Positions 1-64,000 of a stretch of DNA of 64,000 nt are shown here, one piece after another. The notes under the pieces were generated by a model. It was not told where the DNA came from. It did no database searches and saw only the letters and a program-made list of their open reading frames with translations. Source of the DNA: a virus; IMG/VR virus record IMGVR_UViG_3300035698_010466, positions 26,936 to 90,935 of that record, one strand, 5' to 3'. The position numbers and the translations under genes are program-made. Numbering within the stretch: position 1 is the first letter of the stretch; every line of letters begins with the position of its first letter.

Positions 1-132
1 CTGTAATGGAATTTGCTGAGATCAATAACTCAGTTCAAAAATAATTGGAATGTTCGGTATTCCGAACTAAACTTGTAAACGAATCTAATATATCAAATGA
101 GCAAGACGCGGGTTCAACTCCCGCCTGCTCCC
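1..132 (+). ncRNA. ssrA: tmRNA, 3' part (5' part outside window)
   Basis: The segment ends in a T-arm GCGGG-TTCAACT-CCCGC (108-124), preceded by GAC and followed by the acceptor strand CTGCTCC. The GACGCGGGTTCAACTCCCGCC string is the same as in E. coli tmRNA. Upstream, ACTAAACTTGTAAACG matches the position and style of the E. coli ACTAAGCATGTAGTACCG segment, and hairpins CTGAG/CTCAG (16-33) and TTCGG/CCGAA (53-66) fit tmRNA pseudoknot stems. The tag reading frame and 5' acceptor strand lie before position 1. A lone degenerate tRNA 3' half is the alternative, but the tmRNA-specific text makes that less likely. Confidence 0.72.
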
Positions 133-160
133 TCATAATATTTCTGCTCTTATTTATGAA

Positions 161-173
161 TATATAAAATAAA
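161..173 (+). promoter_or_regulatory. late-promoter-like box before a homing endonuclease gene
   Basis: TATATAAAATAAA lies 9 bases before the ATG at 183. The same 13-mer, inside the 15-mer AATATATAAAATAAA, precedes three other nuclease genes here (6023, 25771, 38639). It resembles the T4 late-promoter box TATAAATA. Function is inferred. Confidence 0.45.
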
Positions 174-182
174 TTATATTTA

Positions 183-1079
183 ATGAAAAGAGCTGATAAA
201 AGGAAGTATCATTACATATATAAAACAACATGTACAATTACAAAAAAGTTTTATATTGGATTGCATTCCACTGATAATCTTGATGATGGTTATAAAGGAT
301 CAGGTCGACAGCTTTGGAACTCAATTAATCAGCATGGCAAAGAAAATCATATAACTGAAATTTTAGAATATTTACCTGATAGAAAAAGTCTATCTAATAG
401 AGAACGTGAAATTGTTAATAAAAATCTTTTACGAGATAATATGTGTATGAATTTAACTTTAGGCGGTGGAGACATAAATGCACCATATCATGTAACAATT
501 AAAGATAAAGATGGAAATACATTTAGAACACCAGTTAATGACCCAAGATATTTATCTGGAGAATTAGTTGTATTAGCAAACGGAAAAGTTACTGTTAAAG
601 ATAAAAATGGAAAAACTTTTAGAACTAGTCTTAGTGACCCAAGATATTTATCTGGAGAACTAGTTCCAGTTGCTAAAGGATTTGTTAATGTTAAAGATAA
701 AAATGGGAATGGATATAGGGTATTAATCAGTGACCCAAGATATTTATCTGGAGAATTAGTAGGTGTCACTAAAAATAAAGTAACAGTTAAAGATAAAGAT
801 GGAAATATATACAGTGTATCAGTTAATGATTCAAGATATTTATCTGGAGAATTAATTCCTATATGGGTTGGTAAAAGTCATTCTTTAAGAACTAAGAATA
901 AAATAAGTAAAACTAAAAAAGGTACACAAACAGGTTCAGCAAATTCTCAATTTGGCACATGTTGGATTTATAACATAAAATTAGATGAAACTATTAAAAT
1001 AAAAAAAACAAAATTATCTGATTATCTTAATAATGGTTGGATAAGAGGTAGAATAAAAAATAAAAAATATTATATATGA
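183..1079 (+). CDS. GIY-YIG homing endonuclease with four C-terminal repeats
   Basis: 298 aa. Residues about 9-95 form a GIY-YIG nuclease domain: YHYIYKTT is followed by FYIGLHS, then a basic stretch and an E-rich helix. Residues 104-231 are four tandem 32-residue repeats with core VKDKxG and DPRYLSGEL, a pattern I take as DNA-contacting modules. The tail (about 235-298) is Lys-rich and looks like a NUMOD/AT-hook-like DNA-binding end. It sits alone between the tmRNA and the tRNA promoters, consistent with a free-standing mobile gene. Its own TATATAAAATAAA box lies just upstream. The stop overlaps the ATG of the next small gene (ATGA). Confidence 0.88.
   Translation: MKRADKRKYHYIYKTTCTITKKFYIGLHSTDNLDDGYKGSGRQLWNSINQHGKENHITEILEYLPDRKSLSNREREIVNKNLLRDNMCMNLTLGGGDINAPYHVTIKDKDGNTFRTPVNDPRYLSGELVVLANGKVTVKDKNGKTFRTSLSDPRYLSGELVPVAKGFVNVKDKNGNGYRVLISDPRYLSGELVGVTKNKVTVKDKDGNIYSVSVNDSRYLSGELIPIWVGKSHSLRTKNKISKTKKGTQTGSANSQFGTCWIYNIKLDETIKIKKTKLSDYLNNGWIRGRIKNKKYYI
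492..875 (+). repeat. four in-frame 96-bp repeats in the GIY-YIG gene
   Basis: Units start at 492, 588, 684 and 780. Each encodes 32 residues built on VxVKDKxGN ... DPRYLSGEL; the last has DSRYLSGEL. Period and frame are conserved while bases vary, so selection is on protein. Confidence 0.9.
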
Positions 1080-1255
1080 AACATTTTAATAAATCAATAT
1101 CAGCTATAATAGCTGGTGAAAAATGTCCTTTACCAATTGGTATTATACCTGATCAAATGGGTATTAATTTATGTTCAGTTGAAAGCATATCATGGGATGA
1201 ACTTAATGACGGGCAAATAGATAAGCTGACAATTAATTTTATTCCACTAAAATAA
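1076..1255 (+). CDS. small protein of unknown function, 59 aa
   Basis: Starts with ATG overlapping the stop of the GIY-YIG gene (ATGA), the junction style used throughout this genome. The sequence begins MKHFNKSISAIIAGEKCP and ends in TAA at 1253-1255. It has two Cys and an acidic C-terminal half, with no motif I recognise. Translational coupling to the nuclease gene is likely. The ATGA overlap and phage-like codon use support a real gene. Confidence 0.55.
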   Translation: MKHFNKSISAIIAGEKCPLPIGIIPDQMGINLCSVESISWDELNDGQIDKLTINFIPLK

Positions 1256-1327
1256 ATTTAAAAAATATTATATTTTATGTGAAACAAACACATCATCTGT
1301 ATATATAAATAACAAATAATAATATTA

Positions 1328-1432
1328 ATGCAACGAAGTTTACAAACATATTGGACGAGTATACATACTGAGATTAAGGAATCACAGATGGTAGATCCGT
1401 TTGCACTTGGCTGTAATTTAGGGAGAACTTGA
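1328..1432 (+). CDS. possible micro-protein, 34 aa
   Basis: ATG at 1328, stop TGA at 1430. The peptide ends in the neutral, soluble stretch DPFALGCNLGRT. It directly precedes the terminator at 1457 and is the only open frame of that transcript end. No family recognised; it may instead be an untranslated leader. Confidence 0.3.
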   Translation: MQRSLQTYWTSIHTEIKESQMVDPFALGCNLGRT

Positions 1433-1456
1433 TAATTTTTAACACGAATATACAAG

Positions 1457-1485
1457 GCCTCCTAGTTATTCTGGGAGGCTTTTTT
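1457..1485 (+). terminator. intrinsic terminator
   Basis: Nine-base-pair stem GCCTCCTAG/CTGGGAGGC (one G-U) with loop TTATT, followed by six T. It closes the first transcript unit before the tandem promoter-like repeats. Confidence 0.88.
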
Positions 1486-1539
1486 AGTTTAACTGCTTCG
1501 AAAAAAAAATGAGGGTTTAGAGAAAAAGTTTCATAAATA

Positions 1540-1588
1540 TTTTTTATTCCCAATAAAATTGATTATATTTAATTATAATTAAAAACGG
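1540..1588 (+). promoter_or_regulatory. conserved promoter-like element, copy 1
   Basis: Core TTATTCCCAAT + AATTGATTATATTTA + ATTATAATTAAAAACGG. Near-identical copies occur at 1657, 8751, 50286 and 51443, and diverged ones at 1775 and 47652, always in gene-free DNA before a + strand gene or the tRNA array. The transcription start is unknown. Confidence 0.6.
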
Positions 1589-1656
1589 TAAAATTAAACA
1601 CTGTTATAAACGTTCTTTAAAAAAATGAGGGAAATAAGAAAAAAGTTTCATAAAAA

Positions 1657-1705
1657 TTTTTTATTCCCAATTTAATTGATTATATTTAATTATAATTAAA
1701 AACGG
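1657..1705 (+). promoter_or_regulatory. conserved promoter-like element, copy 2
   Basis: Same core as copy 1 with CAATTT instead of CAATAA; lies in the second tandem unit. Confidence 0.6.
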
Positions 1706-1774
1706 TAAAATTAAACACCGTAACAAACGTTCTTTAAAAAAAATGAGGGAATTAAGAAAAAAGTTTCATAAAAA

Positions 1775-1820
1775 TTTTTTATTCCCAATTTAATTGATTA
1801 TATTTATATTGTAATTAATT
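1775..1820 (+). promoter_or_regulatory. conserved promoter-like element, copy 3 (diverged)
   Basis: Keeps ATTCCCAATTTAATTGATTA, then TATTTATATTGTAATTAATT, the same variant form as the element at 47652. A shorter relative, AAATTGATTACTTTTATAAT, lies at about 1910. Confidence 0.5.
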
Positions 1821-1925
1821 CAAACTATTACAAATGTGAAATTAAAGTTTCAAGAAAAAAGTTTCGAGAAAATTTCAAATCGCAAAAACTTTATTACATT
1901 CGTACTGAAATTGATTACTTTTATA

Positions 1926-2160
1926 ATACCGCTCTTTGACATATTGGATGATATCAAATAAACACCTCCTCGTGGTGATATTGGATACGATTGAAAATAA
2001 TTCGACTAATTATCTTATGACGATAAATCTAACTAAGTTTATTATTTCCGGAAGGAATGAGGCAATATAGAATTAGCCGTTTGTTAAGGCTAGGAGCATA
2101 CCATAACTCAAGCATTTAAGTCATTAACTGATGCAAATATTGTAACGGAACTGCAGTTCC
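1926..2160 (+). other. gene-free leader of the tRNA array
   Basis: No convincing tRNA or protein gene. CCGTT (about 2077) can pair with AACGG (about 2146) around a segment containing TAAGGCTAGGAGC, which looks like a tRNA D-arm, and a GCAT/ATGC hairpin. Possibly a decayed tRNA. Confidence 0.3.
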
Positions 2161-2220
2161 AATCTGGCCAGGGTGAAAGCGCGACTATCGCAAGCATAAG
2201 GTTCGACTCCTTACAGATTA
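2161..2220 (+). tRNA. truncated tRNA-like element
   Basis: AATCTG pairs with CAGATT, and a good T-arm TAAGG-TTCGACT-CCTTA is present, but only 29 bases lie between acceptor and T-arm, too few for both D- and anticodon arms. Either a decayed tRNA or a minimal tRNA-like RNA. Confidence 0.35.
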
Positions 2221-2232
2221 TTTTAATTATAT

Positions 2233-2304
2233 TGATCCATGGTGTAATCGGTAACACATAACACTTTGAATGTTAAGTACCAGGTTCAAATCCTGGTGGA
2301 CCAA
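2233..2304 (+). tRNA. tRNA-Gln(TTG)
   Basis: Acceptor TGATCCA/TGGACCA (one mismatch), U1-A72 as usual for Gln, anticodon arm TAACA-CTTTGAA-TGTTA, T-arm CCAGG-TTCAAAT-CCTGG. CCA is not encoded as a tail. Confidence 0.9.
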
Positions 2305-2384
2305 CTGAGTATCTAGATTTTTGTTTGCAAGCCCTTATTGTTACAATCGGCCGATACTAATGATAAGGAATCGAAAATACTTTC

Positions 2385-2453
2385 GCGATATAGTATAGTG
2401 GTAGTACATTGGCGTTCGAAGCTGGTGGCTCAGGTTCGATTCCTGATATCGCA
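2385..2453 (+). tRNA. tRNA-Arg(TCG)
   Basis: Acceptor GCGATA/TATCGC, anticodon loop GTTCGAA on a G-U-rich stem TTGGC/GCTGG, T-loop TTCGATT. Short D-arm; total about 69 bases. Confidence 0.88.
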
Positions 2454-2471
2454 ACTATTGTAACTAAACAT

Positions 2472-2545
2472 GGCCCTTTCGTCTAATAGGCTAGGACACA
2501 TCTCTTTCAAGGATGAAACGCACGGATCGTAACCGGCAGGGGTCA
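2472..2545 (+). tRNA. tRNA-Glu(TTC)
   Basis: Acceptor GGCCCTT/AGGGGTC, D-arm GTC/GAC, anticodon arm CATCT-CTTTCAA-GGATG. The T-loop is ATCGTAA: A54 and T58 replace the usual T54/A58. The T-stem GC(A)CGG/CCGGC contains one bulged A. Confidence 0.87.
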
Positions 2546-2549
2546 CTAA

Positions 2550-2600
2550 ATTAATCTGATGCCGTATAAAATATCGGTAGTATCTGAGGCTAGGATTAAT
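2550..2600 (+). other. stem-closed spacer RNA
   Basis: ATTAATC (2550-2556) pairs with GATTAAT (2594-2600), with an inner TGCCG/CGGTA hairpin, between the Glu and Phe tRNAs. No tRNA arms identified. Confidence 0.4.
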
Positions 2601-2610
2601 TTTTAAACAT

Positions 2611-2683
2611 GGATTAGTAGCTCAAATGGTAGAGCGCCGGTGTGAAGTACCGGAGGTAGGTGGATCGTTACCACCCTATTCCA
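2611..2683 (+). tRNA. tRNA-Phe(GAA)
   Basis: Acceptor GGATTAG/CTATTCC (one T-T mismatch), D-arm GCTC/GAGC, anticodon arm CCGGT-GTGAAGT-ACCGG, T-arm GGTGG-ATCGTTA-CCACC. This is another T-loop with A54/T58. Confidence 0.9.
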
Positions 2684-2746
2684 CTGCATTGATTACCGGC
2701 TACAATCATCGGTCCTTTACCCTAAATTGTTAGGGAAATAACCAAA

Positions 2747-2908
2747 ATGGGCAAACCGGGAAGCTTTCGTAAACGTATCCAAACCCTCAGTAGGGGATAC
2801 CGAAAAGAAATAAATTGTATAAGAAGCGAAAAATGGTCAACTCGAGATAAGGCCAGAGTATTGTATGAAAAAATATCCGTAAGGAGAATAACGAAGGGGT
2901 TTTTATAA
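2747..2908 (+). CDS. possible small basic protein, 53 aa
   Basis: ATG at 2747, stop TAA at 2906-2908, just before tRNA-Tyr. The product is strongly basic (begins MGKPGSFRKRIQTLSRG). Codon use (CTC, ACC, CGT, GCC) is less AT-rich than neighbouring genes, as for the structured RNAs of this region, so it may instead be an RNA segment. CCCTAA/TTAGGG (about 2719-2735) forms a hairpin upstream. Confidence 0.3.
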   Translation: MGKPGSFRKRIQTLSRGYRKEINCIRSEKWSTRDKARVLYEKISVRRITKGFL

Positions 2909-2909
2909 T

Positions 2910-2991
2910 GGGTACGGAAAGTCATTTCGGATATGACAATCGGTCTGTAACACCGATCCTTTGGGGCGTGGTTCGAGTCCACCCGGATCCA
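2910..2991 (+). tRNA. tRNA-Tyr(GTA)
   Basis: Acceptor GGGTACG/CGGATCC (one mismatch), D-arm GTC/GAC, anticodon arm TCGGT-CTGTAAC-ACCGA, an 11-base variable arm, T-loop TTCGAGT. The variable arm is shorter than in usual bacterial tRNA-Tyr. Confidence 0.8.
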
Positions 2992-3179
2992 CTAAAATCA
3001 TGGAGTATCGAAGATAACGTAGAAGCGGTAGGATTAATTTGCAAGAAGGCCTACAACGTTTGCAAACTCAAATTGATTTTAACTTTTAAATGATTTTAAA
3101 AAATCTGTGCTAATAATAACATGTAAAAAATTAGAACAGTTTCCTCGGGCAAGGTCTATGGAAATATTTAAAAGTCAAT
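2992..3179 (+). other. spacer between tRNA-Tyr and tRNA-Lys
   Basis: No gene identified. GCAAGAAGGCC and a TTGC/GCAA pair suggest local folding only. Confidence 0.3.
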
Positions 3180-3253
3180 ACTCTCGAAGCTCAAGTGAAA
3201 GTAGCTACGCTCTTTTAAAGCGAAGGTTGCAGGTTTGATCCCTGCGGGGAGTA
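3180..3253 (+). tRNA. tRNA-Lys(TTT)
   Basis: Acceptor ACTCTCG/GGGGAGT (one mismatch), anticodon loop CTTTTAA, T-arm GCAGG-TTTGATC-CCTGC. Confidence 0.9.
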
Positions 3254-3260
3254 CAAAAAA

Positions 3261-3346
3261 TTGGAAGTGATGAAATTGGCAAACATACTTCCCCAAGAGG
3301 GAAGTGGAAATATATTTCCGTAGTGGTTCGAGTCCACTCTTCCAAT
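3261..3346 (+). tRNA. tRNA-Leu-like, class II (AAG by position)
   Basis: Perfect acceptor TTGGAAG/CTTCCAA, D-stem ATG/CAT, long variable arm GGAAATATATTTCC, T-arm AGTGG/CCACT. The anticodon arm CTTCC-CCAAGAG-GGAAG puts AAG at 34-36 but C at 33 instead of the near-universal T, so the anticodon call is uncertain. The class II body supports Leu. Confidence 0.7.
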
Positions 3347-3554
3347 CAAATAAAATTAGTAAAGAAATCTAAATCTTGGATGGATACATCAATGTAGATT
3401 GGCAAGGATATTAATTTTATCAATAAGTAGCCGAAAGGTGTAGATAAACTAATGCATGATACGAGTACAGGGAACCAGCCCAATGACTCTACTTATGAAC
3501 TTATCGCTAATAGGTTTCCACCTTGGGAAGCGTTAAATATTCCTAAACGGACCA
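3347..3554 (+). other. spacer between tRNA-Leu and tRNA-Asp
   Basis: About 200 bases without an open frame or complete cloverleaf. Likely leader or processed spacer RNA. Confidence 0.3.
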
Positions 3555-3626
3555 CGTCTGCGTAGTGTAATGGCTAGCATATCTGACTGTCTATCAGAAG
3601 GAGGGGTTCGAATCCCACGTCGACGG
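3555..3626 (+). tRNA. tRNA-Asp(GTC), copy 1
   Basis: Acceptor CGTCTGC/GTCGACG (one mismatch), anticodon arm TCTGA-CTGTCTA-TCAGA, T-loop TTCGAAT, G73 as expected for Asp. Confidence 0.88.
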
Positions 3627-3705
3627 CTAAGTTAATAGTAAACGCACCTAACGATTCTGAAAAGAACCGCGGACAAAATTCTTAGGTCTATTAACATTTT
3701 TAAAT

Positions 3706-3780
3706 ACCTTTGTAGGCCTCTTGGTGAGGAACTAGGCTGTCAACCTAGTAAGACAAACGGATCGTAACCGTTCAGGGGTG
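3706..3780 (+). tRNA. tRNA-Asp(GTC), copy 2
   Basis: Acceptor ACCTTTG/CAGGGGT, D-stem CCTC/GAGG with loop TTGGT, anticodon arm CTAGG-CTGTCAA-CCTAG, T-arm AACGG-ATCGTAA-CCGTT with A54/T58. The body is unrelated to copy 1. Confidence 0.85.
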
Positions 3781-3785
3781 CAAAT

Positions 3786-3870
3786 GTTTCTATAGTTTAA
3801 TATTCGGAGTTAACCCTCCAGAAAAACACGGACTAGTACGAGCTTTAGGTTTGAAATCCTAATAGAGACA
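3786..3870 (+). tRNA. tRNA with unassigned anticodon
   Basis: Acceptor GTTTCTA/TAGAGAC and T-arm around TTTGAAA are good, and GTT...AAC can form a D-arm with GG in the loop. The remaining 29 bases give no canonical 5+7+5 anticodon arm; GGAG-TTAACC-CTCC is the only hairpin. Decayed or unusual. Confidence 0.45.
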
Positions 3871-4023
3871 CAAATACCATTCTATAGTGTAAGACTAGGA
3901 ACAAGTATTTAAGATAAGTATTCGACAAAGATCTATCGAAAAAAGGCTTAAAGAAAATTCTGTACTAGAACACAACCCTCATGGGGAGGGTAGATACAGT
4001 ATCAAATCTGTTAGAATGACCAT
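3871..4023 (+). other. spacer with tRNA-like remnants
   Basis: TCTATAGTGTAAGACTAGGAAC resembles a tRNA 5' half in its first 20 bases, and ACCCTC/GAGGGT within CTGTA/TACAG forms a nested hairpin (about 3958-4003). No complete gene found. Confidence 0.3.
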
Positions 4024-4099
4024 CGGGTGGTAGAGGAGTCAGGTTTATCTCGGTATCTTTGGACGATACAGCACGCAGGTTCAAATCCTGCTCACCCGA
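4024..4099 (+). tRNA. tRNA-Pro(TGG), copy 1
   Basis: Acceptor CGGGTGG/TCACCCG, D-arm GAG/CTC, anticodon arm GTATC-TTTGGAC-GATAC, T-arm GCAGG-TTCAAAT-CCTGC. C1-G72 and A73 fit bacterial Pro. Confidence 0.9.
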
Positions 4100-4206
4100 C
4101 GACGGAGTTTTAATATTTTATTTTCTTCAAGTAAAGAAATTTTAAGTAGTCCTAGACAAAAGAAATTTTAAATAAAATGATATGACTGATGGAGAGACAT
4201 CAATAT

Positions 4207-4282
4207 CTGGTGGTAGAGGAGTCAGGTTTATCTCGGTATCTTTGGACGATACAGCACGCAGGTTCGAATCCTGCCTATCAGA
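4207..4282 (+). tRNA. tRNA-Pro(TGG), copy 2
   Basis: Identical to copy 1 from the D-arm through the anticodon arm to the T-stem, but the acceptor is CTGGTGG/CTATCAG. A recent duplication in which only the acceptor stem has changed. Confidence 0.9.
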
Positions 4283-4300
4283 CAATTATATTAAGTTGAA

Positions 4301-4397
4301 AATCTAACATTGTATTATGTTATACTAAATACCTTGGTACAACATATTAAGAATTGGTATTTTATTACAATTTCAAAACCTATGAATACGTTAGATT
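4301..4397 (+). other. stem-closed spacer RNA
   Basis: AATCTAAC (4301-4308) pairs perfectly with GTTAGATT (4390-4397); an inner AATACC/GGTATT pair supports folding. Function unknown. Confidence 0.45.
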
Positions 4398-4647
4398 GAT
4401 TGATGATACTATAAAAGATTCCCCAATATACCAATGGTTTCAACAGTTGCGGGGTGCGAGAAGTGTCGATACGGATTTATAACCTGTATAAATAACCTGA
4501 CAGTCAACTTGGACTATTATTGTTTCATAGAGGTATGGCTTAATATAATTTTTTAAAATTATCACAGTGGGCTGTTAATTAAAATGTTTAAAAAATATAT
4601 AGATGAATTTAATCCTTTACCAGGTATTAAATACTCAATAAATTAAT
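4398..4647 (+). other. spacer before tRNA-Asn class II
   Basis: Only a 20-codon open frame at 4584 and short hairpins, for example ATAC...GTAT near 4475. I see no supported gene. Confidence 0.3.
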
Positions 4648-4735
4648 TCTAAGGTTGCCGTAGTTGGTCGAACGGTCCAGACTGTTAATCTGGTGAGTGT
4701 AAACTCCATCGTAGGTTCGAATCCTCCCCTTAGAG
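4648..4735 (+). tRNA. tRNA-Asn(GTT) with a long variable arm
   Basis: Acceptor TCTAAGG/CCTTAGA, D-arm GCCG/CGGT, anticodon arm CCAGA-CTGTTAA-TCTGG. The variable region is 17 bases with a GAGT/ACTC stem, a class II feature that Asn tRNAs lack. U1-A72 and G73 match Asn (G73 also fits Ser). An ordinary Asn(GTT) exists at 7604. Confidence 0.82.
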
Positions 4736-4772
4736 CGCAAATAGAAATCTTTAAAGATTTCAAAAATATATT

Positions 4773-4846
4773 GCGGGATGGTAGCAGATGGTTTAGCTCA
4801 CCGGGCTCATAACCCGGAGGTCGGGGGTTCAAGTCCCTCTCCCGCA
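4773..4846 (+). tRNA. tRNA-Met(CAT), initiator-like
   Basis: Acceptor GCGGGAT/CTCCCGC (last pair open), D-arm TAGC/GCTC, anticodon arm CCGGG-CTCATAA-CCCGG. Three G-C pairs next to the loop are an initiator hallmark, but G1-C72 is paired. Confidence 0.87.
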
Positions 4847-4988
4847 ACTTTAAACATTTCTGACACATTAATGAATTTATATGTTGTGCGTATTGTTAAA
4901 TCAGACAAGCTATAATGCTGTTTAGGGATAGTTTTATAGTATACATACTAATTTTCTGGTCTCCCTAAGATTAGAAAATGTTAACGTG

Positions 4989-5072
4989 GTTTTATAATAT
5001 ACTTGGAAAGTTAAAGAGCGGACATAGATCCGTAAACTTTAACGATATAGGGTTCGAGTCCCTTGTGGAACA
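4989..5072 (+). tRNA. tRNA-like RNA with disrupted anticodon arm
   Basis: GTTTTAT pairs with GTGGAAC using several G-U pairs, and a T-arm with loop TTCGAGT is present. The middle is a long hairpin GTTAAAG/CTTTAAC enclosing GCGGA/TCCGT instead of D- and anticodon arms. Insertion in the anticodon arm or decay; anticodon not assigned. Confidence 0.4.
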
Positions 5073-5083
5073 CTATTTAATAC

Positions 5084-5157
5084 GGGTCTTTAGCTTAGTA
5101 GGTTAAAGCAGTTGACTCATAATCAAAAGATCGCAGGTTCGATTCCTGCAAGGCCCA
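5084..5157 (+). tRNA. tRNA-Met/Ile2(CAT)
   Basis: Acceptor GGGTCTT/AAGGCCC, D-arm GCTT/AAGC, loop CTCATAA, T-arm GCAGG/CCTGC. CAT can be elongator Met or Ile2 (lysidine-modified); sequence does not decide. Confidence 0.87.
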
Positions 5158-5197
5158 CTTAATTCTTACATAAGGTACATTAGCAGTACTGAAAGAA

Positions 5198-5252
5198 CTC
5201 TTAACTCTCACAGGATCGCAACCTTTAATGAGAGCTTTAAATGGCTTAAGAG
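5198..5252 (+). other. stem-closed spacer RNA
   Basis: CTCTTAA pairs with TTAAGAG, and directly inside it CTCTCA pairs with TGAGAG. Two stacked perfect stems in a 55-base element between tRNAs. Confidence 0.45.
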
Positions 5253-5338
5253 ATAATGTTGGAGTCCCTGCTCTATCATGCATGGTAACAGGTTATAGGG
5301 AACAAACTATAGGTAAAAACTCGACAGAAGAATTATAT

Positions 5339-5423
5339 GGAAGGCATCCGGAAGGCATGAGGAGCTGCTCTTGAAAAGCAGTAATGGGTAAGACCATCGG
5401 GGGTTCGAATCCGCCGTCTTCCT
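5339..5423 (+). tRNA. tRNA-Ser(TGA)
   Basis: Acceptor GGAAGGC/GTCTTCC, anticodon arm CTGCT-CTTGAAA-AGCAG, extended variable arm, T-loop TTCGAAT. Shares its acceptor design with the Ser(GCT) at 8634. Confidence 0.9.
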
Positions 5424-5536
5424 CAAACATTTTTAAAGTTATAAGCTAGTAAGGTCTGGGCGAATGGACACCAGGTTACCCCAATAGACAGATTTTAAAA
5501 ATGGGAATATTATCTTACATTCAGCTCTAATATTCT

Positions 5537-5594
5537 AAGTACATCAGAGGTTCAATTGGGAACACTTAAATGTTGAATTCAAAACTCACTCTGA
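5537..5594 (+). other. mini tRNA-like hairpin RNA
   Basis: ATCAGAG pairs with CTCTGAT; inside lie GTTC-AATTGG-GAAC, which looks like a D-arm, and ACA-CTTAAA-TGT. At about 54 bases it is shorter than a tRNA and lacks a consensus T-arm. Confidence 0.35.
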
Positions 5595-5599
5595 TAAAC

Positions 5600-5673
5600 G
5601 CGAGTAACGCATAAATGGTGGTGCACCTGCCTTCCAAGCAGGAACAGAGTCGGTTCGATTCCGACTATTCGCT
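5600..5673 (+). tRNA. tRNA-Gly(TCC)
   Basis: Acceptor GCGAGTA/TATTCGC, anticodon arm CCTGC-CTTCCAA-GCAGG, T-arm GTCGG-TTCGATT-CCGAC. Confidence 0.92.
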
Positions 5674-5684
5674 CAAATTCATAA

Positions 5685-5823
5685 GGTTTCTTACAGCAAC
5701 TAACTACTTTAAATCTGCTGCCTTAAATGGCTTACGTGGTTCGAACCCCGTTGCTCCCACTATTAAATTATCACATGGGAGTATGATGGAACTGGAAAAC
5801 ATGGCGGATGTAAAATAGAAACC
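5685..5823 (+). tRNA. putative circularly permuted class II tRNA (Leu-like)
   Basis: The 3' half precedes the 5' half. TGCTCCC (5752-5758, after a T-arm) pairs over all seven positions with GGGAGTA (5777-5783), which is followed by a Leu-like D-arm ATG...CAT (5786-5802). TCTGC (5714-5718) pairs with GCGGA (5804-5808) as anticodon stem, and GCC-TTAAAT-GGC forms a variable arm. Flanks TTACA/TGTAA and GGTTTC/GAAACC also pair. The joined loop would include CTTTAAA; the anticodon is uncertain. Two adjacent tRNA fragments are the alternative. Confidence 0.42.
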
Positions 5824-5837
5824 TGGAATTTATTTAA

Positions 5838-5896
5838 AGGATGCTTACAGCAAATTAAACCAAATCAAACTTGAAAATTGAAAAACCATGCATCCT
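5838..5896 (+). ncRNA. repeated TACAGCAAA hairpin element
   Basis: AGGATGC/GCATCCT closes a loop beginning TTACAGCAAA and containing CAAACTT. A homolog lies at 7938, and the same TTACAGCAA motif begins the permuted tRNA element at 5691. Each copy lies shortly upstream of a tRNA or tRNA half. Confidence 0.45.
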
Positions 5897-5915
5897 GAAT
5901 TTTTACTTACTACAT

Positions 5916-5988
5916 GGGGAATTGGTGAAATTGGCTATCACAAGACTCTTGCAAAGTCTAGTTTCCGAATCGTACTCGGAATTCTCCA
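5916..5988 (+). tRNA. tRNA-Ala(TGC)
   Basis: Acceptor GGGGAAT/ATTCTCC contains G3-U70, the Ala identity pair. Anticodon arm AGACT-CTTGCAA-AGTCT. T-arm TCCGA-ATCGTAC-TCGGA has the A54/T58 swap. Confidence 0.92.
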
Positions 5989-6022
5989 CTATTATCGGTT
6001 CAATTTATTGTGACTCCATGAA

Positions 6023-6035
6023 TATATAAAATAAA
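6023..6035 (+). promoter_or_regulatory. late-promoter-like box before HNH gene
   Basis: TATATAAAATAAA directly before the ATG at 6037; identical to the boxes at 161, 25771 and 38639. Confidence 0.45.
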
Positions 6036-6036
6036 A

Positions 6037-6819
6037 ATGGATATAAAGTATATTTGTAAAGAATGCAATATTGAATTTAAAACATTTCAAGATAAAGCTA
6101 ATCATGTTAGATGGAAACATAAAGATAATTCAAATTATTTAATAAAGGCAAGTGAATCTGCTAAAAAAGCTTGGACTAAAAAATTAGGGAAATGGGTAGA
6201 TGAAACTACTGAATGTTACATATGTAAAACTATATTTGATATTAGATATAGAGAAGGAAAGAAAAAAAATAAATATTTTTGTTCAAGATCATGCGCAAAT
6301 AGTAGAATTATTACTAAAAAAACTAGAGATAAAATATCTAAATCGTTAATCGGTAAACCTTCTCCACGTATTCATTTGAACATTAAAAAAGTTTGTGGTC
6401 AATGTAATTGTGAATTTGAAGTACGTGCTACAAGAAGAAATCAAAAGTTTTGTTCTATAGAATGTTCGAATAAATTTAGAAAAAAAACTAGGTCAGAATT
6501 TGCAAATTATAAATCTGAATGTAGATTTAATTTTAATTTAGCTGATTACCCTGATGAATTTGATTTTACTTTAATAGAAAATTTTGGTTGGTATAAAGCT
6601 GCAAATAGAGGAAATAATTTAAACGGTATTAGCAGAGATCATATGATAAGTGTTAAATATGGATATGAACATAATATCGATTCAAAATTTATTAGTCATC
6701 CTGCAAATTGTAAATTAATGAGGCATAATGATAATGTAAGTAAATATACAAAATGTTCTATTTCTCTAACAGAATTATTAAATAAAATAGAATATTGGAA
6801 TAAAACATATAAAAAATAA
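6037..6819 (+). CDS. HNH homing endonuclease with zinc fingers
   Basis: 260 aa. It begins with a C2H2-like finger (CKEC ... HVRWKH, residues 9-30), then two further Cys-pair fingers (CYIC...CSRSC about 62-88; CGQC...CSIEC about 118-140). The HNH core is near residues 200-240: SRDHMIS, SHPANC and RHNDNVSK. This architecture is typical of phage HNH nucleases moving between tRNA and other genes. It lies between tRNA-Ala and tRNA-Gly with its own promoter-like box, so it interrupts the tRNA array without breaking a tRNA. Confidence 0.87.
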   Translation: MDIKYICKECNIEFKTFQDKANHVRWKHKDNSNYLIKASESAKKAWTKKLGKWVDETTECYICKTIFDIRYREGKKKNKYFCSRSCANSRIITKKTRDKISKSLIGKPSPRIHLNIKKVCGQCNCEFEVRATRRNQKFCSIECSNKFRKKTRSEFANYKSECRFNFNLADYPDEFDFTLIENFGWYKAANRGNNLNGISRDHMISVKYGYEHNIDSKFISHPANCKLMRHNDNVSKYTKCSISLTELLNKIEYWNKTYKK

Positions 6820-6838
6820 TAAAAGATTATTTTTAATT

Positions 6839-6911
6839 GCGATAATAGCTCAGTTGGTAGAGCATTAGGTTGCCAATCTAAAGGTCGTGGGTTCGAATCC
6901 CATTTATCGCT
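6839..6911 (+). tRNA. tRNA-Gly(GCC)
   Basis: Acceptor GCGATAA/TTATCGC, D-arm GCTC/GAGC, anticodon arm TTAGG-TTGCCAA-TCTAA, T-loop TTCGAAT. Confidence 0.93.
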
Positions 6912-6917
6912 CCAAAC

Positions 6918-6991
6918 GCTTCCATAGTTTAGAAGGCAGAAAACCCCGGATTTGTAACCCGGAAAACTCAGTTCGATCCTGAGTGGGAGCT
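6918..6991 (+). tRNA. tRNA-Thr(TGT)
   Basis: Acceptor GCTTCCA/TGGGAGC, D-arm GTTT/AAAC, loop TTTGTAA on stem CCGGA/CCCGG (one mismatch), T-arm CTCAG-TTCGATC-CTGAG. Confidence 0.9.
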
Positions 6992-7014
6992 CTCAAATAA
7001 ATCAAAAATAGTAT

Positions 7015-7524
7015 ATGATAGGTACAATTACAATAATTCAATCTTTAATAATAGTATCATATATTACTTTTCTTTTAATAAAATTTAAAGGACCTTTATC
7101 GTCGATATCACAATCATGGTATGCATTAAAGCCTTATAATTTAAGTTACTTATTTTATATTTTTATGATATCATTAGGTTTATGTATGGATTTTAGACAT
7201 GATCCTTTTTATTATATGTCAGGAATGGGTTTATTTTTAGTCGCAGGAGCGGCTGCATTTAGATCAAAATATAAAGGAACAAATATTCTACATTATACAG
7301 GAGTGTTATTAGCTACTGTTTTTGCTTTTTGGGGGCAATATTATAAAGTAGGTATATTACCACAGAGTATTAGTATACTCTCACTGGTCGCTCTGATATT
7401 TATCTTTTTTAGAAAGGATTATTTATGGTGGATAGAAATAGCAATATTCATATCAATAATGATAGGATTTGCAATACAAGATATGCGGGGTGGACTGGAG
7501 ATGGTTACCAGCTCGGGCTCATAA
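7015..7524 (+). CDS. multi-span membrane protein overlapping a tRNA gene
   Basis: 169 aa with about five hydrophobic segments (residues 4-22, 43-57, 70-85, 95-112, 119-132, 140-153), so an inner-membrane protein. The pattern of a short N-terminal helix, basic loop, SISQSWYALKP and an FRSK motif reminds me of small membrane proteins of Bacteroidota phages, but I cannot name a function. Its last 13 codons run into tRNA-Met (7485-7558) and its TAA is the TAA of the anticodon loop CTCATAA. The true protein may be shorter if expression is limited by tRNA processing. Confidence 0.75.
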   Translation: MIGTITIIQSLIIVSYITFLLIKFKGPLSSISQSWYALKPYNLSYLFYIFMISLGLCMDFRHDPFYYMSGMGLFLVAGAAAFRSKYKGTNILHYTGVLLATVFAFWGQYYKVGILPQSISILSLVALIFIFFRKDYLWWIEIAIFISIMIGFAIQDMRGGLEMVTSSGS

Positions 7525-7558
7525 CCCGAACGACGAAGGTTCGATTCCTTCCCCCGCA
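7485..7558 (+). tRNA. tRNA-Met(CAT), second initiator-like copy
   Basis: Acceptor GCGGGGT/CCCCCGC (last pair open), anticodon arm TCGGG-CTCATAA-CCCGA with three G-C pairs beside the loop, T-arm GAAGG-TTCGATT-CCTTC. Its 5' 40 bases overlap the membrane-protein gene. Confidence 0.88.
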
Positions 7559-7603
7559 CCCATAACGCGGTTAGAGTTTCGCGTTTAAACAAAAACTCAA
7601 AAT

Positions 7604-7676
7604 TGACAGATAGCCCAAATGGTAGAGGGTCCGGCTGTTAACCGGAAAGATATAGGTTCGAACCCTATTCTGTCAG
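7604..7676 (+). tRNA. tRNA-Asn(GTT), class I
   Basis: Acceptor TGACAGA/TCTGTCA, anticodon arm TCCGG-CTGTTAA-CCGGA, T-arm ATAGG/CCTAT, G73 and U1-A72 as in other Asn tRNAs. Confidence 0.93.
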
Positions 7677-7683
7677 CAAATAT

Positions 7684-7758
7684 GCTCGTGTGGTCAAAAT
7701 GGTAAAGGCGCTGGTTTTAGACACCAGAGATTTGAGGGTTCGACTCCCTCCATGAGTA
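7684..7758 (+). tRNA. tRNA with Leu anticodon TAG but short variable loop
   Basis: Acceptor GCTCGTG/CATGAGT, anticodon arm CTGGT-TTTAGAC-ACCAG, T-arm GAGGG-TTCGACT-CCCTC. The variable loop is only AGATTT, so the body is class I, unlike normal Leu tRNAs. Charging identity is uncertain. Confidence 0.85.
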
Positions 7759-7759
7759 C

Positions 7760-7842
7760 AAAGAAAGTAAGGTTAAAGATGATAGTCTGTAATAAAGCCG
7801 ACGACTATACGAGATGCATCTCGTTTCCGGTTATCTTTCTTT
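7760..7842 (+). ncRNA. three-stem structured spacer RNA
   Basis: AAAGAAAG (7760-7767) pairs with CTTTCTTT (7835-7842). Inside are ATAGTC/GACTAT (7782-7808) and the perfect hairpin palindrome CGAGATGCATCTCG (7810-7823). No family recognised. Confidence 0.5.
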
Positions 7843-7847
7843 CTTTA

Positions 7848-7917
7848 GATGATATAACTCAATGGGTAGAGTAGGGCTTAGCGGCCTTAGTTACAGGTTC
7901 GAATCCTGTTATCATCG
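7848..7917 (+). tRNA. tRNA with abnormal anticodon loop
   Basis: Acceptor GATGATA/TATCATC, D-arm ACTC/GAGT and T-arm ACAGG-TTCGAAT-CCTGT are canonical. The anticodon arm pairs either as TAGGG/CCTTA with an eight-base loop CTTAGCGG or as AGGGC/GCCTT with a six-base loop TTAGCG; no seven-base loop forms. Anticodon not assigned. Eight-base loops are known from frameshift-suppressor tRNAs. Confidence 0.7.
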
Positions 7918-7937
7918 CAACAATAATATTCTGCATA

Positions 7938-7998
7938 AGGATGCCTACAGCAAACTAAACTAAACCAAACTTTTAATTTGAAAACACTGTGTATCCTG
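7938..7998 (+). ncRNA. repeated TACAGCAAA hairpin element, second copy
   Basis: AGGATGC/GTATCCT closes a loop beginning CTACAGCAAACTAAAC and containing CCAAACTT, as in the element at 5838. It ends seven bases before tRNA-Leu(TAA). Confidence 0.45.
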
Positions 7999-8004
7999 TA
8001 TATG

Positions 8005-8083
8005 ATCCTGTGGTGAAAATGGTAGACACGTTAGGTTTAAGCCCTAATGCTTATGCGTGCCGGTTCGAATCCGGCCAGGATTA
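8005..8083 (+). tRNA. tRNA-Leu(TAA)
   Basis: Acceptor GATCCTG/CAGGATT, anticodon arm TTAGG-TTTAAGC-CCTAA, short class II variable arm around GCTTATGC, T-arm GCCGG-TTCGAAT-CCGGC. Confidence 0.9.
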
Positions 8084-8129
8084 CACGGTGGTTTTTCGAG
8101 GGTTCCACTTCAAATAAACCTGAGACCAT

Positions 8130-8204
8130 GCTCCTTTAGCTTAGTAGGTTTAAAGCGTGATTCTTACAAAATTGAGACCGGTGGTTCGAATCCACCAGGG
8201 AGTA
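8130..8204 (+). tRNA. tRNA-Val(TAC)
   Basis: Acceptor GCTCCTT/AGGGAGT, D-arm GCTT/AAGC, anticodon arm TGATT-CTTACAA-AATTG, T-arm GGTGG/CCACC, A73. Confidence 0.9.
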
Positions 8205-8210
8205 CAATAT

Positions 8211-8283
8211 ACACGTATAGTTCAATCGGATAGAACATATGACTACGAATCATAAGATGAGGGTTCGATTCCTTCTATGTGTA
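8211..8283 (+). tRNA. tRNA-Arg(ACG)
   Basis: Acceptor ACACGTA/TATGTGT, D-arm GTTC/GAAC, anticodon arm TATGA-CTACGAA-TCATA. A34 implies deamination to inosine by host TadA. Confidence 0.92.
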
Positions 8284-8297
8284 CAATAATTACAAAT

Positions 8298-8381
8298 GCC
8301 CCTGTATCTCATCGGTCTTCTAAACCGAGTCGTTAAATGAGTAATTGGAGTGACGTGTGGGTTCGATTCCCTCCAGGGGTT
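8298..8381 (+). tRNA. tRNA-Arg(TCT) lacking a D-arm in its usual place
   Basis: Acceptor GCCCCTG/CAGGGGT and anticodon arm TCGGT-CTTCTAA-ACCGA are good, but only seven bases separate them. After the anticodon arm come 27 bases containing GTC...GAC and a D-loop-like AATTGG. The arm order looks shuffled, or a D-arm was lost and the variable region expanded. Confidence 0.65.
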
Positions 8382-8385
8382 CTAA

Positions 8386-8467
8386 AATTCAGTTTTCTGA
8401 CACCTAGGGTTAGTGAATAATTTAAAGCAGAACATAAGTGGTACACAAGTCCACGACTGAATTTTTT
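8386..8467 (+). ncRNA. stem-closed spacer RNA ending in a T-run
   Basis: AATTCAGT (8386-8393) pairs with ACTGAATT (8456-8463), followed directly by T. Could be a small RNA with terminator-like end or a decayed tRNA. Confidence 0.45.
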
Positions 8468-8472
8468 GACAT

Positions 8473-8543
8473 ACGTCTGTATCTTAATGGTAAAGTACTG
8501 GTCTCCAAAACCAGCAATGGGGGTTCGACTCCTCCCAGGCGTG
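8473..8543 (+). tRNA. tRNA-Trp(CCA)
   Basis: Acceptor ACGTCTG/CAGGCGT, anticodon arm CTGGT-CTCCAAA-ACCAG, G73 as expected for Trp. CCA anticodon reads UGG only, in its unmodified form. Confidence 0.93.
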
Positions 8544-8553
8544 CACATAACAT

Positions 8554-8628
8554 CGATACGTGGCCAAGTAGGTGAAGGCACCTGGCTGATAACCAGGAGA
8601 TGCGCAGGTTCAATTCCTGCCGTATCGA
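8554..8628 (+). tRNA. tRNA-Ile(GAT)
   Basis: Acceptor CGATACG/CGTATCG, anticodon arm CCTGG-CTGATAA-CCAGG, T-arm GCAGG-TTCAATT-CCTGC. Confidence 0.93.
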
Positions 8629-8633
8629 CATAA

Positions 8634-8718
8634 GGAAGGCTGACAGAAAGGTATTGTATTAGTTTGCTAAACTAAAGTCTGTGTCAAACCAGTGGGGGTT
8701 CGAATCCGCCGCCTTCCT
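8634..8718 (+). tRNA. tRNA-Ser(GCT)
   Basis: Acceptor GGAAGGC/GCCTTCC, anticodon arm TTAGT-TTGCTAA-ACTAA, class II variable arm, T-loop TTCGAAT. Confidence 0.92.
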
Positions 8719-8750
8719 CAAAAAATATTTTAAAAATAATCACCCAAAAA

Positions 8751-8799
8751 TTTTTATTTCCCAATAAAATTGATTATATTTAATTATAATTAAAAACGG
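8751..8799 (+). promoter_or_regulatory. conserved promoter-like element, copy 4
   Basis: Same core as copy 1 (CCCAATAAAATTGATTATA, then ATTATAATTAAAAACGG). It lies directly before the small gene at 8805. Confidence 0.6.
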
Positions 8800-8804
8800 A
8801 AATA

Positions 8805-8972
8805 ATGAAAGTAACAATAATGAAAATGAAACACACCTTATTAGTTGAAGACAAAAAAGGTAAAGAGTCTCAAATTCCATTATGGGCTTTGATTGATGAA
8901 TGTGGTCATACTATGATACAAGTTTATAGTAAAGAAGAACCAATAGAATTACAAAAAGAATTAGAAAAATAG
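8805..8972 (+). CDS. small protein of unknown function, 55 aa
   Basis: ATG at 8805, six bases after a conserved promoter-like element. A later in-frame Met (residue 6) is an alternative start. The sequence is mixed charged/hydrophobic with an acidic Lys-Glu tail and one Cys-Gly-His. No family recognised. The dedicated promoter-like element and typical phage codon use support a real gene in the middle of the RNA region. Confidence 0.6.
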   Translation: MKVTIMKMKHTLLVEDKKGKESQIPLWALIDECGHTMIQVYSKEEPIELQKELEK

Positions 8973-8978
8973 AAAATT

Positions 8979-9071
8979 ATTGATTAAGTGTACTAAGGTT
9001 CTGATACCAAGCTGTAAACGCGCAAGGAGGATATACCGACATCGCTGGTATGAGAAAACATGCTAATCAAT
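8979..9071 (+). other. stem-closed spacer RNA
   Basis: ATTGATTA (8979-8986) pairs with TAATCAAT (9064-9071), eight perfect pairs. The interior has GATACCAAGC/GCTGGTAT-type pairing. Not a tRNA. Confidence 0.45.
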
Positions 9072-9082
9072 ATATAAAAATT

Positions 9083-9207
9083 AATCCCGTAAAAGCAATT
9101 AAGAATGTATGCATACAATCGGTATTTTTAAGTTGCAACTTGAAGGCACCCCGTCATTGATGGTACTAATGTTCGACTCATTGGCAATGAATTAATTGTG
9201 AGGGATT
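9083..9207 (+). ncRNA. multi-branched structured RNA
   Basis: AATCCC/GGGATT outer stem, CAATTAA/TTAATTG inner stem, and three inner hairpins: palindrome TGTATGCATACA (9106-9117), palindrome AAGTTGCAACTT (about 9130-9141), and a T-arm-like AATG-TTCGACT-CATT (about 9168-9182). It ends just before the CAT tRNA at 9212. No family recognised. Confidence 0.45.
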
Positions 9208-9211
9208 ATAT

Positions 9212-9285
9212 GGCGAGGTAGCTTAGTTGGTCAGAGCGTCGGAATCATAACCCGAAGGTCACCGGTTCGAAACCGGTCCTCGCTA
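9212..9285 (+). tRNA. tRNA-Met/Ile2(CAT)
   Basis: Acceptor GGCGAGG/CCTCGCT, loop ATCATAA on TCGGA/CCCGA (one mismatch), T-arm ACCGG-TTCGAAA-CCGGT. Fourth CAT tRNA of the array; one of them is probably Ile2. Confidence 0.88.
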
Positions 9286-9289
9286 CATT

Positions 9290-9485
9290 AAAAGAATGTC
9301 CATCGCTCGTAAGAGAGGAAGTTCAGGACATCGCAGTTTAAGGCAGGAGATTCAACGCTTATCGGAATCGTTCGTACTGCCGAGGATGCAACTTCAAAAC
9401 AGCTTAGAGGATGAACTGCTCATAAAGCAAGGTAGAAGGCAAAGATAAATGATGGACCACGACAGGATCCTGGCTATATTCTTTT
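9290..9485 (+). ncRNA. rnpB: compact RNase P RNA
   Basis: The 3' region GATGGACCACGACAGGATCC followed by TGGCTATA matches conserved region V of bacterial RNase P RNA (E. coli GACTGTCCACGACAGAACCC, then GGCTTAT), including CCACGACAG exactly and AGATAAATGA upstream. P1 forms as AAAAGAAT/ATTCTTTT, P2 as GTCCATC/GATGGAC, a short P3 follows, then GAGGAAGTTCAGGACA matches the GAGGAAAGTCC block, with P4 as CAGGA/TCCTG. GGCAG/CTGCC (around 9342-9384) replaces most of the specificity domain. At 196 bases it is about half the usual size. It ends the tRNA array, whose transcripts are its expected substrates. Confidence 0.87.
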
Positions 9486-9492
9486 AAAAATT

Positions 9493-9602
9493 AAATTGAG
9501 TGGTAGTAGGACGGAATATTGTAGGTTGCTGGACACAAACCGCAATAAAGGTAAAGCTCTAAATTGTAAAATCCAGTAAGGGCGAATAAAGTAACTCAAT
9601 TT
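9493..9602 (+). ncRNA. structured RNA of unknown type downstream of RNase P RNA
   Basis: AAATTGAGT (9493-9501) pairs with ACTCAATTT (9594-9602), then T-rich; CTGGA (9529-9533) pairs with TCCAG (9572-9576). Contains ACAAACCGC and TAAGGGCGAA, which echo words of the RNase P specificity domain, but in a different arrangement. Confidence 0.5.
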
Positions 9603-9608
9603 TTATAT

Positions 9609-9680
9609 GGTGTTTGAAGCATTAAGGTGATGCGTCTGACTGTGACTCAGAAGAACTTGGATCAATACCAAGCTAATACC
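9609..9680 (+). tRNA. tRNA-His(GTG)
   Basis: G-1 at 9609 faces C73, the His hallmark. D-arm GCAT/ATGC, anticodon arm TCTGA-CTGTGAC-TCAGA, T-arm CTTGG-ATCAATA-CCAAG. Confidence 0.9.
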
Positions 9681-9693
9681 CCAATTTAATAAG

Positions 9694-9701
9694 TATAAAT
9701 A
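9694..9701 (+). promoter_or_regulatory. T4-like late promoter box TATAAATA
   Basis: Exact T4 late-promoter octamer 17 bases before the ATG at 9718. A second exact copy is at 36487. Confidence 0.5.
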
Positions 9702-9717
9702 TTTTAAATTAATTAAC

Positions 9718-10227
9718 ATGAGCAAGTATACAAAAACATTAGTCGTTGATAATAGTTATATTCCACGAAGTATAATTCGTACAGAAAGAGCCTTTGTTAT
9801 TTCATATAAAGGAAATGCTGATGTTATTGCAGAACATCCAGAATCATTTAAGTTAGTTAATCCTAATTTAGATATTTTAAAGCCATCAATAATTAAAGTA
9901 CACAGATTTATTAATTCTCCATTTTATAAAGTTCCTTTAACAAGAGTGAATGTTTTTAGACGTGATAATTTTGAATGTGTATATTGTGGAAAGGGTGATC
10001 ATAAAAAAGAATTAACTCTTGACCACGTAATTCCTAAATCAAAGGGTGGTCCAGATTCTTGGGATAATTTAGTAACTGCATGCAAATCATGTAATATCGA
10101 AAAATCTGATTTAACTTTAGAAGAATGGGGTAAGGAAATTCCTAAACCACATAGACCACATTATTTAATGTTAATAAAAAAATTAGATTATGTTCCAGAA
10201 GAATGGAAAAAATACTTATTATTCTAA
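9718..10227 (+). CDS. HNH endonuclease
   Basis: 169 aa. The C-terminal half has a full HNH/McrA-type domain: CVYCG and CKSCN form the zinc knuckle, LTLDHVIPKSKGG carries the Asp-His, and WDNLVTACKSCN the Asn. The N-terminal half (VDNSYIPRS) resembles the extension of stand-alone HNH proteins common in Bacteroidota and phages. Unlike the other nucleases here it has a TATAAATA box rather than the shared 13-mer. Intrinsic terminator downstream. Confidence 0.88.
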   Translation: MSKYTKTLVVDNSYIPRSIIRTERAFVISYKGNADVIAEHPESFKLVNPNLDILKPSIIKVHRFINSPFYKVPLTRVNVFRRDNFECVYCGKGDHKKELTLDHVIPKSKGGPDSWDNLVTACKSCNIEKSDLTLEEWGKEIPKPHRPHYLMLIKKLDYVPEEWKKYLLF

Positions 10228-10230
10228 ACA

Positions 10231-10254
10231 AAGCCTGATTAATTTCAGGTTTTT
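10231..10254 (+). terminator. intrinsic terminator
   Basis: CCTGA/TCAGG stem with an AT-rich loop followed by TTTTT, between the HNH gene and tRNA-Cys. Confidence 0.7.
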
Positions 10255-10256
10255 AT

Positions 10257-10337
10257 GAAGGTGTACCTAAGCGGCCAAAGGGGATGGATTGCAAATTCAT
10301 TGCGAAAGCTTCGTCAGTTCGAATCTGACTACCTTCT
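10257..10337 (+). tRNA. tRNA-Cys(GCA)
   Basis: Acceptor GAAGGTG/TACCTTC, anticodon arm ATGGA-TTGCAAA-TTCAT, extended variable loop with GCGAAAGC, T-arm GTCAG-TTCGAAT-CTGAC. Completes a set for all twenty amino acids. Confidence 0.9.
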
Positions 10338-10428
10338 CTCTTTCAGAAATCATATACTTAGTTTATATTTTAATTAAACTAATGTTAATATATGCTATAT
10401 AAAAATATAGATAATTTAAAAATCCAAT

Positions 10429-12306
10429 ATGTCTAAAAACATTGAACAAAAATATCAAAAACTTACTGATACTGAGCATGTTCTGAAAAGACCAGGCATG
10501 TACATAGGTTCAATTAAACCTCACACAGAAGAAGTTCATCTTATTAACGATAAATCAAAAAGCTTTGAATTACAAGAAATTACTTATAATCCAGGTTTTT
10601 TGAAAATCTTTGACGAGATTATTTCTAACTCTATTGACGAACATAAAAGAAATCCTAAGCTTAATCAGATTAAAGTTAATATTGATTTAGAAACTTCTAA
10701 AATTTCTATTTGGGATAACGGAGGTATACCTGTTGAAATCCATAAAGAATATGATGAATGGGTACCTGAAATGATTTTCAGTAATCTTAAAGCTGGAAGT
10801 AATTTCGATGATACTGAAGAACGAATTGTTGTTGGTACAAATGGAGTTGGGAGTACGGTTACAAATATTTTTAGTACAATGTTTACTGTTGATACATGCG
10901 ATGGTAAAAAAAGGTTTGTACAAGTTTATTCTGATAATATGTCAAAACGAACTAAACCTAAAATTATAAAAGCTAAAAGAGCATTTACTGAGATTACATA
11001 TATACCTGATCTTAAAAGATTTGGTATGAAAACTATTGATAAAGCTTCACTTAAAATGATTAAGAAAAGACTTTATGATATTGCAGCATGTAATCCTAAA
11101 ATGAAAATTAAATTAAATGGAGATACTATTTTATTTAGAACATTCAAAGAATATTCTGAGTTATATGTAACTCCTGTTTTTTATGAACAATCAAATAATT
11201 GGCAAATCGGAATAGGTCATTCAACAAATGGATTTAAAGCAATTTCATTTGTAAATTCAGTAGAAACAAAAGATGGTGGTAGTCATGTAAATAATATAGC
11301 ATGGCAAATTACACAAGATCTTAGAGAAAGAATAAAAAGAAAATATCGTGTTGATGTAAAACCATCAGAACTTAAGCAACATCTTTATTTGTTTATTAAT
11401 TCTACTATTATTAATCCAGCATTTTCTTCACAAACAAAAGAAAAGCTTATAACAGAGCCAAAAGAGTTTGGAGAAATTCATGTACTTTCAGACAGAATTT
11501 TAAAGCAAATTTTTAATTCTGAAATTATTCAATCTGTATTAGATTGGATTGAACGAAAGAAAGAAGCTGAAGAAAGAGCTAAATTAAGAAAGCTTAATAA
11601 GAATCTTGATAAAACAAAAGTTATAAAATTAATTGATGCTAAGAAACGTACTAAAAGAGAAAAATGTACATTAGCAATTTTTGAGGGTGACTCAGCCCAA
11701 AGTGCGTTTCGTCGTTATAGAGATCCTCAATTACAAGGTGCATTTCCATTGAGAGGTAAATTTGTTAATGTACGAGAAATTCCTGATTCAAAGGTAGTTC
11801 AAAATAAAGAAGTACAAGGATTAATGGCTGCAATAGGTTTAAAGATTGGACACGAACCTAAAGATTTAAGATATGGTAAATTACTTGTGTATACTGATGC
11901 GGATTTTGATGGTTCAGGTATTGCAGGATTACTTATAAATTTCTTAGGCAAATATTGGCCAGAATTATTTGAACAAGGAATTGTATTAAAGGTTGAAACT
12001 CCAATCATAGTTGCTAAAAAGGGAAAAGAAACTTTGATATTTTATTCCGATGAAGAATATAAAGAATGGGAAAAGAAACAACGAAGTTTAAAATCATGGG
12101 ACATTGAATATAAGAAAGGATTAGCTGCATTGGAAGATGAAGAATATAAAGAAATTATTAAACATCCTCATGCATATATTCTTAAAAAAGATAATAATTT
12201 TAATTTAACCCTAAATACGTGGTTTGCAGGTGACTCTGCTCCCCGTAAACACAAGATATTAGGTAAACCAGTAATTAATAAACAGAGTAAAAAATCTTTA
12301 TTTTAA
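10429..12306 (+). CDS. type II DNA topoisomerase, ATPase/TOPRIM subunit (T4 gp39+gp60-like)
   Basis: 625 aa, GyrB/ParE-type. The GHKL ATPase domain occupies the N-terminus: SNSIDEH (about 67), DNGGIPV (about 101) and TNGVGSTV (about 139). The TOPRIM domain has FEGDSA near residue 417 and DADFDG near 489. In T4 these parts are split into gp39 and gp60; here they are one chain. Stop and next start overlap as TAATG, so it is translationally coupled to the breakage-reunion subunit. Together they would relax phage DNA at replication origins. Confidence 0.95.
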   Translation: MSKNIEQKYQKLTDTEHVLKRPGMYIGSIKPHTEEVHLINDKSKSFELQEITYNPGFLKIFDEIISNSIDEHKRNPKLNQIKVNIDLETSKISIWDNGGIPVEIHKEYDEWVPEMIFSNLKAGSNFDDTEERIVVGTNGVGSTVTNIFSTMFTVDTCDGKKRFVQVYSDNMSKRTKPKIIKAKRAFTEITYIPDLKRFGMKTIDKASLKMIKKRLYDIAACNPKMKIKLNGDTILFRTFKEYSELYVTPVFYEQSNNWQIGIGHSTNGFKAISFVNSVETKDGGSHVNNIAWQITQDLRERIKRKYRVDVKPSELKQHLYLFINSTIINPAFSSQTKEKLITEPKEFGEIHVLSDRILKQIFNSEIIQSVLDWIERKKEAEERAKLRKLNKNLDKTKVIKLIDAKKRTKREKCTLAIFEGDSAQSAFRRYRDPQLQGAFPLRGKFVNVREIPDSKVVQNKEVQGLMAAIGLKIGHEPKDLRYGKLLVYTDADFDGSGIAGLLINFLGKYWPELFEQGIVLKVETPIIVAKKGKETLIFYSDEEYKEWEKKQRSLKSWDIEYKKGLAALEDEEYKEIIKHPHAYILKKDNNFNLTLNTWFAGDSAPRKHKILGKPVINKQSKKSLF

Positions 12307-13649
12307 TGAAAAGTAAAACAGTTACAGAATTCTTTGATAAAGAATATTTAGATTATGCTAAGTATGTAGTAACTTCTAGGGCTATACCACATTGTATAGA
12401 TGGATTCAAGCCAACACAACGAAAAATAATTTATGTTGCTAATAATATCTGGAAAACCGGAAATGAAAAGCAAATGAAATTATTTCAATTAGGAGGACGT
12501 GTTGCTGCGGATTCATACTACCACCACGGCGATTCTTCAATGAGTTCTGCTATTGTTGGAATGGCTCAAAAGTTTAAAAATTCAATACCATTGCTCGAAG
12601 GTATTGGACAGTTTGGTTCTTTACGTTCTCCTGCTGCAGGTGCTCCAAGATACATTAGTGGAAAGCTCCATAAAAATTTCAGGTTAATTTATAAAGACTT
12701 TGAATTATTAGAAAATAAAATAGAAGAAGGTAATAAAATTGAACCTAATTTCTTTTTACCAATTATTCCAACTGTCATATTAAATGGATCTTCCGGTATT
12801 GCGATTGGATTTGCTACAAACATTCTTAATCGTAAACCTATTGATGTTGTTAATGCATGTTTGGATGAACTTAAAAATAAGAAACTTAAAACTCTTCCAC
12901 CTTGGTTATCAGAATTTCATGGTACATACGAAAGAAATCCTGAAAATCCAAATACATGGAATATTCTAGGTAGCTATAAAGTAATCAATACAACAACAGT
13001 AAATGTTACAGAAATTCCACCATCATTTACATATGAAAAGTATGAAGAGCATTTAAATAATTTAGTTAATAAAAGAATTATTACAGGTTATGAAGATAAT
13101 TCATCTGAAAAATTGGAATATGTAATTAAGTTTCAAAGATCTATTTTAGCAACTTATGTTAAGAAAGATACATTACATCGATTGTTAAAAATTAATTCAC
13201 AAGAAACTGAAAATTTAACTACGATTGATGAAAATGGAAATCTAAAAATATTTGAAAGAGTTGAAGATATTGTTAAACATTTTGTTACAATTCGTTTAGC
13301 ATATTATTTTAAAAGAAAGGAGTATCTTTTAGCCAAACTTAAACAAGAACTGTTAATACTTTCAAATAAAGCAAGATTTATAAAAGATATCATTGATAAA
13401 AAATTATTGGTTAATAATATACCAAAGCAAAAAATCATTGATTATTTAGAAAAGAAAAAGTATGATCTTGTAGAACAATCATATAACTATCTTTTGAACA
13501 TGCCAATATATTCATTAACAAAAGAACGATTTAATGAACTCTTAAAACAAATAGAAGTAAAAAAATCTGAGATCGTAATAATTAAGAATACTGACGCTAA
13601 AGATATGTATATAAAAGATTTAGATCAGCTTAAACAAGTGATCAAATAA
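12306..13649 (+). CDS. type II DNA topoisomerase, breakage-reunion subunit (T4 gp52-like)
   Basis: 447 aa, GyrA/ParC-type without the C-terminal wrapping domain, the size of T4 gp52. The active-site Tyr is in APRYISGKL at about residue 115, within a 5Y-CAP-like fold (QRKIIY, YYHHGDSSM, GSSGIAIGFATNI). The C-terminal coiled coil (about 335-440) dimerises the subunit. Partner of the upstream ATPase subunit. Confidence 0.95.
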   Translation: MKSKTVTEFFDKEYLDYAKYVVTSRAIPHCIDGFKPTQRKIIYVANNIWKTGNEKQMKLFQLGGRVAADSYYHHGDSSMSSAIVGMAQKFKNSIPLLEGIGQFGSLRSPAAGAPRYISGKLHKNFRLIYKDFELLENKIEEGNKIEPNFFLPIIPTVILNGSSGIAIGFATNILNRKPIDVVNACLDELKNKKLKTLPPWLSEFHGTYERNPENPNTWNILGSYKVINTTTVNVTEIPPSFTYEKYEEHLNNLVNKRIITGYEDNSSEKLEYVIKFQRSILATYVKKDTLHRLLKINSQETENLTTIDENGNLKIFERVEDIVKHFVTIRLAYYFKRKEYLLAKLKQELLILSNKARFIKDIIDKKLLVNNIPKQKIIDYLEKKKYDLVEQSYNYLLNMPIYSLTKERFNELLKQIEVKKSEIVIIKNTDAKDMYIKDLDQLKQVIK

Positions 13650-13651
13650 TG

Positions 13652-13665
13652 TATATAAAAATAAA
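13652..13665 (+). promoter_or_regulatory. late-promoter-like box
   Basis: TATATAAAAATAAA 13 bases before the KTSC gene. The same AT box occurs before genes at 28553 and 41921 and, as CATATAAAAATAAA, near 57791. Confidence 0.4.
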
Positions 13666-13677
13666 ATAAAGAATAAT

Positions 13678-13905
13678 ATGTTAATAGAACAAACATCTAA
13701 AACTGATTCTTCAATGATAAAGAATGTAGTTTATAATTTTTCTACAAGCGGATTAAAAGTAGAATTCATGAATGGATCTGTTTATGAATATGCTGAAGTA
13801 GATCCTGTTGTATATTCTGCATTATGTGAAGCAGAATCTCAAGGTAAGTATTTTAATGAAAACATTAAGAATAGTTACAATCATTCAAAATTATTATTAG
13901 GATAG
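13678..13905 (+). CDS. KTSC domain protein
   Basis: 75 aa. It fits the KTSC family (lysyl-tRNA synthetase C-terminal-associated small domain): KNVVYNFSTSGLKVEF, YEYAEVDPVVYSAL and SQGKYFNENIKNSY. Function in phages is unknown; these domains are thought to bind nucleic acid. Its stop overlaps the GTG start of the downstream kinase, which places it in the nucleotide operon. Confidence 0.8.
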   Translation: MLIEQTSKTDSSMIKNVVYNFSTSGLKVEFMNGSVYEYAEVDPVVYSALCEAESQGKYFNENIKNSYNHSKLLLG

Positions 13906-14384
13906 TGAATAAGATCATATTGGTAGGGAAGGCTGCTTCTGGTAAAGATCATATGAGAGAGATATTGGAAGGCCGTGGATTTATCTATGGCATTTCATAT
14001 ACTACACGACCTCCTAGAGAGGGTGAAATTGATGGTAAAGATTATTATTTCGTTACTGATTCAGATTTTAAAGATAAAATTGAAACTAATTTCTGGTATG
14101 AATATGTAGAATTTAACGGGTGGTATTATGGTACAAGCGTTGAGCAATTTAAACGTACTTGTAATTTATTCATAATGACACCAAAGGGAGTCAATTTTAT
14201 TGATCCTATTGATAGAAAAGAATGTACAATAATTTATTTGAATATTCCAATTGAAGCAAGAAGAGAGCGATTATTAAATCGATTTATGCCGGGTGATAGT
14301 CTTGAACGTAGATTATATGCTGATGAAAGTGATTTTGAATTATTTGATGATTATGATATTCTTATAAATAATGAAAAATTTTAA
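13905..14384 (+). CDS. guanylate kinase-like dNMP kinase
   Basis: 159 aa with GTG start overlapping the previous stop. The P-loop is GKAASGKDHM; the NMP-binding region has YTTRPPREGEIDGKDYYFV, the guanylate kinase signature, then VEFNGWYYGTS. Shorter than cellular Gmk (about 200 aa), so the lid is reduced. In T4 a single dNMP kinase (gp1) serves dGMP, dTMP and hydroxymethyl-dCMP. Neighbours include a second kinase and a dCMP-type ThyA homolog, so modified nucleotides are plausible substrates. Confidence 0.85.
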   Translation: MNKIILVGKAASGKDHMREILEGRGFIYGISYTTRPPREGEIDGKDYYFVTDSDFKDKIETNFWYEYVEFNGWYYGTSVEQFKRTCNLFIMTPKGVNFIDPIDRKECTIIYLNIPIEARRERLLNRFMPGDSLERRLYADESDFELFDDYDILINNEKF

Positions 14385-14386
14385 AA

Positions 14387-15017
14387 ATGACAAAAATAAA
14401 TAATGGGTCCCTTCAGAGCAAGTTCATTGTCCTCGAGGGACCTGACTAAAGGCAACACTGGAAAGAATACTCAACAAGATTTGATAATTGAAAAGTTATC
14501 AAATACTGTGTTTCATAAGATACATTATTCATCATTACCATTTAAAGATGATAAGATTAAACATATTAAATATTCTAGTAAGATGTATGATGATATGTTT
14601 AAACTTATGACTTTGTGTAAAGATAAAGATATCAATATTATTTTTAATAGATCTCATTTGGGTGAAACTGTGTATTCACCTCTATATAGAAATTACTTAG
14701 GTGATTATGTATTTGATATTGAAAAGAAATATGTAAATGATTTAAGAGAAGAACTTTACTTGATTACTTTAGTAAACGATCCTGAAATTATTTTTAAACG
14801 CGATGATGGTAAATCATTTTATAAAGATATTGAAGGAGTAAAGGCTGATGTTGATGGATTTATACGAGCTCATAGGTTAAGTAATATTAAAAATAAACTT
14901 TTATTACAAATTGGGACAATGGATCCTGTTGAAGTTAATAATATAATTCTTGAGTTTTTAACTCATGAAAATACATTAGAAGAAACTAATATTGAACAAT
15001 TAAAAATTAATATGTAA
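14387..15017 (+). CDS. thymidylate kinase-like dNMP kinase, needs a +1 frameshift
   Basis: Starting at ATG 14387 the frame gives KFIVLEGPD and then TAA at 14447-14449. Shifting +1 at GAC-T-AAA continues as KGNTGKNTQQDL, restoring a dTMP-kinase P-loop (LEGPD...GK-T). The rest of the chain has NIIFNRSHLGETVYSPLYR, the usual Arg-rich DR-like region, and a C-terminal helix. If only the downstream frame is translated (from 14403), the P-loop lacks its first strand. Programmed frameshift, mutation or assembly error are all possible. Confidence 0.75.
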
Positions 15018-15020
15018 TAA

Positions 15021-15899
15021 ATGAGAAGATATATAGGCGAAACTTTTGCAGAGGCATATCAAATTGCATTACAGGATATATCAAATAATCCTGAATTTAT
15101 AACTGCACCAAGAGATATGCATATCAAAGAAGTTACAAATGCAGTATTAGTTATTCAAGATCCTTCATTTCCACTTTATGAAAATGAAAGACGAAGTAGT
15201 CAATTAAAATATATTGCTGGAGAATTAGTTTGGTATTTCACTGGGCGAAATGATGTTGAATTTATTTCAAAGTTTTCAAAGTTTTGGAAGCATTTAGCTA
15301 ATAGTGATGGGACAGTTAATTCTGCTTATGGAAATCTTATATTCAAAGATAGAAATCCGTTAGGTTATACACAATATCAATGGGCATTAAATTCTTTGTT
15401 AAATGATAAAGATTCACGACAAGCAATTATGCATTTTAATACTCCTGAACATCAATGGGAAGGTAATCGAGATTTTGTATGTACTCTTACTGGAGTATTT
15501 CAAATCAGAGATGATAAGTTACATTTTACTATTGACATGAGATCTAATGATATTATCTTAGGTACACCTACTGATGTCGCTTTCTTTTGTATGTTACAAA
15601 TGCAAATGTTAGAACATTTAAGAAAGCATTATCCTGATTTAGAATTAGGTACTTATACTCATATAGTACATTCACTTCATATTTATGAAAGACATTTTGA
15701 TTTAGTAGATGAAATGTTAGAATATAAATTTGAGCCAATGTCTTTCCCTAGTATTAGAGAATTTTTTATAACGCCACAAGGGCATGCTACTTCGATTTTA
15801 AAGGAATTAGAACAAGGAATAGAAACAGAAGGTAAGTCAGATCTTCGTGGATCAAAGGATGATCCTTTATTTAATTGGATTATAAATCAAATATTATAA
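15021..15899 (+). CDS. ThyA-family dCMP hydroxymethylase-like enzyme
   Basis: 292 aa ThyA-family protein. The catalytic Cys is in DFVCTLTGVFQI (about 153-164), followed by MRSNDIILG with the dUMP-phosphate Arg. Where thymidylate synthases have Asn177 (PFNIA) this protein has Asp (GTPTDVAFF). Asp here marks dCMP-using members such as T4 gp42 and is known to switch specificity from dUMP to dCMP. It is therefore predicted to make 5-hydroxymethyl-dCMP (or methyl-dCMP). Flanking NMP kinases could phosphorylate the product. A canonical ThyA with Asn is at 44409. Confidence 0.82.
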   Translation: MRRYIGETFAEAYQIALQDISNNPEFITAPRDMHIKEVTNAVLVIQDPSFPLYENERRSSQLKYIAGELVWYFTGRNDVEFISKFSKFWKHLANSDGTVNSAYGNLIFKDRNPLGYTQYQWALNSLLNDKDSRQAIMHFNTPEHQWEGNRDFVCTLTGVFQIRDDKLHFTIDMRSNDIILGTPTDVAFFCMLQMQMLEHLRKHYPDLELGTYTHIVHSLHIYERHFDLVDEMLEYKFEPMSFPSIREFFITPQGHATSILKELEQGIETEGKSDLRGSKDDPLFNWIINQIL

Positions 15900-15901
15900 T
15901 T

Positions 15902-16837
15902 ATGAGAATAGCATTTCATAGTGGACATTTAGGAGTAAGAGGAACTGATATTGCAATATATGATTATGCGTTATATAATATGAGTTTGTTAGAAAATGAT
16001 TCTATTATAATTACCGATAAAAATGCAGATTTAACTACACTGGAAAAATTCAAGTCAAAGTTTAAAGTATTTTTTTATAATGATTTTAGTGAAATTGATA
16101 ACATAATTAAAAAAGAAAATGTTGATGCATTTTATTCTATTAAAGCTGGTTATAATGACGGAAAATTAGCTAAAAATGTTAAAAATTTAGTACATTCCGT
16201 TTTTATGCATAATGAACCACATGGCGATGTTTATGCATATGTATCTGAATGGTTGTCAGATAAAATGTCAAATAAGAATCTTCCTTATGTTCCGCATATG
16301 ATAAATTTACCTGATCATAATCATGATTATAAAGAAATGTTAAATTTAAAAGGTAAAACAGTTATAGGATGGTACGGTGGAGATAATTTTGAAATTTCTT
16401 TTGCTAGAAATGCAGTTATTGATATTGCTAAAAAACGCAAGGATATCGTATTTATGTTTATGAACTCAACTCCATTTGCTGATGAGTCTAATATTTTGTT
16501 TTTTGATAATATTTTCGACATGTACACTAAAGTTAGATTTATAAATACATGTGACGCGATGATTCATGCAAGACTTAGAGGAGAAACCTTCGGCTTAGCA
16601 ATTGGAGAATTTTCTAGTAAAAATAAACCTATAATTACTTATAGAAATTCAATAGAGTGTAATCATAATTTAATTTTAGGAAATAAAGGAATGTACTATT
16701 CAGATTATAATGAATTATATAATATTTTGAATAATCTTGATATTAATACGTCAAATGATTATAATTGTTATAAAGATTATAATCCTGTTAAAGTAATGGA
16801 AAAATTTAAAAAAATATTTTTAGATGAAAGCGTTTGA
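15902..16837 (+). CDS. glycosyltransferase (GT-B-like)
   Basis: 311 aa from MRIAFHSGHLGVRGTD, the better start; an in-frame ATG 27 bases upstream overlaps the ThyA-like gene. N-terminal Rossmann half with a Gly-rich motif, HNEPHGDVYAYVSEW in the middle, then KTVIGWYGGDNFE opening the second domain. Near the C-terminus, MIHARLRGETFGLAIGEF matches the donor-binding E-x7-E region of GT4-like enzymes. Start of a four-gene overlapping glycan cassette (15902-19025). Confidence 0.8.
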   Translation: MRIAFHSGHLGVRGTDIAIYDYALYNMSLLENDSIIITDKNADLTTLEKFKSKFKVFFYNDFSEIDNIIKKENVDAFYSIKAGYNDGKLAKNVKNLVHSVFMHNEPHGDVYAYVSEWLSDKMSNKNLPYVPHMINLPDHNHDYKEMLNLKGKTVIGWYGGDNFEISFARNAVIDIAKKRKDIVFMFMNSTPFADESNILFFDNIFDMYTKVRFINTCDAMIHARLRGETFGLAIGEFSSKNKPIITYRNSIECNHNLILGNKGMYYSDYNELYNILNNLDINTSNDYNCYKDYNPVKVMEKFKKIFLDESV

Positions 16838-17465
16838 TAGTTGGTACAATATTATGGTTGAAAATATATTACCGGTTAAGATTATATTTGATAATTATTA
16901 TACTAGCGGTATTATTTTAGATATTGGTGGAAATGTAGGAGCTTTTACTGATTATGTTATAACTAAGTATCCTTTATGTGAAGTTCATATATTTGAACCG
17001 GTTTTAAAATTTAAAAACTATTTAGCTAATAAATATGAAAATACTAATGTGGAATTTGTGCCATGCGGGTTATGCGAAATTAAAAAATCAGTTCGAATAA
17101 GTACAGATTCTACTAACTTAGGATTGAATGAAATAACCCATGAAGATGCAAGTCATTTAGAATTAATTCAATTAATTACATTAGATGATTATATTATTTC
17201 GAATAAGATAAATGAAATTGGGTTAATCAAAATTGACGTAGAATTTTACGAACCTTTTGTATTAAAGGGAATGCGAAAATATATTGAAACTAGTAAAAAA
17301 TTACCTTTTATAATTATAGAACATAATTATGAACTTTCTCCATATAAAGATACTCAAGATGAAGTATTTTCATGGTTATTTAATTATTATGAAGAATTTG
17401 ACTATAGTTCATATAATTATACAAAAGATATAATATTAATTCCAAAAATAAATTATAATGAATAA
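16824..17465 (+). CDS. FkbM-family methyltransferase
   Basis: 213 aa. SAM-binding motif I is ILDIGGNVGAFTDYV (about 32-46), followed by VHIFEPV (motif II, acidic end of strand 2) and the FkbM-typical LDDYI ... GLIKIDVEFYEPFVLKGM. Such enzymes O-methylate sugars in polysaccharides. Overlaps both neighbours by 8-14 bases, so expression is coupled to the glycosyltransferases. Confidence 0.88.
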   Translation: MKAFDSWYNIMVENILPVKIIFDNYYTSGIILDIGGNVGAFTDYVITKYPLCEVHIFEPVLKFKNYLANKYENTNVEFVPCGLCEIKKSVRISTDSTNLGLNEITHEDASHLELIQLITLDDYIISNKINEIGLIKIDVEFYEPFVLKGMRKYIETSKKLPFIIIEHNYELSPYKDTQDEVFSWLFNYYEEFDYSSYNYTKDIILIPKINYNE

Positions 17466-18204
17466 ATTACCAATTTCAATAGGTATTCTTGCATGGCATT
17501 CTAATGAAACTTTAATTAATACACTTGAAACATATAAGAAGAATAATTTAAGAAGTATAGTAAATGACATCACTATATTTTTTCAAGAATTTACGGACGA
17601 AGATAAAAAAATTGCAGATCATTTTAATATTTCTTATATTAAAAGTGATAAAAATATTGGCATTGGTAAAGGTTTTATTAAATTAGCAAAAAATGCAAAA
17701 ACTGATCATATTTTATTATTAGAACATGATTGGGCATTAATTGAAAATAAAGATATATCATATTCAAGATTATTAGAAGGTTTAAATTTAATTAATAATG
17801 GGTATCATTGTGTTAAATATAGACATCGAAAAAATTATGGGGATCCTTTATTTTCACGAAATGCATATGAAGGAAATGAACTGAATCATTATGATCCGGT
17901 GATAGGTTTAGTATCTCCTCATTTATTAGATACTATACATTGGATTGATAATCCAGATATTATATTTTCTGATAAAATTAAAAAGAAAGACAATTTTTAT
18001 AACACTATAAGTAGATGGGCAAATTGGACAAACAATCCTTGTTTATATAATGCTAATTTTTATATAAACATAGTTCAACAGTTTGTTGGAGAAAACATTG
18101 AACTAGAAAATAATATTAGTGCTTGGTGGGCAAAAGAAAATTTTAAAGTAGCACAAGGTGAAGGATTATTTAAACATAATGATTTAAAAAAATATAACTT
18201 ATGA
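17458..18204 (+). CDS. GT-A-type glycosyltransferase
   Basis: 248 aa. ISIGILAWHSNETL at the start, SDKNIGIGKGF and then LLLEHDWAL (about 85), where a DxD-like EHDW would hold the metal and sugar nucleotide. WANWTNNPCLYN lies in the acceptor half. The family resembles GT2-type enzymes of phage glycan clusters; the sugar is not predictable. Ends TGATAA overlapping the next ATG. Confidence 0.72.
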   Translation: MNKLPISIGILAWHSNETLINTLETYKKNNLRSIVNDITIFFQEFTDEDKKIADHFNISYIKSDKNIGIGKGFIKLAKNAKTDHILLLEHDWALIENKDISYSRLLEGLNLINNGYHCVKYRHRKNYGDPLFSRNAYEGNELNHYDPVIGLVSPHLLDTIHWIDNPDIIFSDKIKKKDNFYNTISRWANWTNNPCLYNANFYINIVQQFVGENIELENNISAWWAKENFKVAQGEGLFKHNDLKKYNL

Positions 18205-19025
18205 TAATAGATACATTTCCATATTTTAATGAAAAAGAATTATTAGAACTTAGAATAAATTTGTTAAAAGATTATGTTGATAGGTTTATAATAATTGATG
18301 CAAACAGAACTCATACCGGGCATCATAAAGAATTTACGTGTAAAAATATACTTAGAGAGTTAAAGCTAACTTCAGATAAAATTATAGTTATAAATTTAGA
18401 TCTTTCTATTTATGATAATGAAAAAGATGATTGGGTTAGGGAACGCGCACAAAGAAATGAAGTGTCTAAATATGTTAATGATAATGATATATGTATTGTA
18501 ACCGATTGTGATGAAATCATAAATCCTATTTTTATTGGTCAACATACAAATTTTTTACAATCTAATTTCGGTACAGTTTTAATGATACCTTTATATTATT
18601 TACAACATAGAGGTGATCTTCAAGTGGCTGATGAAAATGGCAATTTACGCGAATGGATGGCATCTTATATGTGTAATGGAAAAATTTTTAAAAATAATAC
18701 ACCTTCTATCATAAGAGAAGCCATTTCAGTTGGTAATGAGATATCTTCTACGTATCATTTTACATGGTTAATAAATGATATAAAAAATGGATGGCATTTT
18801 ACTTGGATGGGAAATAACGAAACTCGAAAAATAAAAAGCAATTCAACTGCTGAATGTGAGTTAATTCATACTAAATTTAATTTACAAGATGACTCATATA
18901 AACCCGAAGTTGGTAATTTTGATTATTTAGGAAGGGAGGACCATATTCTTGTTAAATTTGATACTAAGTTGTTGCCTAAAATAATCAATAATTTGCCAAA
19001 TGTGAAACACTATTTATTTCAATAG
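18201..19025 (+). CDS. glycosyltransferase family 17-like protein
   Basis: 274 aa. MIIDTFPYFNEKELLELRINLLKDYVD, ANRTHTG and VRERAQRNEV followed by IVTDCDEI match the GT17 (beta-1,4-GlcNAc transferase-like) pattern; the DCDEI acidic cluster is the likely metal site. Found in many large phages and giant viruses, where it modifies virion glycans or host polysaccharide. Last gene of the first cassette. Confidence 0.85.
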   Translation: MIIDTFPYFNEKELLELRINLLKDYVDRFIIIDANRTHTGHHKEFTCKNILRELKLTSDKIIVINLDLSIYDNEKDDWVRERAQRNEVSKYVNDNDICIVTDCDEIINPIFIGQHTNFLQSNFGTVLMIPLYYLQHRGDLQVADENGNLREWMASYMCNGKIFKNNTPSIIREAISVGNEISSTYHFTWLINDIKNGWHFTWMGNNETRKIKSNSTAECELIHTKFNLQDDSYKPEVGNFDYLGREDHILVKFDTKLLPKIINNLPNVKHYLFQ

Positions 19026-19049
19026 AATATATAATCAAAATACTATTTA

Positions 19050-19991
19050 ATGCAATATCAATATATTAAATTATTTGAAGAATTTATTAGTTCTGATTTA
19101 AAGAAGATTTATCTTGCCATTAAACGAAGTAGTGGTCATAGATGGTGGACTTATAAAGGTTTTGCTGGAAATAAATTTTTTATTCAGATAGATGAAAATA
19201 ATATTAACACACTTGATATCAATTCTGATTATCCTATTTTAAATTACAATAGCGATACAATTAAAGAGCTTTTAAAAAATGGAAGTATTAAAGAAGAGAA
19301 CATATATAATAATCCTACTGACATTAATTTATCTGGATCTAAGGAAGAATTTCATAAATTGGTTGGAGATCATAAAAATGTACCCAAGACAGTTTATTCA
19401 AAAGATGAGGCGATAAAAGTACTAAGTTTTCCAATTATAGCAAAACCTGCTCATGGCCATAGTGGGATAGGAATTACCATCATTAATAATATAAATGAAA
19501 TGAATAATATTGATGAAAAGAATTTTGATACTTATTCTGAATTTATTGATAAGGCTGAAGAGATGAGATTTTTTACATTTAAAGGTAAACCTATTTTTTG
19601 GTTAGAACGTTTACCTATGAATGATAAAGCAAAAAATGGTAAGGGAGATACAAAAGAAGAAATGGAATTCAAATATATTAAGAGGAATATTTCTGAATTG
19701 CCAAAAGATTATAAAAATGTACTTACCGAGTTTTCAAATATTTTTAAAAAATTACCTTATATTTGTTTTGATGCAATGAAATCAAAAGATGGTAAAGTTT
19801 ATGTGGTTGAATCTAATGCTCAACCAGGTGTACCTTTTGACAGTACTGTCGAAATTTATAAAAGTATTTTTGAAGATTTTTATAAAAATCCAGTAAATAA
19901 AGAATCTAATAATCAACTAAATGATTATGCCAAAGAAATGGTAAAAATGACACTTAAAAAAGATAATAAAAGATTTTCTGATAAATCTTAA
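19050..19991 (+). CDS. ATP-grasp protein with capsid-targeting-like leader
   Basis: 313 aa. After the leader YIKLFEEFIS (residues 4-13, like the T4 MKTYQEFIAE signal) comes an ATP-grasp fold: FPIIAKPAHGHSGIGI (about 128-143) is the ATP-binding Lys/Gly loop and VVESNAQPGVPF (about 252-263) carries the metal-binding Glu and Asn. Middle residues FWLERLPM and GDTKEEMEFK are less typical. Substrate unknown; ATP-grasp enzymes join a carboxylate to an amine, for example in peptide tagging. The leader suggests packaging in the capsid. Confidence 0.78.
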   Translation: MQYQYIKLFEEFISSDLKKIYLAIKRSSGHRWWTYKGFAGNKFFIQIDENNINTLDINSDYPILNYNSDTIKELLKNGSIKEENIYNNPTDINLSGSKEEFHKLVGDHKNVPKTVYSKDEAIKVLSFPIIAKPAHGHSGIGITIINNINEMNNIDEKNFDTYSEFIDKAEEMRFFTFKGKPIFWLERLPMNDKAKNGKGDTKEEMEFKYIKRNISELPKDYKNVLTEFSNIFKKLPYICFDAMKSKDGKVYVVESNAQPGVPFDSTVEIYKSIFEDFYKNPVNKESNNQLNDYAKEMVKMTLKKDNKRFSDKS

Positions 19992-20064
19992 TTTTTTAAG
20001 AGTTGAACTTTCAATGTTTAAATAAACTTGTTATAATTAATTAAATAAAACTATATGCTTATTT

Positions 20065-20604
20065 ATGTTAGACGATAATATACCCAAAGATTTCTTTTTA
20101 ACATCAGACACATGGTTTGGTAGACAACAGATTTTAGAAATAGGAAACAGACGTTCATTTTCATCAATTGATGACATGAATAAAACCTTCATAAAAAATT
20201 GGAATAAGGTAGTTAAGAAAGATGACGTTATATTTCATTTAGGTAATTTCGCATGGGATCCTAAAACAGCAAATGACATGTTAGTAAAACTTAATGGTAT
20301 TATTTATTTTGTATTAGGTAATGTTGATGAAGCATTACTTGAAGTTTATGAAAAATACAAAGGCGTTTATGTTCTATCTGATCAAATAGTTGAACTAAAA
20401 GAACATGACGCTATAATATCACATTACCCATTAGAAGAGTGGAATGGTAAAGAAACCGGTACTATTCATTTTCATGGTCATACTATTTATAGACTTAAAA
20501 CTGATTTTAATTTAATGAACAGGGTTAATGTATGTACAGATTTTTGGAACTATACACCTATAAGATATTCAACAATTAAAGAATTTATAAATGAGAAAAA
20601 GTAA
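20065..20604 (+). CDS. metallophosphoesterase-like protein with altered metal ligands
   Basis: 179 aa of calcineurin-like phosphoesterase type. Family motifs are recognisable but changed: DxH is SDTWFG (His to Trp), GD is FHLGNFAW (Asp to Asn) and GNHD is LGNVDE (His to Val). The downstream SHYPL and HFHGHT are kept. The family usually needs these ligands, so activity may be lost and the protein may bind rather than cleave. A normal family member is encoded at 52518. Confidence 0.8.
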   Translation: MLDDNIPKDFFLTSDTWFGRQQILEIGNRRSFSSIDDMNKTFIKNWNKVVKKDDVIFHLGNFAWDPKTANDMLVKLNGIIYFVLGNVDEALLEVYEKYKGVYVLSDQIVELKEHDAIISHYPLEEWNGKETGTIHFHGHTIYRLKTDFNLMNRVNVCTDFWNYTPIRYSTIKEFINEKK

Positions 20605-21220
20605 AACTTACAAAGAATTAGCAATTGAGTTTCAAAAAACTCGCTCAGTAAAGGCTTATAACGAACTTTATCGTAAAATAAAACCAGGGTTATCAAGATA
20701 TGTATATAACATTGTCAAAGATCAATCCATTGCAGATGACATAGTTTCTTCAACATTAACTACAATTTATTTAAAAATTGATCAGTATAATGAAGAATAC
20801 CAAATTACTACATGGGCTTATAAAATTGCATATAATGAATGCATAGGATGGATTAGGCACCGTAACAAAAAAGTAAGTTTAAATGTATTTACTGATGCAG
20901 GTGTTGACCCATCAGTAAAAGTTTCAATAGGAGCTCTTGATGAAAATTTTATTAAAACTGATGAAGATTTTATTGAAGAGGATAATATCATTGATGAACA
21001 AACACGACTAACAAAGGAAGCTATTTATGCATTACCTCCGATGTATAAGAAATATGTAGTTGAAAGATTTATACACAATAAATCATATCTTGATATTTTA
21101 GATGTAATGAAAACACATGAAAGAAATATAAATTTACAAACTGTAAAGAATAGAATATTTCGTGGCAGAAACATTATTAAAAACCAATTAGAAAAAATGA
21201 GAGTTTTTAATGAAGTTTAA
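20591..21220 (+). CDS. sigma-70 family RNA polymerase sigma factor
   Basis: 209 aa, ECF size. Region 2 spans about 20-95 (DIVSSTLTTIYLKID, then TTWAYKIAYNECIGW, the core-binding and -10 recognition helices). Region 4 spans about 145-205 (ALPPMYKKYVVERFIHNKSYLDI, then LQTVKNRIFRGR, a helix-turn-helix). Such phage sigmas direct host polymerase to middle or late promoters; the TATAAATA and TATATAAAATAAA boxes here are candidate targets. Start overlaps the previous stop. Confidence 0.9.
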   Translation: MRKSKTYKELAIEFQKTRSVKAYNELYRKIKPGLSRYVYNIVKDQSIADDIVSSTLTTIYLKIDQYNEEYQITTWAYKIAYNECIGWIRHRNKKVSLNVFTDAGVDPSVKVSIGALDENFIKTDEDFIEEDNIIDEQTRLTKEAIYALPPMYKKYVVERFIHNKSYLDILDVMKTHERNINLQTVKNRIFRGRNIIKNQLEKMRVFNEV

Positions 21221-21235
21221 AAATAATATAATGTT

Positions 21236-21679
21236 ATGTATATAAATGACTTAATACATGAAGCAAAAATATGGTATAAAGTAAGAAAGATTGCCAAAGA
21301 AAATTTAGAAATTTTAGATGAAAATGGATTTAGGGTTGATTGGGTAGGCCGTATTTATACAATTATTAATTTACCTGAAGAAGTTATTACTCAGCCTGTT
21401 TCAGAAAATGCATACGTTCTTATGACTATGCAAAAATTCAATCAACTATTTTTAGATTTAGGAATAGGCAGTGATGTTTTTCCAACATTAAAAAAACTAC
21501 CAAATCGATTTGCTTATCTTTTATATTTGTCACCGGATAGAGAATTTTTTAAATTTTGGAAAATGACTAAATTTTTATTCAGCATAGTCGGATTAGCAAT
21601 ATTACTTCGAATAATCGGTGGTTTGTTTGTTAAGTATTGGGATTATCTTTCTGGATTAATAAGTAGCATAAATTTATAA
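21236..21679 (+). CDS. membrane-anchored protein of unknown function
   Basis: 147 aa, Met from the ATG directly after ATGTT. A soluble N-terminal part with alternating strands (VDWVGRIYTIINLPEE) and a C-terminal transmembrane helix (about 113-132, FLFSIVGLAILLRIIGGLFV). No family recognised. It lies between the sigma factor and the nuclease with tight spacing, so co-transcribed. Confidence 0.7.
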   Translation: MYINDLIHEAKIWYKVRKIAKENLEILDENGFRVDWVGRIYTIINLPEEVITQPVSENAYVLMTMQKFNQLFLDLGIGSDVFPTLKKLPNRFAYLLYLSPDREFFKFWKMTKFLFSIVGLAILLRIIGGLFVKYWDYLSGLISSINL

Positions 21680-21680
21680 T

Positions 21681-22409
21681 ATGTCAATAGTAACTCAAAC
21701 AATTAATAATAAGCGATATTACTTAATAAGAGATGCGAAACTTCCATCTGTAACATCTATTATTGGTTCTATGACCGATGATTCATGGTTAGAGAAATGG
21801 GAGAAGCGTATAGGTAAAGAAGAAGCTAATCGTATTACAATATTTTCAGCTAATCGTGGTACTATCATGCATCAAATGTGTGAGTACTTTTTAGGGTCTA
21901 TCTTAGAAACTCAAAGAGATCGTTTAATAGAAACACAAACAAGAATAATTAAATTTGTTGAAAAAGAAGGTTTTACTGACGAGGAATTAAATGTAGGCAG
22001 AAAATTATTTTATACATTTTATAATAATGGATTATTCGATAAGATAAAAGATGTAATTAGTTTAGAGGAGGCGTTGTACTCACATGTATGCGGCGGTTAT
22101 GCAGGTAGGGTAGATACTATTTATAGAAATAAAAAACTAATGCTACTCATCTTAGATTTTAAGACTAGTCGTAAGCTTAAAAAGAAGGAATGGATAAAAA
22201 ATTATTACATACAAACTGCCGCATATTTTTTAGCTTATTGGGAAATGACAGGCATAAGACCTGATGGCGGTGAAGTTTGGATTGCAGTAGAAGATAATGT
22301 ACCACAAGTCTTTGAAATTTCTTGGGAAGAGATCAAAGAATATGGTAAAGAATTTTTAATGATGGTTAAAGATTATCATAAACAATATCCCTTACCTAAG
22401 AATATATAA
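21681..22409 (+). CDS. PD-(D/E)XK nuclease superfamily protein
   Basis: 242 aa. PSVTSIIGSM opening, NRGTIMHQMCEYFLG with a His as in Cas4/RecB nucleases, then YAGRVDTIY (Asp ligand) and LLILDFKTSRK (D-x-K catalytic pair), followed by YYIQTAAYFLAYWEMTG, the conserved Q-x3-Y motif. This is the RecB-like/Cas4-like exonuclease fold common in phage recombination. Likely DNA end processing. Confidence 0.87.
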   Translation: MSIVTQTINNKRYYLIRDAKLPSVTSIIGSMTDDSWLEKWEKRIGKEEANRITIFSANRGTIMHQMCEYFLGSILETQRDRLIETQTRIIKFVEKEGFTDEELNVGRKLFYTFYNNGLFDKIKDVISLEEALYSHVCGGYAGRVDTIYRNKKLMLLILDFKTSRKLKKKEWIKNYYIQTAAYFLAYWEMTGIRPDGGEVWIAVEDNVPQVFEISWEEIKEYGKEFLMMVKDYHKQYPLPKNI

Positions 22410-22424
22410 AAAAATAATTACCCA

Positions 22425-22715
22425 ATGACCATAAAAAAATTCGCTGAGTTTATTTCTGAAGAATCTAAATATATTAGAGATAAGAAAGTTAAACACATAG
22501 AAGATATCGAAATTAAAGATGGATCTGATAAAAAATTAGAAAAAGAGGTTGATGATTATATGATTAAAAAAGGCGAGGCATGTCCTCGTTGTGGTGAAGA
22601 ACCTGATGATTGTGTTTGTAAAGATAAGGATCCGTGGTCAACTCAAAATTATCACAGAGTTCCTAAAGGAAAGGTGAAAGAGAATAAACCTAAACAAAAA
22701 TTCAAATCTGATTAA
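22425..22715 (+). CDS. small zinc-ribbon protein with capsid-targeting-like leader
   Basis: 96 aa. The leader IKKFAEFISEES (residues 3-14) resembles the T4 internal-protein signal. The C-terminal half has CPRCGEEPDDCVC, a compact zinc knuckle, flanked by Lys/Asp-rich segments. Unknown role; candidate packaged DNA- or RNA-binding protein. Confidence 0.7.
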   Translation: MTIKKFAEFISEESKYIRDKKVKHIEDIEIKDGSDKKLEKEVDDYMIKKGEACPRCGEEPDDCVCKDKDPWSTQNYHRVPKGKVKENKPKQKFKSD

Positions 22716-22717
22716 TT

Positions 22718-23008
22718 ATGAACAATTTTAATAAATTTTTTAAAGATAATGGTATGATTATAATAATAGTCATATTATTATTGTTTTATATTAAATCATG
22801 TAATATACATTCTGATGTAGAGAAAACGCAAACCCAAGTAAATAGTATTGAATATAAGATTGATTCATTAACACAAGTTACAATAGATGAAGATGAAATG
22901 GTTGATATCATTAAAGATACACCAGCTTGGAAAACTCTAAGACTTGAAGAAATATCTGATAAAGAACATATTTCTATTAATGTCTTAGAAGAAAAAGAAA
23001 AGGAATAA
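22718..23008 (+). CDS. small membrane protein with coiled coil
   Basis: 96 aa. N-terminal transmembrane helix (about 12-27, IIIIVILLLFYIKS) and then a heptad-like stretch (VEKTQTQVNSIEYKIDSL) with acidic tail. The layout resembles Rz/spanin-type or phage anchor proteins, but nothing specific identifies it. It directly overlaps the fibre gene start (ATG shared with TAATG). Confidence 0.65.
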   Translation: MNNFNKFFKDNGMIIIIVILLLFYIKSCNIHSDVEKTQTQVNSIEYKIDSLTQVTIDEDEMVDIIKDTPAWKTLRLEEISDKEHISINVLEEKEKE

Positions 23009-24213
23009 TGTCTGTAACATATAACGTATCGGATCCATCTTGTTCAATGTCATCTTGTTCAAGAATTATTGCACAAGTTAGTTGTATTGATATAATTATG
23101 CAAGGGACTACAAGCTGCATAGACATTCAATTATTTGATAGTGATGGAAATCCATTAGATTTAACTACTATTGATAAAATAGAATTAAAAGTATTTAATG
23201 AACTTGAATGTGTTATTGGAAATTTTTGGTACCCTGAGATACCTTTAAATGAAAATGGATCTTTATTAGGAATATTACAAGAAACTGCGACTGGTGGTAC
23301 AATTGTTAATAAAGGCATCATAAGAGTATGTTTAGCATCAACTACAACTCACACATCACCTGGTGGTATTTTTGCTGAAATTTTATTGTACACTGAACTT
23401 GGAATAGACACGGGATCAACCGGTGGTGAAATGCAATATGATATTGTAGGAATTCCATGTTTTCAAATAGGAACAATTATTGAATCTAAAATTCTTAATA
23501 GTGAATCTGGATTATCAGAAGGTGTTGGTATAAGAGTATTTGGAGGTACGCAGGGAACACAGGGTATTCAAGGAATAATTGGAAGCCAAGGTACACAGGG
23601 TATTCAGGGTATAATTGGAAATCAAGGTGTCCAGGGAATCCAAGGAACGTTTGGAATTCAAGGTATAATTGGAATTCAAGGTGTCCAGGGAATTCAAGGG
23701 ATGCTTGGAATTCAAGGAACTCAAGGAATTCAAGGAACTCAAGGAACTCAAGGAATTCAAGGTATTTTAGGAGTTCAAGGTATTCAGGGTGTAGCAGGAT
23801 TTGGTTTTGGTGAATATTTTACATTAAGTGCATTTACTATACCTTCTCATAAGGCTGATGTTTTAACATTATATGATAAAGATTATAATCAATTTTCACA
23901 TTATGACATAGACAATAATACTATAGTATGGTTTGAAGCAAGTATTGTAGCAATTGGTGGAACCGATAACATTTATGCAACATGGCTATATAGAGGTAGT
24001 ATACAAAGAGGAAGCACTTTAATTTCTCTTATATGGTCTTATGCTGGCGATCCGGTATTAGTTCATGGCGGTAATCAATTTGATTTAGAATTAACAGTAC
24101 GTCTTAATAATAGTTCTAATGGTGGATTGGATTTTTATGTGGACAGTGATAACATCACTGATATTGTTTATTGGGCAGGGGAATTAAAAATTATAAAAAG
24201 AACTTTTATATAA
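23008..24213 (+). CDS. collagen-like fibre protein
   Basis: 401 aa. N-terminal Cys-rich beta domain (about 1-175, SCSMSSCSRII), then about 28 Gly-X-Y triplets (about 180-265) dominated by GTQ and GIQ, then a C-terminal beta domain (about 270-400) ending in KIIKRTFI. Gly-Xaa-Gln collagen repeats trimerise phage fibres, and the last domain probably binds the host. A second protein of this type begins at 63349. Confidence 0.87.
   Translation: MSVTYNVSDPSCSMSSCSRIIAQVSCIDIIMQGTTSCIDIQLFDSDGNPLDLTTIDKIELKVFNELECVIGNFWYPEIPLNENGSLLGILQETATGGTIVNKGIIRVCLASTTTHTSPGGIFAEILLYTELGIDTGSTGGEMQYDIVGIPCFQIGTIIESKILNSESGLSEGVGIRVFGGTQGTQGIQGIIGSQGTQGIQGIIGNQGVQGIQGTFGIQGIIGIQGVQGIQGMLGIQGTQGIQGTQGTQGIQGILGVQGIQGVAGFGFGEYFTLSAFTIPSHKADVLTLYDKDYNQFSHYDIDNNTIVWFEASIVAIGGTDNIYATWLYRGSIQRGSTLISLIWSYAGDPVLVHGGNQFDLELTVRLNNSSNGGLDFYVDSDNITDIVYWAGELKIIKRTFI
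23545..23799 (+). repeat. collagen-type Gly-X-Gln coding repeat
   Basis: In-frame 9-base units such as GGAACTCAA and GGAATTCAA. Translates to GTQ/GIQ/GII triplets; the reverse-strand open frame here is a by-product of the repeat. Confidence 0.92.
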
Positions 24214-24216
24214 ATT

Positions 24217-24972
24217 ATGAAAAATAAAATAGTACATTATTCAATTATAATAATATTTGCTAGTTTATATTTTTTGGTTGCTACAATATCAATGATAAAT
24301 TCTGTATCATTTTTCGATATTGCTCACGAAGGAATTATGAATTGGGCATTAGCAATAGGATTTGAATTAGGTGCAGCTGCATCATTGGCGGCTATTATAA
24401 TTTTACAAAAAACAAACCAAACGTTAGTTTGGGGTTTATTTTTAATTTTAACTTCATTTCAAATGATGGCTAATTCATTTCATGCGTTCATAAATTTAGA
24501 AAATTATATGGCGTGGATTGAACTATTTGGATTACAAGATGAATCATTAATTTATAAAAAAAGAATAGTATCAATAGTTAGTGGTGCAATTTTACCTTTA
24601 GTGGCACTAGGATTTATTAAATCATTAGTAGATTACATTAGACCGTCATCAAAAGAAGAACCACTAAAGCCAATACCTGAATACATACCTGACTACAATG
24701 AAACCGATGAAACCGTTGATTGGGATACAATAGAAGAATCAAAAGAAAACAAAGATAACAGTACAAATATAAGTTCCGAATCGGAAACAGTTATAGAGAC
24801 TGAAGAATTACTTGATGATACATCAGAAAAGGTAGAATCATCGTTACAAACTAAATCTCCAGAAGAAACTGAACCTCAAATTATTGAGAAACCTTCAGTT
24901 GAAGAAACTAAAAAAAATAACGATAATTCTAATAAAAGGGTATATCAAAAGCAACATGTTTATAAACCATAA
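24217..24972 (+). CDS. four-span membrane protein with disordered acidic tail
   Basis: 251 aa. Transmembrane helices at about 7-27, 41-65, 71-92 and 117-138, then a hydrophilic tail (about 145-251) rich in Glu, Ser, Pro and Thr and ending in basic YQKQHVYKP. The fold is not recognised. A long acidic cytoplasmic tail suggests interaction with another protein. Confidence 0.7.
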   Translation: MKNKIVHYSIIIIFASLYFLVATISMINSVSFFDIAHEGIMNWALAIGFELGAAASLAAIIILQKTNQTLVWGLFLILTSFQMMANSFHAFINLENYMAWIELFGLQDESLIYKKRIVSIVSGAILPLVALGFIKSLVDYIRPSSKEEPLKPIPEYIPDYNETDETVDWDTIEESKENKDNSTNISSESETVIETEELLDDTSEKVESSLQTKSPEETEPQIIEKPSVEETKKNNDNSNKRVYQKQHVYKP

Positions 24973-25011
24973 ATAAACAATCTTCTCTAATTAATTTGTG
25001 GATTAAAATAA

Positions 25012-25746
25012 ATGTATAATATGTCGGGTAAAACCAACGATGATGAGAAATTTCGTAAAAAAAGAGTTATTAAAAATCCAATTAAGTTTAAATTACAATT
25101 AAATGAAGAACAAAAATTAACCAAAGAGCAAATATTAAATAATACCATAACATTACTTGCTGGTAAAGCAGGAAGTGGAAAAACGTTATTGGCCTGCCAA
25201 ATTGCATTAGATGGATTATTTAGAAACGAATATAGCAAAATCATAATAACACGTCCAACTGTATCAAAAGAAGATATCGGTTTTTTACCAGGGGATCTGC
25301 ATGATAAAATGGATCCATGGGTACAACCAATTTATCAAAACATGTATCTTTTATATGATAAAGTTAAAATCGATAAATACATATCTGATGGAAAAATTGA
25401 AATAGTTCCAGTATCATTTATGCGTGGACGAACTTTTATAGATTCTTGTTTAATTGAAGGTGAAGTGATATTAACTAAAGATAATGGATATATGAAAGTT
25501 GAAGATATTTTAAGCGATATTATACTTGGAATATTTCATAATGTATTATCTTATAATGAAACTACTAATATATTTGAATATAAATTATTAGATGCAATAT
25601 CACCCGCTAACATAAATTCATACATAGAAATTGAATTAGAAAATGGTGATATTACAAAAGTTTCGTCTGACCATGAATTTTATACCAAACGAGGTTTAAT
25701 TAAAGCAAAAAATTTATTAGATTCTGATGAAATACTTTCATTATAA
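25012..25746 (+). CDS. phoH: PhoH-like ATPase N-terminal part fused to N-intein
   Basis: 244 aa. Residues 1-145 are PhoH: LLAGKAGSGKTLLACQIA (Walker A, about 47-64), IITRPTV and MRGRTFIDS. Residues 146-244 are an N-intein starting CLIEGEVILTKDNGYMKVED (block A), with SSDHEFYTKRGLIKAKNL as block B; it then stops at TAA. The remaining PhoH, starting IIVDEAQN, is encoded at 27252, after a nuclease gene. Protein trans-splicing is needed for an intact ATPase: RTFIDS would join CIIVDEAQN. ATG at 25021 is an alternative start. Confidence 0.9.
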   Translation: MYNMSGKTNDDEKFRKKRVIKNPIKFKLQLNEEQKLTKEQILNNTITLLAGKAGSGKTLLACQIALDGLFRNEYSKIIITRPTVSKEDIGFLPGDLHDKMDPWVQPIYQNMYLLYDKVKIDKYISDGKIEIVPVSFMRGRTFIDSCLIEGEVILTKDNGYMKVEDILSDIILGIFHNVLSYNETTNIFEYKLLDAISPANINSYIEIELENGDITKVSSDHEFYTKRGLIKAKNLLDSDEILSL

Positions 25747-25770
25747 GTGATGAAATACACATAATAAGAA

Positions 25771-25783
25771 TATATAAAATAAA
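25771..25783 (+). promoter_or_regulatory. late-promoter-like box before the intein-borne nuclease
   Basis: TATATAAAATAAA, 8 bases before ATG 25792; same 13-mer as at 161, 6023 and 38639. Confidence 0.45.
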
Positions 25784-25791
25784 ACTATATA

Positions 25792-27142
25792 ATGAATAAT
25801 TTTTATATATATGTGTATTTAAACCCATTTAAAAAAATTAAATATATTACATCAGCGCGTTCATTTGAATATGAACCAATTTATGTTGGTAAAGGAAAAT
25901 AACCGAATTTTTGATCATATAACACCTAGTTATTTAAAAATTAATAATCATAGATATCATTTACTAAATAAAATAATTAATGAAGTTGGTTTAGATTATT
26001 ATAAAGAAAATTTTATTATTAAGATTAAAGATAATTTAATCGAAGATAACGCGTTAAAATTAGAATATGATATAATGTATGAATTAGGAACATTTTATGA
26101 TATACACCCTTTAATTAAAAATGGCCCTTTATTAAATTTTATGTTATGTGGAGTTAAAAATCCTATTTTATATGGTAATAAAAATCCAAAGTATAATAGA
26201 TCTTATTTAGATGTCTGGAAAGAAAAATACCCATTAATAATTTACAATAACATGCTCGAAGATCATAAAAAGATATTATCTAATGCTGGTAAAAAATATT
26301 GGAATACTTTAAATGAAGGTGATTATAAAAAAAGATGTGAAACCATTAAAAAAAATGTAAACGAATATTGGAATAACTTAAGTGAAGATGAATATGAGAA
26401 TGTCATAAGACAACGAACAAATAATTTTAAAAATTTTTATAAAAAATATAAAACATTTAAAAATTATTATATTGAAAAATTTGGATTAGTAGAGGGGTTA
26501 CAGAAAGAAGCTGAACGAAATATGAGTATTAGTATAGGTATACTTAATTTTTGGAAAAATGCATCTGATGATTTTAAAAATAAACATAAACTAAATTCTT
26601 ATAAAGGTCTCAAGATTTTCTTTGATAATTATTATAGTGTTGATAATTATCAATTACAGAAATTAGGACATGCTGAATTTAAAAAATATAAAGTAAAACT
26701 TAGCAAAAAACAATCAAATTCACAAAAATTAAGATGGCAAAATATAACAGAATATGAAAAAACAATAATGTCTAATAAGAAAAAACAACAATATAAAAAT
26801 TTTATTAATACACTGTCTAACGAAGAATATTTGGAATATAAAAAAAGTATATCAGGCAAAAATAATCCAATGTATGGCAAAGGTGATTTAGTAAAGGGTA
26901 ATAAAAACGGTAGAGCTACACAATGGATTATTCATATGCCTACCGGTGAAAAATATTTTTGTGATGGGAGTTTTAAAAGATTTTGTAAGGATATTTTACG
27001 AAAATATAAACCACAACCTCATAGAAAATATTTAATGGAAATATTAAATACAAATGAACCTATTAATGGTTGGTATTTTAAAAAAATTAATAAAAATATT
27101 GATCAAAATATTGATAAAAAAAAATATATCATTTATGAATAG
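25792..27142 (+). CDS. GIY-YIG homing endonuclease inside the PhoH split intein, +1 frameshift
   Basis: From ATG 25792 the frame reads NFYIYVYLNP ... YEPIYVGKGK, the two GIY-YIG strands, then TAA at 25900. A +1 shift (AAA-T-AAC) continues as NRIFDHI, exactly what the family has after YVGKGK, and stays open to 27142 (about 449 aa total). The C-terminal part has Lys-rich repeats of the form YWNxLxExxY (NUMOD-like) and KISGKNNPMYGKG-type motif SGKNNPMYGKG. Frameshifted, the downstream part alone lacks the first catalytic strand. Its stop overlaps the C-intein ATG by 8 bases. Confidence 0.82.
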
Positions 27143-27533
27143 TATTAAAATAAAAAAAATAACAATTATCGATGATCCAGTGTTAAGATATTCAGTAAAT
27201 GTACAGGATAATCATAATTATATATCAACTGGAAATTTATTATCAAAAAATTGTATAATTGTAGATGAAGCACAAAATGTTACAAATGACCAAATGGAAA
27301 TGATTGTTACAAGAGTAGGGCTAAGATCTAAAATGGTCATATGTGGAGATGATGGGCAAGTAGATTTAAAAAATAGAAAAGATTCAGGTTTTAAATTTTT
27401 ATATAAATGCTCTTCTAAGATTAAAAATTTAGAAGCAATTACTTTATTACAAAATCATAGAGATCCTATTGTAGATGATCTTATTGATGTTTATAATGAA
27501 GAATATGAAAAAAGAAATGGTAAAAATAAATAA
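27135..27533 (+). CDS. phoH: C-intein fused to PhoH-like ATPase C-terminal part
   Basis: 132 aa. Residues 1-39 are a C-intein: VNVQDNHNYISTGNLLSKN holds blocks F and G. The last residue Asn is kept, but the penultimate His is Lys. Cys40 is the +1 nucleophile. From there CIIVDEAQNVTNDQMEMI (Walker B) and VICGDDGQVDL complete the PhoH domain. Reconstituted PhoH would be about 238 aa. PhoH proteins are RNA-helicase/RNase-associated ATPases frequent in large phages. Confidence 0.9.
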   Translation: MNSIKIKKITIIDDPVLRYSVNVQDNHNYISTGNLLSKNCIIVDEAQNVTNDQMEMIVTRVGLRSKMVICGDDGQVDLKNRKDSGFKFLYKCSSKIKNLEAITLLQNHRDPIVDDLIDVYNEEYEKRNGKNK

Positions 27534-27540
27534 AGAAATT

Positions 27541-28479
27541 ATGTGGCTTAAATTTGGTTCAAAAGGAAATGATGTAAAAACATTACAAAAATTTTTAGGT
27601 ATAAGTATCGATGGAATATTTGGTAAAAAAACAGAAAATCATGTAATGCATTGGCAAAGAGATCATATGTTAAAAGATGATGGAATTGTTGGTAATATTA
27701 CATGGAAGTCTATGATGGTATCAGCAACAACAGATTTACAAGAAAATCAAAATCATAATTTTCTTATTCATAAATATCATTTATCTGATGATGAATATCT
27801 TAAAGCAAATATTAAACCTTTGTGGATTTTTATACATCATACCGCCGGTTGGGATAATCCATATACTACAATTAAAGATTGGGAAACTGATTCACGAGGT
27901 CCGGTTGGAGTTAAATATGTTATAGGTGGAAAATCTGTAAAGGGTGGTACACCAAAATATGATGGGGAAATTGTCGAAGCAATACCTGATGAAAACTGGG
28001 CTTGGCATTTAGGTATAGGTACTACTAATATGCATAAAAATTCAATAGGAATCGAATTATGTAATTTTGGTTATTTAGAACTTGGTGGATATCATAAGTA
28101 TGATAATAAAACACGAAAGAAAATATGGATTCCTAAAGATTCTAATAAGTATTATACATATGTAGGTACTATTGTTGTTAAAAGTGAAGTTGTTGAATTA
28201 GATAAACCTTTTAAAGGATATAAGTATTGGCATCGATATTCAGATAATCAAATTAAATCACTCAAAGAATTATTATTATGGTTAATTGATCATTATAATA
28301 TAGACATCTCATTCAGTTTACCTCAAATGATAGTACAACATGGCGATGAAGCATTCGATTTTAATAACGATGTACTTAAAGGGAGTGTTAAAGGCATCTT
28401 TTCTCATTCAAACGTGCGTCATGATAAGGTTGATATTTTTCCACAAAAGGAAATGAAAGATATGTTAATGAGTTTATAA
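27541..28479 (+). CDS. endolysin: N-acetylmuramoyl-L-alanine amidase with peptidoglycan-binding domain
   Basis: 312 aa from MWLKFGSKG; an in-frame ATG 66 bases upstream overlaps PhoH and is less likely. Residues 1-60 are a PG_binding_1 domain (GNDVKTLQKFLGISIDGIFG). Then an Amidase_2 domain: LWIFIHHTAGWDN (zinc His), WHLGIGTTNMHKNSIGIEL and HSNVRHDKVDIFP (second His and Asp). No signal peptide, so it needs a holin to reach the cell wall. Lysis role. Confidence 0.92.
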   Translation: MWLKFGSKGNDVKTLQKFLGISIDGIFGKKTENHVMHWQRDHMLKDDGIVGNITWKSMMVSATTDLQENQNHNFLIHKYHLSDDEYLKANIKPLWIFIHHTAGWDNPYTTIKDWETDSRGPVGVKYVIGGKSVKGGTPKYDGEIVEAIPDENWAWHLGIGTTNMHKNSIGIELCNFGYLELGGYHKYDNKTRKKIWIPKDSNKYYTYVGTIVVKSEVVELDKPFKGYKYWHRYSDNQIKSLKELLLWLIDHYNIDISFSLPQMIVQHGDEAFDFNNDVLKGSVKGIFSHSNVRHDKVDIFPQKEMKDMLMSL

Positions 28480-28523
28480 TGAATAAAATAATTAAATAAT
28501 ATGAAACTAATTAATGGTTTGAT

Positions 28524-28537
28524 TATATAAAAATAAA
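28524..28537 (+). promoter_or_regulatory. late-promoter-like box
   Basis: TATATAAAAATAAA 16 bases before ATG 28553; same as at 13652. Confidence 0.4.
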
Positions 28538-28552
28538 ATAAAAATTATAATT

Positions 28553-28828
28553 ATGACAAATAATCAAGTTCCAGATGAATTAAATGCTTCGCAAGCTATT
28601 AATGTATTAATACAAGCTGTTAGAATTGGTCAATCTAAAGGGGCATTTACTATAGAAGATGCTGAATTGATTGGAAAGGCAATTAAATTATTTAATCCTC
28701 CAGCTGATGGGGATACTCAAACCGATCCTGCTATGAATGAAACTCCGGAAGCTCCATCATCTACTAAGCCAATAGTAAAAAAAACTGCTCTTAAACAAGT
28801 AAAGACACCTACTAAAAATAAGAAATAG
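28553..28828 (+). CDS. small protein of unknown function, 91 aa
   Basis: The N-terminal half (LNASQAINVLIQAVRIGQSKGAF) forms helices typical of small phage structural proteins; the C-terminal 40 residues are low-complexity Pro/Thr/Lys. TIEDAELIGKAIKLF suggests a helical bundle. Its own late-promoter-like box and a hairpin downstream make it a monocistronic unit. Confidence 0.7.
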   Translation: MTNNQVPDELNASQAINVLIQAVRIGQSKGAFTIEDAELIGKAIKLFNPPADGDTQTDPAMNETPEAPSSTKPIVKKTALKQVKTPTKNKK

Positions 28829-28851
28829 AATTAATTTTTGATATTATGAAT

Positions 28852-28888
28852 TAGGAGAGGATATATTAATATATTCTCTTTCCTATTT
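28852..28888 (+). terminator. hairpin terminator-like element
   Basis: GAGGATATA-TTAA-TATATTCTC within AGGA...TCCT, followed by a weak T-rich tail. Possibly an intrinsic terminator of the 28553 gene. Confidence 0.5.
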
Positions 28889-28917
28889 GTATGAATATAT
28901 ATATAAAATTAACTATA

Positions 28918-30411
28918 ATGACAAAGAAGCTGATTAGAAAATTGAATTTACGTACAGTTACTTCATATGTTCCTAAAAATGCAAAGGTAAATATAAAAGT
29001 AAAACATATAAAAACAGCTAAACCTTCTACAGCTAAACCTTCTACAGAAAATGCAAAAATTAAAACTGTCATGTATAATAAAACTTCTATAAATTTACCT
29101 AGACGAAGAAGTAATAGAGTATTTATTATTGGTGGTGGTCCTAGTGTATCAAATTTTGATATAACTTCATTAGTAAATGAAGAAACTATTTGTATAAACA
29201 AATCAATTGACATTATACCTAATCCTACATATTTTATTACTATGGATTATAGTTTTTTTGGTAAAATTAATTCTAGTATAAAATCAATTACAAGTAAAGC
29301 AAAATATAGTTACTTTATTCTTAATCGTGAACATTCTTTTATAAAAATTGAAAAAGGTATAGTTAGAGATACTAGAATTAACATGGTTTATAGAAATATA
29401 CATAATTTTACGAATGTTATAGAATCATTTAGAAGCTCAAATGATGGAAAATTTGGATTAGACGTTAAGCATTTTTCTCATGGGTCTAATAGTGGATTTT
29501 GTGCTATACAGCTTGCATTGTTATTAGGCTATGAAGAGATATATCTTGTTGGTTTTGATTTAACAACAGAAGGTCATAAAACTCATTATCATGATGCATA
29601 TCAAGAACGTGAAGTACACTTTAAAAGGAAATTAGATAGTTATAAACAATCATTAGAAACTGCAATTAATCACCTAGATAAAAAGAACTCCCGAATTTTT
29701 ACATTAACAGATTCTCCAGTTATAATTAAGATTGTGCCTAAGATAAATATTGCCGATTTAAGTAACACTAAACAAAGTATAATTAAATCTCAAAATAAAC
29801 CTTCACAAATGTCTAAGTTAAATAATTTAATGATAGTTGCATATTATACATTAAATACTCCATATGAACAAGAAGCAAATAAATTAAAAACATCTTTAGA
29901 TAAATTAGGTTTACATTATGATATTGTAGGCGTCCAGAATTTAGGTAATTGGCAAGCGAATACTCGATTTAAAGCTAAATTTATGGAGGATATGCTAGTA
30001 AAACATAAGAATAAAAATTTATTATATGTTGACGCTGATGCTATATTTCATAGTGTACCAGTATTATTTGAAAATTATGACTGTGATATTGGAGTTAGAT
30101 GGCAAGACTTTAGATGGAGAAAAAATGAATGTCTAAGTGGTACGATTTATATGGCTAATAATCAAACGACATTAGACTTATGTAAAAAATGGCAGAACAT
30201 TAATGTTAGGGAAGGTAATAAAGCTAAAACATTTGAACAATGGAATCTTGGTAAAGTTATTGAAGAAATGCGGAATAAAGGTAAATTAAAAGATAAAAAT
30301 TTACCACCAGAGTATACATTTATTTTTGATAGTATGAAAAAAATGTATCCCAATATTAAACCAATTATTGAACATTTTCAAGCAAGTAGAAGGCTTCGCA
30401 ATCAAGTGTAA
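28918..30411 (+). CDS. two-domain glycan enzyme: DUF115-like + GT-A transferase
   Basis: 497 aa from the second Met (MTKKLIRKLN), which follows TATATAAAATTAACTATA. Residues about 60-275 are DUF115/MAF-like: FIIGGGPSVSNFD, NKSIDIIPNPTYFITMD, HGSNSGFCAIQLALLLGYEE and IYLVGFD. Residues about 300-490 are a nucleotide-sugar transferase with LLYVDADAIF (DxD). DUF115 members modify flagellin or glycans with nonulosonic acids. The fusion would couple two steps on one acceptor. Opens the second glycan cassette. Confidence 0.8.
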   Translation: MTKKLIRKLNLRTVTSYVPKNAKVNIKVKHIKTAKPSTAKPSTENAKIKTVMYNKTSINLPRRRSNRVFIIGGGPSVSNFDITSLVNEETICINKSIDIIPNPTYFITMDYSFFGKINSSIKSITSKAKYSYFILNREHSFIKIEKGIVRDTRINMVYRNIHNFTNVIESFRSSNDGKFGLDVKHFSHGSNSGFCAIQLALLLGYEEIYLVGFDLTTEGHKTHYHDAYQEREVHFKRKLDSYKQSLETAINHLDKKNSRIFTLTDSPVIIKIVPKINIADLSNTKQSIIKSQNKPSQMSKLNNLMIVAYYTLNTPYEQEANKLKTSLDKLGLHYDIVGVQNLGNWQANTRFKAKFMEDMLVKHKNKNLLYVDADAIFHSVPVLFENYDCDIGVRWQDFRWRKNECLSGTIYMANNQTTLDLCKKWQNINVREGNKAKTFEQWNLGKVIEEMRNKGKLKDKNLPPEYTFIFDSMKKMYPNIKPIIEHFQASRRLRNQV

Positions 30412-30435
30412 ATATAACTAAAATAAGGTATAAAC

Positions 30436-31176
30436 GTGAAAGAAGCTATTAATTATAGAGTAACAATACTTATTCCAACATATAATAGGGCAAATTTAAT
30501 TAATAGAACTATTGAAAATTGTTTTGAACAAACATTCAAAAAGTTTAAGATTATAATTTATGATGATGGGAGTACTGATGATACCGCTATTATTATTAAG
30601 AAATTACAAATTAAATATCCTAATAGAATTAAATACATTAAAGGTAAAATTAACAATGGAGTAGGATTTTCTAGAAATATATTGCTTAAAAATTTAACTA
30701 CGGAATATGGAGTTTGGCTTGATAGTGATGATATCATGGATTCCAATAGGCTTTATAAATGTATAAAATATATGAATAGGCATAAAGATGTGTCAATTGT
30801 ATATTCATATATTAGTAGATTTACTGAAATTGATGGAATTTTTACAACTAAAGGATCTGAAATAAAACTTGACACATCTAAATTTGATAAGACAGATTAT
30901 AATAGTTTAAAATCTAATACAACTTGTGCAACCGCATTCTTTAGAAATACTATAAAGAATGTAGAAATAGAACTATTAAGATATGGTAGTGAAGATGTCC
31001 TATGGCTATGGAAAATTTTAAATATGAATATTAAAGTTGGACAGATATCAGAATCTTTATATTTTTATAGAGTTCATAATGATAGACTAGGTATAGAAAA
31101 ACGAACAAAAACTGAGAAAAAAAGGTTAGAAGATATTATCATTTTTGAAAAAATAAATGAATATAGAAATGGATAA
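30436..31176 (+). CDS. family 2 glycosyltransferase
   Basis: 246 aa with GTG start (no ATG near). VTILIPTYNRANLINRTIE, IIYDDGSTDDT and VWLDSDDIMD (DxD) are textbook GT2. SEDVLWLWKI lies in the acceptor region. A single GT-A domain without membrane spans. Overlaps the following gene by 20 bases. Confidence 0.92.
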   Translation: MKEAINYRVTILIPTYNRANLINRTIENCFEQTFKKFKIIIYDDGSTDDTAIIIKKLQIKYPNRIKYIKGKINNGVGFSRNILLKNLTTEYGVWLDSDDIMDSNRLYKCIKYMNRHKDVSIVYSYISRFTEIDGIFTTKGSEIKLDTSKFDKTDYNSLKSNTTCATAFFRNTIKNVEIELLRYGSEDVLWLWKILNMNIKVGQISESLYFYRVHNDRLGIEKRTKTEKKRLEDIIIFEKINEYRNG

Positions 31177-31960
31177 GATTTATGCTAGATGGTATAAGCA
31201 TACTCCGAATTGGGGAGATGCTTTAAATAAAGTAATGATAGAAAAAATCTCAGGTAAAACTGCTACATGGATTAATACTAACGATGGTAACATTATTGAA
31301 AAATATATTGTGTTAGGCAGTATACTCCAATGGGCTGATGAACATACTATTATTTGGGGACCAGGATTTATTGCTGATGATAGAAGGTTATCAAAGAAGC
31401 CTAAAAAGATTTGCGCAGTTCGTGGGCCTTTAACTAGAGATATTATATTAAAACAGGGATATGATTGTCCTGAGGTTTATGGCGATCCTGCTTTACTTTA
31501 TCCAAGATTTTATAATCCTAAAAATATTAAAAAGAAACATAAGATTGGAATAATTCCTCATTATATTGATGCCGATTGTGCATGGATCAACAGATTAAAG
31601 AAACATGATATTAAGATCATAAATATATTAGATCCTATTAATAAAGTGGTTGATGAAATTTTAGAATGCGAAAGAATAGCAACAAGTTCATTACATGGTA
31701 TTATTGCTGCTGATGCGTATGGCATACCATCAACATGGATAAAATTATCAGATAAAGTATTAGGTGATGGTTTTAAATTTAGAGATTATTTTATGTCAGT
31801 AGGCAGAAAGGATAGAAATCCATTAGTCGTTAGTGAACATACATCATTAAAAAAGGTACATGCTCAGTTTTATGAATATACGATAGCTATTGATTTAGAT
31901 AAATTATGGAAAGCATGTACCCTTTTAAAAAATAAGAATATGAAAAAACGACACAATTAA
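31157..31960 (+). CDS. polysaccharide pyruvyl transferase family protein
   Basis: 267 aa. WYKHTPNWGDALNKVMI opening, VLGSILQW, WGPGFI, AVRGPLTRDIIL, YGDPALLYPRFY, IIPHYID and SSLHGIIAADAYGIP are the full series of PssM/CsaB-type motifs. Transfers pyruvate ketal to a sugar of an exopolysaccharide. Paralogous to the C-terminal half of the next gene (shared AVRGPLTR, GDPALLYPRFYNP and INILDPINKVVDE). Confidence 0.9.
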   Translation: MNIEMDKIYARWYKHTPNWGDALNKVMIEKISGKTATWINTNDGNIIEKYIVLGSILQWADEHTIIWGPGFIADDRRLSKKPKKICAVRGPLTRDIILKQGYDCPEVYGDPALLYPRFYNPKNIKKKHKIGIIPHYIDADCAWINRLKKHDIKIINILDPINKVVDEILECERIATSSLHGIIAADAYGIPSTWIKLSDKVLGDGFKFRDYFMSVGRKDRNPLVVSEHTSLKKVHAQFYEYTIAIDLDKLWKACTLLKNKNMKKRHN

Positions 31961-33596
31961 TAAAATAAGAATAAATTTTTCACATCATTATACCCGACAT
32001 ATTTTAAAAGCTTTAAAAACTACAGGCGGAGATATTGAACATGATCCTAATATTCCACCTGAATTTATATATGTTAATGATGAGCTTGTTGGATACATTG
32101 CATGGTGGGATTCTCTTAAATTTACATCCGCAAATCTTAAAGCAATGGGGGAAAATGATTTTAAAATAATTTTTAAATTTCATTATAGTCCTAATGTTAT
32201 GGATTATTCAATATATGGTAAATATGAAGATAGAATAGTTCCATGTGGATTATGGCGGACTTGGGAAACTGATGATCCTAATTATAAATGGGATAAGAAT
32301 AATATAATGGAAAGACCAAGACCTATTGATGTTACTGCTCAAATGAGACATATTAATAATAATAAAAAATGGTACCCATGGTCGCATATTAGATTAAAAC
32401 TTAAGAACCTTGCTAAAGCTATGAATGATAAGGGATTTAATACTTCATTTAAAATAATAGATAGAAAGGTTTATGAAAAAAAATTATTAGATACAAATAC
32501 GGCATTCATCTGGAGTGCGACAGCATACTTAGGTTGGAAGATATGTGAATTTTTGGAACAAGGTGTCATAATGATAACTGAACCGCTAGGTAAAGATTAT
32601 CCTTTATGTAATGGCGTTGTACTAGAGGATGATGTACATTGCGTATTTTGTAATGATCCTGACCAATTTGAAAATGTTGCTAAACAATTATTAGCAGACC
32701 CAAATAGAATAAAGAGAATAAGAAAAAATATTTTAGATCTTTGGGAAGATAAACTAACACAATCACATATTGGAAATTGGTATATGAATAAAATTATAGA
32801 AACTTATGAAGATCTTAAATTGGAGCCTGTTATAAATATTTCATGGTGGAATAAAAATGGTAAAAATTGGGGAGATGCCCTTAATCCTATTTTAGCTCGA
32901 TATATATCCGGTAAACAAATTAATTGGATTAAGACAGGTGATTCTAGTGATGTATCACGATTTTATTGTATAGGAAGTATTTTACAATCAACTATGTCTA
33001 AGAATAGTGAAATATGGGGGACAGGATTAATGAGAGCTGAACATAAAATAAAAGTTAAACCTAAAAAGATACACGCAGTAAGAGGGCCTTTAACTAGAAA
33101 AAGTCTAATTGAACAAGGAATTGAATGTCCTGAAGTTTATGGAGATCCTGCCTTACTATATCCACGATTTTATAATCCTGATATAGAAAAACAATATAAG
33201 TGGGGAATCATACCACATTATATAGATCAGAAAGTACCATGGTTAGATAGATTCAAAAATATGGAAAATGTTAAAATTATAAACATATTAGATCCTATCA
33301 ATAAAGTAGTAGATGAAGTAAAGAGTTGTGAATTAATCATATCAAGCACCCTTCATGGAATCATAATAGGTGATGCTTATGATATACCTTCTAAATGGAT
33401 TTTACTTTCGAACAAAGTTGGTGGTGGTGGTTTTAAATTTAGAGATTATTTTGCATCTGTAAAAAGAACTGATGCCGAACCTATTATATGTAAACCTGAT
33501 CTTAGATTAAAAGATATTGAACGCCAATTTGTTGATTATAAAATAGACATTGATTTAGATTTACTTTATAAGTCATGTCCATTTAAACGTAAATAA
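31956..33596 (+). CDS. glycosyltransferase-polysaccharide pyruvyl transferase fusion
   Basis: From the first ATG (32145) 483 aa; 63 more codons upstream are open and protein-like (KIRINFSHHYTRHILK..., like a GT-B start). No ATG exists there, so ATT 31956, overlapping the previous stop, is my guess at the true start. Residues about 1-280 are a GT-like domain (FIWSATAYLGWKICEFLEQG); the rest is a pyruvyl transferase copy: NWGDALNP, AVRGPLTRKSLI and SSTLHGIIIGDAYDIP. A tandem duplication with an added N-terminal domain. Confidence 0.75.
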   Translation: MNKIRINFSHHYTRHILKALKTTGGDIEHDPNIPPEFIYVNDELVGYIAWWDSLKFTSANLKAMGENDFKIIFKFHYSPNVMDYSIYGKYEDRIVPCGLWRTWETDDPNYKWDKNNIMERPRPIDVTAQMRHINNNKKWYPWSHIRLKLKNLAKAMNDKGFNTSFKIIDRKVYEKKLLDTNTAFIWSATAYLGWKICEFLEQGVIMITEPLGKDYPLCNGVVLEDDVHCVFCNDPDQFENVAKQLLADPNRIKRIRKNILDLWEDKLTQSHIGNWYMNKIIETYEDLKLEPVINISWWNKNGKNWGDALNPILARYISGKQINWIKTGDSSDVSRFYCIGSILQSTMSKNSEIWGTGLMRAEHKIKVKPKKIHAVRGPLTRKSLIEQGIECPEVYGDPALLYPRFYNPDIEKQYKWGIIPHYIDQKVPWLDRFKNMENVKIINILDPINKVVDEVKSCELIISSTLHGIIIGDAYDIPSKWILLSNKVGGGGFKFRDYFASVKRTDAEPIICKPDLRLKDIERQFVDYKIDIDLDLLYKSCPFKRK

Positions 33597-33603
33597 ATTA
33601 ATA

Positions 33604-34377
33604 ATGATAATAGATGATTACTTAAATATAAATGTTAATATTGAAGCTGCTTTATCTTTAATTAAAGATAAAATAGTAAACAAAATTCCTTTTGCTTTCA
33701 CGAGATATGGTGATGGGGAAATTCGTATATTAAATAATAGAGGTAATATAGAATTTAAACATAGAATAGCAAAAAGATATTCATACGCAAACGAAAATTG
33801 GTCTGCTGCTTATAAAGATGCTAGAAATATTTTAGTAGATACATTAAATCATTCAGATTTAATAGGTTTATTTGATAATAATGGTATACTTAAAGGTAAA
33901 ATGAAAGTAAATAAACATGATTGGTCACTTAAGAAAACACATCTAAAAAGTTTAGGTATACATAATGTAGATAATTTTATGATTTGTGATCATCAATTAC
34001 CTAGAGGAAAATCTTTAGGAAATATTTATCAATTTAAAAAGATTTTAAATGGTAATAGTCTTTGTATAATTTCCCCACATACAGATAAATTACAAAAAAA
34101 TATTGGGACAATATTAGAAGCTGATGTAAGTTATATGAAGTGGCCTATGCCTTTAAATATTAAAAATAGAATTCATTTATTTAAAGAATTAGATAATATA
34201 AAATCTGATGTAGTTATTTTTGGAGTAAGCCAAGGTGGGAAGGATATTGGAACATATCTCAAAACTCATGGAAAGGTTTGCCTTGATTTTGGTGCAACAT
34301 TAGATGGGTGGGCTGGCATCATTTCTAGGAAGTGGTTTAATTCCGATGGGGTTCAACATCATTGTGTAATAAAATAA
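33604..34377 (+). CDS. GT-D fold (DUF1792-like) glycosyltransferase
   Basis: 257 aa. PFAFTRYGDGEIRILNNRG near residue 32 is the DxE signature of the GT-D/DUF1792 fold. DLIGLFDNNG, LCIISPHTDKL and VVIFGVSQGGKDIG follow the family order, ending in CLDFGATLDGWAG. GT-D enzymes extend O-linked glycans of surface adhesins; here probably part of the same glycan. Confidence 0.77.
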   Translation: MIIDDYLNINVNIEAALSLIKDKIVNKIPFAFTRYGDGEIRILNNRGNIEFKHRIAKRYSYANENWSAAYKDARNILVDTLNHSDLIGLFDNNGILKGKMKVNKHDWSLKKTHLKSLGIHNVDNFMICDHQLPRGKSLGNIYQFKKILNGNSLCIISPHTDKLQKNIGTILEADVSYMKWPMPLNIKNRIHLFKELDNIKSDVVIFGVSQGGKDIGTYLKTHGKVCLDFGATLDGWAGIISRKWFNSDGVQHHCVIK

Positions 34378-34385
34378 TTTAAAAT

Positions 34386-35228
34386 ATGTTTTTTATATTA
34401 GGAAATCCTAGATCAGGTACAACATTACTTAGAGTAATATTACATTCTCATGAGAACATAATTGTTCCACCTGAATGTGGATTTTTAACCTGGCTTTATA
34501 AAGATTATTATGATTGGACTAAAAATGATAGTAGATTATATTCATTTATAGATGATTTGAAAGCTGCTAAAAAAATGGAAACTTGGTCATATGACTATAA
34601 TTTATTTAAAGAAAATGCTTTGTTGCTGAATCCTAAAAACTACGCTGAATTAGCAACAATTGTATACGAATCATACGCTGAACATTTAGGTAAAAATAAA
34701 GTTACATTAATTGGTGATAAGAATAATTATTATATAGATGAACCTGAAATATTATATGAAATTTATAACGATGCTAAGTTTATCCATTTAATTAGAGATG
34801 GTAGAGATGTTGCATGTTCATATAAAGAATTAAATTCAAGGAAAGTAGATGAAAATTATTACCCAAATCTTCCAAATGAAATAGCAGAAATTTCTAAAGA
34901 TTGGAATAAAAATTTATCTACTATAAATAATTTTTTTACAAAGTCTGGTTGTAATTATATTGAAATAAGATATACTGATTTAATATGTGATACTGAAAAT
35001 ACATTAAATGATATATGTAAATTTCTTGATATTGATTATGATGTTAAAATGTTAAATTATACTGATGATAAAACAGAGCCATCAAATTTCGATAGTTGGA
35101 AAGGTAACATTAAGAAACCGATTTTTAACAATGTTGGTAGATTTAAAATGGAATTAACAAAGGATGAAATTTCATTATTTGAATCTTTTTCATTGCAATA
35201 TTTACAACAATATAATTTTATAAAATAA
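34386..35228 (+). CDS. sulfotransferase
   Basis: 280 aa. FILGNPRSGTTLLRVILHSH at the N-terminus is the PAPS 5'-phosphosulfate loop; FIHLIRDGRDVACSY (about 138-152) is the 3'-phosphate loop; the C-terminal NVGRFKMELTKDEI is typical. Would sulfate a glycan or protein Tyr using host PAPS. Unusual cargo for a phage glycan cassette. Confidence 0.9.
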   Translation: MFFILGNPRSGTTLLRVILHSHENIIVPPECGFLTWLYKDYYDWTKNDSRLYSFIDDLKAAKKMETWSYDYNLFKENALLLNPKNYAELATIVYESYAEHLGKNKVTLIGDKNNYYIDEPEILYEIYNDAKFIHLIRDGRDVACSYKELNSRKVDENYYPNLPNEIAEISKDWNKNLSTINNFFTKSGCNYIEIRYTDLICDTENTLNDICKFLDIDYDVKMLNYTDDKTEPSNFDSWKGNIKKPIFNNVGRFKMELTKDEISLFESFSLQYLQQYNFIK

Positions 35229-35238
35229 AACAATAATA

Positions 35239-35823
35239 ATGAACATTAACAACGAGATAAAAACCGATAATCAATTTAATTTTTCTGGTTTTTATAAGCA
35301 GATAGTTGAAGAAAATCCAAAATTTAAACGGTTTATAGAAATTGGGGTATATAAAGGGCATTCTATTACATACTTAGGACAACTTTTGCTCAATAGATCA
35401 GACGCTGAATTATACGCAGTTGATTTATGGGATGATAGTTATATTTGGAATGATGATTTTAGTAAATTACCAAATAATTATAAAAAATATAAACAAGAAA
35501 TAAAACCTTATTTATTTGAGATTTATAAAGCACATTTAAAACTTAAAGGGTTGGATAAATTCATACAAACAATTAAAGGATTTTCCGATAAAGTTGCTGT
35601 ATATTTTACTGATGAATATTTTGATTTTGTATTTATCGATGCTGATCATACTTATGATCAGGTAAAAAAGGATATACTTGCATGGTTACCAAAAGTTAAA
35701 TCTGGTGGGATTATTGCAGGTCATGATTATGGAAATAAAGGAACTGGCGTTAAACGCGCGGTAGATGAAATATTTACAAAAACTGAACATTTTAAAAATG
35801 TATGGTATAAAAAAATAAAATAA
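35239..35823 (+). CDS. class I SAM-dependent methyltransferase
   Basis: 194 aa. KRFIEIGVYKGHSITYLGQLL (motif I), LYAVDLWDDSYIW, FDFVFIDADHTYDQVKKDI and GGIIAGHDYG match Methyltransf_24-type enzymes of sugar biosynthesis operons. Likely O- or N-methylates a sugar residue of the same glycan. Confidence 0.88.
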   Translation: MNINNEIKTDNQFNFSGFYKQIVEENPKFKRFIEIGVYKGHSITYLGQLLLNRSDAELYAVDLWDDSYIWNDDFSKLPNNYKKYKQEIKPYLFEIYKAHLKLKGLDKFIQTIKGFSDKVAVYFTDEYFDFVFIDADHTYDQVKKDILAWLPKVKSGGIIAGHDYGNKGTGVKRAVDEIFTKTEHFKNVWYKKIK

Positions 35824-35825
35824 AT

Positions 35826-36455
35826 ATGGCTAACGGAATTTATAAAATAACAGAAGACTTTGAAAAGGCAATAGGTAAGTATACAGGTGCTCCTTATGTC
35901 GTAAGTGTAGATAATGCATCTAATGCAATTTTTTTATCTTTAATGTATGAAAATATTACCGGTAAAGAAATTACAATACCTGCTAGAACATACCCATCAG
36001 TACCATGTGAAATTATTCATGCAGGTGGGACTGTTAAATTTGATGAATTAAAAGAAACTCATATAACTGGAGCATATCAAATAAAACCAACAAAGGTATG
36101 GGATTCGGCACTAAGATTTACTACGAATATGTATATTCATGATACTCATATGTGTCTTTCATTTACAGGTCCGTATAAACATTTTAAATTATCTAAAGGT
36201 GGTGCAATATTAACAGATTCATTAGATGCATATAATTGGTTTAAACGAGCAAGATATAGTGGCAGAAAAGAATGTTCATATCATGATGATGATTTTGATA
36301 TGTTGGGTTGGAATTTTTATATGATGCCGGAATTAGCAGCTAGAGGATTATTACTTATGAATCAATTTTATAATAGTGATGGTTCTCCAAAACATAATGA
36401 AGATTTGACTTTAAAATATCCTGATTTATCAAAATTTAAAATATATAGTACTTAA
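35826..36455 (+). CDS. short DegT/DnrJ/EryC1-like protein
   Basis: 209 aa against about 370 for the family. Kept: FEKAIGKYTGAPYVVSVDNASNAIFLSL (PLP cofactor region), EITIPARTYPS and LSFTGPYKHFKLSKGGAILTD with the PLP Lys candidate. The small C-terminal domain of sugar aminotransferases is missing. Either a minimal aminotransferase or a non-catalytic relative. Last gene of the cassette. Confidence 0.77.
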   Translation: MANGIYKITEDFEKAIGKYTGAPYVVSVDNASNAIFLSLMYENITGKEITIPARTYPSVPCEIIHAGGTVKFDELKETHITGAYQIKPTKVWDSALRFTTNMYIHDTHMCLSFTGPYKHFKLSKGGAILTDSLDAYNWFKRARYSGRKECSYHDDDFDMLGWNFYMMPELAARGLLLMNQFYNSDGSPKHNEDLTLKYPDLSKFKIYST

Positions 36456-36486
36456 AATTAACATTAAACAAATTAAATAATTTAAG

Positions 36487-36494
36487 TATAAATA
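36487..36494 (+). promoter_or_regulatory. T4-like late promoter box TATAAATA
   Basis: Exact T4 late octamer 16 bases before ATG 36510, starting a new unit after the glycan cassette. Confidence 0.5.
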
Positions 36495-36509
36495 TAAATA
36501 AGAAATTAT

Positions 36510-36800
36510 ATGAATCAACAAAATATTGATTTAACTAAAACAACCGCAGTAACATGCGAAGAATGTGGGTCTGTTAAATTCAGACCATTTTTCTTTATAA
36601 GAAAATTAAGTAGGTTTGTATCTCCTGATGGAAAAGATACAGTTATTCCTATAGATTCATTAGAATGTGCAAAATGTGGACATGTCAATAAAGAGTTCAC
36701 ACCTAACATTCCAGATATCTATGGCACATATGAATCTGGACAAAAGGTAGTTAAAGAAGAACCAAAAACTGAAAGTAAAATTACATTAGAAAACAAATAA
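36510..36800 (+). CDS. zinc-ribbon protein of unknown function
   Basis: 96 aa. CEEC (residues 12-15) and CAKC (about 52-55) form a treble-clef or ribbon site around a basic FIRKLSRF loop, with a charged tail. Proteins of this shape are common in large phages next to small structural genes. Function unknown. Twelve bases before the next gene. Confidence 0.7.
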   Translation: MNQQNIDLTKTTAVTCEECGSVKFRPFFFIRKLSRFVSPDGKDTVIPIDSLECAKCGHVNKEFTPNIPDIYGTYESGQKVVKEEPKTESKITLENK

Positions 36801-36811
36801 ATTTATAAAAA

Positions 36812-37396
36812 ATGGTTAAAGTAGAAAAGAAAGAAATAGAAGCACCTAAAGTGGTGTATAAAAAAAGCGAAGTATTAAAGGAACATAAAGAAGTTTCTGA
36901 AGCTAATGATAAACTCATTAAAGTTTCACAAGAAACTGAATATGAAATTACTTTAAAGAACAAAAAGATTTTTGATAGACTTATTAAGTTTTTAGAAAAG
37001 GATGCTCCATGGGGACATACCACAGCAACAGGTTTGATTATGTTATTTAATAACATGGCAGAACAGAGAAAAGTAACTCAAGATAAAGATTGGAATGGAA
37101 TTTTAAAACTTCGTTCTGCAAGTATTTCAATACTTTGGACAATGATTACTAAAATGACAGGTGCAGGATTTTATGAAGCAAGAACATTTGTAGAATTAAT
37201 GGCTATTTGTGGTGAAAGTTTATCAAAAGCAGTTCAAACTGTAAGTGAAAGTCATACTGCTATCAGAGAATTACATCAAAGACTTGCTACGTTGGATGAT
37301 TTAATTGATAATCCTGATACAATCAATGATGTCGAAGAAACTGAAGAAACTACTAAATCTTTAGCTGAAGAAGTTGATCCTATAGTAGAAGCATAA
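36812..37396 (+). CDS. helical protein of unknown function
   Basis: 194 aa, mostly helical. The N-terminus (1-45) is Lys/Glu-rich and probably coiled coil; the middle has APWGHTTATGLIMLFNNMAEQ and WTMITKMTGAGFYEARTFVELM; the C-terminal tail is acidic. No family recognised. Followed by a strong terminator, so it ends the unit starting at 36510. Confidence 0.7.
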   Translation: MVKVEKKEIEAPKVVYKKSEVLKEHKEVSEANDKLIKVSQETEYEITLKNKKIFDRLIKFLEKDAPWGHTTATGLIMLFNNMAEQRKVTQDKDWNGILKLRSASISILWTMITKMTGAGFYEARTFVELMAICGESLSKAVQTVSESHTAIRELHQRLATLDDLIDNPDTINDVEETEETTKSLAEEVDPIVEA

Positions 37397-37417
37397 TAAA
37401 AATAATAATTTGAACTT

Positions 37418-37446
37418 AGAGGGACTATTTTGTAGTCTCTTTTTTG
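37418..37446 (+). terminator. intrinsic terminator
   Basis: AGAGGGACTA/TAGTCTCT stem (one bulge), loop TTTTG, then TTTTTT. Confidence 0.88.
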
Positions 37447-37496
37447 TTGCTAAATATTTATTGAATAAATAATAAAAATATAAACTATTTTAAATT

Positions 37497-38168
37497 ATGA
37501 AAAATCTTAAATCATTTCCTGACTTTATTAATGAGTCTAAAAAGGTACAATCTACGAAAGTAGAATACAAAGGTAAAACTTATTATGTTGATGATTCTGA
37601 TCCGAATGATACTAAATATTTTGCATTTGAAGATCCTGAGTTAACTAAAAATGCTAAAACAAGTAAAGGGACTTTAATGTTTAAAAAGAAAGACATTGAA
37701 GAATTTCTTAAAGAAGGCACATGGGCTTTCGATAAAAAAGTAATTAAATCATTTATTGATGAACTTGAAAATTTAGAAGTTCCCCATGACATCAATGATT
37801 CTATGTATGATGAATACTTTAATAAAGTTGGAGATGATGAATTATTTGATTATTTAGATACAGCAAAAGAAGGCGGAGCTAATTGGAAAAAACAAGTTAA
37901 GTTAGCAATTAAAAGATTAAAAGAATTACAGAATATTAAAGAAGACAACGAAAGTGAACTTGGGATGGGAATTAAAACTGAAGCAGAACATTCTAATATT
38001 TATGATGAATTGGAAGAATTTGTAGAAGAATTAAATATGCAAGATGATATAGGCGGCGAAATTATGTTGCCGTGGACAAAAGAAGAATTTTATCAAAAAA
38101 TAGCAGAAGCTCATATTAAAGAAATTCCAGATTATTATACACGACTACACAAAATGGAAAACGAATAA
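37497..38168 (+). CDS. protein with capsid-targeting-like leader, unknown function
   Basis: 223 aa. Leader MKNLKSFPDFINES (residues 1-14) resembles the T4 MKTYQEFIAE signal. The rest is acidic and helical (GANWKKQVKLAIKRLKELQN) with no recognised domain. Stands alone between two terminators, so it has its own transcript. Candidate internal virion protein. Confidence 0.72.
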   Translation: MKNLKSFPDFINESKKVQSTKVEYKGKTYYVDDSDPNDTKYFAFEDPELTKNAKTSKGTLMFKKKDIEEFLKEGTWAFDKKVIKSFIDELENLEVPHDINDSMYDEYFNKVGDDELFDYLDTAKEGGANWKKQVKLAIKRLKELQNIKEDNESELGMGIKTEAEHSNIYDELEEFVEELNMQDDIGGEIMLPWTKEEFYQKIAEAHIKEIPDYYTRLHKMENE

Positions 38169-38190
38169 CTAAAACTTCATATTAATTTTT

Positions 38191-38222
38191 AAACCGATTT
38201 ATTGTAAAATAAGTCGGTTTTT
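38191..38222 (+). terminator. intrinsic terminator
   Basis: AAACCGATTTATT/AATAAGTCGGTTT stem with loop GTAA and trailing T. Confidence 0.9.
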
Positions 38223-38277
38223 GCTTTCAATTATATCCTACTTATATTATTATTAAAATATAAACAAAATTAAATTT

Positions 38278-38598
38278 ATGGGAGAGATTTATTCAAATGA
38301 AAATTCAGGTAAAGCTGAACCTACAACAAAGTCTTTAACAGTATTAGACTCTTATGGAGTTAATATTTCAAAATTAGCACAGGAAAAGAAATTAGATCCT
38401 GTATTTGGAAGGGATGAGGAGATATTACAAATAATTCAAATTCTTGGTAGACGTAAAAAGAATAATCCAGTATTAGTAGGTGAACCTGGTGTAGGTAAAT
38501 GTGTTACTGGAAAAGCGGAAATTCAAATCAGAAACAAAGAAACTGGTGAAGTTGAAATTATAAATATTCACGAATTTATTAAAAAAATTAATTTGTGA
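38278..38598 (+). CDS. Clp ATPase N-terminal fragment fused to a 32-residue N-intein
   Basis: 106 aa. Residues 1-74 are a ClpA/ClpC-type start: [20 protein letters not shown] and then [13 protein letters not shown], cut inside Walker A of the first AAA domain. Cys75 starts an N-intein of only 32 residues ([19 protein letters not shown]). The frame stops before block B, so the intein is split between blocks A and B, an atypical position. The rest of the ATPase is at 40093. Confidence 0.9.
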
Positions 38599-38638
38599 TT
38601 TCCCCACACCAGCTTCCATTAATAGTTACTTTCTTTAA

Positions 38639-38651
38639 TATATAAAATAAA
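38639..38651 (+). promoter_or_regulatory. late-promoter-like box before intein-borne nuclease
   Basis: TATATAAAATAAA, 5 bases before ATG 38657. Confidence 0.45.
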
Positions 38652-38656
38652 AGGTT

Positions 38657-39770
38657 ATGGTTATAACTAGACGAAAGGGAAAGGAACAAACGAAAATTAG
38701 TATTGAAAGTAGAAAAGACCTATTATCATATATTAATACTTATTTTAAACTTAAATATCCATGGGTTGGTTTTAGAAATGAAATTCTATTTTATATTGAT
38801 AATTTTATAAAAAGCGATATTGAGATATCTCATAAAAAATTTTATATTAATTATTTTAATAATTTTAAAGGTGATCATATGTCCAGTTATCAAATTGGTT
38901 TTTGGACTGACCGTGGGTATACTATTAATAATGCAAAGGAATTAATTAAAAAAGAACAATCAAAAAATGGATTAAAGTTTTCTAAAAAAATAAAAGAAAA
39001 TCCTAAAAAGTATAATTCTAGAACCTCAACACAATTAGGATATTGGTTAAAAAAAGGTTATTCAAATGAAGAAGCAAAAGAAAATGTTAAAAAAAGACAA
39101 ATTACATTTAGTTTAGAAATATGTATTAAAAAATACGGTAAAGAAAAAGGTACTGAAATTTTTAATGAAAGACAAAGAAAGTGGTTAGAAAGTAGAAAAA
39201 CTTCCTTTAAAGGAAACTTATGGTTATAATTGGATTGACGAGCATGTAAAGATATTAGAATTATCAAATAATACCACAATAAAATATATTGAAAGTATAA
39301 AGAAATTATCAAATGCTTATAAGAAAAATAATATAAAAGAATTTATAGAAAATCTTTCATTTGACGAGGTTTTATATTTTAACAAAAATAAAAGATTTTG
39401 TAATTTTTTAAAATTAAGACCAATAAGCATTTGGTGTTCAAAGAATGGAATTAAATTAAAAAGAAATAAATACGGAAATCAATATTGGTTTAAGGATTAT
39501 TACTTAAAATCAAATGGAGAATTTAAAATTGCTAGATTTTTGGATAAAACTAATATTAAGTTTTTATCTAATAAATGTTATCCTAAAAGTAGAATGTGTT
39601 ATGATTTTTATTTAATTGATTATGATATTTTTATAGAATTAACTGGAATGGGAGAGGATAATTATTTTAAAAAAAGAAACATATTAAAAACTACTAACTA
39701 TAAAATTTTATGGGTTAATAATTTAAATGAATTAAAAAATTTTATCAATGAAGAAAATTATAAAAACTGA
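38657..39770 (+). CDS. Vsr/EDxHD-like homing endonuclease inside the Clp split intein, +1 frameshift
   Basis: The first frame (38657-39229, 190 aa) has repeated NUMOD-like units ending in WTDRGYT and YWLKKGYSNEEA, then TAA at 39227. Reading +1 from there (TTA-T-AAT TGG ATT) stays open to 39770 as WIDEHVKILELSN... and reaches SNGEFKIARFLDK, MCYDFYLIDYDIFIEL and ILWVNN, a PD-(D/E)XK/Vsr-like catalytic core. The nuclease core is thus encoded after the shift. Its end overlaps the C-intein ATG (39748). Confidence 0.78.
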
Positions 39771-41880
39771 TAATGTATCAAACTATGAAATATTAACTGA
39801 TACTGGATGGTCTGATATTAAAAATGTACATACTACAATTGAATATGAGATTTATATTATAAAGACACATAATAGTCTTTTTTTAGAATGTGCTGATAAC
39901 CATATTTTATTTAATAGTAAGATGGATGAAGTATTTGTACAAAATCTTAAAATCGGTGATATTATTCAAACTATAGATGGAAAAAGTTCTATCGTCTCTA
40001 TTTTTAAGACAGGTGAATTTGAAGAAATGTATGATTTAGAATTAGATGATTTAAATCATAGATACTTCACAAATGGCATATTATCACATAATACTGCAGT
40101 GATACACGGATTAGCCGTTAAAATTATTGAAGGCAATGTTCCAGCAGTATTACAAAACAAATTAATTTATACATTAGAATTAAGTACTCTTATAATTGGT
40201 ACTAAATATCGTGGCGAATTTGAAGAAAGAATGAATGGCATTATAGATGAGCTAAAAGAAAATCCTAATGTAATTATTTTCATTGATGAATTACATACTT
40301 TAGTTGGAGCCGGTGGAGCTGCTGGATCAATGGATGCTGCTAATATAATTAAGCCTGCTCTTTCGCGTGGAGAAATTCGTTGTATAGGAGCAACTACATT
40401 TGATGAATATAGAACTGTCATAGAAAAAGATGGAGCTTTAGATAGGAGATTTCAAAAGGTTGTAATTAATCAACCATCATTAGATGATACCGTTAAAATA
40501 TGCACAAGTCTTAAATCATATTATGAAGATTTTCATAGTGTAACATATTCTGATGAAATTATTGAACTTATTGTAAGGTTAGCTGATCGTTATATAACAA
40601 ATAGATTTTTTCCTGACAAAGCAATTGATATTATTGATGAGGTTGGCTCTTATAAACATTTAGTATTTGATAAGCCCCCAAAGAAACTTTCAACATTAAA
40701 AACTAAGTTACGTAAAGCTGATGTTTTAAAAATAAATGCAGCCGACTCTCAAGATTTTGAAACAGCCGCAACACAAAGAGATATTTGTATAAATCTTAAA
40801 CAAAAAATTCAAGTAGAATATGATATATGGAAATCTAATATTTTTAAAAATAAATTAGAAGTTACTGAAGATGATATTTTAAAACTAGTTTCAAAATCTT
40901 CAGGTATTCCTATCGAAAAAATTAGTGATAAAACAAATAAAATTTTATTAAGTCTTAATGATCATTTATCTTCAAAAATAATTGGCCAGGATGAGGCTAT
41001 TGATAAAATATCTTTGGCAATCCAACGCAATAGAGTTGGAATCAGAAGAAAGAATAGAACCGTTGGAAATTTTATTTTTTTAGGCCCAACTGGCGTTGGC
41101 AAAAGCGCGCTAGCAAAAGTTATCGGAGATCATATGTTTAGTGATAGCGAAAATCTGATACGTGTTGATATGAGTGAATACATGGAACGTCATTCAGTAT
41201 CAAAATTAATCGGAGCTCCTCCAGGATATGTTGGTTATGAAGAAGGTGGCATATTGACGGAACAGGTGAAAAGAAAACCTCGTTCTGTTATATTATTCGA
41301 TGAAATAGAAAAGGCTCATCCAGACATCTTTAATGTATTGTTACAAGTATTAGATGATGGTCAACTTACAGATTCATTAGGACGTACAATTGATTTTAGA
41401 AATTGCTTAATAATTCTTACATCAAATACAGGAGCAGTAACAGTTAAAGATTTTGGTAAAGGCGTTGGCTTTAGTATTGGCAATCCTGAATTAGAAAGAG
41501 CAGAAAAAGAAAGATCACTTTATATGAAATCTTTGAGTAAGAAATTTCCACCAGAGTTTTTAAATAGAATTGATGATATCGTGGTATTTAATAAATTGAA
41601 TAAAGATCATGTTATGAAAATTCTTGATATTGAATGTAAAGAATTGGCAAAAAATCTTTTGGAAATTGGTGATTATAAACTTAAAGTTTCTAAAACTGCT
41701 AAGGAATTAATTCTAAATGAAGGATATGATGAAGCTTACGGTGCGAGACCATTAAAAAGAACTTTAGAAAGAATGGTTGAAAATCTAATCGCAGAGTACA
41801 TATTACATGGAAAATTTGAGAAAGGCGATACAATTAAAATAGGTGCTGCTAATGGATTAATTAAAGCAGATAAAGGATAA
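39748..41880 (+). CDS. C-intein fused to Clp ATPase (two AAA domains)
   Basis: 710 aa. Residues 1-115 are the C-intein, containing block B (CADNHILFN), block F (MYDLELDDLNHRYFTNG) and terminal SHN; Thr116 is the +1 residue. Splicing restores GEPGVGK-TAVIHGLA. Then D1: VIIFIDELHTLVGAGGA (Walker B); D2: LGPTGVGKSALAK, ILFDEIEKAHPDIFNVLLQ and sensor NRIDDIVVF, C-terminal YGARPLKRTLER. GVGFSI near the D2 sensor region could be a ClpP-docking VGF loop. Spliced length about 669 aa, an unfoldase. Confidence 0.92.
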   Translation: MKKIIKTDNVSNYEILTDTGWSDIKNVHTTIEYEIYIIKTHNSLFLECADNHILFNSKMDEVFVQNLKIGDIIQTIDGKSSIVSIFKTGEFEEMYDLELDDLNHRYFTNGILSHNTAVIHGLAVKIIEGNVPAVLQNKLIYTLELSTLIIGTKYRGEFEERMNGIIDELKENPNVIIFIDELHTLVGAGGAAGSMDAANIIKPALSRGEIRCIGATTFDEYRTVIEKDGALDRRFQKVVINQPSLDDTVKICTSLKSYYEDFHSVTYSDEIIELIVRLADRYITNRFFPDKAIDIIDEVGSYKHLVFDKPPKKLSTLKTKLRKADVLKINAADSQDFETAATQRDICINLKQKIQVEYDIWKSNIFKNKLEVTEDDILKLVSKSSGIPIEKISDKTNKILLSLNDHLSSKIIGQDEAIDKISLAIQRNRVGIRRKNRTVGNFIFLGPTGVGKSALAKVIGDHMFSDSENLIRVDMSEYMERHSVSKLIGAPPGYVGYEEGGILTEQVKRKPRSVILFDEIEKAHPDIFNVLLQVLDDGQLTDSLGRTIDFRNCLIILTSNTGAVTVKDFGKGVGFSIGNPELERAEKERSLYMKSLSKKFPPEFLNRIDDIVVFNKLNKDHVMKILDIECKELAKNLLEIGDYKLKVSKTAKELILNEGYDEAYGARPLKRTLERMVENLIAEYILHGKFEKGDTIKIGAANGLIKADKG

Positions 41881-41897
41881 ACTATTTTAAAAAATTA

Positions 41898-41911
41898 CAT
41901 ATAAAAATAAA
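41898..41911 (+). promoter_or_regulatory. late-promoter-like box
   Basis: CATATAAAAATAAA 9 bases before ATG 41921; related to the box at 13652. Confidence 0.4.
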
Positions 41912-41920
41912 TAAGAGTTT

Positions 41921-42751
41921 ATGGAATTAGCATTAACATATGATGACATTCAAATAGTACCTACATATTCTGAAATTGAAAGTCGTTCAGAATGTTTATT
42001 AGGTACAAGATTTACGAAAAATCATTATTTAGCAAAGCCGTATGTATCTGCTCCTATGGACACAGTTACTGAATTGCACATGGCAATAAGAATGATGGAA
42101 CTAGGTGGAGTTGGATGTTTACATCGATTTATGCATCCTGATAAACAAGCACATTATATTAAAGAATTAATAAAACATTCACGACATAAAGGATATGCCA
42201 CACCTATATGTGGAACAATTGGCGTTAAATTCTATCATCAAAATGTTAAAACTTTAATTGATGCAGGTGCGAATGTAATTTTAATTGATGTAGCTAATGG
42301 AAATACATTAACGACGAAAAACATCATTACATGGATTAAAGAAACTTATCCTAAAGTAGATGTTATAGCCGGTAATATTGCAACAGCAGAAGGTGCAAAG
42401 AATTTATGTGAATGGGGAGCAGATGCTCTTCGAACCGGCATTGGAAATGGGTGTTTTACACCTAATATGGAAGTAAAAACTGAAAATGGGTTTATAAAAA
42501 TAAAAGATATTAAAATAGGAGATTTCGTGTATACACATACTGGGGAATTAAAACCTGTATATAATAAATTTAAGTATGATGATCATAATGAAATTTTTAA
42601 TATTAATGGTATAGAGTCAACATCAGATCATAAATTTTATGTAATTCATAAAAGTAAAGCAGATTTAGTAACTGATGAAAATTTTCATGAATATGCTGAA
42701 TGGGTGTCGGCAAATAAATTAACAAAAGACTATTTATTAATAGAATTATAA
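41921..42751 (+). CDS. IMP dehydrogenase/GMP reductase N-terminal part fused to N-intein
   Basis: 276 aa. Residues 1-177: ALTYDDIQIVP, VSAPMDTVTE, GGVGCLHRFM and IDVANGN, then ADALRTGIGNG. No CBS domains, so GMP-reductase-like in size. Cys178 starts a 99-residue N-intein (CFTPNMEVKTENGFIKIKDI; THTGEL; STSDHKFYVIHK; DYLLIEL stop). This closely resembles the IMPDH-1 split intein known from metagenomes, at the same insertion point before the catalytic-Cys loop. Confidence 0.92.
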   Translation: MELALTYDDIQIVPTYSEIESRSECLLGTRFTKNHYLAKPYVSAPMDTVTELHMAIRMMELGGVGCLHRFMHPDKQAHYIKELIKHSRHKGYATPICGTIGVKFYHQNVKTLIDAGANVILIDVANGNTLTTKNIITWIKETYPKVDVIAGNIATAEGAKNLCEWGADALRTGIGNGCFTPNMEVKTENGFIKIKDIKIGDFVYTHTGELKPVYNKFKYDDHNEIFNINGIESTSDHKFYVIHKSKADLVTDENFHEYAEWVSANKLTKDYLLIEL

Positions 42752-42813
42752 TAAGTGCATTAATATATATTATATAGAGATAGGCATTGCCTCTTTTTGA
42801 AAAAAAGTATATT

Positions 42814-43695
42814 ATGATAAACGAAATTTATATAAATAATAATCTAGTTAAAACAGAATTACCTAAGTCTCAGTTTAACCATGGATATGTAATTAGGTGT
42901 ATTGAATGTGATCAATTAATTGATAGGCGTACATTTACTAATACAATTTTAAGTAAAAAGTATATATGTAAAAAGTGTGTATTAACTAATCATAATCCAA
43001 TGAAAAATAAAAATGTACATGATGTTTGGATTGAGAAATATGGTAAAAAAAATGCAGATAAAAAATGGGATAAAAAATGTAAAAATCAGTCTGATAAAAT
43101 GAAAGGTGATAAAAATTCTTTTTTTGGAAAAACTCATACTGATATTACAATTAAAAAAATAGCTGAGACTACTGAAAAAAACTGGAATGCATTAGATGAA
43201 GGCGCTAGAAATAAAATACGAAAACAAAGATCGGTATCAGCTAAAAAAGTACAAGCCGATCTATTAAAAAAAGATCCTATTGAATATAAAAGACTTAGAT
43301 CAAAAGCAGCTAATATATCTAATAGAAAACAATTACAGAATGCTAAAATGAATAAAATTGAAACTATTGTGTATAACTATTTAAAAAATGAATTAAATGT
43401 TAATGTAAAATTTTCAATAATATTAGCATCTTATCAATATGATTTTGGAATAAAAGATGAACGAGTATTAATTGAAGTTGATGGAGATTATTGGCACGGT
43501 AATCCTAAATTTTATAATTTAGATGGTAGTAATGGCAAACGTAAATTAAATAATCATCAAATTAAAAAAATTAAAAATGATGAAGAAAAAACTAATTGGG
43601 CTAAGAGTCGAGGATTTAAACTAGTTAGAATATGGGAATGTGATATCAATAATAATGCATTTAAAAAAATATTAAATAACGAATTAACTATATGA
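42814..43695 (+). CDS. EDxHD (Vsr-like) homing endonuclease inside the IMPDH split intein
   Basis: 293 aa from MINEIYINNN. Zinc knuckle RCIECDQLI...CKKC (about 22-52), then Lys-rich NUMOD-like segments (NPMKNKNVHDVW; GDKNSFFGKTHT). The C-terminal nuclease core is YDFGIKDERVLIEVDGDYWHG (Asp, Glu, then D-x-W-H), continuing to KLVRIWECDI. This is the EDxHD family described from fractured intein genes in metagenomes. It is intact here, unlike the nucleases in the PhoH and Clp inteins. Its TGA overlaps the C-intein ATG. Confidence 0.9.
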   Translation: MINEIYINNNLVKTELPKSQFNHGYVIRCIECDQLIDRRTFTNTILSKKYICKKCVLTNHNPMKNKNVHDVWIEKYGKKNADKKWDKKCKNQSDKMKGDKNSFFGKTHTDITIKKIAETTEKNWNALDEGARNKIRKQRSVSAKKVQADLLKKDPIEYKRLRSKAANISNRKQLQNAKMNKIETIVYNYLKNELNVNVKFSIILASYQYDFGIKDERVLIEVDGDYWHGNPKFYNLDGSNGKRKLNNHQIKKIKNDEEKTNWAKSRGFKLVRIWECDINNNAFKKILNNELTI

Positions 43696-44309
43696 AATTA
43701 ACAGAAATTCATACCATAGAAAAATTATCATATAATGGCGATGTATATGATTTAGCAGTTGAAGATAATTTTACATATAATATTAACGGTATTGTTGTTC
43801 ATAATAGTCTTTGTGAAACCAGGATAAGAACAGGTATAGGTGTTCCTCAAGTTACTGCACTTCGTGACGTGATTAATGTTGCAAAAGAATATAATGTTCC
43901 TGTTATTGCTGATGGCGGTATACGATTAATTGGAGATGTTTCTAAAGCACTTGCATTAGGAGCAGACACCGTAATGTTAGGATCAATTTTAGCAGGCACT
44001 AAAGAATCTCCAGGTTCTATTTCTAAAGTAGGATCATGGCCTAATGAAAAATTATTTAAAAAATATCGAGGCTCTGCTTCGTTAGACATAAAGAAAGATA
44101 CACATCAAGATGAAAAAAATGTAGAAGGGAATTCAACAATGATTCCTTATAAAGGAAAAATCGCAAGATTATTCTCAGACATTAATGATGGTGTTCGTTC
44201 TGCAATGTCTTATGTTAATGCGACAACTTTAACAGAATTCAGAAGGAATTCAAAATTTGTTAGAATAACACAAAGCGGTATAATCGAAGCAAAACCACAT
44301 TTATTATGA
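43692..44309 (+). CDS. C-intein fused to IMP dehydrogenase/GMP reductase C-terminal part
   Basis: 205 aa. Residues 1-38 are the C-intein ([20 protein letters not shown], then IVVHN), and Ser39 is the +1 residue. The extein begins [19 protein letters not shown] with the catalytic Cys loop (normally GSICTTR), then [23 protein letters not shown] and GSILAGT, YRGSAS. Reconstituted enzyme about 344 aa, interconverting GMP, IMP and XMP. Confidence 0.92.
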
Positions 44310-44416
44310 AAAAATTTACGTTAGAAGATGTTGAAATGTTCTGTCGAGTTAATGGATATTACTTAGGTGAGTATTGGTTTCCGCATAGAGATAAAAATAA
44401 AAAGAAAGATGAATAA
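44306..44416 (+). CDS. micro-protein, 36 aa
   Basis: ATG overlaps the previous stop (ATGA) and its TAA overlaps the ThyA start, so the three genes are chained. Sequence begins [20 protein letters not shown] and ends in a Lys/Asp tail. No family recognised. Confidence 0.55.
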   Translation: MKKFTLEDVEMFCRVNGYYLGEYWFPHRDKNKKKDE

Positions 44417-45656
44417 CTTAGATAAACAATACCTAGAATTATTGCAAGATATTCTAGAAAATGGTGTCAAAAAATCTAACAGAACTGGCGTTGATACGCT
44501 ATCGGTTTTTGGCAGAGTAATTAGGCATGATATGTCAGAAGGGTTTCCTATTCTAACCACAAAGAAGGTATTTTTTAAGCAAATCGTTACAGAACTTTTA
44601 TGGTTCTTGTGCGGAGAAACAAACATACAATCTTTAGTTAAAGATGGTAATAACATTTGGGTGGGCGACGCTTATAAATTTTATCAAAAAGAACGACCTA
44701 AATGGAAAGTTGGTATAATTGAAGCTTTACCTGAATTATCAAAGGAAGAGTTCATTGAAAAAATTAAAACTGATAATGAATTTGCTAAAAAGTGGGGAGA
44801 GATGGGACCGATATATGGTAAGCAATGGAGAAATTGGGAATCTATAAAAACTAAAATATTTACCGATGAGGATAAATTATATGAAAGTGTATCAGATGTA
44901 ACAACAATCGATCAAATACAAAATTTAATTGATAAATTAAAATCAAATCCAGACGATCGTAGAATGATGGTAAGTGCCTGGAACATAGCTGATATTTCTG
45001 CTATGAAGCTCCCACCGTGCCATTATGGATTCCAAATTTATACAAGGGAGTTGGCATTAGAGGAAAAAATAGCCTGGGTTATGAAAAATATAGAACTTCC
45101 TTTAGAGAACTTAGCCATAACAGAGGAAGCCTTCAAATTAAGTACACCGCAACGAGCTATTTCACTTATGTATAATGCTAGAAGTCAAGACTTGCCATTA
45201 GGAACTCCATTTAATATAAGTTCATATGCATTACTGTTAATAATTTTAGGAAAGCTAACAAATATGGTGCCTGATGAACTAATATCTATTATGGGCGATA
45301 CACATATTTATGAAAACCAAATAGAAGGTATTAAATAACAAATAGGGCGTAAGTATACTTCATATGAAAGGGAAGATCTTTACGCTAAAAGAGAAGGATT
45401 ATCTGAAATGGAACGATTTGAAATGAATCCTAATGCTTATGATGAAGATGTACACGAAGTTATGGATAAAGAAAATATTCCTAGATCTGATCGTGAACCT
45501 TTTGAATTACCAAAATTAGTATGTAAAGATGAGTATTGGTATCTAAAGGATCATGATATATCATTTTCAGATAAGATAAAAGAATTTAAGTCGGAATGGT
45601 TTAGATTAAAAAATTATCAATCTCATGCTAAAATTAAAATGCCATTAAATAATTAA
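44409..45656 (+). CDS. thyA: thymidylate synthase ThyA with one in-frame TAA
   Basis: 416 codons. N-terminal RTGVDTLSVFGRVIRHDMSEGFPILTTKK and WFLCGETNIQ; catalytic Cys in LPPCHYGFQIY; LGTPFNISSYAL with the canonical dUMP Asn; GDTHIYENQIEGIK. Directly after this comes TAA (45336-45338). The same frame then continues QIGRKYTSYEREDLY and ends in YQSHAKIKMPLNN, the proper ThyA C-terminus (Y-x-x-H-x-x-I). A Glu or Gln codon is expected at the stop. Truncated protein would lose the C-terminal residues that close the active site. Two insertions make it longer than usual. Confidence 0.88.
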
Positions 45657-45657
45657 T

Positions 45658-46464
45658 ATGAAATATCAAATACCAGTTTTAGGAATACCTATAGTGAATG
45701 GATATAAATGGATAGAAAGATTAATAAATTCTATAGATTTTCCAATAAAACATGTAATTATTATAGATAATAGTGGTGGAAAAGATAAAACTTTTGTAAA
45801 AAACTTAGATTTATTGGTTGAAAATGGTTCAAGTTTTGTTGAAAGTATGAAAGTTTGTCATTTACCATCAAATATTGGAGTAGCCGGAGCATGGAATCTT
45901 ATTATTAAGAGTTATTTAATGGAATCATCTTGGATTATTGCTAATCATGACATTGCATTTGCACCAGGATTACTTGAAGAAATATTTGAAACTGCGAAAG
46001 ATTCTGAAATTGGAATGATACACCCAAGTGGTGGTGATTTTAATTTAGGATCATATGATTTATTTATGATTAAAGATTGGGTAGTACAAAAAATTGGATT
46101 GTTCGATGAAAATTATTACCCAGCTTATGGTGAAGATGCAGATTATATTATGAGATTAAGAAATGATCCAGTTAAATCTAAAATAGGATTATCAAAAATA
46201 CATTTACATGGTGATGATACTGCAAAGCCTGGAACTGAGAATTATAAGAAGGAAGGCAGACAAACTGCAAAGGAAGGTGGTAAAGTTTTAAGTATGAGAT
46301 TGGATTGCATTAATGATATTAATTTTGAATACTCATTTAAAAAATGGGGAGAAGGTTGGAGATGGTGTAGCCCATATAAAACTCCAATGAATAATTCTGA
46401 ATTACCTTTATCATATACTACATATGATTTAAGTTTTGTTAGAATGAAGTATTTAGATTTTTAA
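45658..46464 (+). CDS. glycosyltransferase, GT2-like
   Basis: 268 aa. IPVLGIPIVNGYKWIERLIN, IIDNSGGKD and CHLPSNIGVAGAWNL resemble GT2 starts; SWIIANHDIAFAPG provides a DxA-like acidic site; FDENYYPAYGEDADYIMRL matches the acceptor-binding ED motif. Stands apart from the two glycan cassettes, directly after ThyA. Confidence 0.82.
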   Translation: MKYQIPVLGIPIVNGYKWIERLINSIDFPIKHVIIIDNSGGKDKTFVKNLDLLVENGSSFVESMKVCHLPSNIGVAGAWNLIIKSYLMESSWIIANHDIAFAPGLLEEIFETAKDSEIGMIHPSGGDFNLGSYDLFMIKDWVVQKIGLFDENYYPAYGEDADYIMRLRNDPVKSKIGLSKIHLHGDDTAKPGTENYKKEGRQTAKEGGKVLSMRLDCINDINFEYSFKKWGEGWRWCSPYKTPMNNSELPLSYTTYDLSFVRMKYLDF

Positions 46465-46481
46465 AATAAATAAATAATAAT

Positions 46482-47063
46482 ATGAAAGTTTTATTTTTAG
46501 ATAACGATGGCGTTATATGTTTAGACAAAAATTGGGGAAGCAGATTCCAAAAACAAAAAGTTTTTTATAAAGGCAAAGATAGACCTCCAATGAATAAGGT
46601 TGATATCTCAGTTAGATTTGATGAATTTGATGAAAGAGCTATTAAAGTTCTTAATGAAATATTAAAAGAAACCGATGCAGAAATAGTAGTTAGTTCTGAT
46701 TGGAGAAGACATGCAACCTTAGATGAGTTAGGCGATTTTTATGAAGCCCAAGGTATGATTAAAAGACCTATAGGAATTACAGAATTTTTTCATTATACTA
46801 ATTGGATTAATGAAGGATTTATCTCTACTACCTTTCCATTTAGCCGCTATGATCAATTGGAACAAAAGAGATATTTTGAAATACTAAGATGGTTAAAGAA
46901 TAATCCAGACGTAACAAATTGGGTTGCAATTGATGATTTGAATATGGGACTTAGTGAAAATCCTGCATCAACTAGTTGGGGCTTAACAAATTTTGTTTTG
47001 ACTAACCCACTTGATGGAATAGGTTTAACAAAAAAAGAAGAAATATTAAAATTTTTAAAATGA
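46482..47063 (+). CDS. HAD-like phosphatase
   Basis: 193 aa. Motif I FLDNDGVICLD (DxD), motif II VVSSDWRR, and C-terminal WVAIDDLNMG giving the acidic motif IV. Similar to the HAD domain of Swiss-Army-Knife RNA-repair-like proteins. May remove 3' or 5' phosphates from nucleotides or nucleic acid. Overlaps the next gene (ATGA). Confidence 0.82.
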   Translation: MKVLFLDNDGVICLDKNWGSRFQKQKVFYKGKDRPPMNKVDISVRFDEFDERAIKVLNEILKETDAEIVVSSDWRRHATLDELGDFYEAQGMIKRPIGITEFFHYTNWINEGFISTTFPFSRYDQLEQKRYFEILRWLKNNPDVTNWVAIDDLNMGLSENPASTSWGLTNFVLTNPLDGIGLTKKEEILKFLK

Positions 47064-47632
47064 AACTATTAAACAATATATGGCTGTGGCTTAAATGGGA
47101 TGCTAAATATCTTCATAGAGATATTTATGTAGGTATTAAAAATTTAATTTATTGGTTTCCTGTTATTTGGATGGATAGAAATTGGGATGAGAGTTATATT
47201 TTTGAAGTACTTGAACATAAAATAGCAGCACAGTCAAAATATATTAATGATCGTCGATATCATATGCGATCAGAAAGAGATGCTGAAATTATGATGACTT
47301 GTGTTAAATTATCAGCAAAAGTTAGAGAAGAATTTTATGCGATAGAATACTCTGAGTATCATGAAACTGATTTTTATTTTGTTCCATGTAAAGATATACC
47401 AGATCATTCTGAATTAAAGACTGATACGAAAAGTGAACATTTTGATGATTACTTTAAAAAATATCCATTAATTTATAAACGTGTTATAAATGGAGAAGGT
47501 ATATTTAATCTTAATGGAAGAGAAAATGACAAAGAAGTCATTGCATTAAACATGGCTCATATTAATCATAATAGAGCAAGGAAGATACTTTTTACAATGT
47601 TAGAAAGAAATATCGAACGTTGGTGGGATTAA
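47060..47632 (+). CDS. protein of unknown function, 190 aa
   Basis: Trp/Tyr-rich N-terminus (NNIWLWLKWDAKYLHRDIY and IYWFPVIWMDRNWDE) followed by MRSERDAEIMMTCVKLSAKV and NHNRARKILFTMLERNIERWWD. Looks like a conserved soluble phage protein seen in large phages; no function known to me. Confidence 0.72.
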   Translation: MKLLNNIWLWLKWDAKYLHRDIYVGIKNLIYWFPVIWMDRNWDESYIFEVLEHKIAAQSKYINDRRYHMRSERDAEIMMTCVKLSAKVREEFYAIEYSEYHETDFYFVPCKDIPDHSELKTDTKSEHFDDYFKKYPLIYKRVINGEGIFNLNGRENDKEVIALNMAHINHNRARKILFTMLERNIERWWD

Positions 47633-47651
47633 TGATTAAAAACTTTCAGTT

Positions 47652-47690
47652 CTTACTAAAATTGATTATATTTATACTGTAATTAAATAC
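47652..47690 (+). promoter_or_regulatory. conserved promoter-like element, diverged copy
   Basis: CTTACTAAAATTGATTATAT and TTATACTGTAATTAAATAC, matching the variant form at 1775. It lies just before ATG 47696. Confidence 0.55.
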
Positions 47691-47695
47691 TTTTT

Positions 47696-47935
47696 ATGAA
47701 AAATGATTTTAAATTTATAAATAAAGATTCTTATAATAATTTTTATGAAGGTGTTAAAAAATATTCTACTAAATATATCTTAACTGATGCTAAAATTCTT
47801 GCTTTAATTGATCATACAAATCCAGAAGGTGATCGCTTATATGAAATGGCTGAAGCTTTTTTACATTTATTTAAAAATAGAGAAGAATTTGAAGTATGCC
47901 AAAAAATAATATCTAACTGGCCTAAACTAAAATAA
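47696..47935 (+). CDS. small protein of unknown function, 79 aa
   Basis: Short helical protein (FKFINKDSYNNFYEGVKKYS; LIDHTNPEGDRLYEMAEAFL). Directly behind a promoter-like element, so probably the first gene of a new unit running to 50.2 kb. No family recognised. Confidence 0.68.
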   Translation: MKNDFKFINKDSYNNFYEGVKKYSTKYILTDAKILALIDHTNPEGDRLYEMAEAFLHLFKNREEFEVCQKIISNWPKLK

Positions 47936-47958
47936 CATTTACTTAAATTAATAAATAT

Positions 47959-48294
47959 ATGAATAAATTTACATTTACATCCGGTGACAAAAGAAGATTA
48001 ACTGCAATCGCAAATGAATTCGGATTAATCGAAGCAACAACAAAAGGTCAAAAAAAGAATGGAACAATTTCTTATGTTGATCCTATCACAGTATCAGTTT
48101 ATACATTATATGAGAGTGGTTATATCAGACGTGCTAATCATGGGGCAAGAGCTTCCGGTATATTTTATCAATTAAACCCGAAACATGAAAATGGTGATCA
48201 TGTTACAAGAGTAATGTTAAACCCATTGGAACAAATTGGACAACTTGTATCAAGTATAATTGCATGTAGAAAAACTAAATCAGTAAAACCATAA
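47959..48294 (+). CDS. small protein of unknown function, 111 aa
   Basis: Begins MNKFTFTSGDKRRLTAIANE; central SYVDPITVSVYTLYESGYIRR and RVMLNPLEQIGQLVSSIIA. Mixed alpha/beta, basic. No family recognised. Confidence 0.68.
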   Translation: MNKFTFTSGDKRRLTAIANEFGLIEATTKGQKKNGTISYVDPITVSVYTLYESGYIRRANHGARASGIFYQLNPKHENGDHVTRVMLNPLEQIGQLVSSIIACRKTKSVKP

Positions 48295-48297
48295 GTT

Positions 48298-48465
48298 ATG
48301 AAAATTAAATCTCATAAACATAAAGATAAACGTACTATCCGAAAATTTTTATGGCTACCAAAATACCACAGAGATGGTTATATACTATGGTTAGAATATG
48401 TTGAATTAAATCAAGTGTATCTTAATGGTAAAGATGGTCGAGGTTGGTATACATATACTGAATAA
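48298..48465 (+). CDS. small basic protein, 55 aa
   Basis: ATG 48298, TAA 48463-48465. Begins MKIKSHKHKDKRTIRKF, later LPKYHRDGYILWLEYVEL. Spacing of 3 bases to the previous and 2 to the next gene supports it. Unknown function. Confidence 0.62.
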   Translation: MKIKSHKHKDKRTIRKFLWLPKYHRDGYILWLEYVELNQVYLNGKDGRGWYTYTE

Positions 48466-48467
48466 TT

Positions 48468-48767
48468 ATGACAAAACAATATAAATATCAAATTAAAGAT
48501 TTGCGCCCACCTGCGTTTGCTACATTAGGTGGACAAAAATATCTTTTTCCTGGATGGATTCCAGTAGATGATAATATTACTTTTGATGATGTTGAACATA
48601 TAAATCCTTTACAACATCTTAAAAAAGAAAATTTCGAAGTGACCGGTTCTACGGGTAATAAATATATTGTAACTAAACATGGTGATACATTTAACTGTGA
48701 CTGTCCTGCTGGTAAATTTAGAGGAACATGTAAACACATTAAAAGTATTAAGGAAAAACACTTTTAG
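48468..48767 (+). CDS. SWIM-type zinc-finger protein
   Basis: 99 aa. C-terminal CDCPAGKFRGTCKHI gives the CxC...CxH SWIM signature. The middle (NKYIVTKHGDTFNC) is typical of the strand preceding a SWIM finger. Nucleic-acid or protein binding expected. The N-terminus (YQIKDLRPPAFATLGGQKYL) is unrecognised. Confidence 0.77.
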   Translation: MTKQYKYQIKDLRPPAFATLGGQKYLFPGWIPVDDNITFDDVEHINPLQHLKKENFEVTGSTGNKYIVTKHGDTFNCDCPAGKFRGTCKHIKSIKEKHF

Positions 48768-48770
48768 ATT

Positions 48771-49319
48771 TTGTTAGATGAAAAGACATTAGTAAACTTC
48801 TGTAACAATAAACGAATCCTCGTTGTTGGAAATGCACAAACATTAATTAGAAAAGATAATAGTAAATTTATAGATTCTTTTGATGTTGTTATTCGTATTA
48901 ATCATGCAGTACCTTCGAACTTAATAGGTAAAAAAACTGATATTTGGATTTGTAATTACAATACTGTAGATCGACAATATCCAGAATATAAAAGATTTTT
49001 ACCTAAGTTTGTTATGAAGATGAATGAAAACACTTATATTGATCCTAAACTAAAATCCAATTTATATGTATGGCCTGTTGGTGAATTTAAAAAATTTAGA
49101 TCATTATTAAGTCTGAATAAACCTAGTACTGGCTTGAGTATACTATTTTGGTTAACAACTAAAGTTAATGCGAATATTAGCATAATTGGATTCGATTCGT
49201 TTAAAACTAAAACTTTTTATTATCATAAAGATATTCATCAGAAATATCATAATGGAAACAAAGAAAGGGACTGGATAAATAAATTAATTAATAGCAAACA
49301 AATAATAAAATACCAATGA
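48771..49319 (+). CDS. GT29-like (sialyltransferase-like) glycosyltransferase
   Basis: 182 aa, TTG start. RILVVGNAQTLIRKDN, FDVVIRINHAV, GKKTDIWICN, KPSTGLSILFWL and IIGFDSF follow the order of sialyl motifs in phage and bacterial GT29-like proteins. Acceptor and donor unknown. Overlaps the next gene by ATGA. Confidence 0.75.
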   Translation: MLDEKTLVNFCNNKRILVVGNAQTLIRKDNSKFIDSFDVVIRINHAVPSNLIGKKTDIWICNYNTVDRQYPEYKRFLPKFVMKMNENTYIDPKLKSNLYVWPVGEFKKFRSLLSLNKPSTGLSILFWLTTKVNANISIIGFDSFKTKTFYYHKDIHQKYHNGNKERDWINKLINSKQIIKYQ

Positions 49320-49690
49320 AAACTTATAATGAATATTTAAATGAAGGGGTACTCCAAAACATAAAGGATTCTGATTTTAATGGAGGAGATCCTGAAAGTA
49401 TTCAGGTTCATAATCAAGGTGTTGGTGGAGTTCAAAGTTTACAAGGAATGAGAAAACGAATAGTTCAACTTTTAGAGCAAATGTTGAAATCTGCAAAATC
49501 AGCAGAAAAAAATCATTCATTAGCTCATTATAATATTCAACAGGTTTTAAATTTAGCAAATCCTAAAAGTACAGGCGGAGTACTTTTAAAATATTTAGAG
49601 AACCATCAAAAAGCTGTCGAAGAACTTGAACAATTACGAAAGAAAGGTGGTAAAGGTGCTGGAAAAACCGTGCCAAAAAATTTAACTTAA
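49316..49690 (+). CDS. protein with capsid-targeting-like leader, 124 aa
   Basis: MKTYNEYLNEG is nearly the T4 leader MKTYQEFIAE. The remainder is helical and basic at its end (LRKKGGKGAGKTVPKNLT). The cut would be after Glu10 if a gp21-like protease acts. Unknown function; candidate internal virion protein. Confidence 0.72.
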   Translation: MKTYNEYLNEGVLQNIKDSDFNGGDPESIQVHNQGVGGVQSLQGMRKRIVQLLEQMLKSAKSAEKNHSLAHYNIQQVLNLANPKSTGGVLLKYLENHQKAVEELEQLRKKGGKGAGKTVPKNLT

Positions 49691-49693
49691 ACA

Positions 49694-50215
49694 ATGGGAA
49701 TATCAAATTTTGAAGATTTTATAAATGAAGCTCGTTCTATTACAAAAATCGATAAAGACATAATGCAAACTGTCGATTGAATGGCAGAACTTGTGACAAA
49801 CTGGAAAGCTGCTAAACAATCCGGTGATAAAACAGCAGAAGCTAATTTCGTTAAAAAACTTAAAATTCTAACAGATAAGAAAATAGCTCTTAATAAAGAA
49901 TTAGATATATCAATAGGATTAAAAGATGTGCATGTAGAATTTGTCGGTGAAGACTTTATCAATGAAGATTGGGGTTCATCTGATCAACATTCAATGAATA
50001 TGTATATTCATGATTTATTAAAGAAACCTAAAACTATGCCATCACCAATTGATGATAATTTAAAAAGTGCAGCAGAAGATGCTGTTGATTATTATTGGGA
50101 AGATTGGCCAGAATACAAAAAAGAGAGGAATACTTTAATTTTAAATGCAATTAGACTATATTTACAAAAAATGTTTACAAAGGAATTTAATAGATTTGCA
50201 GACTTTTTTAAATAA
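49694..50215 (+). CDS. protein with capsid-targeting-like leader and one in-frame TGA
   Basis: Begins MGISNFEDFINEARSI, another leader of the type FEDFINE. After 28 codons a TGA (49778) interrupts; the same frame continues MAELVTNWKAAKQSGDK to 50215 (173 codons in total). Trp would fit the TGA position. Without readthrough, translation could restart at the ATG directly after TGA and give a 144-aa protein without leader. Acidic helical body, ends KMFTKEFNRFADFFK. Confidence 0.7.
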
Positions 50216-50241
50216 GATTAACTGATACATTACAATATCAT

Positions 50242-50263
50242 GGGGCTAATAAGCCCCTTTTTT
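50242..50263 (+). terminator. intrinsic terminator
   Basis: GGGGCT/AGCCCC stem, loop AATA, then six T. Ends the 47.7-50.2 kb unit. Confidence 0.9.
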
Positions 50264-50285
50264 ATGAAAAAAGTTAGTGTTTTAT

Positions 50286-50332
50286 TTTTTATTCCCAATA
50301 AAATTGATTATATTTAATTATAAATTAAAAAC
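50286..50332 (+). promoter_or_regulatory. conserved promoter-like element, copy 5
   Basis: TTATTCCCAATAAAATTGAT followed by TATATTTAATTATAAATTAA, directly after a terminator and 8 bases before the next gene, a clean promoter position. Confidence 0.65.
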
Positions 50333-50339
50333 AGAAACT

Positions 50340-50894
50340 ATGGAATATAAGTTCGTAAGGCTAAAATGTAATCATTATAACATGGAATATCCATGGATTC
50401 TTGAATGCAAAGATATTGAAACACTTATAGAACATACTGAAAAGTACATGAACACTGAGATTGAAAGAGGTGTAAAGGATTGGTTTAAATCACAAAAAGG
50501 GCATTTAACAACTAATTATGCTAGTGCAGTAGAAAAAATGATGATATTCACGGGTAATAATTTTATTAAAGAAAGCACTATAATGGAAAATAAAATATTC
50601 CAAGGTAAACTTAAAATGTTACTGAAATTTGGGACTTTATATCTAAGAGAAAACGGTTCTTATATGGTTCATTCTGATTCTCTAATTATAATTGATAAAA
50701 AAGTTATGGATGAAATGGTTTGGCCAGAATATACAGTAGATGATATCAAAATTTCAAAATGGGATGGGGGTTCACATTACTATGCTAAAATTGGTAGAAT
50801 GGATGTTACTGATGCTGATGGTAATGTAAAGTGGAATACACACAAAGAAGCGAAAAGACATGCTCTTGTATTTTTTGAAAACCTTATAAATTAA
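50340..50894 (+). CDS. protein of unknown function, 184 aa
   Basis: Start chosen at MEYKFVRLKCNHYN because the longer in-frame start would lie inside the promoter-like element. Mixed alpha/beta; the C-terminal half has ISKWDGGSHYYAKIGRMDVTDADGN, resembling a double-stranded beta motif, and ends KEAKRHALVFFENLIN. No family recognised. Confidence 0.72.
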   Translation: MEYKFVRLKCNHYNMEYPWILECKDIETLIEHTEKYMNTEIERGVKDWFKSQKGHLTTNYASAVEKMMIFTGNNFIKESTIMENKIFQGKLKMLLKFGTLYLRENGSYMVHSDSLIIIDKKVMDEMVWPEYTVDDIKISKWDGGSHYYAKIGRMDVTDADGNVKWNTHKEAKRHALVFFENLIN

Positions 50895-50899
50895 ATAAA

Positions 50900-51136
50900 A
50901 TGAGAAGCGAAATTTGTGAAAGAATATTAAAATCAATACCTTTAGAAACAAGACTTAAAGTAGGTAATGAAATGGCATTTATTAACTTAATTGTTGAATT
51001 AGGTTATAGAGAAGATAGAATGTGGTCTGATGAGGAAGATGAATTACTTACTAAATTAATGGATCTTGCTAAACAACATACTGATGATACGTTAAAGGAG
51101 ATTGAAAGTTGGAAAGAGGATGGATGTCCTGAGTAA
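50900..51136 (+). CDS. small acidic protein, 78 aa
   Basis: Begins MRSEICERILKSIPLETRLK; WSDEEDELLTKLMDLAKQHT is a helix with acidic patch. Five bases after the previous stop, same unit. Unknown function. Confidence 0.68.
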   Translation: MRSEICERILKSIPLETRLKVGNEMAFINLIVELGYREDRMWSDEEDELLTKLMDLAKQHTDDTLKEIESWKEDGCPE

Positions 51137-51148
51137 AATAAATTGAAA

Positions 51149-51421
51149 ATGGAAACTATGAAAAGAAAAGTTATTAAAATATTTGAAACTCAAAGTGATC
51201 TTATATTGGCTAGGGCACAATTTTTATATGGCATAAATGTTCAATATGAAGATATCAGCAAGCTCGAAGAATTCATTAATAAGTTAGTGGGTAGTTATGG
51301 ATATCATTATACAAAGAATGACAATCCAACATCTGGTACTGAAGAATTTGATTATATTAATCAGCATGGTGGACTTAAGATTGGAGATTATATTGAACCG
51401 CCGTTTTACACGTTAAAATAA
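51149..51421 (+). CDS. small protein of unknown function, 90 aa
   Basis: Start at METMKRKVIKIFETQSD (ATG 51149; a TTG two codons earlier or the Met at codon 4 are alternatives). Contains FLYGINVQYEDISKLEEFIN and a C-terminal GLKIGDYIEPPFYTLK. Last gene before another promoter-like element. No family recognised. Confidence 0.68.
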   Translation: METMKRKVIKIFETQSDLILARAQFLYGINVQYEDISKLEEFINKLVGSYGYHYTKNDNPTSGTEEFDYINQHGGLKIGDYIEPPFYTLK

Positions 51422-51442
51422 ATTAAAAATAATTAGCGAAAT

Positions 51443-51491
51443 ATTTTTTATTCCCAATAAAATTGATTATATTTAATTATAATTAAAAAAG
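51443..51491 (+). promoter_or_regulatory. conserved promoter-like element, copy 6
   Basis: Same core as copy 5; followed by AAAGGAGATACAAAATG, one of the few Shine-Dalgarno-like sequences here. Confidence 0.65.
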
Positions 51492-51501
51492 GAGATACAA
51501 A

Positions 51502-52486
51502 ATGGGAGGGAACGCTTTAAAAAACACAATAACTCGGAGATACGATAAGGATGAATATTTTAAGTTAAGAGATGAAATCTTAGAAAAACTTAAAACAATC
51601 AATCTAACTGGTCGTGATCTTAGAGCTTTTAGAAAAAAAGAAACTTTCGGTGATATGGATGTTCTTATTTTAAACGATGGAACTATTAAAGATATCAGAG
51701 AAAGAATCGAAAAAACATTCAAACCGAATGAAATGTTTTTTAATGGCAATGTATGGTCATTTGATTACAAAGAACTTCAAATTGATTTTATCTTAACTCC
51801 AACCAGAAACTGGGAGAGTGCGTATAATTTCTTTTCATGGAATGACCTCGGAAATGTTATGGGAAAAATTTGCCACAAGTTTAATTGTAAATACGGATTT
51901 GAAGGTCTTAATTTCAAATACAGAACTGAAGATCAAAGACATCTTGGAGATATTAATCTAACAAGAGATACTGAAAAAATCTTTGATTTTTTTAGGTTTT
52001 GATTACGAAAGATGGCTAGAAGGTTTTGATACAATGGAAGAAATTTTTGAATATGTTATCGGTTCAAAATATTTTTCAATGGAAATCTTCGCATTTGAAA
52101 ATCTTAATCATATCGATAAGAAACGAAACAAGAAAAGAAAAATGTACAATGAATTTCTTGAGTATGTTAATAACAAAGAAAATCTTACAACATACAAGTT
52201 TCATAAAGATAAGACAATGTACCATGAAAAAATTGAAACTGCATTTCCAGGATTCCTTACTAAACTCGAAGAATTCAGAGAAAAAGAAAGAATCCGTAAA
52301 GAAGTTTCTGATAAATTCAACGGTAGACTTGTAATGGAAAAGTATGGCTATGAAGGTAAAAGACTTGGTGAAGTTCTAGGAAACTTTAAATCATTATTTT
52401 CAAACTTTTCAATCTATGTTTTAAATACTAATGAATCAGAAATTTGGAAAGATTTTGAAAAGTTTTTGGATGAAACAAATGCGTAA
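51502..52486 (+). CDS. nucleotidyltransferase-like protein, frameshift at a T-run
   Basis: The first frame (51502-52002, 166 aa) has FGDMDVLILNDG and ELQIDFILTP, the G..DxD...D pattern of pol-beta-like nucleotidyltransferases. It ends just after a run of seven T (51987-51993). The next frame, +1, continues LGFDYERWLEGFDTMEEIFEYV to 52486. With six T the protein is one chain of about 327 aa (KIFDFLGFDYERW). Homopolymer length error is the simplest cause; slippage on TTTTTTT is possible. Confidence 0.72.
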
Positions 52487-52517
52487 AATGTTATAAAATA
52501 ATAAATTAAATACATTA

Positions 52518-53225
52518 ATGTCAAAATTGAAAATAACTTTTATTTCCGATACACATACTAAACATAATGAATTAGATCTCCCTAGTGGGGATCTTTTAAT
52601 TCATGCAGGAGATTTCATGAACTCCGGTTATAAAGAAGGTAATATTCATGCGTTCGGTAAATGGTTTAGTAAGCAGGATTATGAACATCTTGTTTGTATT
52701 GCAGGTAATCATGACAGATATTTTGAAAATCACAATCATCATGCTAGACGCATCATTAATTCTTATAAAGGTATTACTTATTTACAAGATAATGAAATGA
52801 TAATCAAAAGTGATGATGATACACGAGATATTAAATTGTACGGAAGTCCTTGGCAACCAGAATTTATGGACTGGGCTTTTAACTTACCGCATAATGGAAC
52901 CTATCTTAAAGCAGCATGGGATAAAATTCCTGAAGATGTTGATATTTTAATCACTCACGGACCTCCTAGAGATCATCTTGATAAAAGTGGACCTCCTTGG
53001 ACACAAGCTAGATTAGGTTGTGAATTATTAAGAGCAAGGGTTGATAAGATTAAACCAATGATACATGTCTTTGGACATATTCATGGTAGTTACGGATATA
53101 AGTTTCATAATGGTACACATTTCATTAATGCATCAATATTAAATGAACAATATCAATATGTAAATACTCCACTTACGATTAAATGGGATCCTGTAACAAA
53201 TGGAATAGAATTTATACTAGATTAA
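52518..53225 (+). CDS. metallophosphoesterase
   Basis: 235 aa, all ligands present: FISDTHTKHNEL (DxH), LIHAGDFMNSG (GD), IAGNHDRYF (GNHD), LITHGPPRDHLD and HVFGHIHGSYG (GHxH). Calcineurin-like phosphoesterase of the YfcE/Mre11-small type. In phages such enzymes act on cyclic nucleotides or nucleic acid ends. Contrast with the degenerate member at 20065. Confidence 0.93.
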   Translation: MSKLKITFISDTHTKHNELDLPSGDLLIHAGDFMNSGYKEGNIHAFGKWFSKQDYEHLVCIAGNHDRYFENHNHHARRIINSYKGITYLQDNEMIIKSDDDTRDIKLYGSPWQPEFMDWAFNLPHNGTYLKAAWDKIPEDVDILITHGPPRDHLDKSGPPWTQARLGCELLRARVDKIKPMIHVFGHIHGSYGYKFHNGTHFINASILNEQYQYVNTPLTIKWDPVTNGIEFILD

Positions 53226-53226
53226 T

Positions 53227-53406
53227 ATGAAATGTTTTGCATGTAACCAACAAATAGAAAATGAACTACATATCATTCATGTTGGAGATGGAGATTTTGT
53301 ATGTAATAAAGTATGTAAAGAAAAATTCGAGAAAGATAGAAACGAATTCTTTGCAAACATACATGATGATAATTGGTATGAAACAAATTTTTTTAAATTA
53401 AAATAA
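53227..53406 (+). CDS. small zinc-binding protein, 59 aa
   Basis: MKCFACNQQIE and FVCNKVCKEKF give two Cys pairs (CxxC...CxxxC) of a treble-clef/FYVE-like knuckle. ATG is one base after the previous stop. Unknown role. Confidence 0.66.
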   Translation: MKCFACNQQIENELHIIHVGDGDFVCNKVCKEKFEKDRNEFFANIHDDNWYETNFFKLK

Positions 53407-53415
53407 AATAATATT

Positions 53416-53781
53416 ATGATGAGAACCGGAAGTAGAACCGTGCATATTAATAAAGCTAAATTAATAGGAAAGATTAGAGAAAATAAAGCTAATCATATAG
53501 TTGAATATGATAAAGCAGTAATTGCTTATAAGCAAGAAGCATTAAAGCAATTGGCAAAATTGAACCGTGATGTAGAAAATGGTGAGATGGAAATAATGAT
53601 TGATTTAGTAACTCCTGTTAATGCTTGTGACAATTATGATAAAATAATTGAAATGTTTAATTGAGAACTTAATACAGAAGTGGATTTAACACAAGATGAA
53701 TTCAAAGAATATGTACAAGATGAATCTTCAACAGCAGTTCATGCTAAGATGATGAATTCAACTTATTTAATGCAGCATTAA
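53416..53781 (+). CDS. protein of unknown function with one in-frame TGA
   Basis: 82 aa to TGA (53662), then the same frame continues for 39 codons: ELNTEVDLTQDEFKEYVQDE and on to TAA 53779-53781. The continuation is clearly protein-like and Trp would give FNWELNTE at the TGA. Helical, begins MMRTGSRTVHINKAKLIGKI. No family named. Readthrough, mutation (TGG to TGA) or assembly error. Confidence 0.66.
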
Positions 53782-53785
53782 AAAC

Positions 53786-54004
53786 ATGAAAGTATACCAA
53801 ATAAGAACAGCAAAACAATTCTTTGATTTTTATAGAGATAAAGAATTTGATATAGAAGAATTATTAGAAGTATATGCTAAGGATGTTGCAACTCGATTTG
53901 CAGCTGAATGTGTAAACCAAGCATTAGGAAATAAAATGGAAGTTTCTAATGCATTACATGATAGAATTAATTCAGAGTATAATTCAATAGAATGGGAACA
54001 ATAA
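53786..54004 (+). CDS. small protein of unknown function, 72 aa
   Basis: MKVYQIRTAKQFFDFYRDK at the start; helical, acidic end. Four bases after the extended upstream gene, supporting that gene's longer reading. No family recognised. Confidence 0.66.
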   Translation: MKVYQIRTAKQFFDFYRDKEFDIEELLEVYAKDVATRFAAECVNQALGNKMEVSNALHDRINSEYNSIEWEQ

Positions 54005-54016
54005 AAATTTTAAGAA

Positions 54017-54286
54017 ATGACAGGTAATTACGATAGCGTTTCAGAAAGGCTCACTGATGATTCAACTTTCCTTGAAAGTTTCAATAAATATGCGAAGATA
54101 GTAAATAAGCTTAATTCCCATAATATAGAACTTATTGGTAGTATACCAAATCCTGAAGTAGCAGATCCTAAATGCGGATTTAAAATGATTCATAATAAAA
54201 TTACTTGGGATATCTTTAGAGTAGACGATGTGGTTGATATGATAATTAAAGCTAGAAATGCATATAAAGAAAGAATAAAATCATGA
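54017..54286 (+). CDS. small protein of unknown function, 89 aa
   Basis: Begins MTGNYDSVSERLTDDSTFLE; FKMIHNKITWDIFRVDDVVD in the middle. Ends TCATGA overlapping the next ATG. No family recognised. Confidence 0.66.
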   Translation: MTGNYDSVSERLTDDSTFLESFNKYAKIVNKLNSHNIELIGSIPNPEVADPKCGFKMIHNKITWDIFRVDDVVDMIIKARNAYKERIKS

Positions 54287-54501
54287 CAGATAAAGATATT
54301 GTATATTTTATAATGAGCCACACAGTAGAACTAACACCTGGTGGCAAAAAAGATTTTCAGTGGCCTTGTATGCCTGATCCTGAGATGGGAGATGAATTCA
54401 TTCGTAAAATAAAAGATCAATTTTATGAAATTAAACTTTGGATAAAATTTAATCCGGAAAGATATCAACAAGCAATTAATGGATATTATCAAATAAACTA
54501 A
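54283..54501 (+). CDS. small protein of unknown function, 72 aa
   Basis: MTDKDIVYFIMSHTVELTPG start, FQWPCMPDPEMGDEFIRKIK middle. Coupled by ATGA to the previous gene. No family recognised. Confidence 0.66.
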   Translation: MTDKDIVYFIMSHTVELTPGGKKDFQWPCMPDPEMGDEFIRKIKDQFYEIKLWIKFNPERYQQAINGYYQIN

Positions 54502-54503
54502 AT

Positions 54504-55022
54504 ATGGAACATAAAGAAATTAAACATATAGACATTAAAGAATTTCGAGAGAAAGGATATCTACAAGAACTAAATCGAAGATTCTTACATCCTTTAGGTA
54601 TGGCATTAGAAGTAGTGATAGAAAAAGGTGAGGAAAGAATTGGTGGCATTTGGGATTATCGTGATGATGAGGAAGGTATCTATTATGATATTGAAAATTC
54701 TAATGAAGAAAGAAAAAATAAATTTGCAGAAAATAAAAAGTTTGTAGATAGTGAATTAACAAACCATATTAACAAAAGATTTGAAATTCTAGGATTTCAA
54801 ATAGAACCAATAAACAATAAATTGGATAAACTGAATAAATTAGAAACAGTTAAAGAATTTTTACTTAAAAGAAGAAATATTAATAGGGCTAACTTACAAG
54901 ATGAAGCAATTAAAGAAGATGGATTTTTTGACGCAAATTCTTATAGCGGTGGGAATTTTGATGATTGCTTTCATTTAGCATTTGAAATGGGTGAAGCTGA
55001 ATTAATCGAAGAATTATTATAA
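54504..55022 (+). CDS. protein of unknown function, 172 aa
   Basis: Begins MEHKEIKHIDIKEFREKGYL; FLHPLGMALEVVIEKGEERI and GIWDYRDDEEGIYYD resemble a conserved phage protein segment. C-terminal GGNFDDCFHLAFEMGEAEL. Function unknown. Confidence 0.7.
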   Translation: MEHKEIKHIDIKEFREKGYLQELNRRFLHPLGMALEVVIEKGEERIGGIWDYRDDEEGIYYDIENSNEERKNKFAENKKFVDSELTNHINKRFEILGFQIEPINNKLDKLNKLETVKEFLLKRRNINRANLQDEAIKEDGFFDANSYSGGNFDDCFHLAFEMGEAELIEELL

Positions 55023-55056
55023 ATAATAAACTAAATAAAACTAAATAAAACTAAAT

Positions 55057-55695
55057 ATGCGTTATTGTAGTATAGATATTGAAACAACTGGATTAAATTC
55101 AGAGAATTGCCAAGTACTAAGTATTGGGGCAGTTATAGAAGATACCAACGATATTAAACCTATTAAAGAATTACCTTCATTTCATGGGGTAATAGTTCCT
55201 AACAGAATTGAAGGTGAACCTTATGCAATTAATCTTAATAAAAAATTAATTGAAACTATCGTTGAATATTCAGTAGCAAAAACTGACATTGAGAAACTTG
55301 AAATCTCCCAGAAAACCGGAATGACATTTTATAATAAAGATAAGATTATACTTGCGTTTTATAATTTCTTAACTAAAAATGGATTTGGCGAGATAAGTAA
55401 AAAAACAGACTTAATTGAATATCCAATACATTTAAATGTTGCAGGTAAAAACTTCGGAACATTTGATTTAAAATTTTTAGAGAAGTTACCGAGATGGAAA
55501 CAATTTATTAAAGTTCGTCAACGTATACTTGATCCTGCTATATTACATATAGATTGGAACAGAGATGATTCTTTACCCGGATTATTAGAATGTAAAAAAC
55601 GAGCATGCATAAATGGAGAAGTAACACATAATGCGTTAGAGGACGCACAAGATGTAGTAGAAGTTTTAAGATTCACTTATGACATTAATATTTAA
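55057..55695 (+). CDS. DEDD 3'-5' exonuclease (DnaQ/RNase T-like)
   Basis: 212 aa. Motif I SIDIETTGLNSENCQVLSIG (D, E), motif II NVAGKNFGTFDLKFL (Asp), motif III HNALEDAQDVVEV (H, D). Between motifs I and II the chain is longer than in oligoribonucleases. Likely trims RNA or DNA 3' ends; with RNase P RNA and the CCA enzyme in this genome, tRNA 3' trimming is one possible role. Confidence 0.9.
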   Translation: MRYCSIDIETTGLNSENCQVLSIGAVIEDTNDIKPIKELPSFHGVIVPNRIEGEPYAINLNKKLIETIVEYSVAKTDIEKLEISQKTGMTFYNKDKIILAFYNFLTKNGFGEISKKTDLIEYPIHLNVAGKNFGTFDLKFLEKLPRWKQFIKVRQRILDPAILHIDWNRDDSLPGLLECKKRACINGEVTHNALEDAQDVVEVLRFTYDINI

Positions 55696-55725
55696 TTAAT
55701 ATGCTCTTATAAATATAAAAATAGG

Positions 55726-55738
55726 ATGGTGCCCAACC
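55726..55738 (+). repeat. 13-bp inverted repeat, left arm
   Basis: ATGGTGCCCAACC; exact reverse complement of GGTTGGGCACCAT at 56562-56574. The pair brackets the gene at 55817. Confidence 0.85.
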
Positions 55739-55816
55739 ATTGATGCCCTGAGTCAATAAAGGCTTTAAAGTTATGTAACAGTAGCAAAAGGGTTTAAAAA
55801 TAATAAAATAGGTACT

Positions 55817-56557
55817 ATGAATAAACAAGCAACTGCGCATATAGCGCTAAATAAAAATAGACTAAAACATTACCCAGTCACCGGACCAGGTATAGTTTAT
55901 TTAAACGACAATGATAATTTTGAAATTGAATTATTCAACGGATATGACACTGAAGTTTTGGCTAAGATATGGATTAATGATGAACTCATATCACAAGGCG
56001 GTTTAGTAATTAAACCAGGTCAACGATATTTCCTAGAAAGATTTATAGATTCAAATAACAAATTTAAGTTTGACACTTACTCAGTCGAAAACTCAACTGA
56101 AGCAAAAGAAGCCATTAAAAATAATGGAAGTGTTAAAGTTGAGTTTTATTCTAAAACTCCAAACTTAACAAGATATCCAAAAACATTAAAATCGAATTAT
56201 GGTGAATATTCCGGTAATATCCATTTCCATCAAAATTCTGGCGGATATGCATACAGAAGTAATACAAACGATGTAATTGGAATGGATCTTTGCGATACAA
56301 CTTTTACCTCTATGTGTTGTTTAGATAGCATTGAAACAGGAAGAGTTGGTAAAGGAGAAAGTTCAGATCAAAGTTTTGGAACATCTGATCTGAAATTTAA
56401 TATATTTACATGTAACACTTATGAATATAAAATATTACCGAATTCACAAAAACCAGTTGAAGTAGCTGAAATTAGAAATTACTGCAGTGAATGTGGTTTT
56501 AGAATTCGTAAACAGAATTGGAAGTTTTGCCCAAGCTGTGGCGATACATTAAATTAA
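55817..56557 (+). CDS. zinc-ribbon protein with beta-rich domains, unknown function
   Basis: 246 aa. The N-terminal domain (about 1-70; TGPGIVYLNDNDNFEIELFN; LVIKPGQRYFLER) looks like a beta-sandwich. The middle has SGNIHFHQNSGG and many Gly/Ser. The C-terminus is a double-CxxC zinc ribbon, YCSECGFRIRKQNWKFCPSCG. The gene is flanked by a perfect 13-bp inverted repeat, unlike any other gene here. No family recognised for the whole chain. Confidence 0.74.
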   Translation: MNKQATAHIALNKNRLKHYPVTGPGIVYLNDNDNFEIELFNGYDTEVLAKIWINDELISQGGLVIKPGQRYFLERFIDSNNKFKFDTYSVENSTEAKEAIKNNGSVKVEFYSKTPNLTRYPKTLKSNYGEYSGNIHFHQNSGGYAYRSNTNDVIGMDLCDTTFTSMCCLDSIETGRVGKGESSDQSFGTSDLKFNIFTCNTYEYKILPNSQKPVEVAEIRNYCSECGFRIRKQNWKFCPSCGDTLN

Positions 56558-56561
56558 GAAG

Positions 56562-56574
56562 GGTTGGGCACCAT
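56562..56574 (+). repeat. 13-bp inverted repeat, right arm
   Basis: GGTTGGGCACCAT, followed by TCTTTTTG. In RNA it would pair with 55726-55738 and bring the ends of the transcript together. Confidence 0.85.
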
Positions 56575-56608
56575 TCTTTTTGAATAAATAATTAAACAAC
56601 ATACATTA

Positions 56609-57763
56609 ATGGCACTACGTAAATTTAATACATATAAGCTTATGACTGAGGCACAGGATTCATTAAAGATTTCTGTACCTAAAGATGTACTTGACTTATA
56701 TAAACTTTTTAAGAAAAATAAAAAGGAACTTTTCATTGTTGGCGGTGCAGTAAGAGATGCATTATTAGGTAAGAAACCTAAAGATTTTGATCTTGCGACC
56801 GATGCATTACCTAATGAAATTATTAGCATCATAACTAAAGGCGGTTATACAACAGCCGGTGAAATTGGACAGCAATTTAATATTGTCTTCGTTCAAGTTC
56901 CTTCCTCTAAAGAACCTATCGAAATCGCTACGTTCCGAGAAGATGTGGGCAAGGGTCGTAGACCTGATGCAGTTAAAGCTTCAACAATTGATAAAGATGT
57001 TTTAAGAAGGGATTTAACTATGAATGCTTTATTCTATGATATCGGATCAAAACAGATTGTAGATTTAGTTGGCGGAGTAGATGATATTATGTCAGGTACA
57101 GTACGCACAGTTGGAAAACCTACTGATAGATTTGATGAAGATAAGTTAAGAAAGTTAAGAGCATTAAGATTTGCAGGTAGAACTAATGCAAAATTAAATG
57201 ATGAAACTTCTAAAGCGATTCGTGATAATAATTCATTAGATGGTGTAAGTTCTGAAAGAATCAGAGATGAATTCAAAAAATCAATTGAATCTGCTAAATC
57301 TCCAAAGTATTATTTAGATTTAGTATCTTCATTTAATTTATGGGATGTAATGTTTCCTGGTCTTGTTATTGATAAATCTTTTGTAAACTCAAATGATTGG
57401 TTAATTCAAATATCACAACTATTTGGAAACAATCCTCTAGAAAAAATTGAAAAACTTTTAAATACTTATAATTTTACAGTAGACGAAATCAAAATTGTTA
57501 AGTTCTTAAAAGATTTGAAAAATCTTGAACCAAGTAATGTTTTTAAGACATATGAAAAATATGAATCATCAAAACTTGATAATAAAACAATACTCAATTT
57601 TGCTAAACTAAACAATTTAAACTTTAAATTAATTAAAGCATTTTTAAAGTATAAGCCATCAACAAGCGGTAATGATATAATGAAACAATTTAATTTAAAA
57701 GGATCTGCTATTGGTGATAAGAAATCTGAAATCGAAGCAGAAAAATTTAAAAAAATGTTATAG
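56609..57763 (+). CDS. cca: CCA-adding enzyme / poly(A) polymerase family (class II)
   Basis: 384 aa. FIVGGAVRDALLGKKPKDFDLATDA (flexible loop and DxD, about 42-66), FREDVGKGRRPD, RRDLTMNALFYD and IVDLVGGVDDI, then KLRALRFAGR and SSERIRDEF are the full class II head-and-neck motif set. Class II tRNA nucleotidyltransferases and poly(A) polymerases share these; the tRNA array lacking CCA favours CCA addition. N-terminal RKFNTYKLMTEA weakly resembles the capsid-targeting leaders. Terminator downstream. Confidence 0.9.
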   Translation: MALRKFNTYKLMTEAQDSLKISVPKDVLDLYKLFKKNKKELFIVGGAVRDALLGKKPKDFDLATDALPNEIISIITKGGYTTAGEIGQQFNIVFVQVPSSKEPIEIATFREDVGKGRRPDAVKASTIDKDVLRRDLTMNALFYDIGSKQIVDLVGGVDDIMSGTVRTVGKPTDRFDEDKLRKLRALRFAGRTNAKLNDETSKAIRDNNSLDGVSSERIRDEFKKSIESAKSPKYYLDLVSSFNLWDVMFPGLVIDKSFVNSNDWLIQISQLFGNNPLEKIEKLLNTYNFTVDEIKIVKFLKDLKNLEPSNVFKTYEKYESSKLDNKTILNFAKLNNLNFKLIKAFLKYKPSTSGNDIMKQFNLKGSAIGDKKSEIEAEKFKKML

Positions 57764-57801
57764 AATGTCTTAAACATTTTTTAAAAACTTCATATAAAAA
57801 T

Positions 57802-57823
57802 AAAAGGATCTTAGGATCCTTTT
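57802..57823 (+). terminator. intrinsic terminator (palindromic)
   Basis: AAAAGGATC/GATCCTTTT stem with loop TTAG; symmetrical, so it may act from both sides. Confidence 0.75.
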
Positions 57824-57848
57824 CTATTCTAAAATAATTAATGACGAG

Positions 57849-60800
57849 ATGGAGGATATAATCGAGGAAATAGTAACAAAAACAGAAACAAACTTCAACA
57901 ACGAATTTAGCAAAGAGATTTATGAACAGACATATAAATTTGGTAATGAGAATATAAACATAACACTAAATAGAATAGCAAAAACATTAGCAGAAAATGA
58001 AAAAGATTCTGAAAAATGGACATCGAAATTTTTAGATCTATTAACAGATTTTAAATTCGTACCAGGCGGTAGAATTATTTCAAATGCAGGAGTACCTCTA
58101 AAGGGCACAAGTATGATTAATTGTTTCGTTGATGGATTTATTGGAGAAGATCAAGATTCAATGGAAAGTATTTTAGATACATTAAGGCGACAAGCATTAA
58201 TATTAAAATCAGAAGGCGGTTATGGATTTTGTGCTAATGTGATGAGACCACGTGGGGCTTTTATTAGAGGTATTGGAAATGAATCACCAGGCTCAATTAA
58301 AATGTTAGATATGTGGAATACACAGTCTGAAGTAATAACTGAAGGAAGTGGTAAAAAACCAAAAAGAGAAGATAGCAAAATTAAAATTCGTAAAGGTGCT
58401 CAACTTTGCACTTTATCGTGCTGGCATCCTGACATTGAAGAATTTATAACTGCAAAACAAACCTCCGGTAGATTAACAAAATTTAACATGTCGGTATTAA
58501 TTACTGATGCGTTCATGGATGCTGTTAAAAATAATAAATCTTGGGCTTTAGAATTTCCTGATTATGAATATTCTGATCAACCTCCTTTCGAATCTTCTGA
58601 AAAATATCCCCCTTTAGCTATTCACGTTGCACAACAATGGTCAAAGGAGATGATAAAAATCGCATATAAAGAAGAATGGGATGGTGATTTAAAAAAATGG
58701 AAAGCAAAAGGATTACCTACACAGATTTATAAAACCTTTGAAAATGCAAATGAGTTATGGGATCTTATAATGACCTCGACTTATAATAGAAATGAACCTG
58801 GTGTACTTTTCATTGATACAATTAATAAGCTAAATAACTTAAAATATATTGAATATATTAATGCTACTAATCCATGTGTTATTGGTGAAACTTTGGTATC
58901 AACTGATAAAGGCGATATCAGAATAGACGAGCTTGTAAAGCGATATAATGAAGGTGAGAGTTTTAATGCAACATCTTACAATATTGATACAAAAACTATC
59001 GAATTAAAAGAAGTGGAATTTGCACAAAAAACAAAAAAGAACACTAATGTAATTAAATTAGTTTTAGATAATGATGAAACATTAACTTTAACACCTGAGC
59101 ATAAAGTGTATACTGAAAATCGAGGTTGGATAAAAGCTTCACAGTTAAGTAATATTGATAATTTAATTGCAATTAATACAAAACCTAAAATTAAAAAAAT
59201 AGAAATTGTTGAAAATCAAGATGTGTATGATATTAGAGTTGCTGATAATCATAACTTCTTCGGTAACAATTTATTAATACATAATTGCGGAGAGCAGACA
59301 CTCCCAATCGGCGGCGTATGTTTATTAGGATCAATCAATTTAACACAATTCATTGATTACAAGAAAGAAAATTGGGATTATGCTAAACTTAAACAATACA
59401 TTCCAACAATTATAAGATTAATGGACAATGTCAATGATATTACATATGTGCCATTAGAATATCAAACTGAAAATTTAGTAAATAAAAGACGTATAGGTTT
59501 AGGTATAATGGGATATGGTTCTGCATTAATGATGTTAAAATTAAAGTATGGATCTAAAAAAGCTTTAAGATTAACTGATGAGTTAATGAATTTTATTGCT
59601 AATACTGCATATCAATCTTCTGCCTTATTATCAAAAGAAAAAGGATCATTCAAATTATATAATGAGAAAGAATATCTTTCGTCTGCTTTTATTAAACAAT
59701 CATTATCAAATGAAACTATTGGAATGATTAAAAAGAATGGCATAAGAAATTCACATCTCTTGTCAGTGCAGCCTACTGGTAATTCCGCGATCTTTGCTAA
59801 TAATGTATCAGGCGGTTTAGAACCTTTATTTATGACTGAATACATTCGAACCTCTATTATGCCATATTCTCCTGATGGATTAGATATTCCTAAAAATATC
59901 AATTGGGAAAGTAAAGAATATGAATCATCTAATGAATGGGATTGGATTAAAGAAGGTGATGAATCTTTACTATCAATATCATATGAAGGGTATATTTATA
60001 AGTTTGATAAAAGTCGTGGATTATTAAGAGAGACTTTAGTAGAAGATTATGCTGTACGTTATTTAAAATCAATTAATGAATATGATGAAGATGCTGATTA
60101 TGTAGCAACTACCATATCATTAGGTATTGATGAACATATTGATACATTGAAAGTAATATCAAAATATGTGGATAGTGCACTATCCAAAACTGTGAATTTG
60201 TCAAATGATTATCCTTATGAGGATTTTAAAAATCTTTATATGAAATTATATGATAGTCATACTGTTAAGGGATGTACTACTTATCGTGCAGGTACTATGA
60301 CAACGGTATTATCATTAAAAGATAAATCTGAGAATGATAATAAAAATATATTAGCTAAAACACATTCACCACGAAGGCCAAAAGTATTACCTTGTGACAT
60401 ACATCAATTACAAGTGTTAGGTGAACAATGGGTTGTGTTAGTTGGTTTATATGGAGATAAGAAAGATCCTTATGAAATATTTGCATTTAAGAAAAAGGAA
60501 ATAGGAATTTCTGCTTCTATTAAAGAAGGTTTATTAACGAAAGTTAAAAGTGGCCGATATGATTTAGACATTAATGGAGTTGTACTTGAAGATATCAAAA
60601 CTCATTTTGAAACACAAGAAGAGGAAGCGTTAACTCGTATGATATCAACTGCATTAAGACATGGAGCTGATATTAATTTTATCTTTGAACAATTACAAAA
60701 ATCTGAAGGTGCTATCATATCATTTTCTAAAGCGATTGCCAGGACTCTTAAGAAGTATATTAATGATGATGATTTTAAACCTGGCGATTGTGAAGTATGT

Positions 60801-60872
60801 GAAGGGAAAGGCACTTTGGTAAGACAAGAGGGCTGTTATATTTGTGTTGGATGTGGAGCATCGGCTTGTTAA
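57849..60872 (+). CDS. nrdJ: class II (B12-dependent) ribonucleotide reductase with mini-intein
   Basis: 1007 aa. RNR domain: FVPGGRIISNAGVP, INCFVDG, RRQALILKSEGGYGF, then NATNP just before the intein (residues 343-479) and CGEQTLPIGGVCLLGSINL after it; SVQPTGNSAIFANNVSGGLEP is the 5'-phosphate loop. The C-terminal CEVCEGKGTLVRQEGCYICVGCGA is the NrdJ zinc/thiol tail. No class I small subunit seen nearby. The intein is inserted right before the catalytic Cys, so no activity is possible before splicing. Uses host-supplied adenosylcobalamin. Confidence 0.93.
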   Translation: MEDIIEEIVTKTETNFNNEFSKEIYEQTYKFGNENINITLNRIAKTLAENEKDSEKWTSKFLDLLTDFKFVPGGRIISNAGVPLKGTSMINCFVDGFIGEDQDSMESILDTLRRQALILKSEGGYGFCANVMRPRGAFIRGIGNESPGSIKMLDMWNTQSEVITEGSGKKPKREDSKIKIRKGAQLCTLSCWHPDIEEFITAKQTSGRLTKFNMSVLITDAFMDAVKNNKSWALEFPDYEYSDQPPFESSEKYPPLAIHVAQQWSKEMIKIAYKEEWDGDLKKWKAKGLPTQIYKTFENANELWDLIMTSTYNRNEPGVLFIDTINKLNNLKYIEYINATNPCVIGETLVSTDKGDIRIDELVKRYNEGESFNATSYNIDTKTIELKEVEFAQKTKKNTNVIKLVLDNDETLTLTPEHKVYTENRGWIKASQLSNIDNLIAINTKPKIKKIEIVENQDVYDIRVADNHNFFGNNLLIHNCGEQTLPIGGVCLLGSINLTQFIDYKKENWDYAKLKQYIPTIIRLMDNVNDITYVPLEYQTENLVNKRRIGLGIMGYGSALMMLKLKYGSKKALRLTDELMNFIANTAYQSSALLSKEKGSFKLYNEKEYLSSAFIKQSLSNETIGMIKKNGIRNSHLLSVQPTGNSAIFANNVSGGLEPLFMTEYIRTSIMPYSPDGLDIPKNINWESKEYESSNEWDWIKEGDESLLSISYEGYIYKFDKSRGLLRETLVEDYAVRYLKSINEYDEDADYVATTISLGIDEHIDTLKVISKYVDSALSKTVNLSNDYPYEDFKNLYMKLYDSHTVKGCTTYRAGTMTTVLSLKDKSENDNKNILAKTHSPRRPKVLPCDIHQLQVLGEQWVVLVGLYGDKKDPYEIFAFKKKEIGISASIKEGLLTKVKSGRYDLDINGVVLEDIKTHFETQEEEALTRMISTALRHGADINFIFEQLQKSEGAIISFSKAIARTLKKYINDDDFKPGDCEVCEGKGTLVRQEGCYICVGCGASAC
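58875..59285 (+). other. cis-splicing mini-intein in NrdJ
   Basis: 137 residues: Cys1 CVIGETLVSTDKGDIRIDEL (block A), LTPEHKVYTENRGWIKASQL (block B), VYDIRVADNHNFFGNN (block F), LLIHN end, then Cys+1 (the catalytic Cys of NPCGE). No endonuclease domain, so it is no longer mobile by itself. Confidence 0.93.
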
Positions 60873-60897
60873 AATATATAATAAAAGATATCATTAA

Positions 60898-61569
60898 ATG
60901 AAGCATATAAAAAGTTACGATTCTTTTATTACAGAAGCTAATGTACTGAAAACAAAAGAAGTTGATATTAATCAATTTCCAAATCCTTTAGGTAACGCAT
61001 TAAAAAAACATTTCTTTAAGAAAGGTAAAATGGATGGCGATCCTAATGATGATATTGTTAAAGTAGAATGGGTAAAGATTCCTGCTAAAGACCTTAAACC
61101 ATCACAGAATACTATCTATATGGCTGAGAGTTTAGAGATGGCTAGTAGGAATGTGGCAGGAGGAGATCTAGGAACTATTATATCAAAAGATAATTACATT
61201 TTGGATGGACACCATCGTTGGGCTTCAACAATGTGGAATGATCCAAACCTAGAAATTGAAGGTTATAAAGCAGATCTAAACATTGGAGATCTTATTCCAG
61301 TTTTACGTGCTTATGGTGATGCTTTAGAGAATCCAAGAACCGATGTACCAGGAGGGCATCATGTTTCAATTTTCAGTGGGACTATTGAAGATGTTCATAA
61401 TATCTTAAATGGTGAAGGAATGGAAAAATTTAAAAGATTTGATAAAAAGAAAGCAAAGAAATTTCTAGAAATTAAAGGTGATGATTGGTTTAAGAAGATA
61501 CTTAAAATGTTTAAAAAGTATAAGCCACCTTTGAATGCATTACCTCGTAAAGATATGCCATCAAATTAA
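60898..61569 (+). CDS. ParB/Srx-fold protein with capsid-targeting-like leader
   Basis: 223 aa. Leader MKHIKSYDSFITEA matches the MKxIKxFxxFIxE type. ParB-like core: IPAKDLKPSQNTIY, NYILDGHHRWASTMWND with the HHR motif of the ParB/sulfiredoxin fold, then IPVLRAYGDAL. Could be a nuclease or a CTP/ATP-dependent DNA-binding protein. Tail Lys-rich (KFKRFDKKKAKKFL). Predicted packaged protein. Confidence 0.78.
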   Translation: MKHIKSYDSFITEANVLKTKEVDINQFPNPLGNALKKHFFKKGKMDGDPNDDIVKVEWVKIPAKDLKPSQNTIYMAESLEMASRNVAGGDLGTIISKDNYILDGHHRWASTMWNDPNLEIEGYKADLNIGDLIPVLRAYGDALENPRTDVPGGHHVSIFSGTIEDVHNILNGEGMEKFKRFDKKKAKKFLEIKGDDWFKKILKMFKKYKPPLNALPRKDMPSN

Positions 61570-61641
61570 AAGAAGAAAAGAAGACGAATAAAAAAGTAGC
61601 TAATTCCTTAAACAAAGGAGAAATTGATATAAGAAAACCAT

Positions 61642-62370
61642 ATGCGTAAACTAAAACATTTATTAGTATTATTGTTGATAACATTATCACTTAATACATT
61701 CGGACAATTACCAACAAACAGCTTTAATAGTGCAATATTAGGATTAAATGCAGATACTACCATAACCAACAATAATTGGGAATTCGGTGACAAGATCATT
61801 GTGACAACTATATTAGGTGATACATGTGGTATCCAATCATACGGTTATGTTAACGTGAGTGATTCAAGTGTATTAGGAGTCGGTTTAGCTATATTTGGAA
61901 ATATTCCAAATTATGAACACTTACCTTTAGAGGGTGATACTCTTATTTATAGCTTATATGATACTGTGTATAATGTAATCCGACCTTGTTTAAATATTTA
62001 CTGGAAAGATTCTGGATATAATCCTAACTCAAATACTTGGTATACTGTACATAATGGAAACACATATAAGCAAAATGGACTTTATGTACCGTATGCAATA
62101 ATATGGGATTACAATCCACCTGTGGTAATTTCAGAAGTATCTAACGAACACGTAATTACATATCCAAACCCAGCTGATAATTTTACTAATATCAGAGGAT
62201 TACATGATAGTGATATTCAAATATTTAATATGAATGGTTCAATGATATATCATACGATTAATCAATATGGTGTAATTGAAATACCAACGTATAATTGGGC
62301 CAATGGGGTATATATAATCAAAATAACAAATGAATCTAAGATCATTACAAATCAATTGATTATACAATAA
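61642..62370 (+). CDS. secreted protein with type IX secretion sorting domain
   Basis: 242 aa. Signal peptide: MRKLKHLLVLLLITLSLNTFGQ. The middle domain (about 25-165) is beta-rich with Cys-Gly and unrecognised. The C-terminal ~75 residues match the Por/T9SS type A sorting domain: YPNPADNFTNIRG, IQIFNMNGSMIY and WANGVYIIKI. T9SS exists only in Bacteroidota, so this fixes the host phylum and predicts export or surface anchoring during infection. AAAGGAG (about 61614) is a Shine-Dalgarno-like string. Confidence 0.87.
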   Translation: MRKLKHLLVLLLITLSLNTFGQLPTNSFNSAILGLNADTTITNNNWEFGDKIIVTTILGDTCGIQSYGYVNVSDSSVLGVGLAIFGNIPNYEHLPLEGDTLIYSLYDTVYNVIRPCLNIYWKDSGYNPNSNTWYTVHNGNTYKQNGLYVPYAIIWDYNPPVVISEVSNEHVITYPNPADNFTNIRGLHDSDIQIFNMNGSMIYHTINQYGVIEIPTYNWANGVYIIKITNESKIITNQLIIQ

Positions 62371-62380
62371 AGATATAAGT

Positions 62381-63112
62381 ATGAAACACATCAAATTATT
62401 TGAAGAATTTATAGAAGAAGGATTTAATGATCCTAATATTCTTAAAGCATTTTTTATGGCAGGTGGTCCTGGTAGTGGCAAATCTTTCGTAGCAACAGAA
62501 TTATTTGGCTTTCCTAAAGATGTTGTATCATCAGTATCATATCATACAGGATTAAAGATTGTTAATTCTGATATTGCTTTTGAAAAATTAGCAAAAGATG
62601 GTGGATATGATATATCTAAACTAGGAGAGATTAAAAAAGATCAAAAGGAATGGGAGAAGATAATGGCAATTAGAAATAAAGCCAAAAGCATAACCAAAAA
62701 ACAAGAAAATAATTATCTCGAAGGAAGATTAGGATTAATCATAGATGGCACTGGTAAAGATTATGATAAGCTTAAAAAAGAAAAAGATCTTTTAGATATT
62801 TTAGGATATGATACTTACATGGTATTTGTTAATACATCATTAGACGTAGCACAAGAAAGAAATCAGAACCGTGCTAGAAAAGTACCTAAAGAATTTATAA
62901 AGGATGCGTTGATAAATGTACAAAATAATATTGGTAAATTCCAAAATCTATTTGGTAACAAAAATTTATTCATTGTCGATAATTCATCATATGATAATAA
63001 AGATGCATTAAATAAAGTAGAAAAACATTTAGCAAAACAACTTAAAGTGCCAATTCAGAATCAAATTGGTAAAAAGTGGTTATATGAAAATGATCCTAAG
63101 AATAAAAAATAA
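62381..63112 (+). CDS. P-loop kinase (zeta-toxin/AAA33-like) with capsid-targeting-like leader
   Basis: 243 aa. Leader MKHIKLFEEFIEE. Walker A FMAGGPGSGKSFVATELFG (about 26-44), LGLIIDGTGKDYDKL (Walker B-like), TYMVFVNTSLDVAQERNQNR (lid Arg). Resembles zeta-toxin/polynucleotide-kinase-type phage proteins. Predicted substrate: nucleotide sugar or nucleic acid; the leader suggests injection into the host. Confidence 0.83.
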   Translation: MKHIKLFEEFIEEGFNDPNILKAFFMAGGPGSGKSFVATELFGFPKDVVSSVSYHTGLKIVNSDIAFEKLAKDGGYDISKLGEIKKDQKEWEKIMAIRNKAKSITKKQENNYLEGRLGLIIDGTGKDYDKLKKEKDLLDILGYDTYMVFVNTSLDVAQERNQNRARKVPKEFIKDALINVQNNIGKFQNLFGNKNLFIVDNSSYDNKDALNKVEKHLAKQLKVPIQNQIGKKWLYENDPKNKK

Positions 63113-63114
63113 TC

Positions 63115-63288
63115 ATGGAAGATATTATTTGGGGTACTTTTGTAGAAACTGGTAAAATATCAAAAGATTATATAAGGTTAATCGCGAAGAAGATTAAATT
63201 TAATAAAGAACTATCAACTAAAGAACTATCTGTGTACAAAGAACATAGTCACGATATTGAAAATATTTTAAAAATGAATGAAAGATAA
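63115..63288 (+). CDS. small protein of unknown function, 57 aa
   Basis: ATG 63115, two bases after the kinase stop; TAA 63286-63288. Lys-rich helical (DYIRLIAKKIKFNKELSTKE). Likely same operon. No family recognised. Confidence 0.58.
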   Translation: MEDIIWGTFVETGKISKDYIRLIAKKIKFNKELSTKELSVYKEHSHDIENILKMNER

Positions 63289-63348
63289 ACACCATCTTAT
63301 ATGGTCAGTTGGAGATATGTATCTTCCGATATATTATCAACCTTATAA

Positions 63349-64000
63349 ATATTAATTATTACTGGAGATATTAGTACTAATTCTTTATATCTTCCTGAAG
63401 TACAATCAAGAAACTCAGCTGAAAATTTTCCTACTGGTGGTATTATAGAAATTTGGGATGATTATGGATATTTAGGTGGTTCTATAAATATAAAGAAACA
63501 TCCAAATGATACTAATGTAACAATAAATGCTGCAAGTGATATTTTAACTTTTACTACTTCTACTACAAGAGCTAAGATAATATATTTAGGTAATGATTTA
63601 TTTGTTACTTTTGGCGCAGAATCATATTATGGCACTAAAGGCGCGCAAGGAACTCAAGGAATACAGGGTATTCAAGGAATATTCGGATCTCAAGGTATTC
63701 ATGGTATAATTGGTTCTCAAGGTACGCGAGGTACATCTGGAACACAGGGAAGTCAAGGTACATCTGGAACACTTGGTACACAAGGAACACAAGGTATTCA
63801 AGGAATAATCGGTTCTCAAGGAACACTTGGTACGCAAGGTATTCAAGGAATAATCGGTTCTCAAGGAACACATGGTACAACTGGAAGCCAAGGAACACAA
63901 GGTATTCAAGGAATAACTGGAAGCCAAGGAACACAAGGAACACAAGGTACAATTGGAAGCCAAGGAACACAAGGTATTCAAGGAATAACTGGAAGCCAAG
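63349..64000 (+). CDS. collagen-like fibre protein, 3' end beyond window
   Basis: Open frame running off the window. The visible N-terminal domain reads TGDISTNSLYLPEVQSRN and FPTGGIIEIWDDYGYLGG and ends KIIYLGNDLFVTFGAESYYG; about 120 Gly-X-Y triplets (GTQ, GIQ, GSQ, GTS) start at 63640. No ATG lies between the upstream TAA (63346) and the first domain, so the start is unclear (ATA, ATT or a frame break). Related to the fibre at 23008. Confidence 0.75.
   Translation, partial: MLIITGDISTNSLYLPEVQSRNSAENFPTGGIIEIWDDYGYLGGSINIKKHPNDTNVTINAASDILTFTTSTTRAKIIYLGNDLFVTFGAESYYGTKGAQGTQGIQGIQGIFGSQGIHGIIGSQGTRGTSGTQGSQGTSGTLGTQGTQGIQGIIGSQGTLGTQGIQGIIGSQGTHGTTGSQGTQGIQGITGSQGTQGTQGTIGSQGTQGIQGITGSQ
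63640..64000 (+). repeat. collagen-type Gly-X-Y coding repeat
   Basis: 9-base units such as GGAACACAA and GGTATTCAA; continues past the window end. Larger-period repeats (about 60-70 bases) are visible from 63780. Confidence 0.92.

What the first reader, a model, noticed from the sequence alone, without database searches (positions are those of the whole stretch)
9290..9485. Phage-encoded compact RNase P RNA
P1, P2, a short P3 and P4 all pair, the 3' conserved block CCACGACAG and 5' block GAGGAA are present, and the element closes a tRNA array. At 196 bases most of the specificity domain is replaced by a single GGCAG/CTGCC hairpin. A phage rnpB would process the phage's own pre-tRNAs. I know of no common phage example.
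Basis: partly seen in the sequence, partly recalled or inferred. Interest (0 to 1): 0.9.

Follow-up and report, generated by a model that had tools for sequence, protein, structure and literature searches.

The report
Phage-encoded compact RNase P RNA
This phage carries, inside its tRNA gene array, its own shrunken copy of the RNA enzyme that nearly all cells use to trim tRNAs, and the same compact enzyme turns out to sit unannotated in dozens of other large phages, including the largest phage genomes published, two of which also encode its protein partner.

Summary
Confirmed and extended. Window 9288-9487 (+) is a real class A-like RNase P RNA. RF00010 matches end to end (50.6 bits, E=2e-14), but below Rfam's cutoff of 100, which explains why standard annotation misses it. 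A covariance model built from other phage sequences with the window left out scores it 120.5 bits, E=6e-28. It keeps the catalytic domain: P1-P5, the P6 pseudoknot, P15/P16, a GGU loop and P4 with its bulged U. It lacks P18, and the specificity domain is reduced to P7 plus one hairpin with conserved flanks. It is not a singleton: 77 further IMG/VR contigs and six published huge-phage genomes (462-735 kb) carry it. All 11 modelled helices, both pseudoknots included, show compensatory changes. In RPR loci 603 of 604 tRNAs share its strand, and 33 of 52 RPRs abut a tRNA. Most carriers lack RnpA, but two huge phages encode it. Outside phages it occurs in an Achromobacter megaplasmid-like contig and two Gemmataceae MAGs. 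Most likely it processes phage pre-tRNAs with the host's, or rarely the phage's, RnpA. No description was found in the open literature searched. Catalysis is untested.

The parts
9288..9487 (+). whole compact RNase P RNA (P1 to P1)
   Evidence: RF00010 9288-9491, 50.6 bits, E=2e-14; leave-out family model R2 9298-9477, 120.5 bits
9288..9297 (+). P1 5' strand, pairs with 9478-9487
   Evidence: 10 bp TTAAAAGAAT/ATTCTTTTAA; P1-like closing helix of 6 bp or more in all confirmed loci
9298..9304 (+). P2 5' strand, pairs with 9451-9457
   Evidence: GTCCATC/GATGGAC; P2 in 52/52 family members, compensatory changes in all six modelled pairs
9306..9315 (+). short P3 hairpin CTC-GTAA-GAG
   Evidence: P3 in 51/52
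9315..9320 (+). conserved block GAGGAA (CR-I)
   Evidence: invariant in the 48-sequence alignment
9320..9328 (+). P4 5' strand AGT[U]CAGGA with bulged U9323; pairs with 9468-9475 TCCTGGCT
   Evidence: 8/8 pairs; 27 different P4 pairings in 75 sequences, 72 fully paired, bulged U in all
9329..9332 (+). P5 5' strand CATC, pairs with GATG 9385-9388
9333..9338 (+). P6 pseudoknot 5' strand GCAGTT, pairs with AACTGC 9414-9419
   Evidence: P6 in 52/52; all six modelled pairs show compensatory changes
9342..9381 (+). entire remaining specificity domain: P7 (GGCAG/CTGCC) plus one hairpin (GATTC 9349-9353 / GAATC 9365-9369), flanked by conserved GGAG and CGUU..AC
   Evidence: replaces P8-P14 of class A
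9388..9391 (+). J5/15 GCAA
   Evidence: invariant in family
9392..9395 (+). P15 5' strand CTTC, pairs with GAAG 9435-9438
9402..9428 (+). P16 (GCTT/AAGC) enclosing the P17/P6 loop
   Evidence: P17 is weak in the window
9431..9433 (+). L15 GGU (pre-tRNA 3' CCA-binding motif)
   Evidence: GGT present in this region in 51/52 members
9462..9475 (+). CR-V (ACAGGA) and P4 3' strand
9212..9286 (+). tRNA-Met(CAT) ending 2 nt upstream of P1: RPR embedded in tRNA operon
9610..9680 (+). tRNA-His downstream in the same array
   Evidence: RF00005 43.9 bits; anticodon read from sequence
2233..10338 (+). tRNA array (about 31 tRNAs, all +), the presumed substrates

Best explanation
The element is a phage-encoded RNase P RNA: a class A-type ribozyme trimmed to its catalytic domain plus a vestigial specificity hairpin. 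It is transcribed as part of the phage tRNA operon (inferred from the shared strand and 2-nt spacing). Its 5' end would be released by 3' processing of the upstream tRNA, and in relatives its 3' end by RNase P cleavage of an abutting downstream tRNA (inferred). It folds into the P1-P7/P15-P17 catalytic core with the P4 and P6 pseudoknots (shown by covariation). It then removes the 5' leaders of the phage's own pre-tRNAs (inferred). In most carriers it must borrow the host's RnpA or act as RNA alone, because no phage RnpA was found. In at least two huge phages a phage RnpA completes a viral holoenzyme. The benefit would be to keep a large tRNA array maturing when host rnpB transcription has been shut off (inferred).
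For: RF00010 full-length match E=2e-14; independent leave-out model E=6e-28. Homologues in 77 other viral contigs (58) and six huge-phage genomes. Covariation: 87.9% of cells paired against 65% in shuffles and 31-44% in slid structures, 40 of 49 pairs with double changes, covariation score 0.554 against 0.175. An unsupervised consensus recovers P4, P5, P7, P15 and P16. P4 is maintained through 27 pairings with the bulged U kept. 603 of 604 tRNAs lie on the same strand and 33 of 52 RPRs abut a tRNA. RnpA is present in LR756502 and LR745206.
Against: No transcript, cleavage or infection data. The T-loop-binding module (J11/12, J12/11) and P18 are missing, so activity without extra help is uncertain. 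Window tRNAs mostly lack encoded CCA (2/30), so the GGU-CCA contact would need prior CCA addition. No RnpA in the 43 records searched (41 of them confirmed carriers), although most are fragments. The window phage's closest relatives by topoisomerase, including ones with 22 tRNAs, lack the RNA in the sequence held, so it is dispensable for some.
Confidence: 0.85

Rival explanations
1. The RNA is not catalytic in infection. It is a decoy that binds host RnpA (through the retained P2-P4 platform) or host pre-tRNAs and so reprograms or blocks the host's RNase P.
For: Most carriers lack RnpA and the substrate-recognition domain is nearly gone.
Against: A decoy needs neither L15 GGU (51/52), J5/15 nor an exactly maintained P4 with bulged U. 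Carriers have many tRNAs that need RNase P. Two carriers encode their own RnpA.
Confidence: 0.08
2. An active phage RNase P whose selected role is narrower or different from general tRNA 5' maturation, for example processing only its own operon transcript or other phage RNAs, or raising tRNA supply against host anticodon nucleases.
For: Strict association with co-oriented tRNA arrays.
Against: Nothing found points away from ordinary pre-tRNA substrates.
Confidence: 0.1
3. Captured host rnpB in decay (a pseudogene hitch-hiking in tRNA arrays).
For: Much shorter than cellular RNase P RNA and patchy in distribution; L117 carries a broken second copy.
Against: Strong compensatory evolution in every helix including both pseudoknots. 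The same compact architecture recurs in dozens of divergent phages of 27-67% GC. RNAs fitting the model are almost absent from 84,980 cellular genomes: 4 confirmed of 102 pattern hits.
Confidence: 0.02
4. The contigs are mis-binned bacterial DNA and the RNA is an ordinary cellular RNase P RNA.
For: IMG/VR contigs are metagenomic; two Gemmataceae MAGs carry a related compact RNA.
Against: The window record has a terminase, T4-type topoisomerase and other phage genes. The RNA is also in published huge-phage genomes of 462-735 kb. Carriers lack rnpA, which every control bacterium of the usual kind has.
Confidence: 0.02

Closest known systems
Bacterial RNase P RNA class A (RF00010; E. coli M1 RNA)
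   Same: P1-P7, P15-P17, P6 pseudoknot, GAGGAA, P4 with bulged U, L15 GGU, CR-V; end-to-end CM match
   Different: about 200 nt instead of 350-400; no P8, P10-P14 or P18; below Rfam gathering score; encoded by phages inside tRNA arrays
Archaeal type P/T RNase P RNA of Pyrobaculum
   Same: catalytic domain kept, specificity domain almost wholly lost (PMC4919922)
   Different: bacterial class A features (P16/P17, P6, GGU) kept here; the archaeal form is encoded by a cellular genome and works with archaeal proteins (own knowledge)
Divergent RNase P RNAs of CPR bacteria
   Same: reduced class A RNAs below Rfam thresholds (PMC8172020)
   Different: those are the cell's own RNase P RNA and most keep P12; the phage family is shorter and mobile
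Phage T4 tRNA operon processed by host RNase P
   Same: phage tRNA precursors lacking encoded CCA need RNase P (PMC11143913)
   Different: T4 relies on the host ribozyme; here the phage brings its own

Membership tests
RNase P RNA, bacterial class A type | CR-I GAGGAA, P4 helix with bulged U, CR-V ACAGRA | tested here: met
   window and relatives; a few huge-phage members have GAGAAA or ACAGAA variants
RNase P RNA, bacterial class A type | P2, P3, P5, P15 and P1 closing helix | tested here: met
RNase P RNA, bacterial class A type | P6 pseudoknot with P16/P17 (class A rather than class B) | tested here: met
   P6 52/52, P16 51/52; compensatory changes
RNase P RNA, bacterial class A type | L15 GGU | tested here: met
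   window 9431-9433; 51/52
RNase P RNA, bacterial class A type | complete specificity domain (P8-P12, J11/12 T-loop binding) and P18 | tested here: not met
   absent; only P7 plus one hairpin
RNase P RNA, bacterial class A type | Rfam gathering score 100 for RF00010 | tested here: not met
   50.6 bits, E=2e-14. Because of this and the missing domain it is filed as a new compact variant, not as an ordinary class A member
RNase P RNA, bacterial class A type | cleaves pre-tRNA 5' leaders, alone or with RnpA | not testable with these tools
   needs biochemistry
Compact phage RNase P RNA family (defined here, models R1/R2) | score in a model built without the window | tested here: met
   120.5 bits, E=6e-28
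Compact phage RNase P RNA family (defined here, models R1/R2) | located in or beside a co-oriented tRNA array | tested here: met
   tRNA-Met 2 nt upstream; family 46/59 within 500 nt, 603/604 tRNAs co-oriented

The most novel reading that the evidence does not exclude
Large phages and megaplasmid-like elements carry an autonomous, mobile minimal RNase P (RNA, and sometimes RnpA) that makes their tRNA maturation independent of the host enzyme. Its own ends are matured by cleavage of neighbouring tRNAs, a hairpin motif has replaced the specificity domain, and it has in places (Gemmataceae) replaced the cellular RNase P RNA.
Probability: 0.35. Interest if true: 0.95.

Novelty: new variant of a known kind. 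Interest (0 to 1): 0.88.

Why it matters
RNase P is a near-universal ribozyme that had been regarded as a cellular possession. Finding it, reduced to about 200 nt, as a recurrent gene of tRNA-rich large phages adds a ribozyme, and in two cases a whole RNP enzyme, to the phage translation toolkit. It gives a natural set of minimal bacterial-type RNase P RNAs for studying what the specificity domain is for. It also makes testable why phages with large tRNA arrays stop relying on the host. It escapes annotation because it scores below the Rfam cutoff.

Tried and rejected
Single-sequence MFE folding does not discriminate (z=-0.31). Search of the own genome with RF00010 gave no hit at default sensitivity, which shows how the gene escapes annotation. 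BLASTN of three family members against INPHARED found nothing; BLASTN with a huge-phage RPR found one more huge phage, LR756511. Relatives by the adjacent topoisomerase do not carry the RNA in the sequence held, so neighbour-gene homology was the wrong route; a motif-with-gaps scan was the right one. Seven pattern hits without P1/P4 pairing were discarded. No RPR was found in XacN1, Atu_ph07, phage G, CBB, KVP40, Lak-A1 or LR756504, nor in the tRNA regions of Phosso, Tunturi_5 and LAh_6. Ten literature searches found no phage RNase P; the huge-phage paper does not contain the term, and in a 2024 RNase P review the phage passages shown concern only phage tRNAs and phage RNAs as substrates. Bacterial contamination was rejected on gene content. 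BLASTN of the Achromobacter RPR against plasmids found no relative.

Full report
Observation. The RNA described at 9290-9485 is real; its full extent is 9288-9487 on the + strand. Infernal with the whole of Rfam gives RF00010 (bacterial RNase P class A) over 9288-9491, model positions 1-367, 50.6 bits, E=2e-14. The gathering score is 100, so the default scan of the window and a default search of the genome record are silent. The model charges for about 150 missing nucleotides: P8, P10-P14 and P18.

Where it lies. The window is part of a 90,935-base IMG/VR virus record. It encodes both subunits of a T4-type topoisomerase II, ribonucleotide reductase with an intein domain, HNH and homing endonucleases and a ClpA-like ATPase, with a terminase large subunit upstream of the window. 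About 31 tRNAs lie at 2233-10338, all on the + strand. The RNA starts 2 nt after tRNA-Met (9212-9286) and is followed by tRNA-His and tRNA-Cys, so it is inside the array, close to its end.

It is a family. A gapped motif scan of IMG/VR returned 65 loci; 58 have the P1 and P4 pairings of an RNase P RNA and score with a covariance model, R1, built from 48 sequences. A second scan with longer spacing added 19 model hits, two of them weak. A model built without the window, with a structure predicted by RNAalifold rather than chosen by me, scores the window 120.5 bits, E=6e-28. On the plain MAFFT alignment the full structure including both pseudoknots gives 87.9% standard pairs (65.2% in shuffles, 31-44% when slid by 1-3 columns), 40 of 49 pairs with changes on both sides, and a covariation score of 0.554 against 0.175. 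P4, among the most conserved helices of RNase P RNAs, occurs in 27 different pairings in 75 sequences; 72 are fully paired and every one keeps the bulged U.

Anatomy. In 52 distinct sequences P2, P4, P5, P6 and P7 were found in all, P3, P15 and P16 in 51, and a GGT in the L15 region in 51. Everything beyond P7 is one short hairpin flanked by conserved GGAG and CGUU..AC. There is no P18. P6 with P16/P17 marks the RNA as class A in type. The absence of J11/12 and J12/11, the T-loop binding site of cellular RNase P (established knowledge), means that substrate recognition must rest on the catalytic domain, the GGU, the mini-hairpin and any protein.

Published huge phages. R1 finds the RNA in LR756500 (462 kb), LR756501 and LR756503 (735 kb, same position), LR756502 (642 kb), LR745206 (635 kb) and LR756508 (484 kb), and in LR756511 (595 kb). 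These 'uncultured phage' records carry no annotation. I take them from accession series and size to be genomes of the 2020 huge-phage study, whose text contains no 'RNase P'; that attribution is from memory. These sequences were not in the model and show further compensatory P4 changes, for example CGACA/TGTCG and CTAGA/TCTAG.

Protein partner. Pfam Ribonuclease_P (RnpA) is absent from the 43 viral records searched, most of them fragments. It is present in LR756502 and LR745206 (52 and 49 bits against a cutoff of 22.3), with the RNR signature (RAVDRNRVKRLMRE) and sequence similarity to Bacillus RnpA structures. A search of all INPHARED records with this RnpA finds these two and one weak 13-kb record. 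So two huge phages encode both subunits of an RNase P; the window phage, as far as it is sequenced, does not.

tRNA linkage. In RPR loci 603 of 604 tRNAs lie on the RPR's strand, and 33 of 52 distinct RPRs have a tRNA within 12 nt (21 upstream, 19 downstream, 7 both). Co-transcription and shared end-processing follow by inference; where a tRNA starts a few nt after the RPR, RNase P cleavage of that tRNA would also make the RPR's 3' end.

Outside phages. The same motif scan over 84,980 bacterial and archaeal genomes gave 102 hits, of which R1 confirms four, plus one marginal. L245 is a tRNA-rich contig in a Flavobacteriales MAG that also has a normal RNase P RNA. L229 is in cultured Achromobacter anxifer LMG 26857, on a 487-kb contig with over 50 tRNAs, a tmRNA and conjugation genes, in a genome with a normal RNase P RNA elsewhere. 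L217 and L188 are Gemmataceae-family MAGs in which the compact RNA is the only RF00010 match; L217 sits among ordinary bacterial genes, and 79 other genomes of that family gave no model hit.

Limits. The motif scans demand exact conserved blocks, so counts are lower bounds. Records close to the window's own may be hidden by the tools. No expression or activity data exist here. Only an open-licence library was searched, so absence of a description there is not proof of novelty.

Verdict.

Noticed in passing
L279:1435-1803 and L280:1465-1812 (LR756502, LR745206): Phage-encoded RnpA proteins, far from the RNA gene on the same genomes.
   Followed up: yes
L284-L290 (Achromobacter anxifer LMG 26857, contig of 487 kb): Megaplasmid-like conjugative element with over 50 tRNAs, tmRNA, compact RNase P RNA, FtsZ, gyrB, topA, RNase R and DNA polymerase A: a broad RNA-processing and replication kit on one element.
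   Followed up: partly
L217:4541-4800, L188:406-650: Two Gemmataceae-family MAGs whose only RF00010 match is a compact RNA of the phage type.
   Followed up: partly
L117:3202-3532 (-): Tandem second, truncated RNase P RNA copy directly upstream of an intact one.
   Followed up: no
window 8385-8468 and 9485-9608: Two intergenic stretches closed by inverted repeats of about 9 bp or more near the RPR; no Rfam match for the one scanned at low threshold, no relatives in the loci held, folding not clearly better than shuffles (z -1.5 and -1.1).
   Followed up: partly
window 8297-8383: tRNA-like element with a TCT anticodon loop and a T arm but apparently no normal D arm; missed by ARAGORN and Rfam, weak relatives in other phage loci.
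   Followed up: no
window 57849-60872: Ribonucleotide reductase large subunit carries an intein domain.
   Followed up: no
window tRNA array 2233-10338: Only 2 of 30 tRNAs encode CCA, whereas many other carriers encode CCA in nearly all tRNAs, yet the GGU motif is kept in both groups.
   Followed up: no

What the first reader, a model, noticed from the sequence alone, without database searches (positions are those of the whole stretch)
61642..62370. Phage protein carrying a host type IX secretion tag
A signal peptide plus C-terminal T9SS sorting domain on a phage-encoded protein implies the phage exports a protein through the Bacteroidota-specific secretion system to the cell surface during infection, for example for superinfection exclusion or adhesion.
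Basis: partly seen in the sequence, partly recalled or inferred. Interest (0 to 1): 0.65.

Follow-up and report, generated by a model that had tools for sequence, protein, structure and literature searches.

The report
Phage-encoded cargo for host T9SS
A large tailed phage that probably infects Bacteroidota bacteria carries a small gene whose protein has both an export signal and the C-terminal address tag of the host's type IX secretion system, so it is probably sent to the surface of the infected cell; such phage-encoded cargo has been reported before, and its job is unknown.

Summary
ORF 61642-62370 (+, 242 aa) ends in a type A T9SS sorting domain: TIGR04183 47.0 bits (cut-off 23), PF18962 43.9 bits (cut-off 27). 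It begins with a signal peptide whose predicted cleavage leaves glutamine first (NTFG|QLPT), the Bacteroidetes "Q-rule". It is the only such ORF in the window. It lies inside a T4-like myophage record (major head protein, terminase, sheath, tube), between same-strand neighbours 72 and 10 bp away that have phage-type N-termini, at phage-like base composition, so it is not host contamination. The best-scoring named terminase relatives are mostly phages of Bacteroidota. The passenger (residues 22-168) has no relative found.

It is not new in kind. T9SS-tagged phage proteins were reported in Cryophage (Bellas 2020) and BACON-phage contigs (de Jonge 2019). I found more: cultured Flavobacterium phage immuto, five huge-phage records of 462-735 kb, and eight IMG/VR contigs sharing one 640-aa cohesin/T9SS family. 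Nine of ten phage proteins aligned keep Q at +1. Among 98 related IMG/VR records, many of them fragments, only one had a tag, so here it is an accessory gene.

Export to the surface is the best reading. Superinfection exclusion or adhesion is not shown.

The parts
61642..62370 (+). T9SS type A cargo gene, 242 aa
   Evidence: ORF; TIGR04183 and PF18962 above cut-off
61642..61704 (+). Predicted Sec signal peptide, residues 1-21; mature protein starts at Gln22 (Q-rule)
   Evidence: Sequence; the other phage T9SS proteins in alignment A1 have the same layout
61705..62145 (+). Passenger, residues 22-168, no relative found
   Evidence: No family match or relative
62161..62367 (+). T9SS type A sorting domain, residues 174-242: YPNPADNF (174), IFNMNG (194), NGVYIIKI (221)
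   Evidence: structural matches, weak

Best explanation
The gene encodes a small secreted cargo. Inferred steps: it is made during infection; Sec exports it; signal peptidase I cuts before Gln22, which is cyclised; the host T9SS translocon (SprA-PorV) recognises the C-terminal sorting domain and moves the protein across the outer membrane; the sorting domain is removed and the roughly 150-residue passenger is anchored on or released from the infected cell. Most likely it alters the infected cell's surface to the phage's advantage, superinfection exclusion or receptor masking being my leading guess. Shown: gene, tag, signal peptide and phage context. Inferred: host, secretion, location and benefit. 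The confidence given is for export through the host T9SS; for the superinfection-exclusion guess alone it is about 0.2.
For: Tag at twice the curated cut-off, ending at the last residue. Signal peptide plus Q-rule; the Q-rule is a Bacteroidetes feature (PMC5837995) and has been used to argue that Porphyromonas gingivalis phages use host export (PMC10367356). Phage context: major head protein, terminase, tail sheath and tube upstream, tight same-strand spacing, GC 0.296 against 0.281+/-0.027 for the window's ORFs. Best-scoring named terminase relatives include Tenacibaculum, Flavobacterium and Prevotella phages. The same signal-peptide-plus-tag layout recurs in other phages, and one cargo family keeps both ends at 63-71% identity in separate IMG/VR contigs, which implies selection on the export signals. 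T9SS and gliding genes decide phage susceptibility in Flavobacterium columnare: gld and spr mutants resist phage V156 (PMC9233685).
Against: No host is known for this record and no host genome was tested for a T9SS. Some Bacteroidota T4-like phages lack any tag (Tenacibaculum PTm1 and pT24, MaF61, Lak-B1). Sorting domains can be incompatible between species (PMC11285876). Nothing shows expression, secretion or benefit, and the passenger has no known relative.
Confidence: 0.75

Rival explanations
1. A captured host gene (moron) that is exported but gives the phage no particular benefit, or only benefits the host cell.
For: Accessory: only 1 of 98 related IMG/VR records has any T9SS tag, and no passenger relative is found in phages.
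Against: Composition matches the phage, so capture is not very recent; no bacterial relative was found in the one genome-contig scan, a low-sensitivity search; T9SS cargo is conserved in other phages.
Confidence: 0.15
2. A virion protein that uses the sorting-domain fold as a beta-sandwich module rather than for secretion.
For: Phages often carry Ig-like beta-sandwich modules; a collagen-like reading frame lies nearby (63301-64000).
Against: It has a Sec-type signal peptide with a Q-rule site, not expected of a virion protein, and lacks the capsid-targeting-like N-terminus of its neighbours.
Confidence: 0.05
3. Host contamination or chimeric assembly.
For: The gene lies near the end of a linear, partial record.
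Against: Phage-type genes on both sides, one strand, 72 and 10 bp gaps, phage-like GC, a downstream neighbour with 192 IMG/VR relatives.
Confidence: 0.03

Closest known systems
Cryophage T9SS cargo (Bellas et al. 2020, PMC7468147)
   Same: Phage-encoded proteins with T9SS type A sorting domains, proposed to use the host T9SS
   Different: Cryophage cargoes are an endoglucanase, a GH39 and a PA14 protein; here the passenger has no known domain. No sequence comparison was made.
T9SS proteins beside BACON ORFs in gut phage contigs (de Jonge et al. 2019, PMC6949934)
   Same: T9SS sorting-domain proteins on phage contigs
   Different: Associated with BACON domains near head genes; none here
Cohesin/T9SS cargo of Flavobacterium phage immuto (MW353176) and eight IMG/VR contigs
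   Same: Signal peptide with Q-rule, extreme C-terminal TIGR04183, large tailed phages; immuto infects a Flavobacterium
   Different: Cohesin passenger (plus a dockerin-like stretch in the IMG/VR members) beside nuclease or lysis genes; the passengers share no detected similarity with this one
Small T9SS proteins of huge phages LR756502 and LR745206
   Same: 186-199 aa, signal peptide, short passenger, sorting domain; best tblastn hits of P0001, through the sorting domain
   Different: Passengers not alignable with confidence; they sit next to DnaJ-like and tail-like genes

Membership tests
T9SS type A cargo protein | Type A C-terminal domain above curated cut-off, at the extreme C-terminus | tested here: met
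   TIGR04183 47.0 bits, residues 174-242 of 242; PF18962 43.9 bits
T9SS type A cargo protein | N-terminal Sec signal peptide | tested here: met
   Own pattern analysis and Q-rule site; SignalP not available
T9SS type A cargo protein | Made in a cell that has a T9SS | tested here: inconclusive
   Host inferred as Bacteroidota from named terminase relatives and the Q-rule; no host genome identified
T9SS type A cargo protein | Crosses the outer membrane and loses the sorting domain, T9SS-dependent | not testable with these tools
   Needs secretion assay
Phage-encoded T9SS cargo (Bellas 2020) | Gene is part of a phage genome | tested here: met
   Phage genes on both sides; head, terminase, sheath upstream
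Cohesin/T9SS phage cargo family (immuto type) | Cohesin-containing passenger | tested here: not met
   No Pfam match other than PF18962
Superinfection exclusion protein | Its presence blocks a second phage | not testable with these tools
   Needs an infection experiment

The most novel reading that the evidence does not exclude
The passenger is a new surface effector that blocks or masks a T9SS-dependent phage receptor, or jams the translocon, so that the phage uses the host's secretion machine to shut out rival phages.
Probability: 0.12. Interest if true: 0.65.

Novelty: new member of a known kind. Interest (0 to 1): 0.36.

Why it matters
If correct, phages of Bacteroidota repeatedly equip themselves with cargo for a secretion system found only in their hosts' wider group. 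T9SS and gliding genes determine phage sensitivity in at least one Flavobacterium, so a phage that sends its own protein through that route could change who else can infect the cell. The cultured phage immuto, which carries a tagged cargo of a conserved family, makes the question testable now. The window's own protein adds one more case with an unknown passenger.

Tried and rejected
Relatives of the passenger: two viral-contig scans and one genome-contig scan found none; tblastn against phages and plasmids hit only the sorting domain; blastn found nothing. The scans need exact short peptide matches, so distant relatives could be missed. I could not reach Bacteroidota genomes with the genome search (the thymidylate synthase scan gave no genome named as Bacteroidota). 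The full-length structure model failed (pLDDT 34). A profile of sorting domains was too variable to scan with. TATAAATA late-promoter-like sites are not enriched (17 seen, about 19 expected), and no promoter or terminator signal stands out near the gene. The upstream neighbour has no match in 27 related records, so synteny at this exact site could not be followed. My guess that the signal-peptide protein beside the immuto and G003 cargo is CsgG-like was not supported by Pfam, NCBIfam or PDB searches. My recollection that the passenger resembles a repeat common in Bacteroidota surface proteins could not be tested and is not used.

Full report
What is there. ORF 61642-62370 on the + strand encodes 242 aa. 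Residues 174-242 match TIGR04183 at 47.0 bits (cut-off 23) and PF18962 at 43.9 bits (cut-off 27), ending at the last residue. Conserved blocks YPNPADNF, IFNMNG and NGVYIIKI are at 174, 194 and 221. phmmer against the PDB gives 8glk_D (deposited as Endonuclease I), E=0.0011. A model of the last 80 residues (pLDDT 71) lists 8glk_D (T9SS complex with bound NucA substrate), 8qb1 (mirolase C-terminal domain), 8gl8_D and 5m11 (PorZ) among its best structural hits, but no hit passes E 0.001 and unrelated beta-sandwiches score alike. The sequence match carries the claim.

The N-terminus, MRKLKHLLVLLLITLSLNTFG|QLPT, is a signal peptide by inspection, with Gln after the predicted cut. It is the only ORF in the window that combines a signal-peptide-like start with this site; 0 of 20,000 shuffles reproduce it, with criteria set after seeing the sequence. 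Gln at +1 is typical of Bacteroidetes but not of related phyla (PMC5837995), so the signal peptide is itself a hint of the host.

Where it is. The window is bases 26936-90935 of a 90,935-bp IMG/VR virus record. The record looks partial: it begins inside the major head protein gene and ends inside an open reading frame. Upstream lie that head protein, terminase large subunit, tail sheath and tail tube and about 30 tRNA genes: a T4-like myophage. The gene follows an unannotated ORF (60898-61569) and precedes an AAA/zeta-toxin-like kinase ORF (62381-63112), same strand, with 72- and 10-bp gaps. GC is 0.296 against a mean of 0.281. This argues against contamination.

Host. The terminase has 73-78% identical relatives in IMG/VR. 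The best-scoring named relatives are unnamed huge phages, then Sphingomonas phage PAU, Tenacibaculum, Flavobacterium and Prevotella phages. With the Q-rule and the tag itself, a Bacteroidota host is likely but not proven.

How common it is. Among 98 related IMG/VR records, many of them fragments, one (G003, 109,841 bp) has a T9SS tag. Tags above the cut-off also occur in huge phages LR756502, LR745206, LR756501, LR756500 and LR756504 and in the cultured Flavobacterium phage immuto, but not in PTm1, pT24, MaF61, PAU or Lak-B1. All ten proteins in alignment A1 start with a signal-peptide-like stretch (in two, after a longer lead that is probably a wrong start) and nine have Gln at the same place. 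In LR756501 one tag is internal, followed by a FISUMP domain.

The G003 protein (643 aa, cohesin plus T9SS tag, with a dockerin-like GDVNGSNxISITDAY stretch by eye) has relatives in seven further IMG/VR contigs of up to 254 kb (63-70% identity in the scan), each with TIGR04183 above cut-off. Six aligned members keep Gln at +1 and the tag. Some contigs may be the same phage sampled more than once (G102, G103 and G105 gave the same match length and identity). The immuto region has the same order of nuclease, secreted proteins, cohesin/T9SS protein and a second signal-peptide protein that is 62% identical to its G003 counterpart. Maintenance of both export signals in a conserved family argues that phage T9SS cargo is functional.

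What it probably does. The passenger (residues 22-168) has no relative in any search I could run, so function is inferred from location only. Best reading: export through Sec and the host T9SS, display on or release from the infected cell. A link to phage entry is plausible because gld and spr mutants of Flavobacterium columnare resist phage V156 (PMC9233685). That makes receptor masking or superinfection exclusion reasonable, but there is no direct evidence.

What is known. Bellas et al. 2020 (PMC7468147) reported three T9SS type A cargoes in Cryophage and already suggested superinfection exclusion. De Jonge et al. 2019 (PMC6949934) noted T9SS sorting-domain proteins in phage contigs. Q-rule signal peptides were noted in P. 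gingivalis phages (PMC10367356). The finding is a new member of a known kind. What I did not find stated in the open-access literature searched here (ten searches) is the tag in huge phages and in a cultured phage, with a conserved cargo family; most subscription papers and all preprints were not covered.

Noticed in passing
window 19050, 22425, 37497, 49316, 60898, 62381; L007-L010: Many ORFs begin with MKxxKLFEEFxxE-like N-termini resembling the T4 capsid-targeting sequence as I recall it. In L010 about ten of some fifteen ORFs between 3.8 and 11.1 kb carry it, suggesting a large set of proteins packaged in the head and injected. No prohead-cleavage test was made.
   Followed up: partly
L244:1357-5863; L259:1008-5990: Flavobacterium phage immuto and record G003 share a cassette: Endonuclease_NS-type nuclease (Pfam-confirmed in immuto only), secreted cohesin/T9SS protein, 103-113-aa protein, and an unannotated signal-peptide protein 62% identical between the two. 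In G003 it adjoins a GH19 endolysin.
   Followed up: partly
window 57849-60872: Ribonucleotide reductase with an intein splicing domain (PF14890).
   Followed up: no
window 63301-64000: Collagen-like G-X-Y reading frame runs off the window end; an in-frame TAA follows the ATG at 63301 after 15 codons and no in-frame ATG follows it before the repeats, so the start is unclear (frameshift, error or unusual start).
   Followed up: partly
window 61540-61653: A short open frame without a start codon (RYAIKLKEEKKTNKKVANSLNKGEIDIRKPYA*) follows the end of ORF 60898 in another frame, and its stop overlaps the start of the T9SS gene (ATGCGTAA); possibly a frameshifted tail or translational coupling.
   Followed up: partly
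L254:625-1965 (huge phage LR756501): A FISUMP (Fib_succ_major) protein with an internal T9SS-like domain at residues 84-155, unusual because the sorting domain is normally C-terminal.
   Followed up: no
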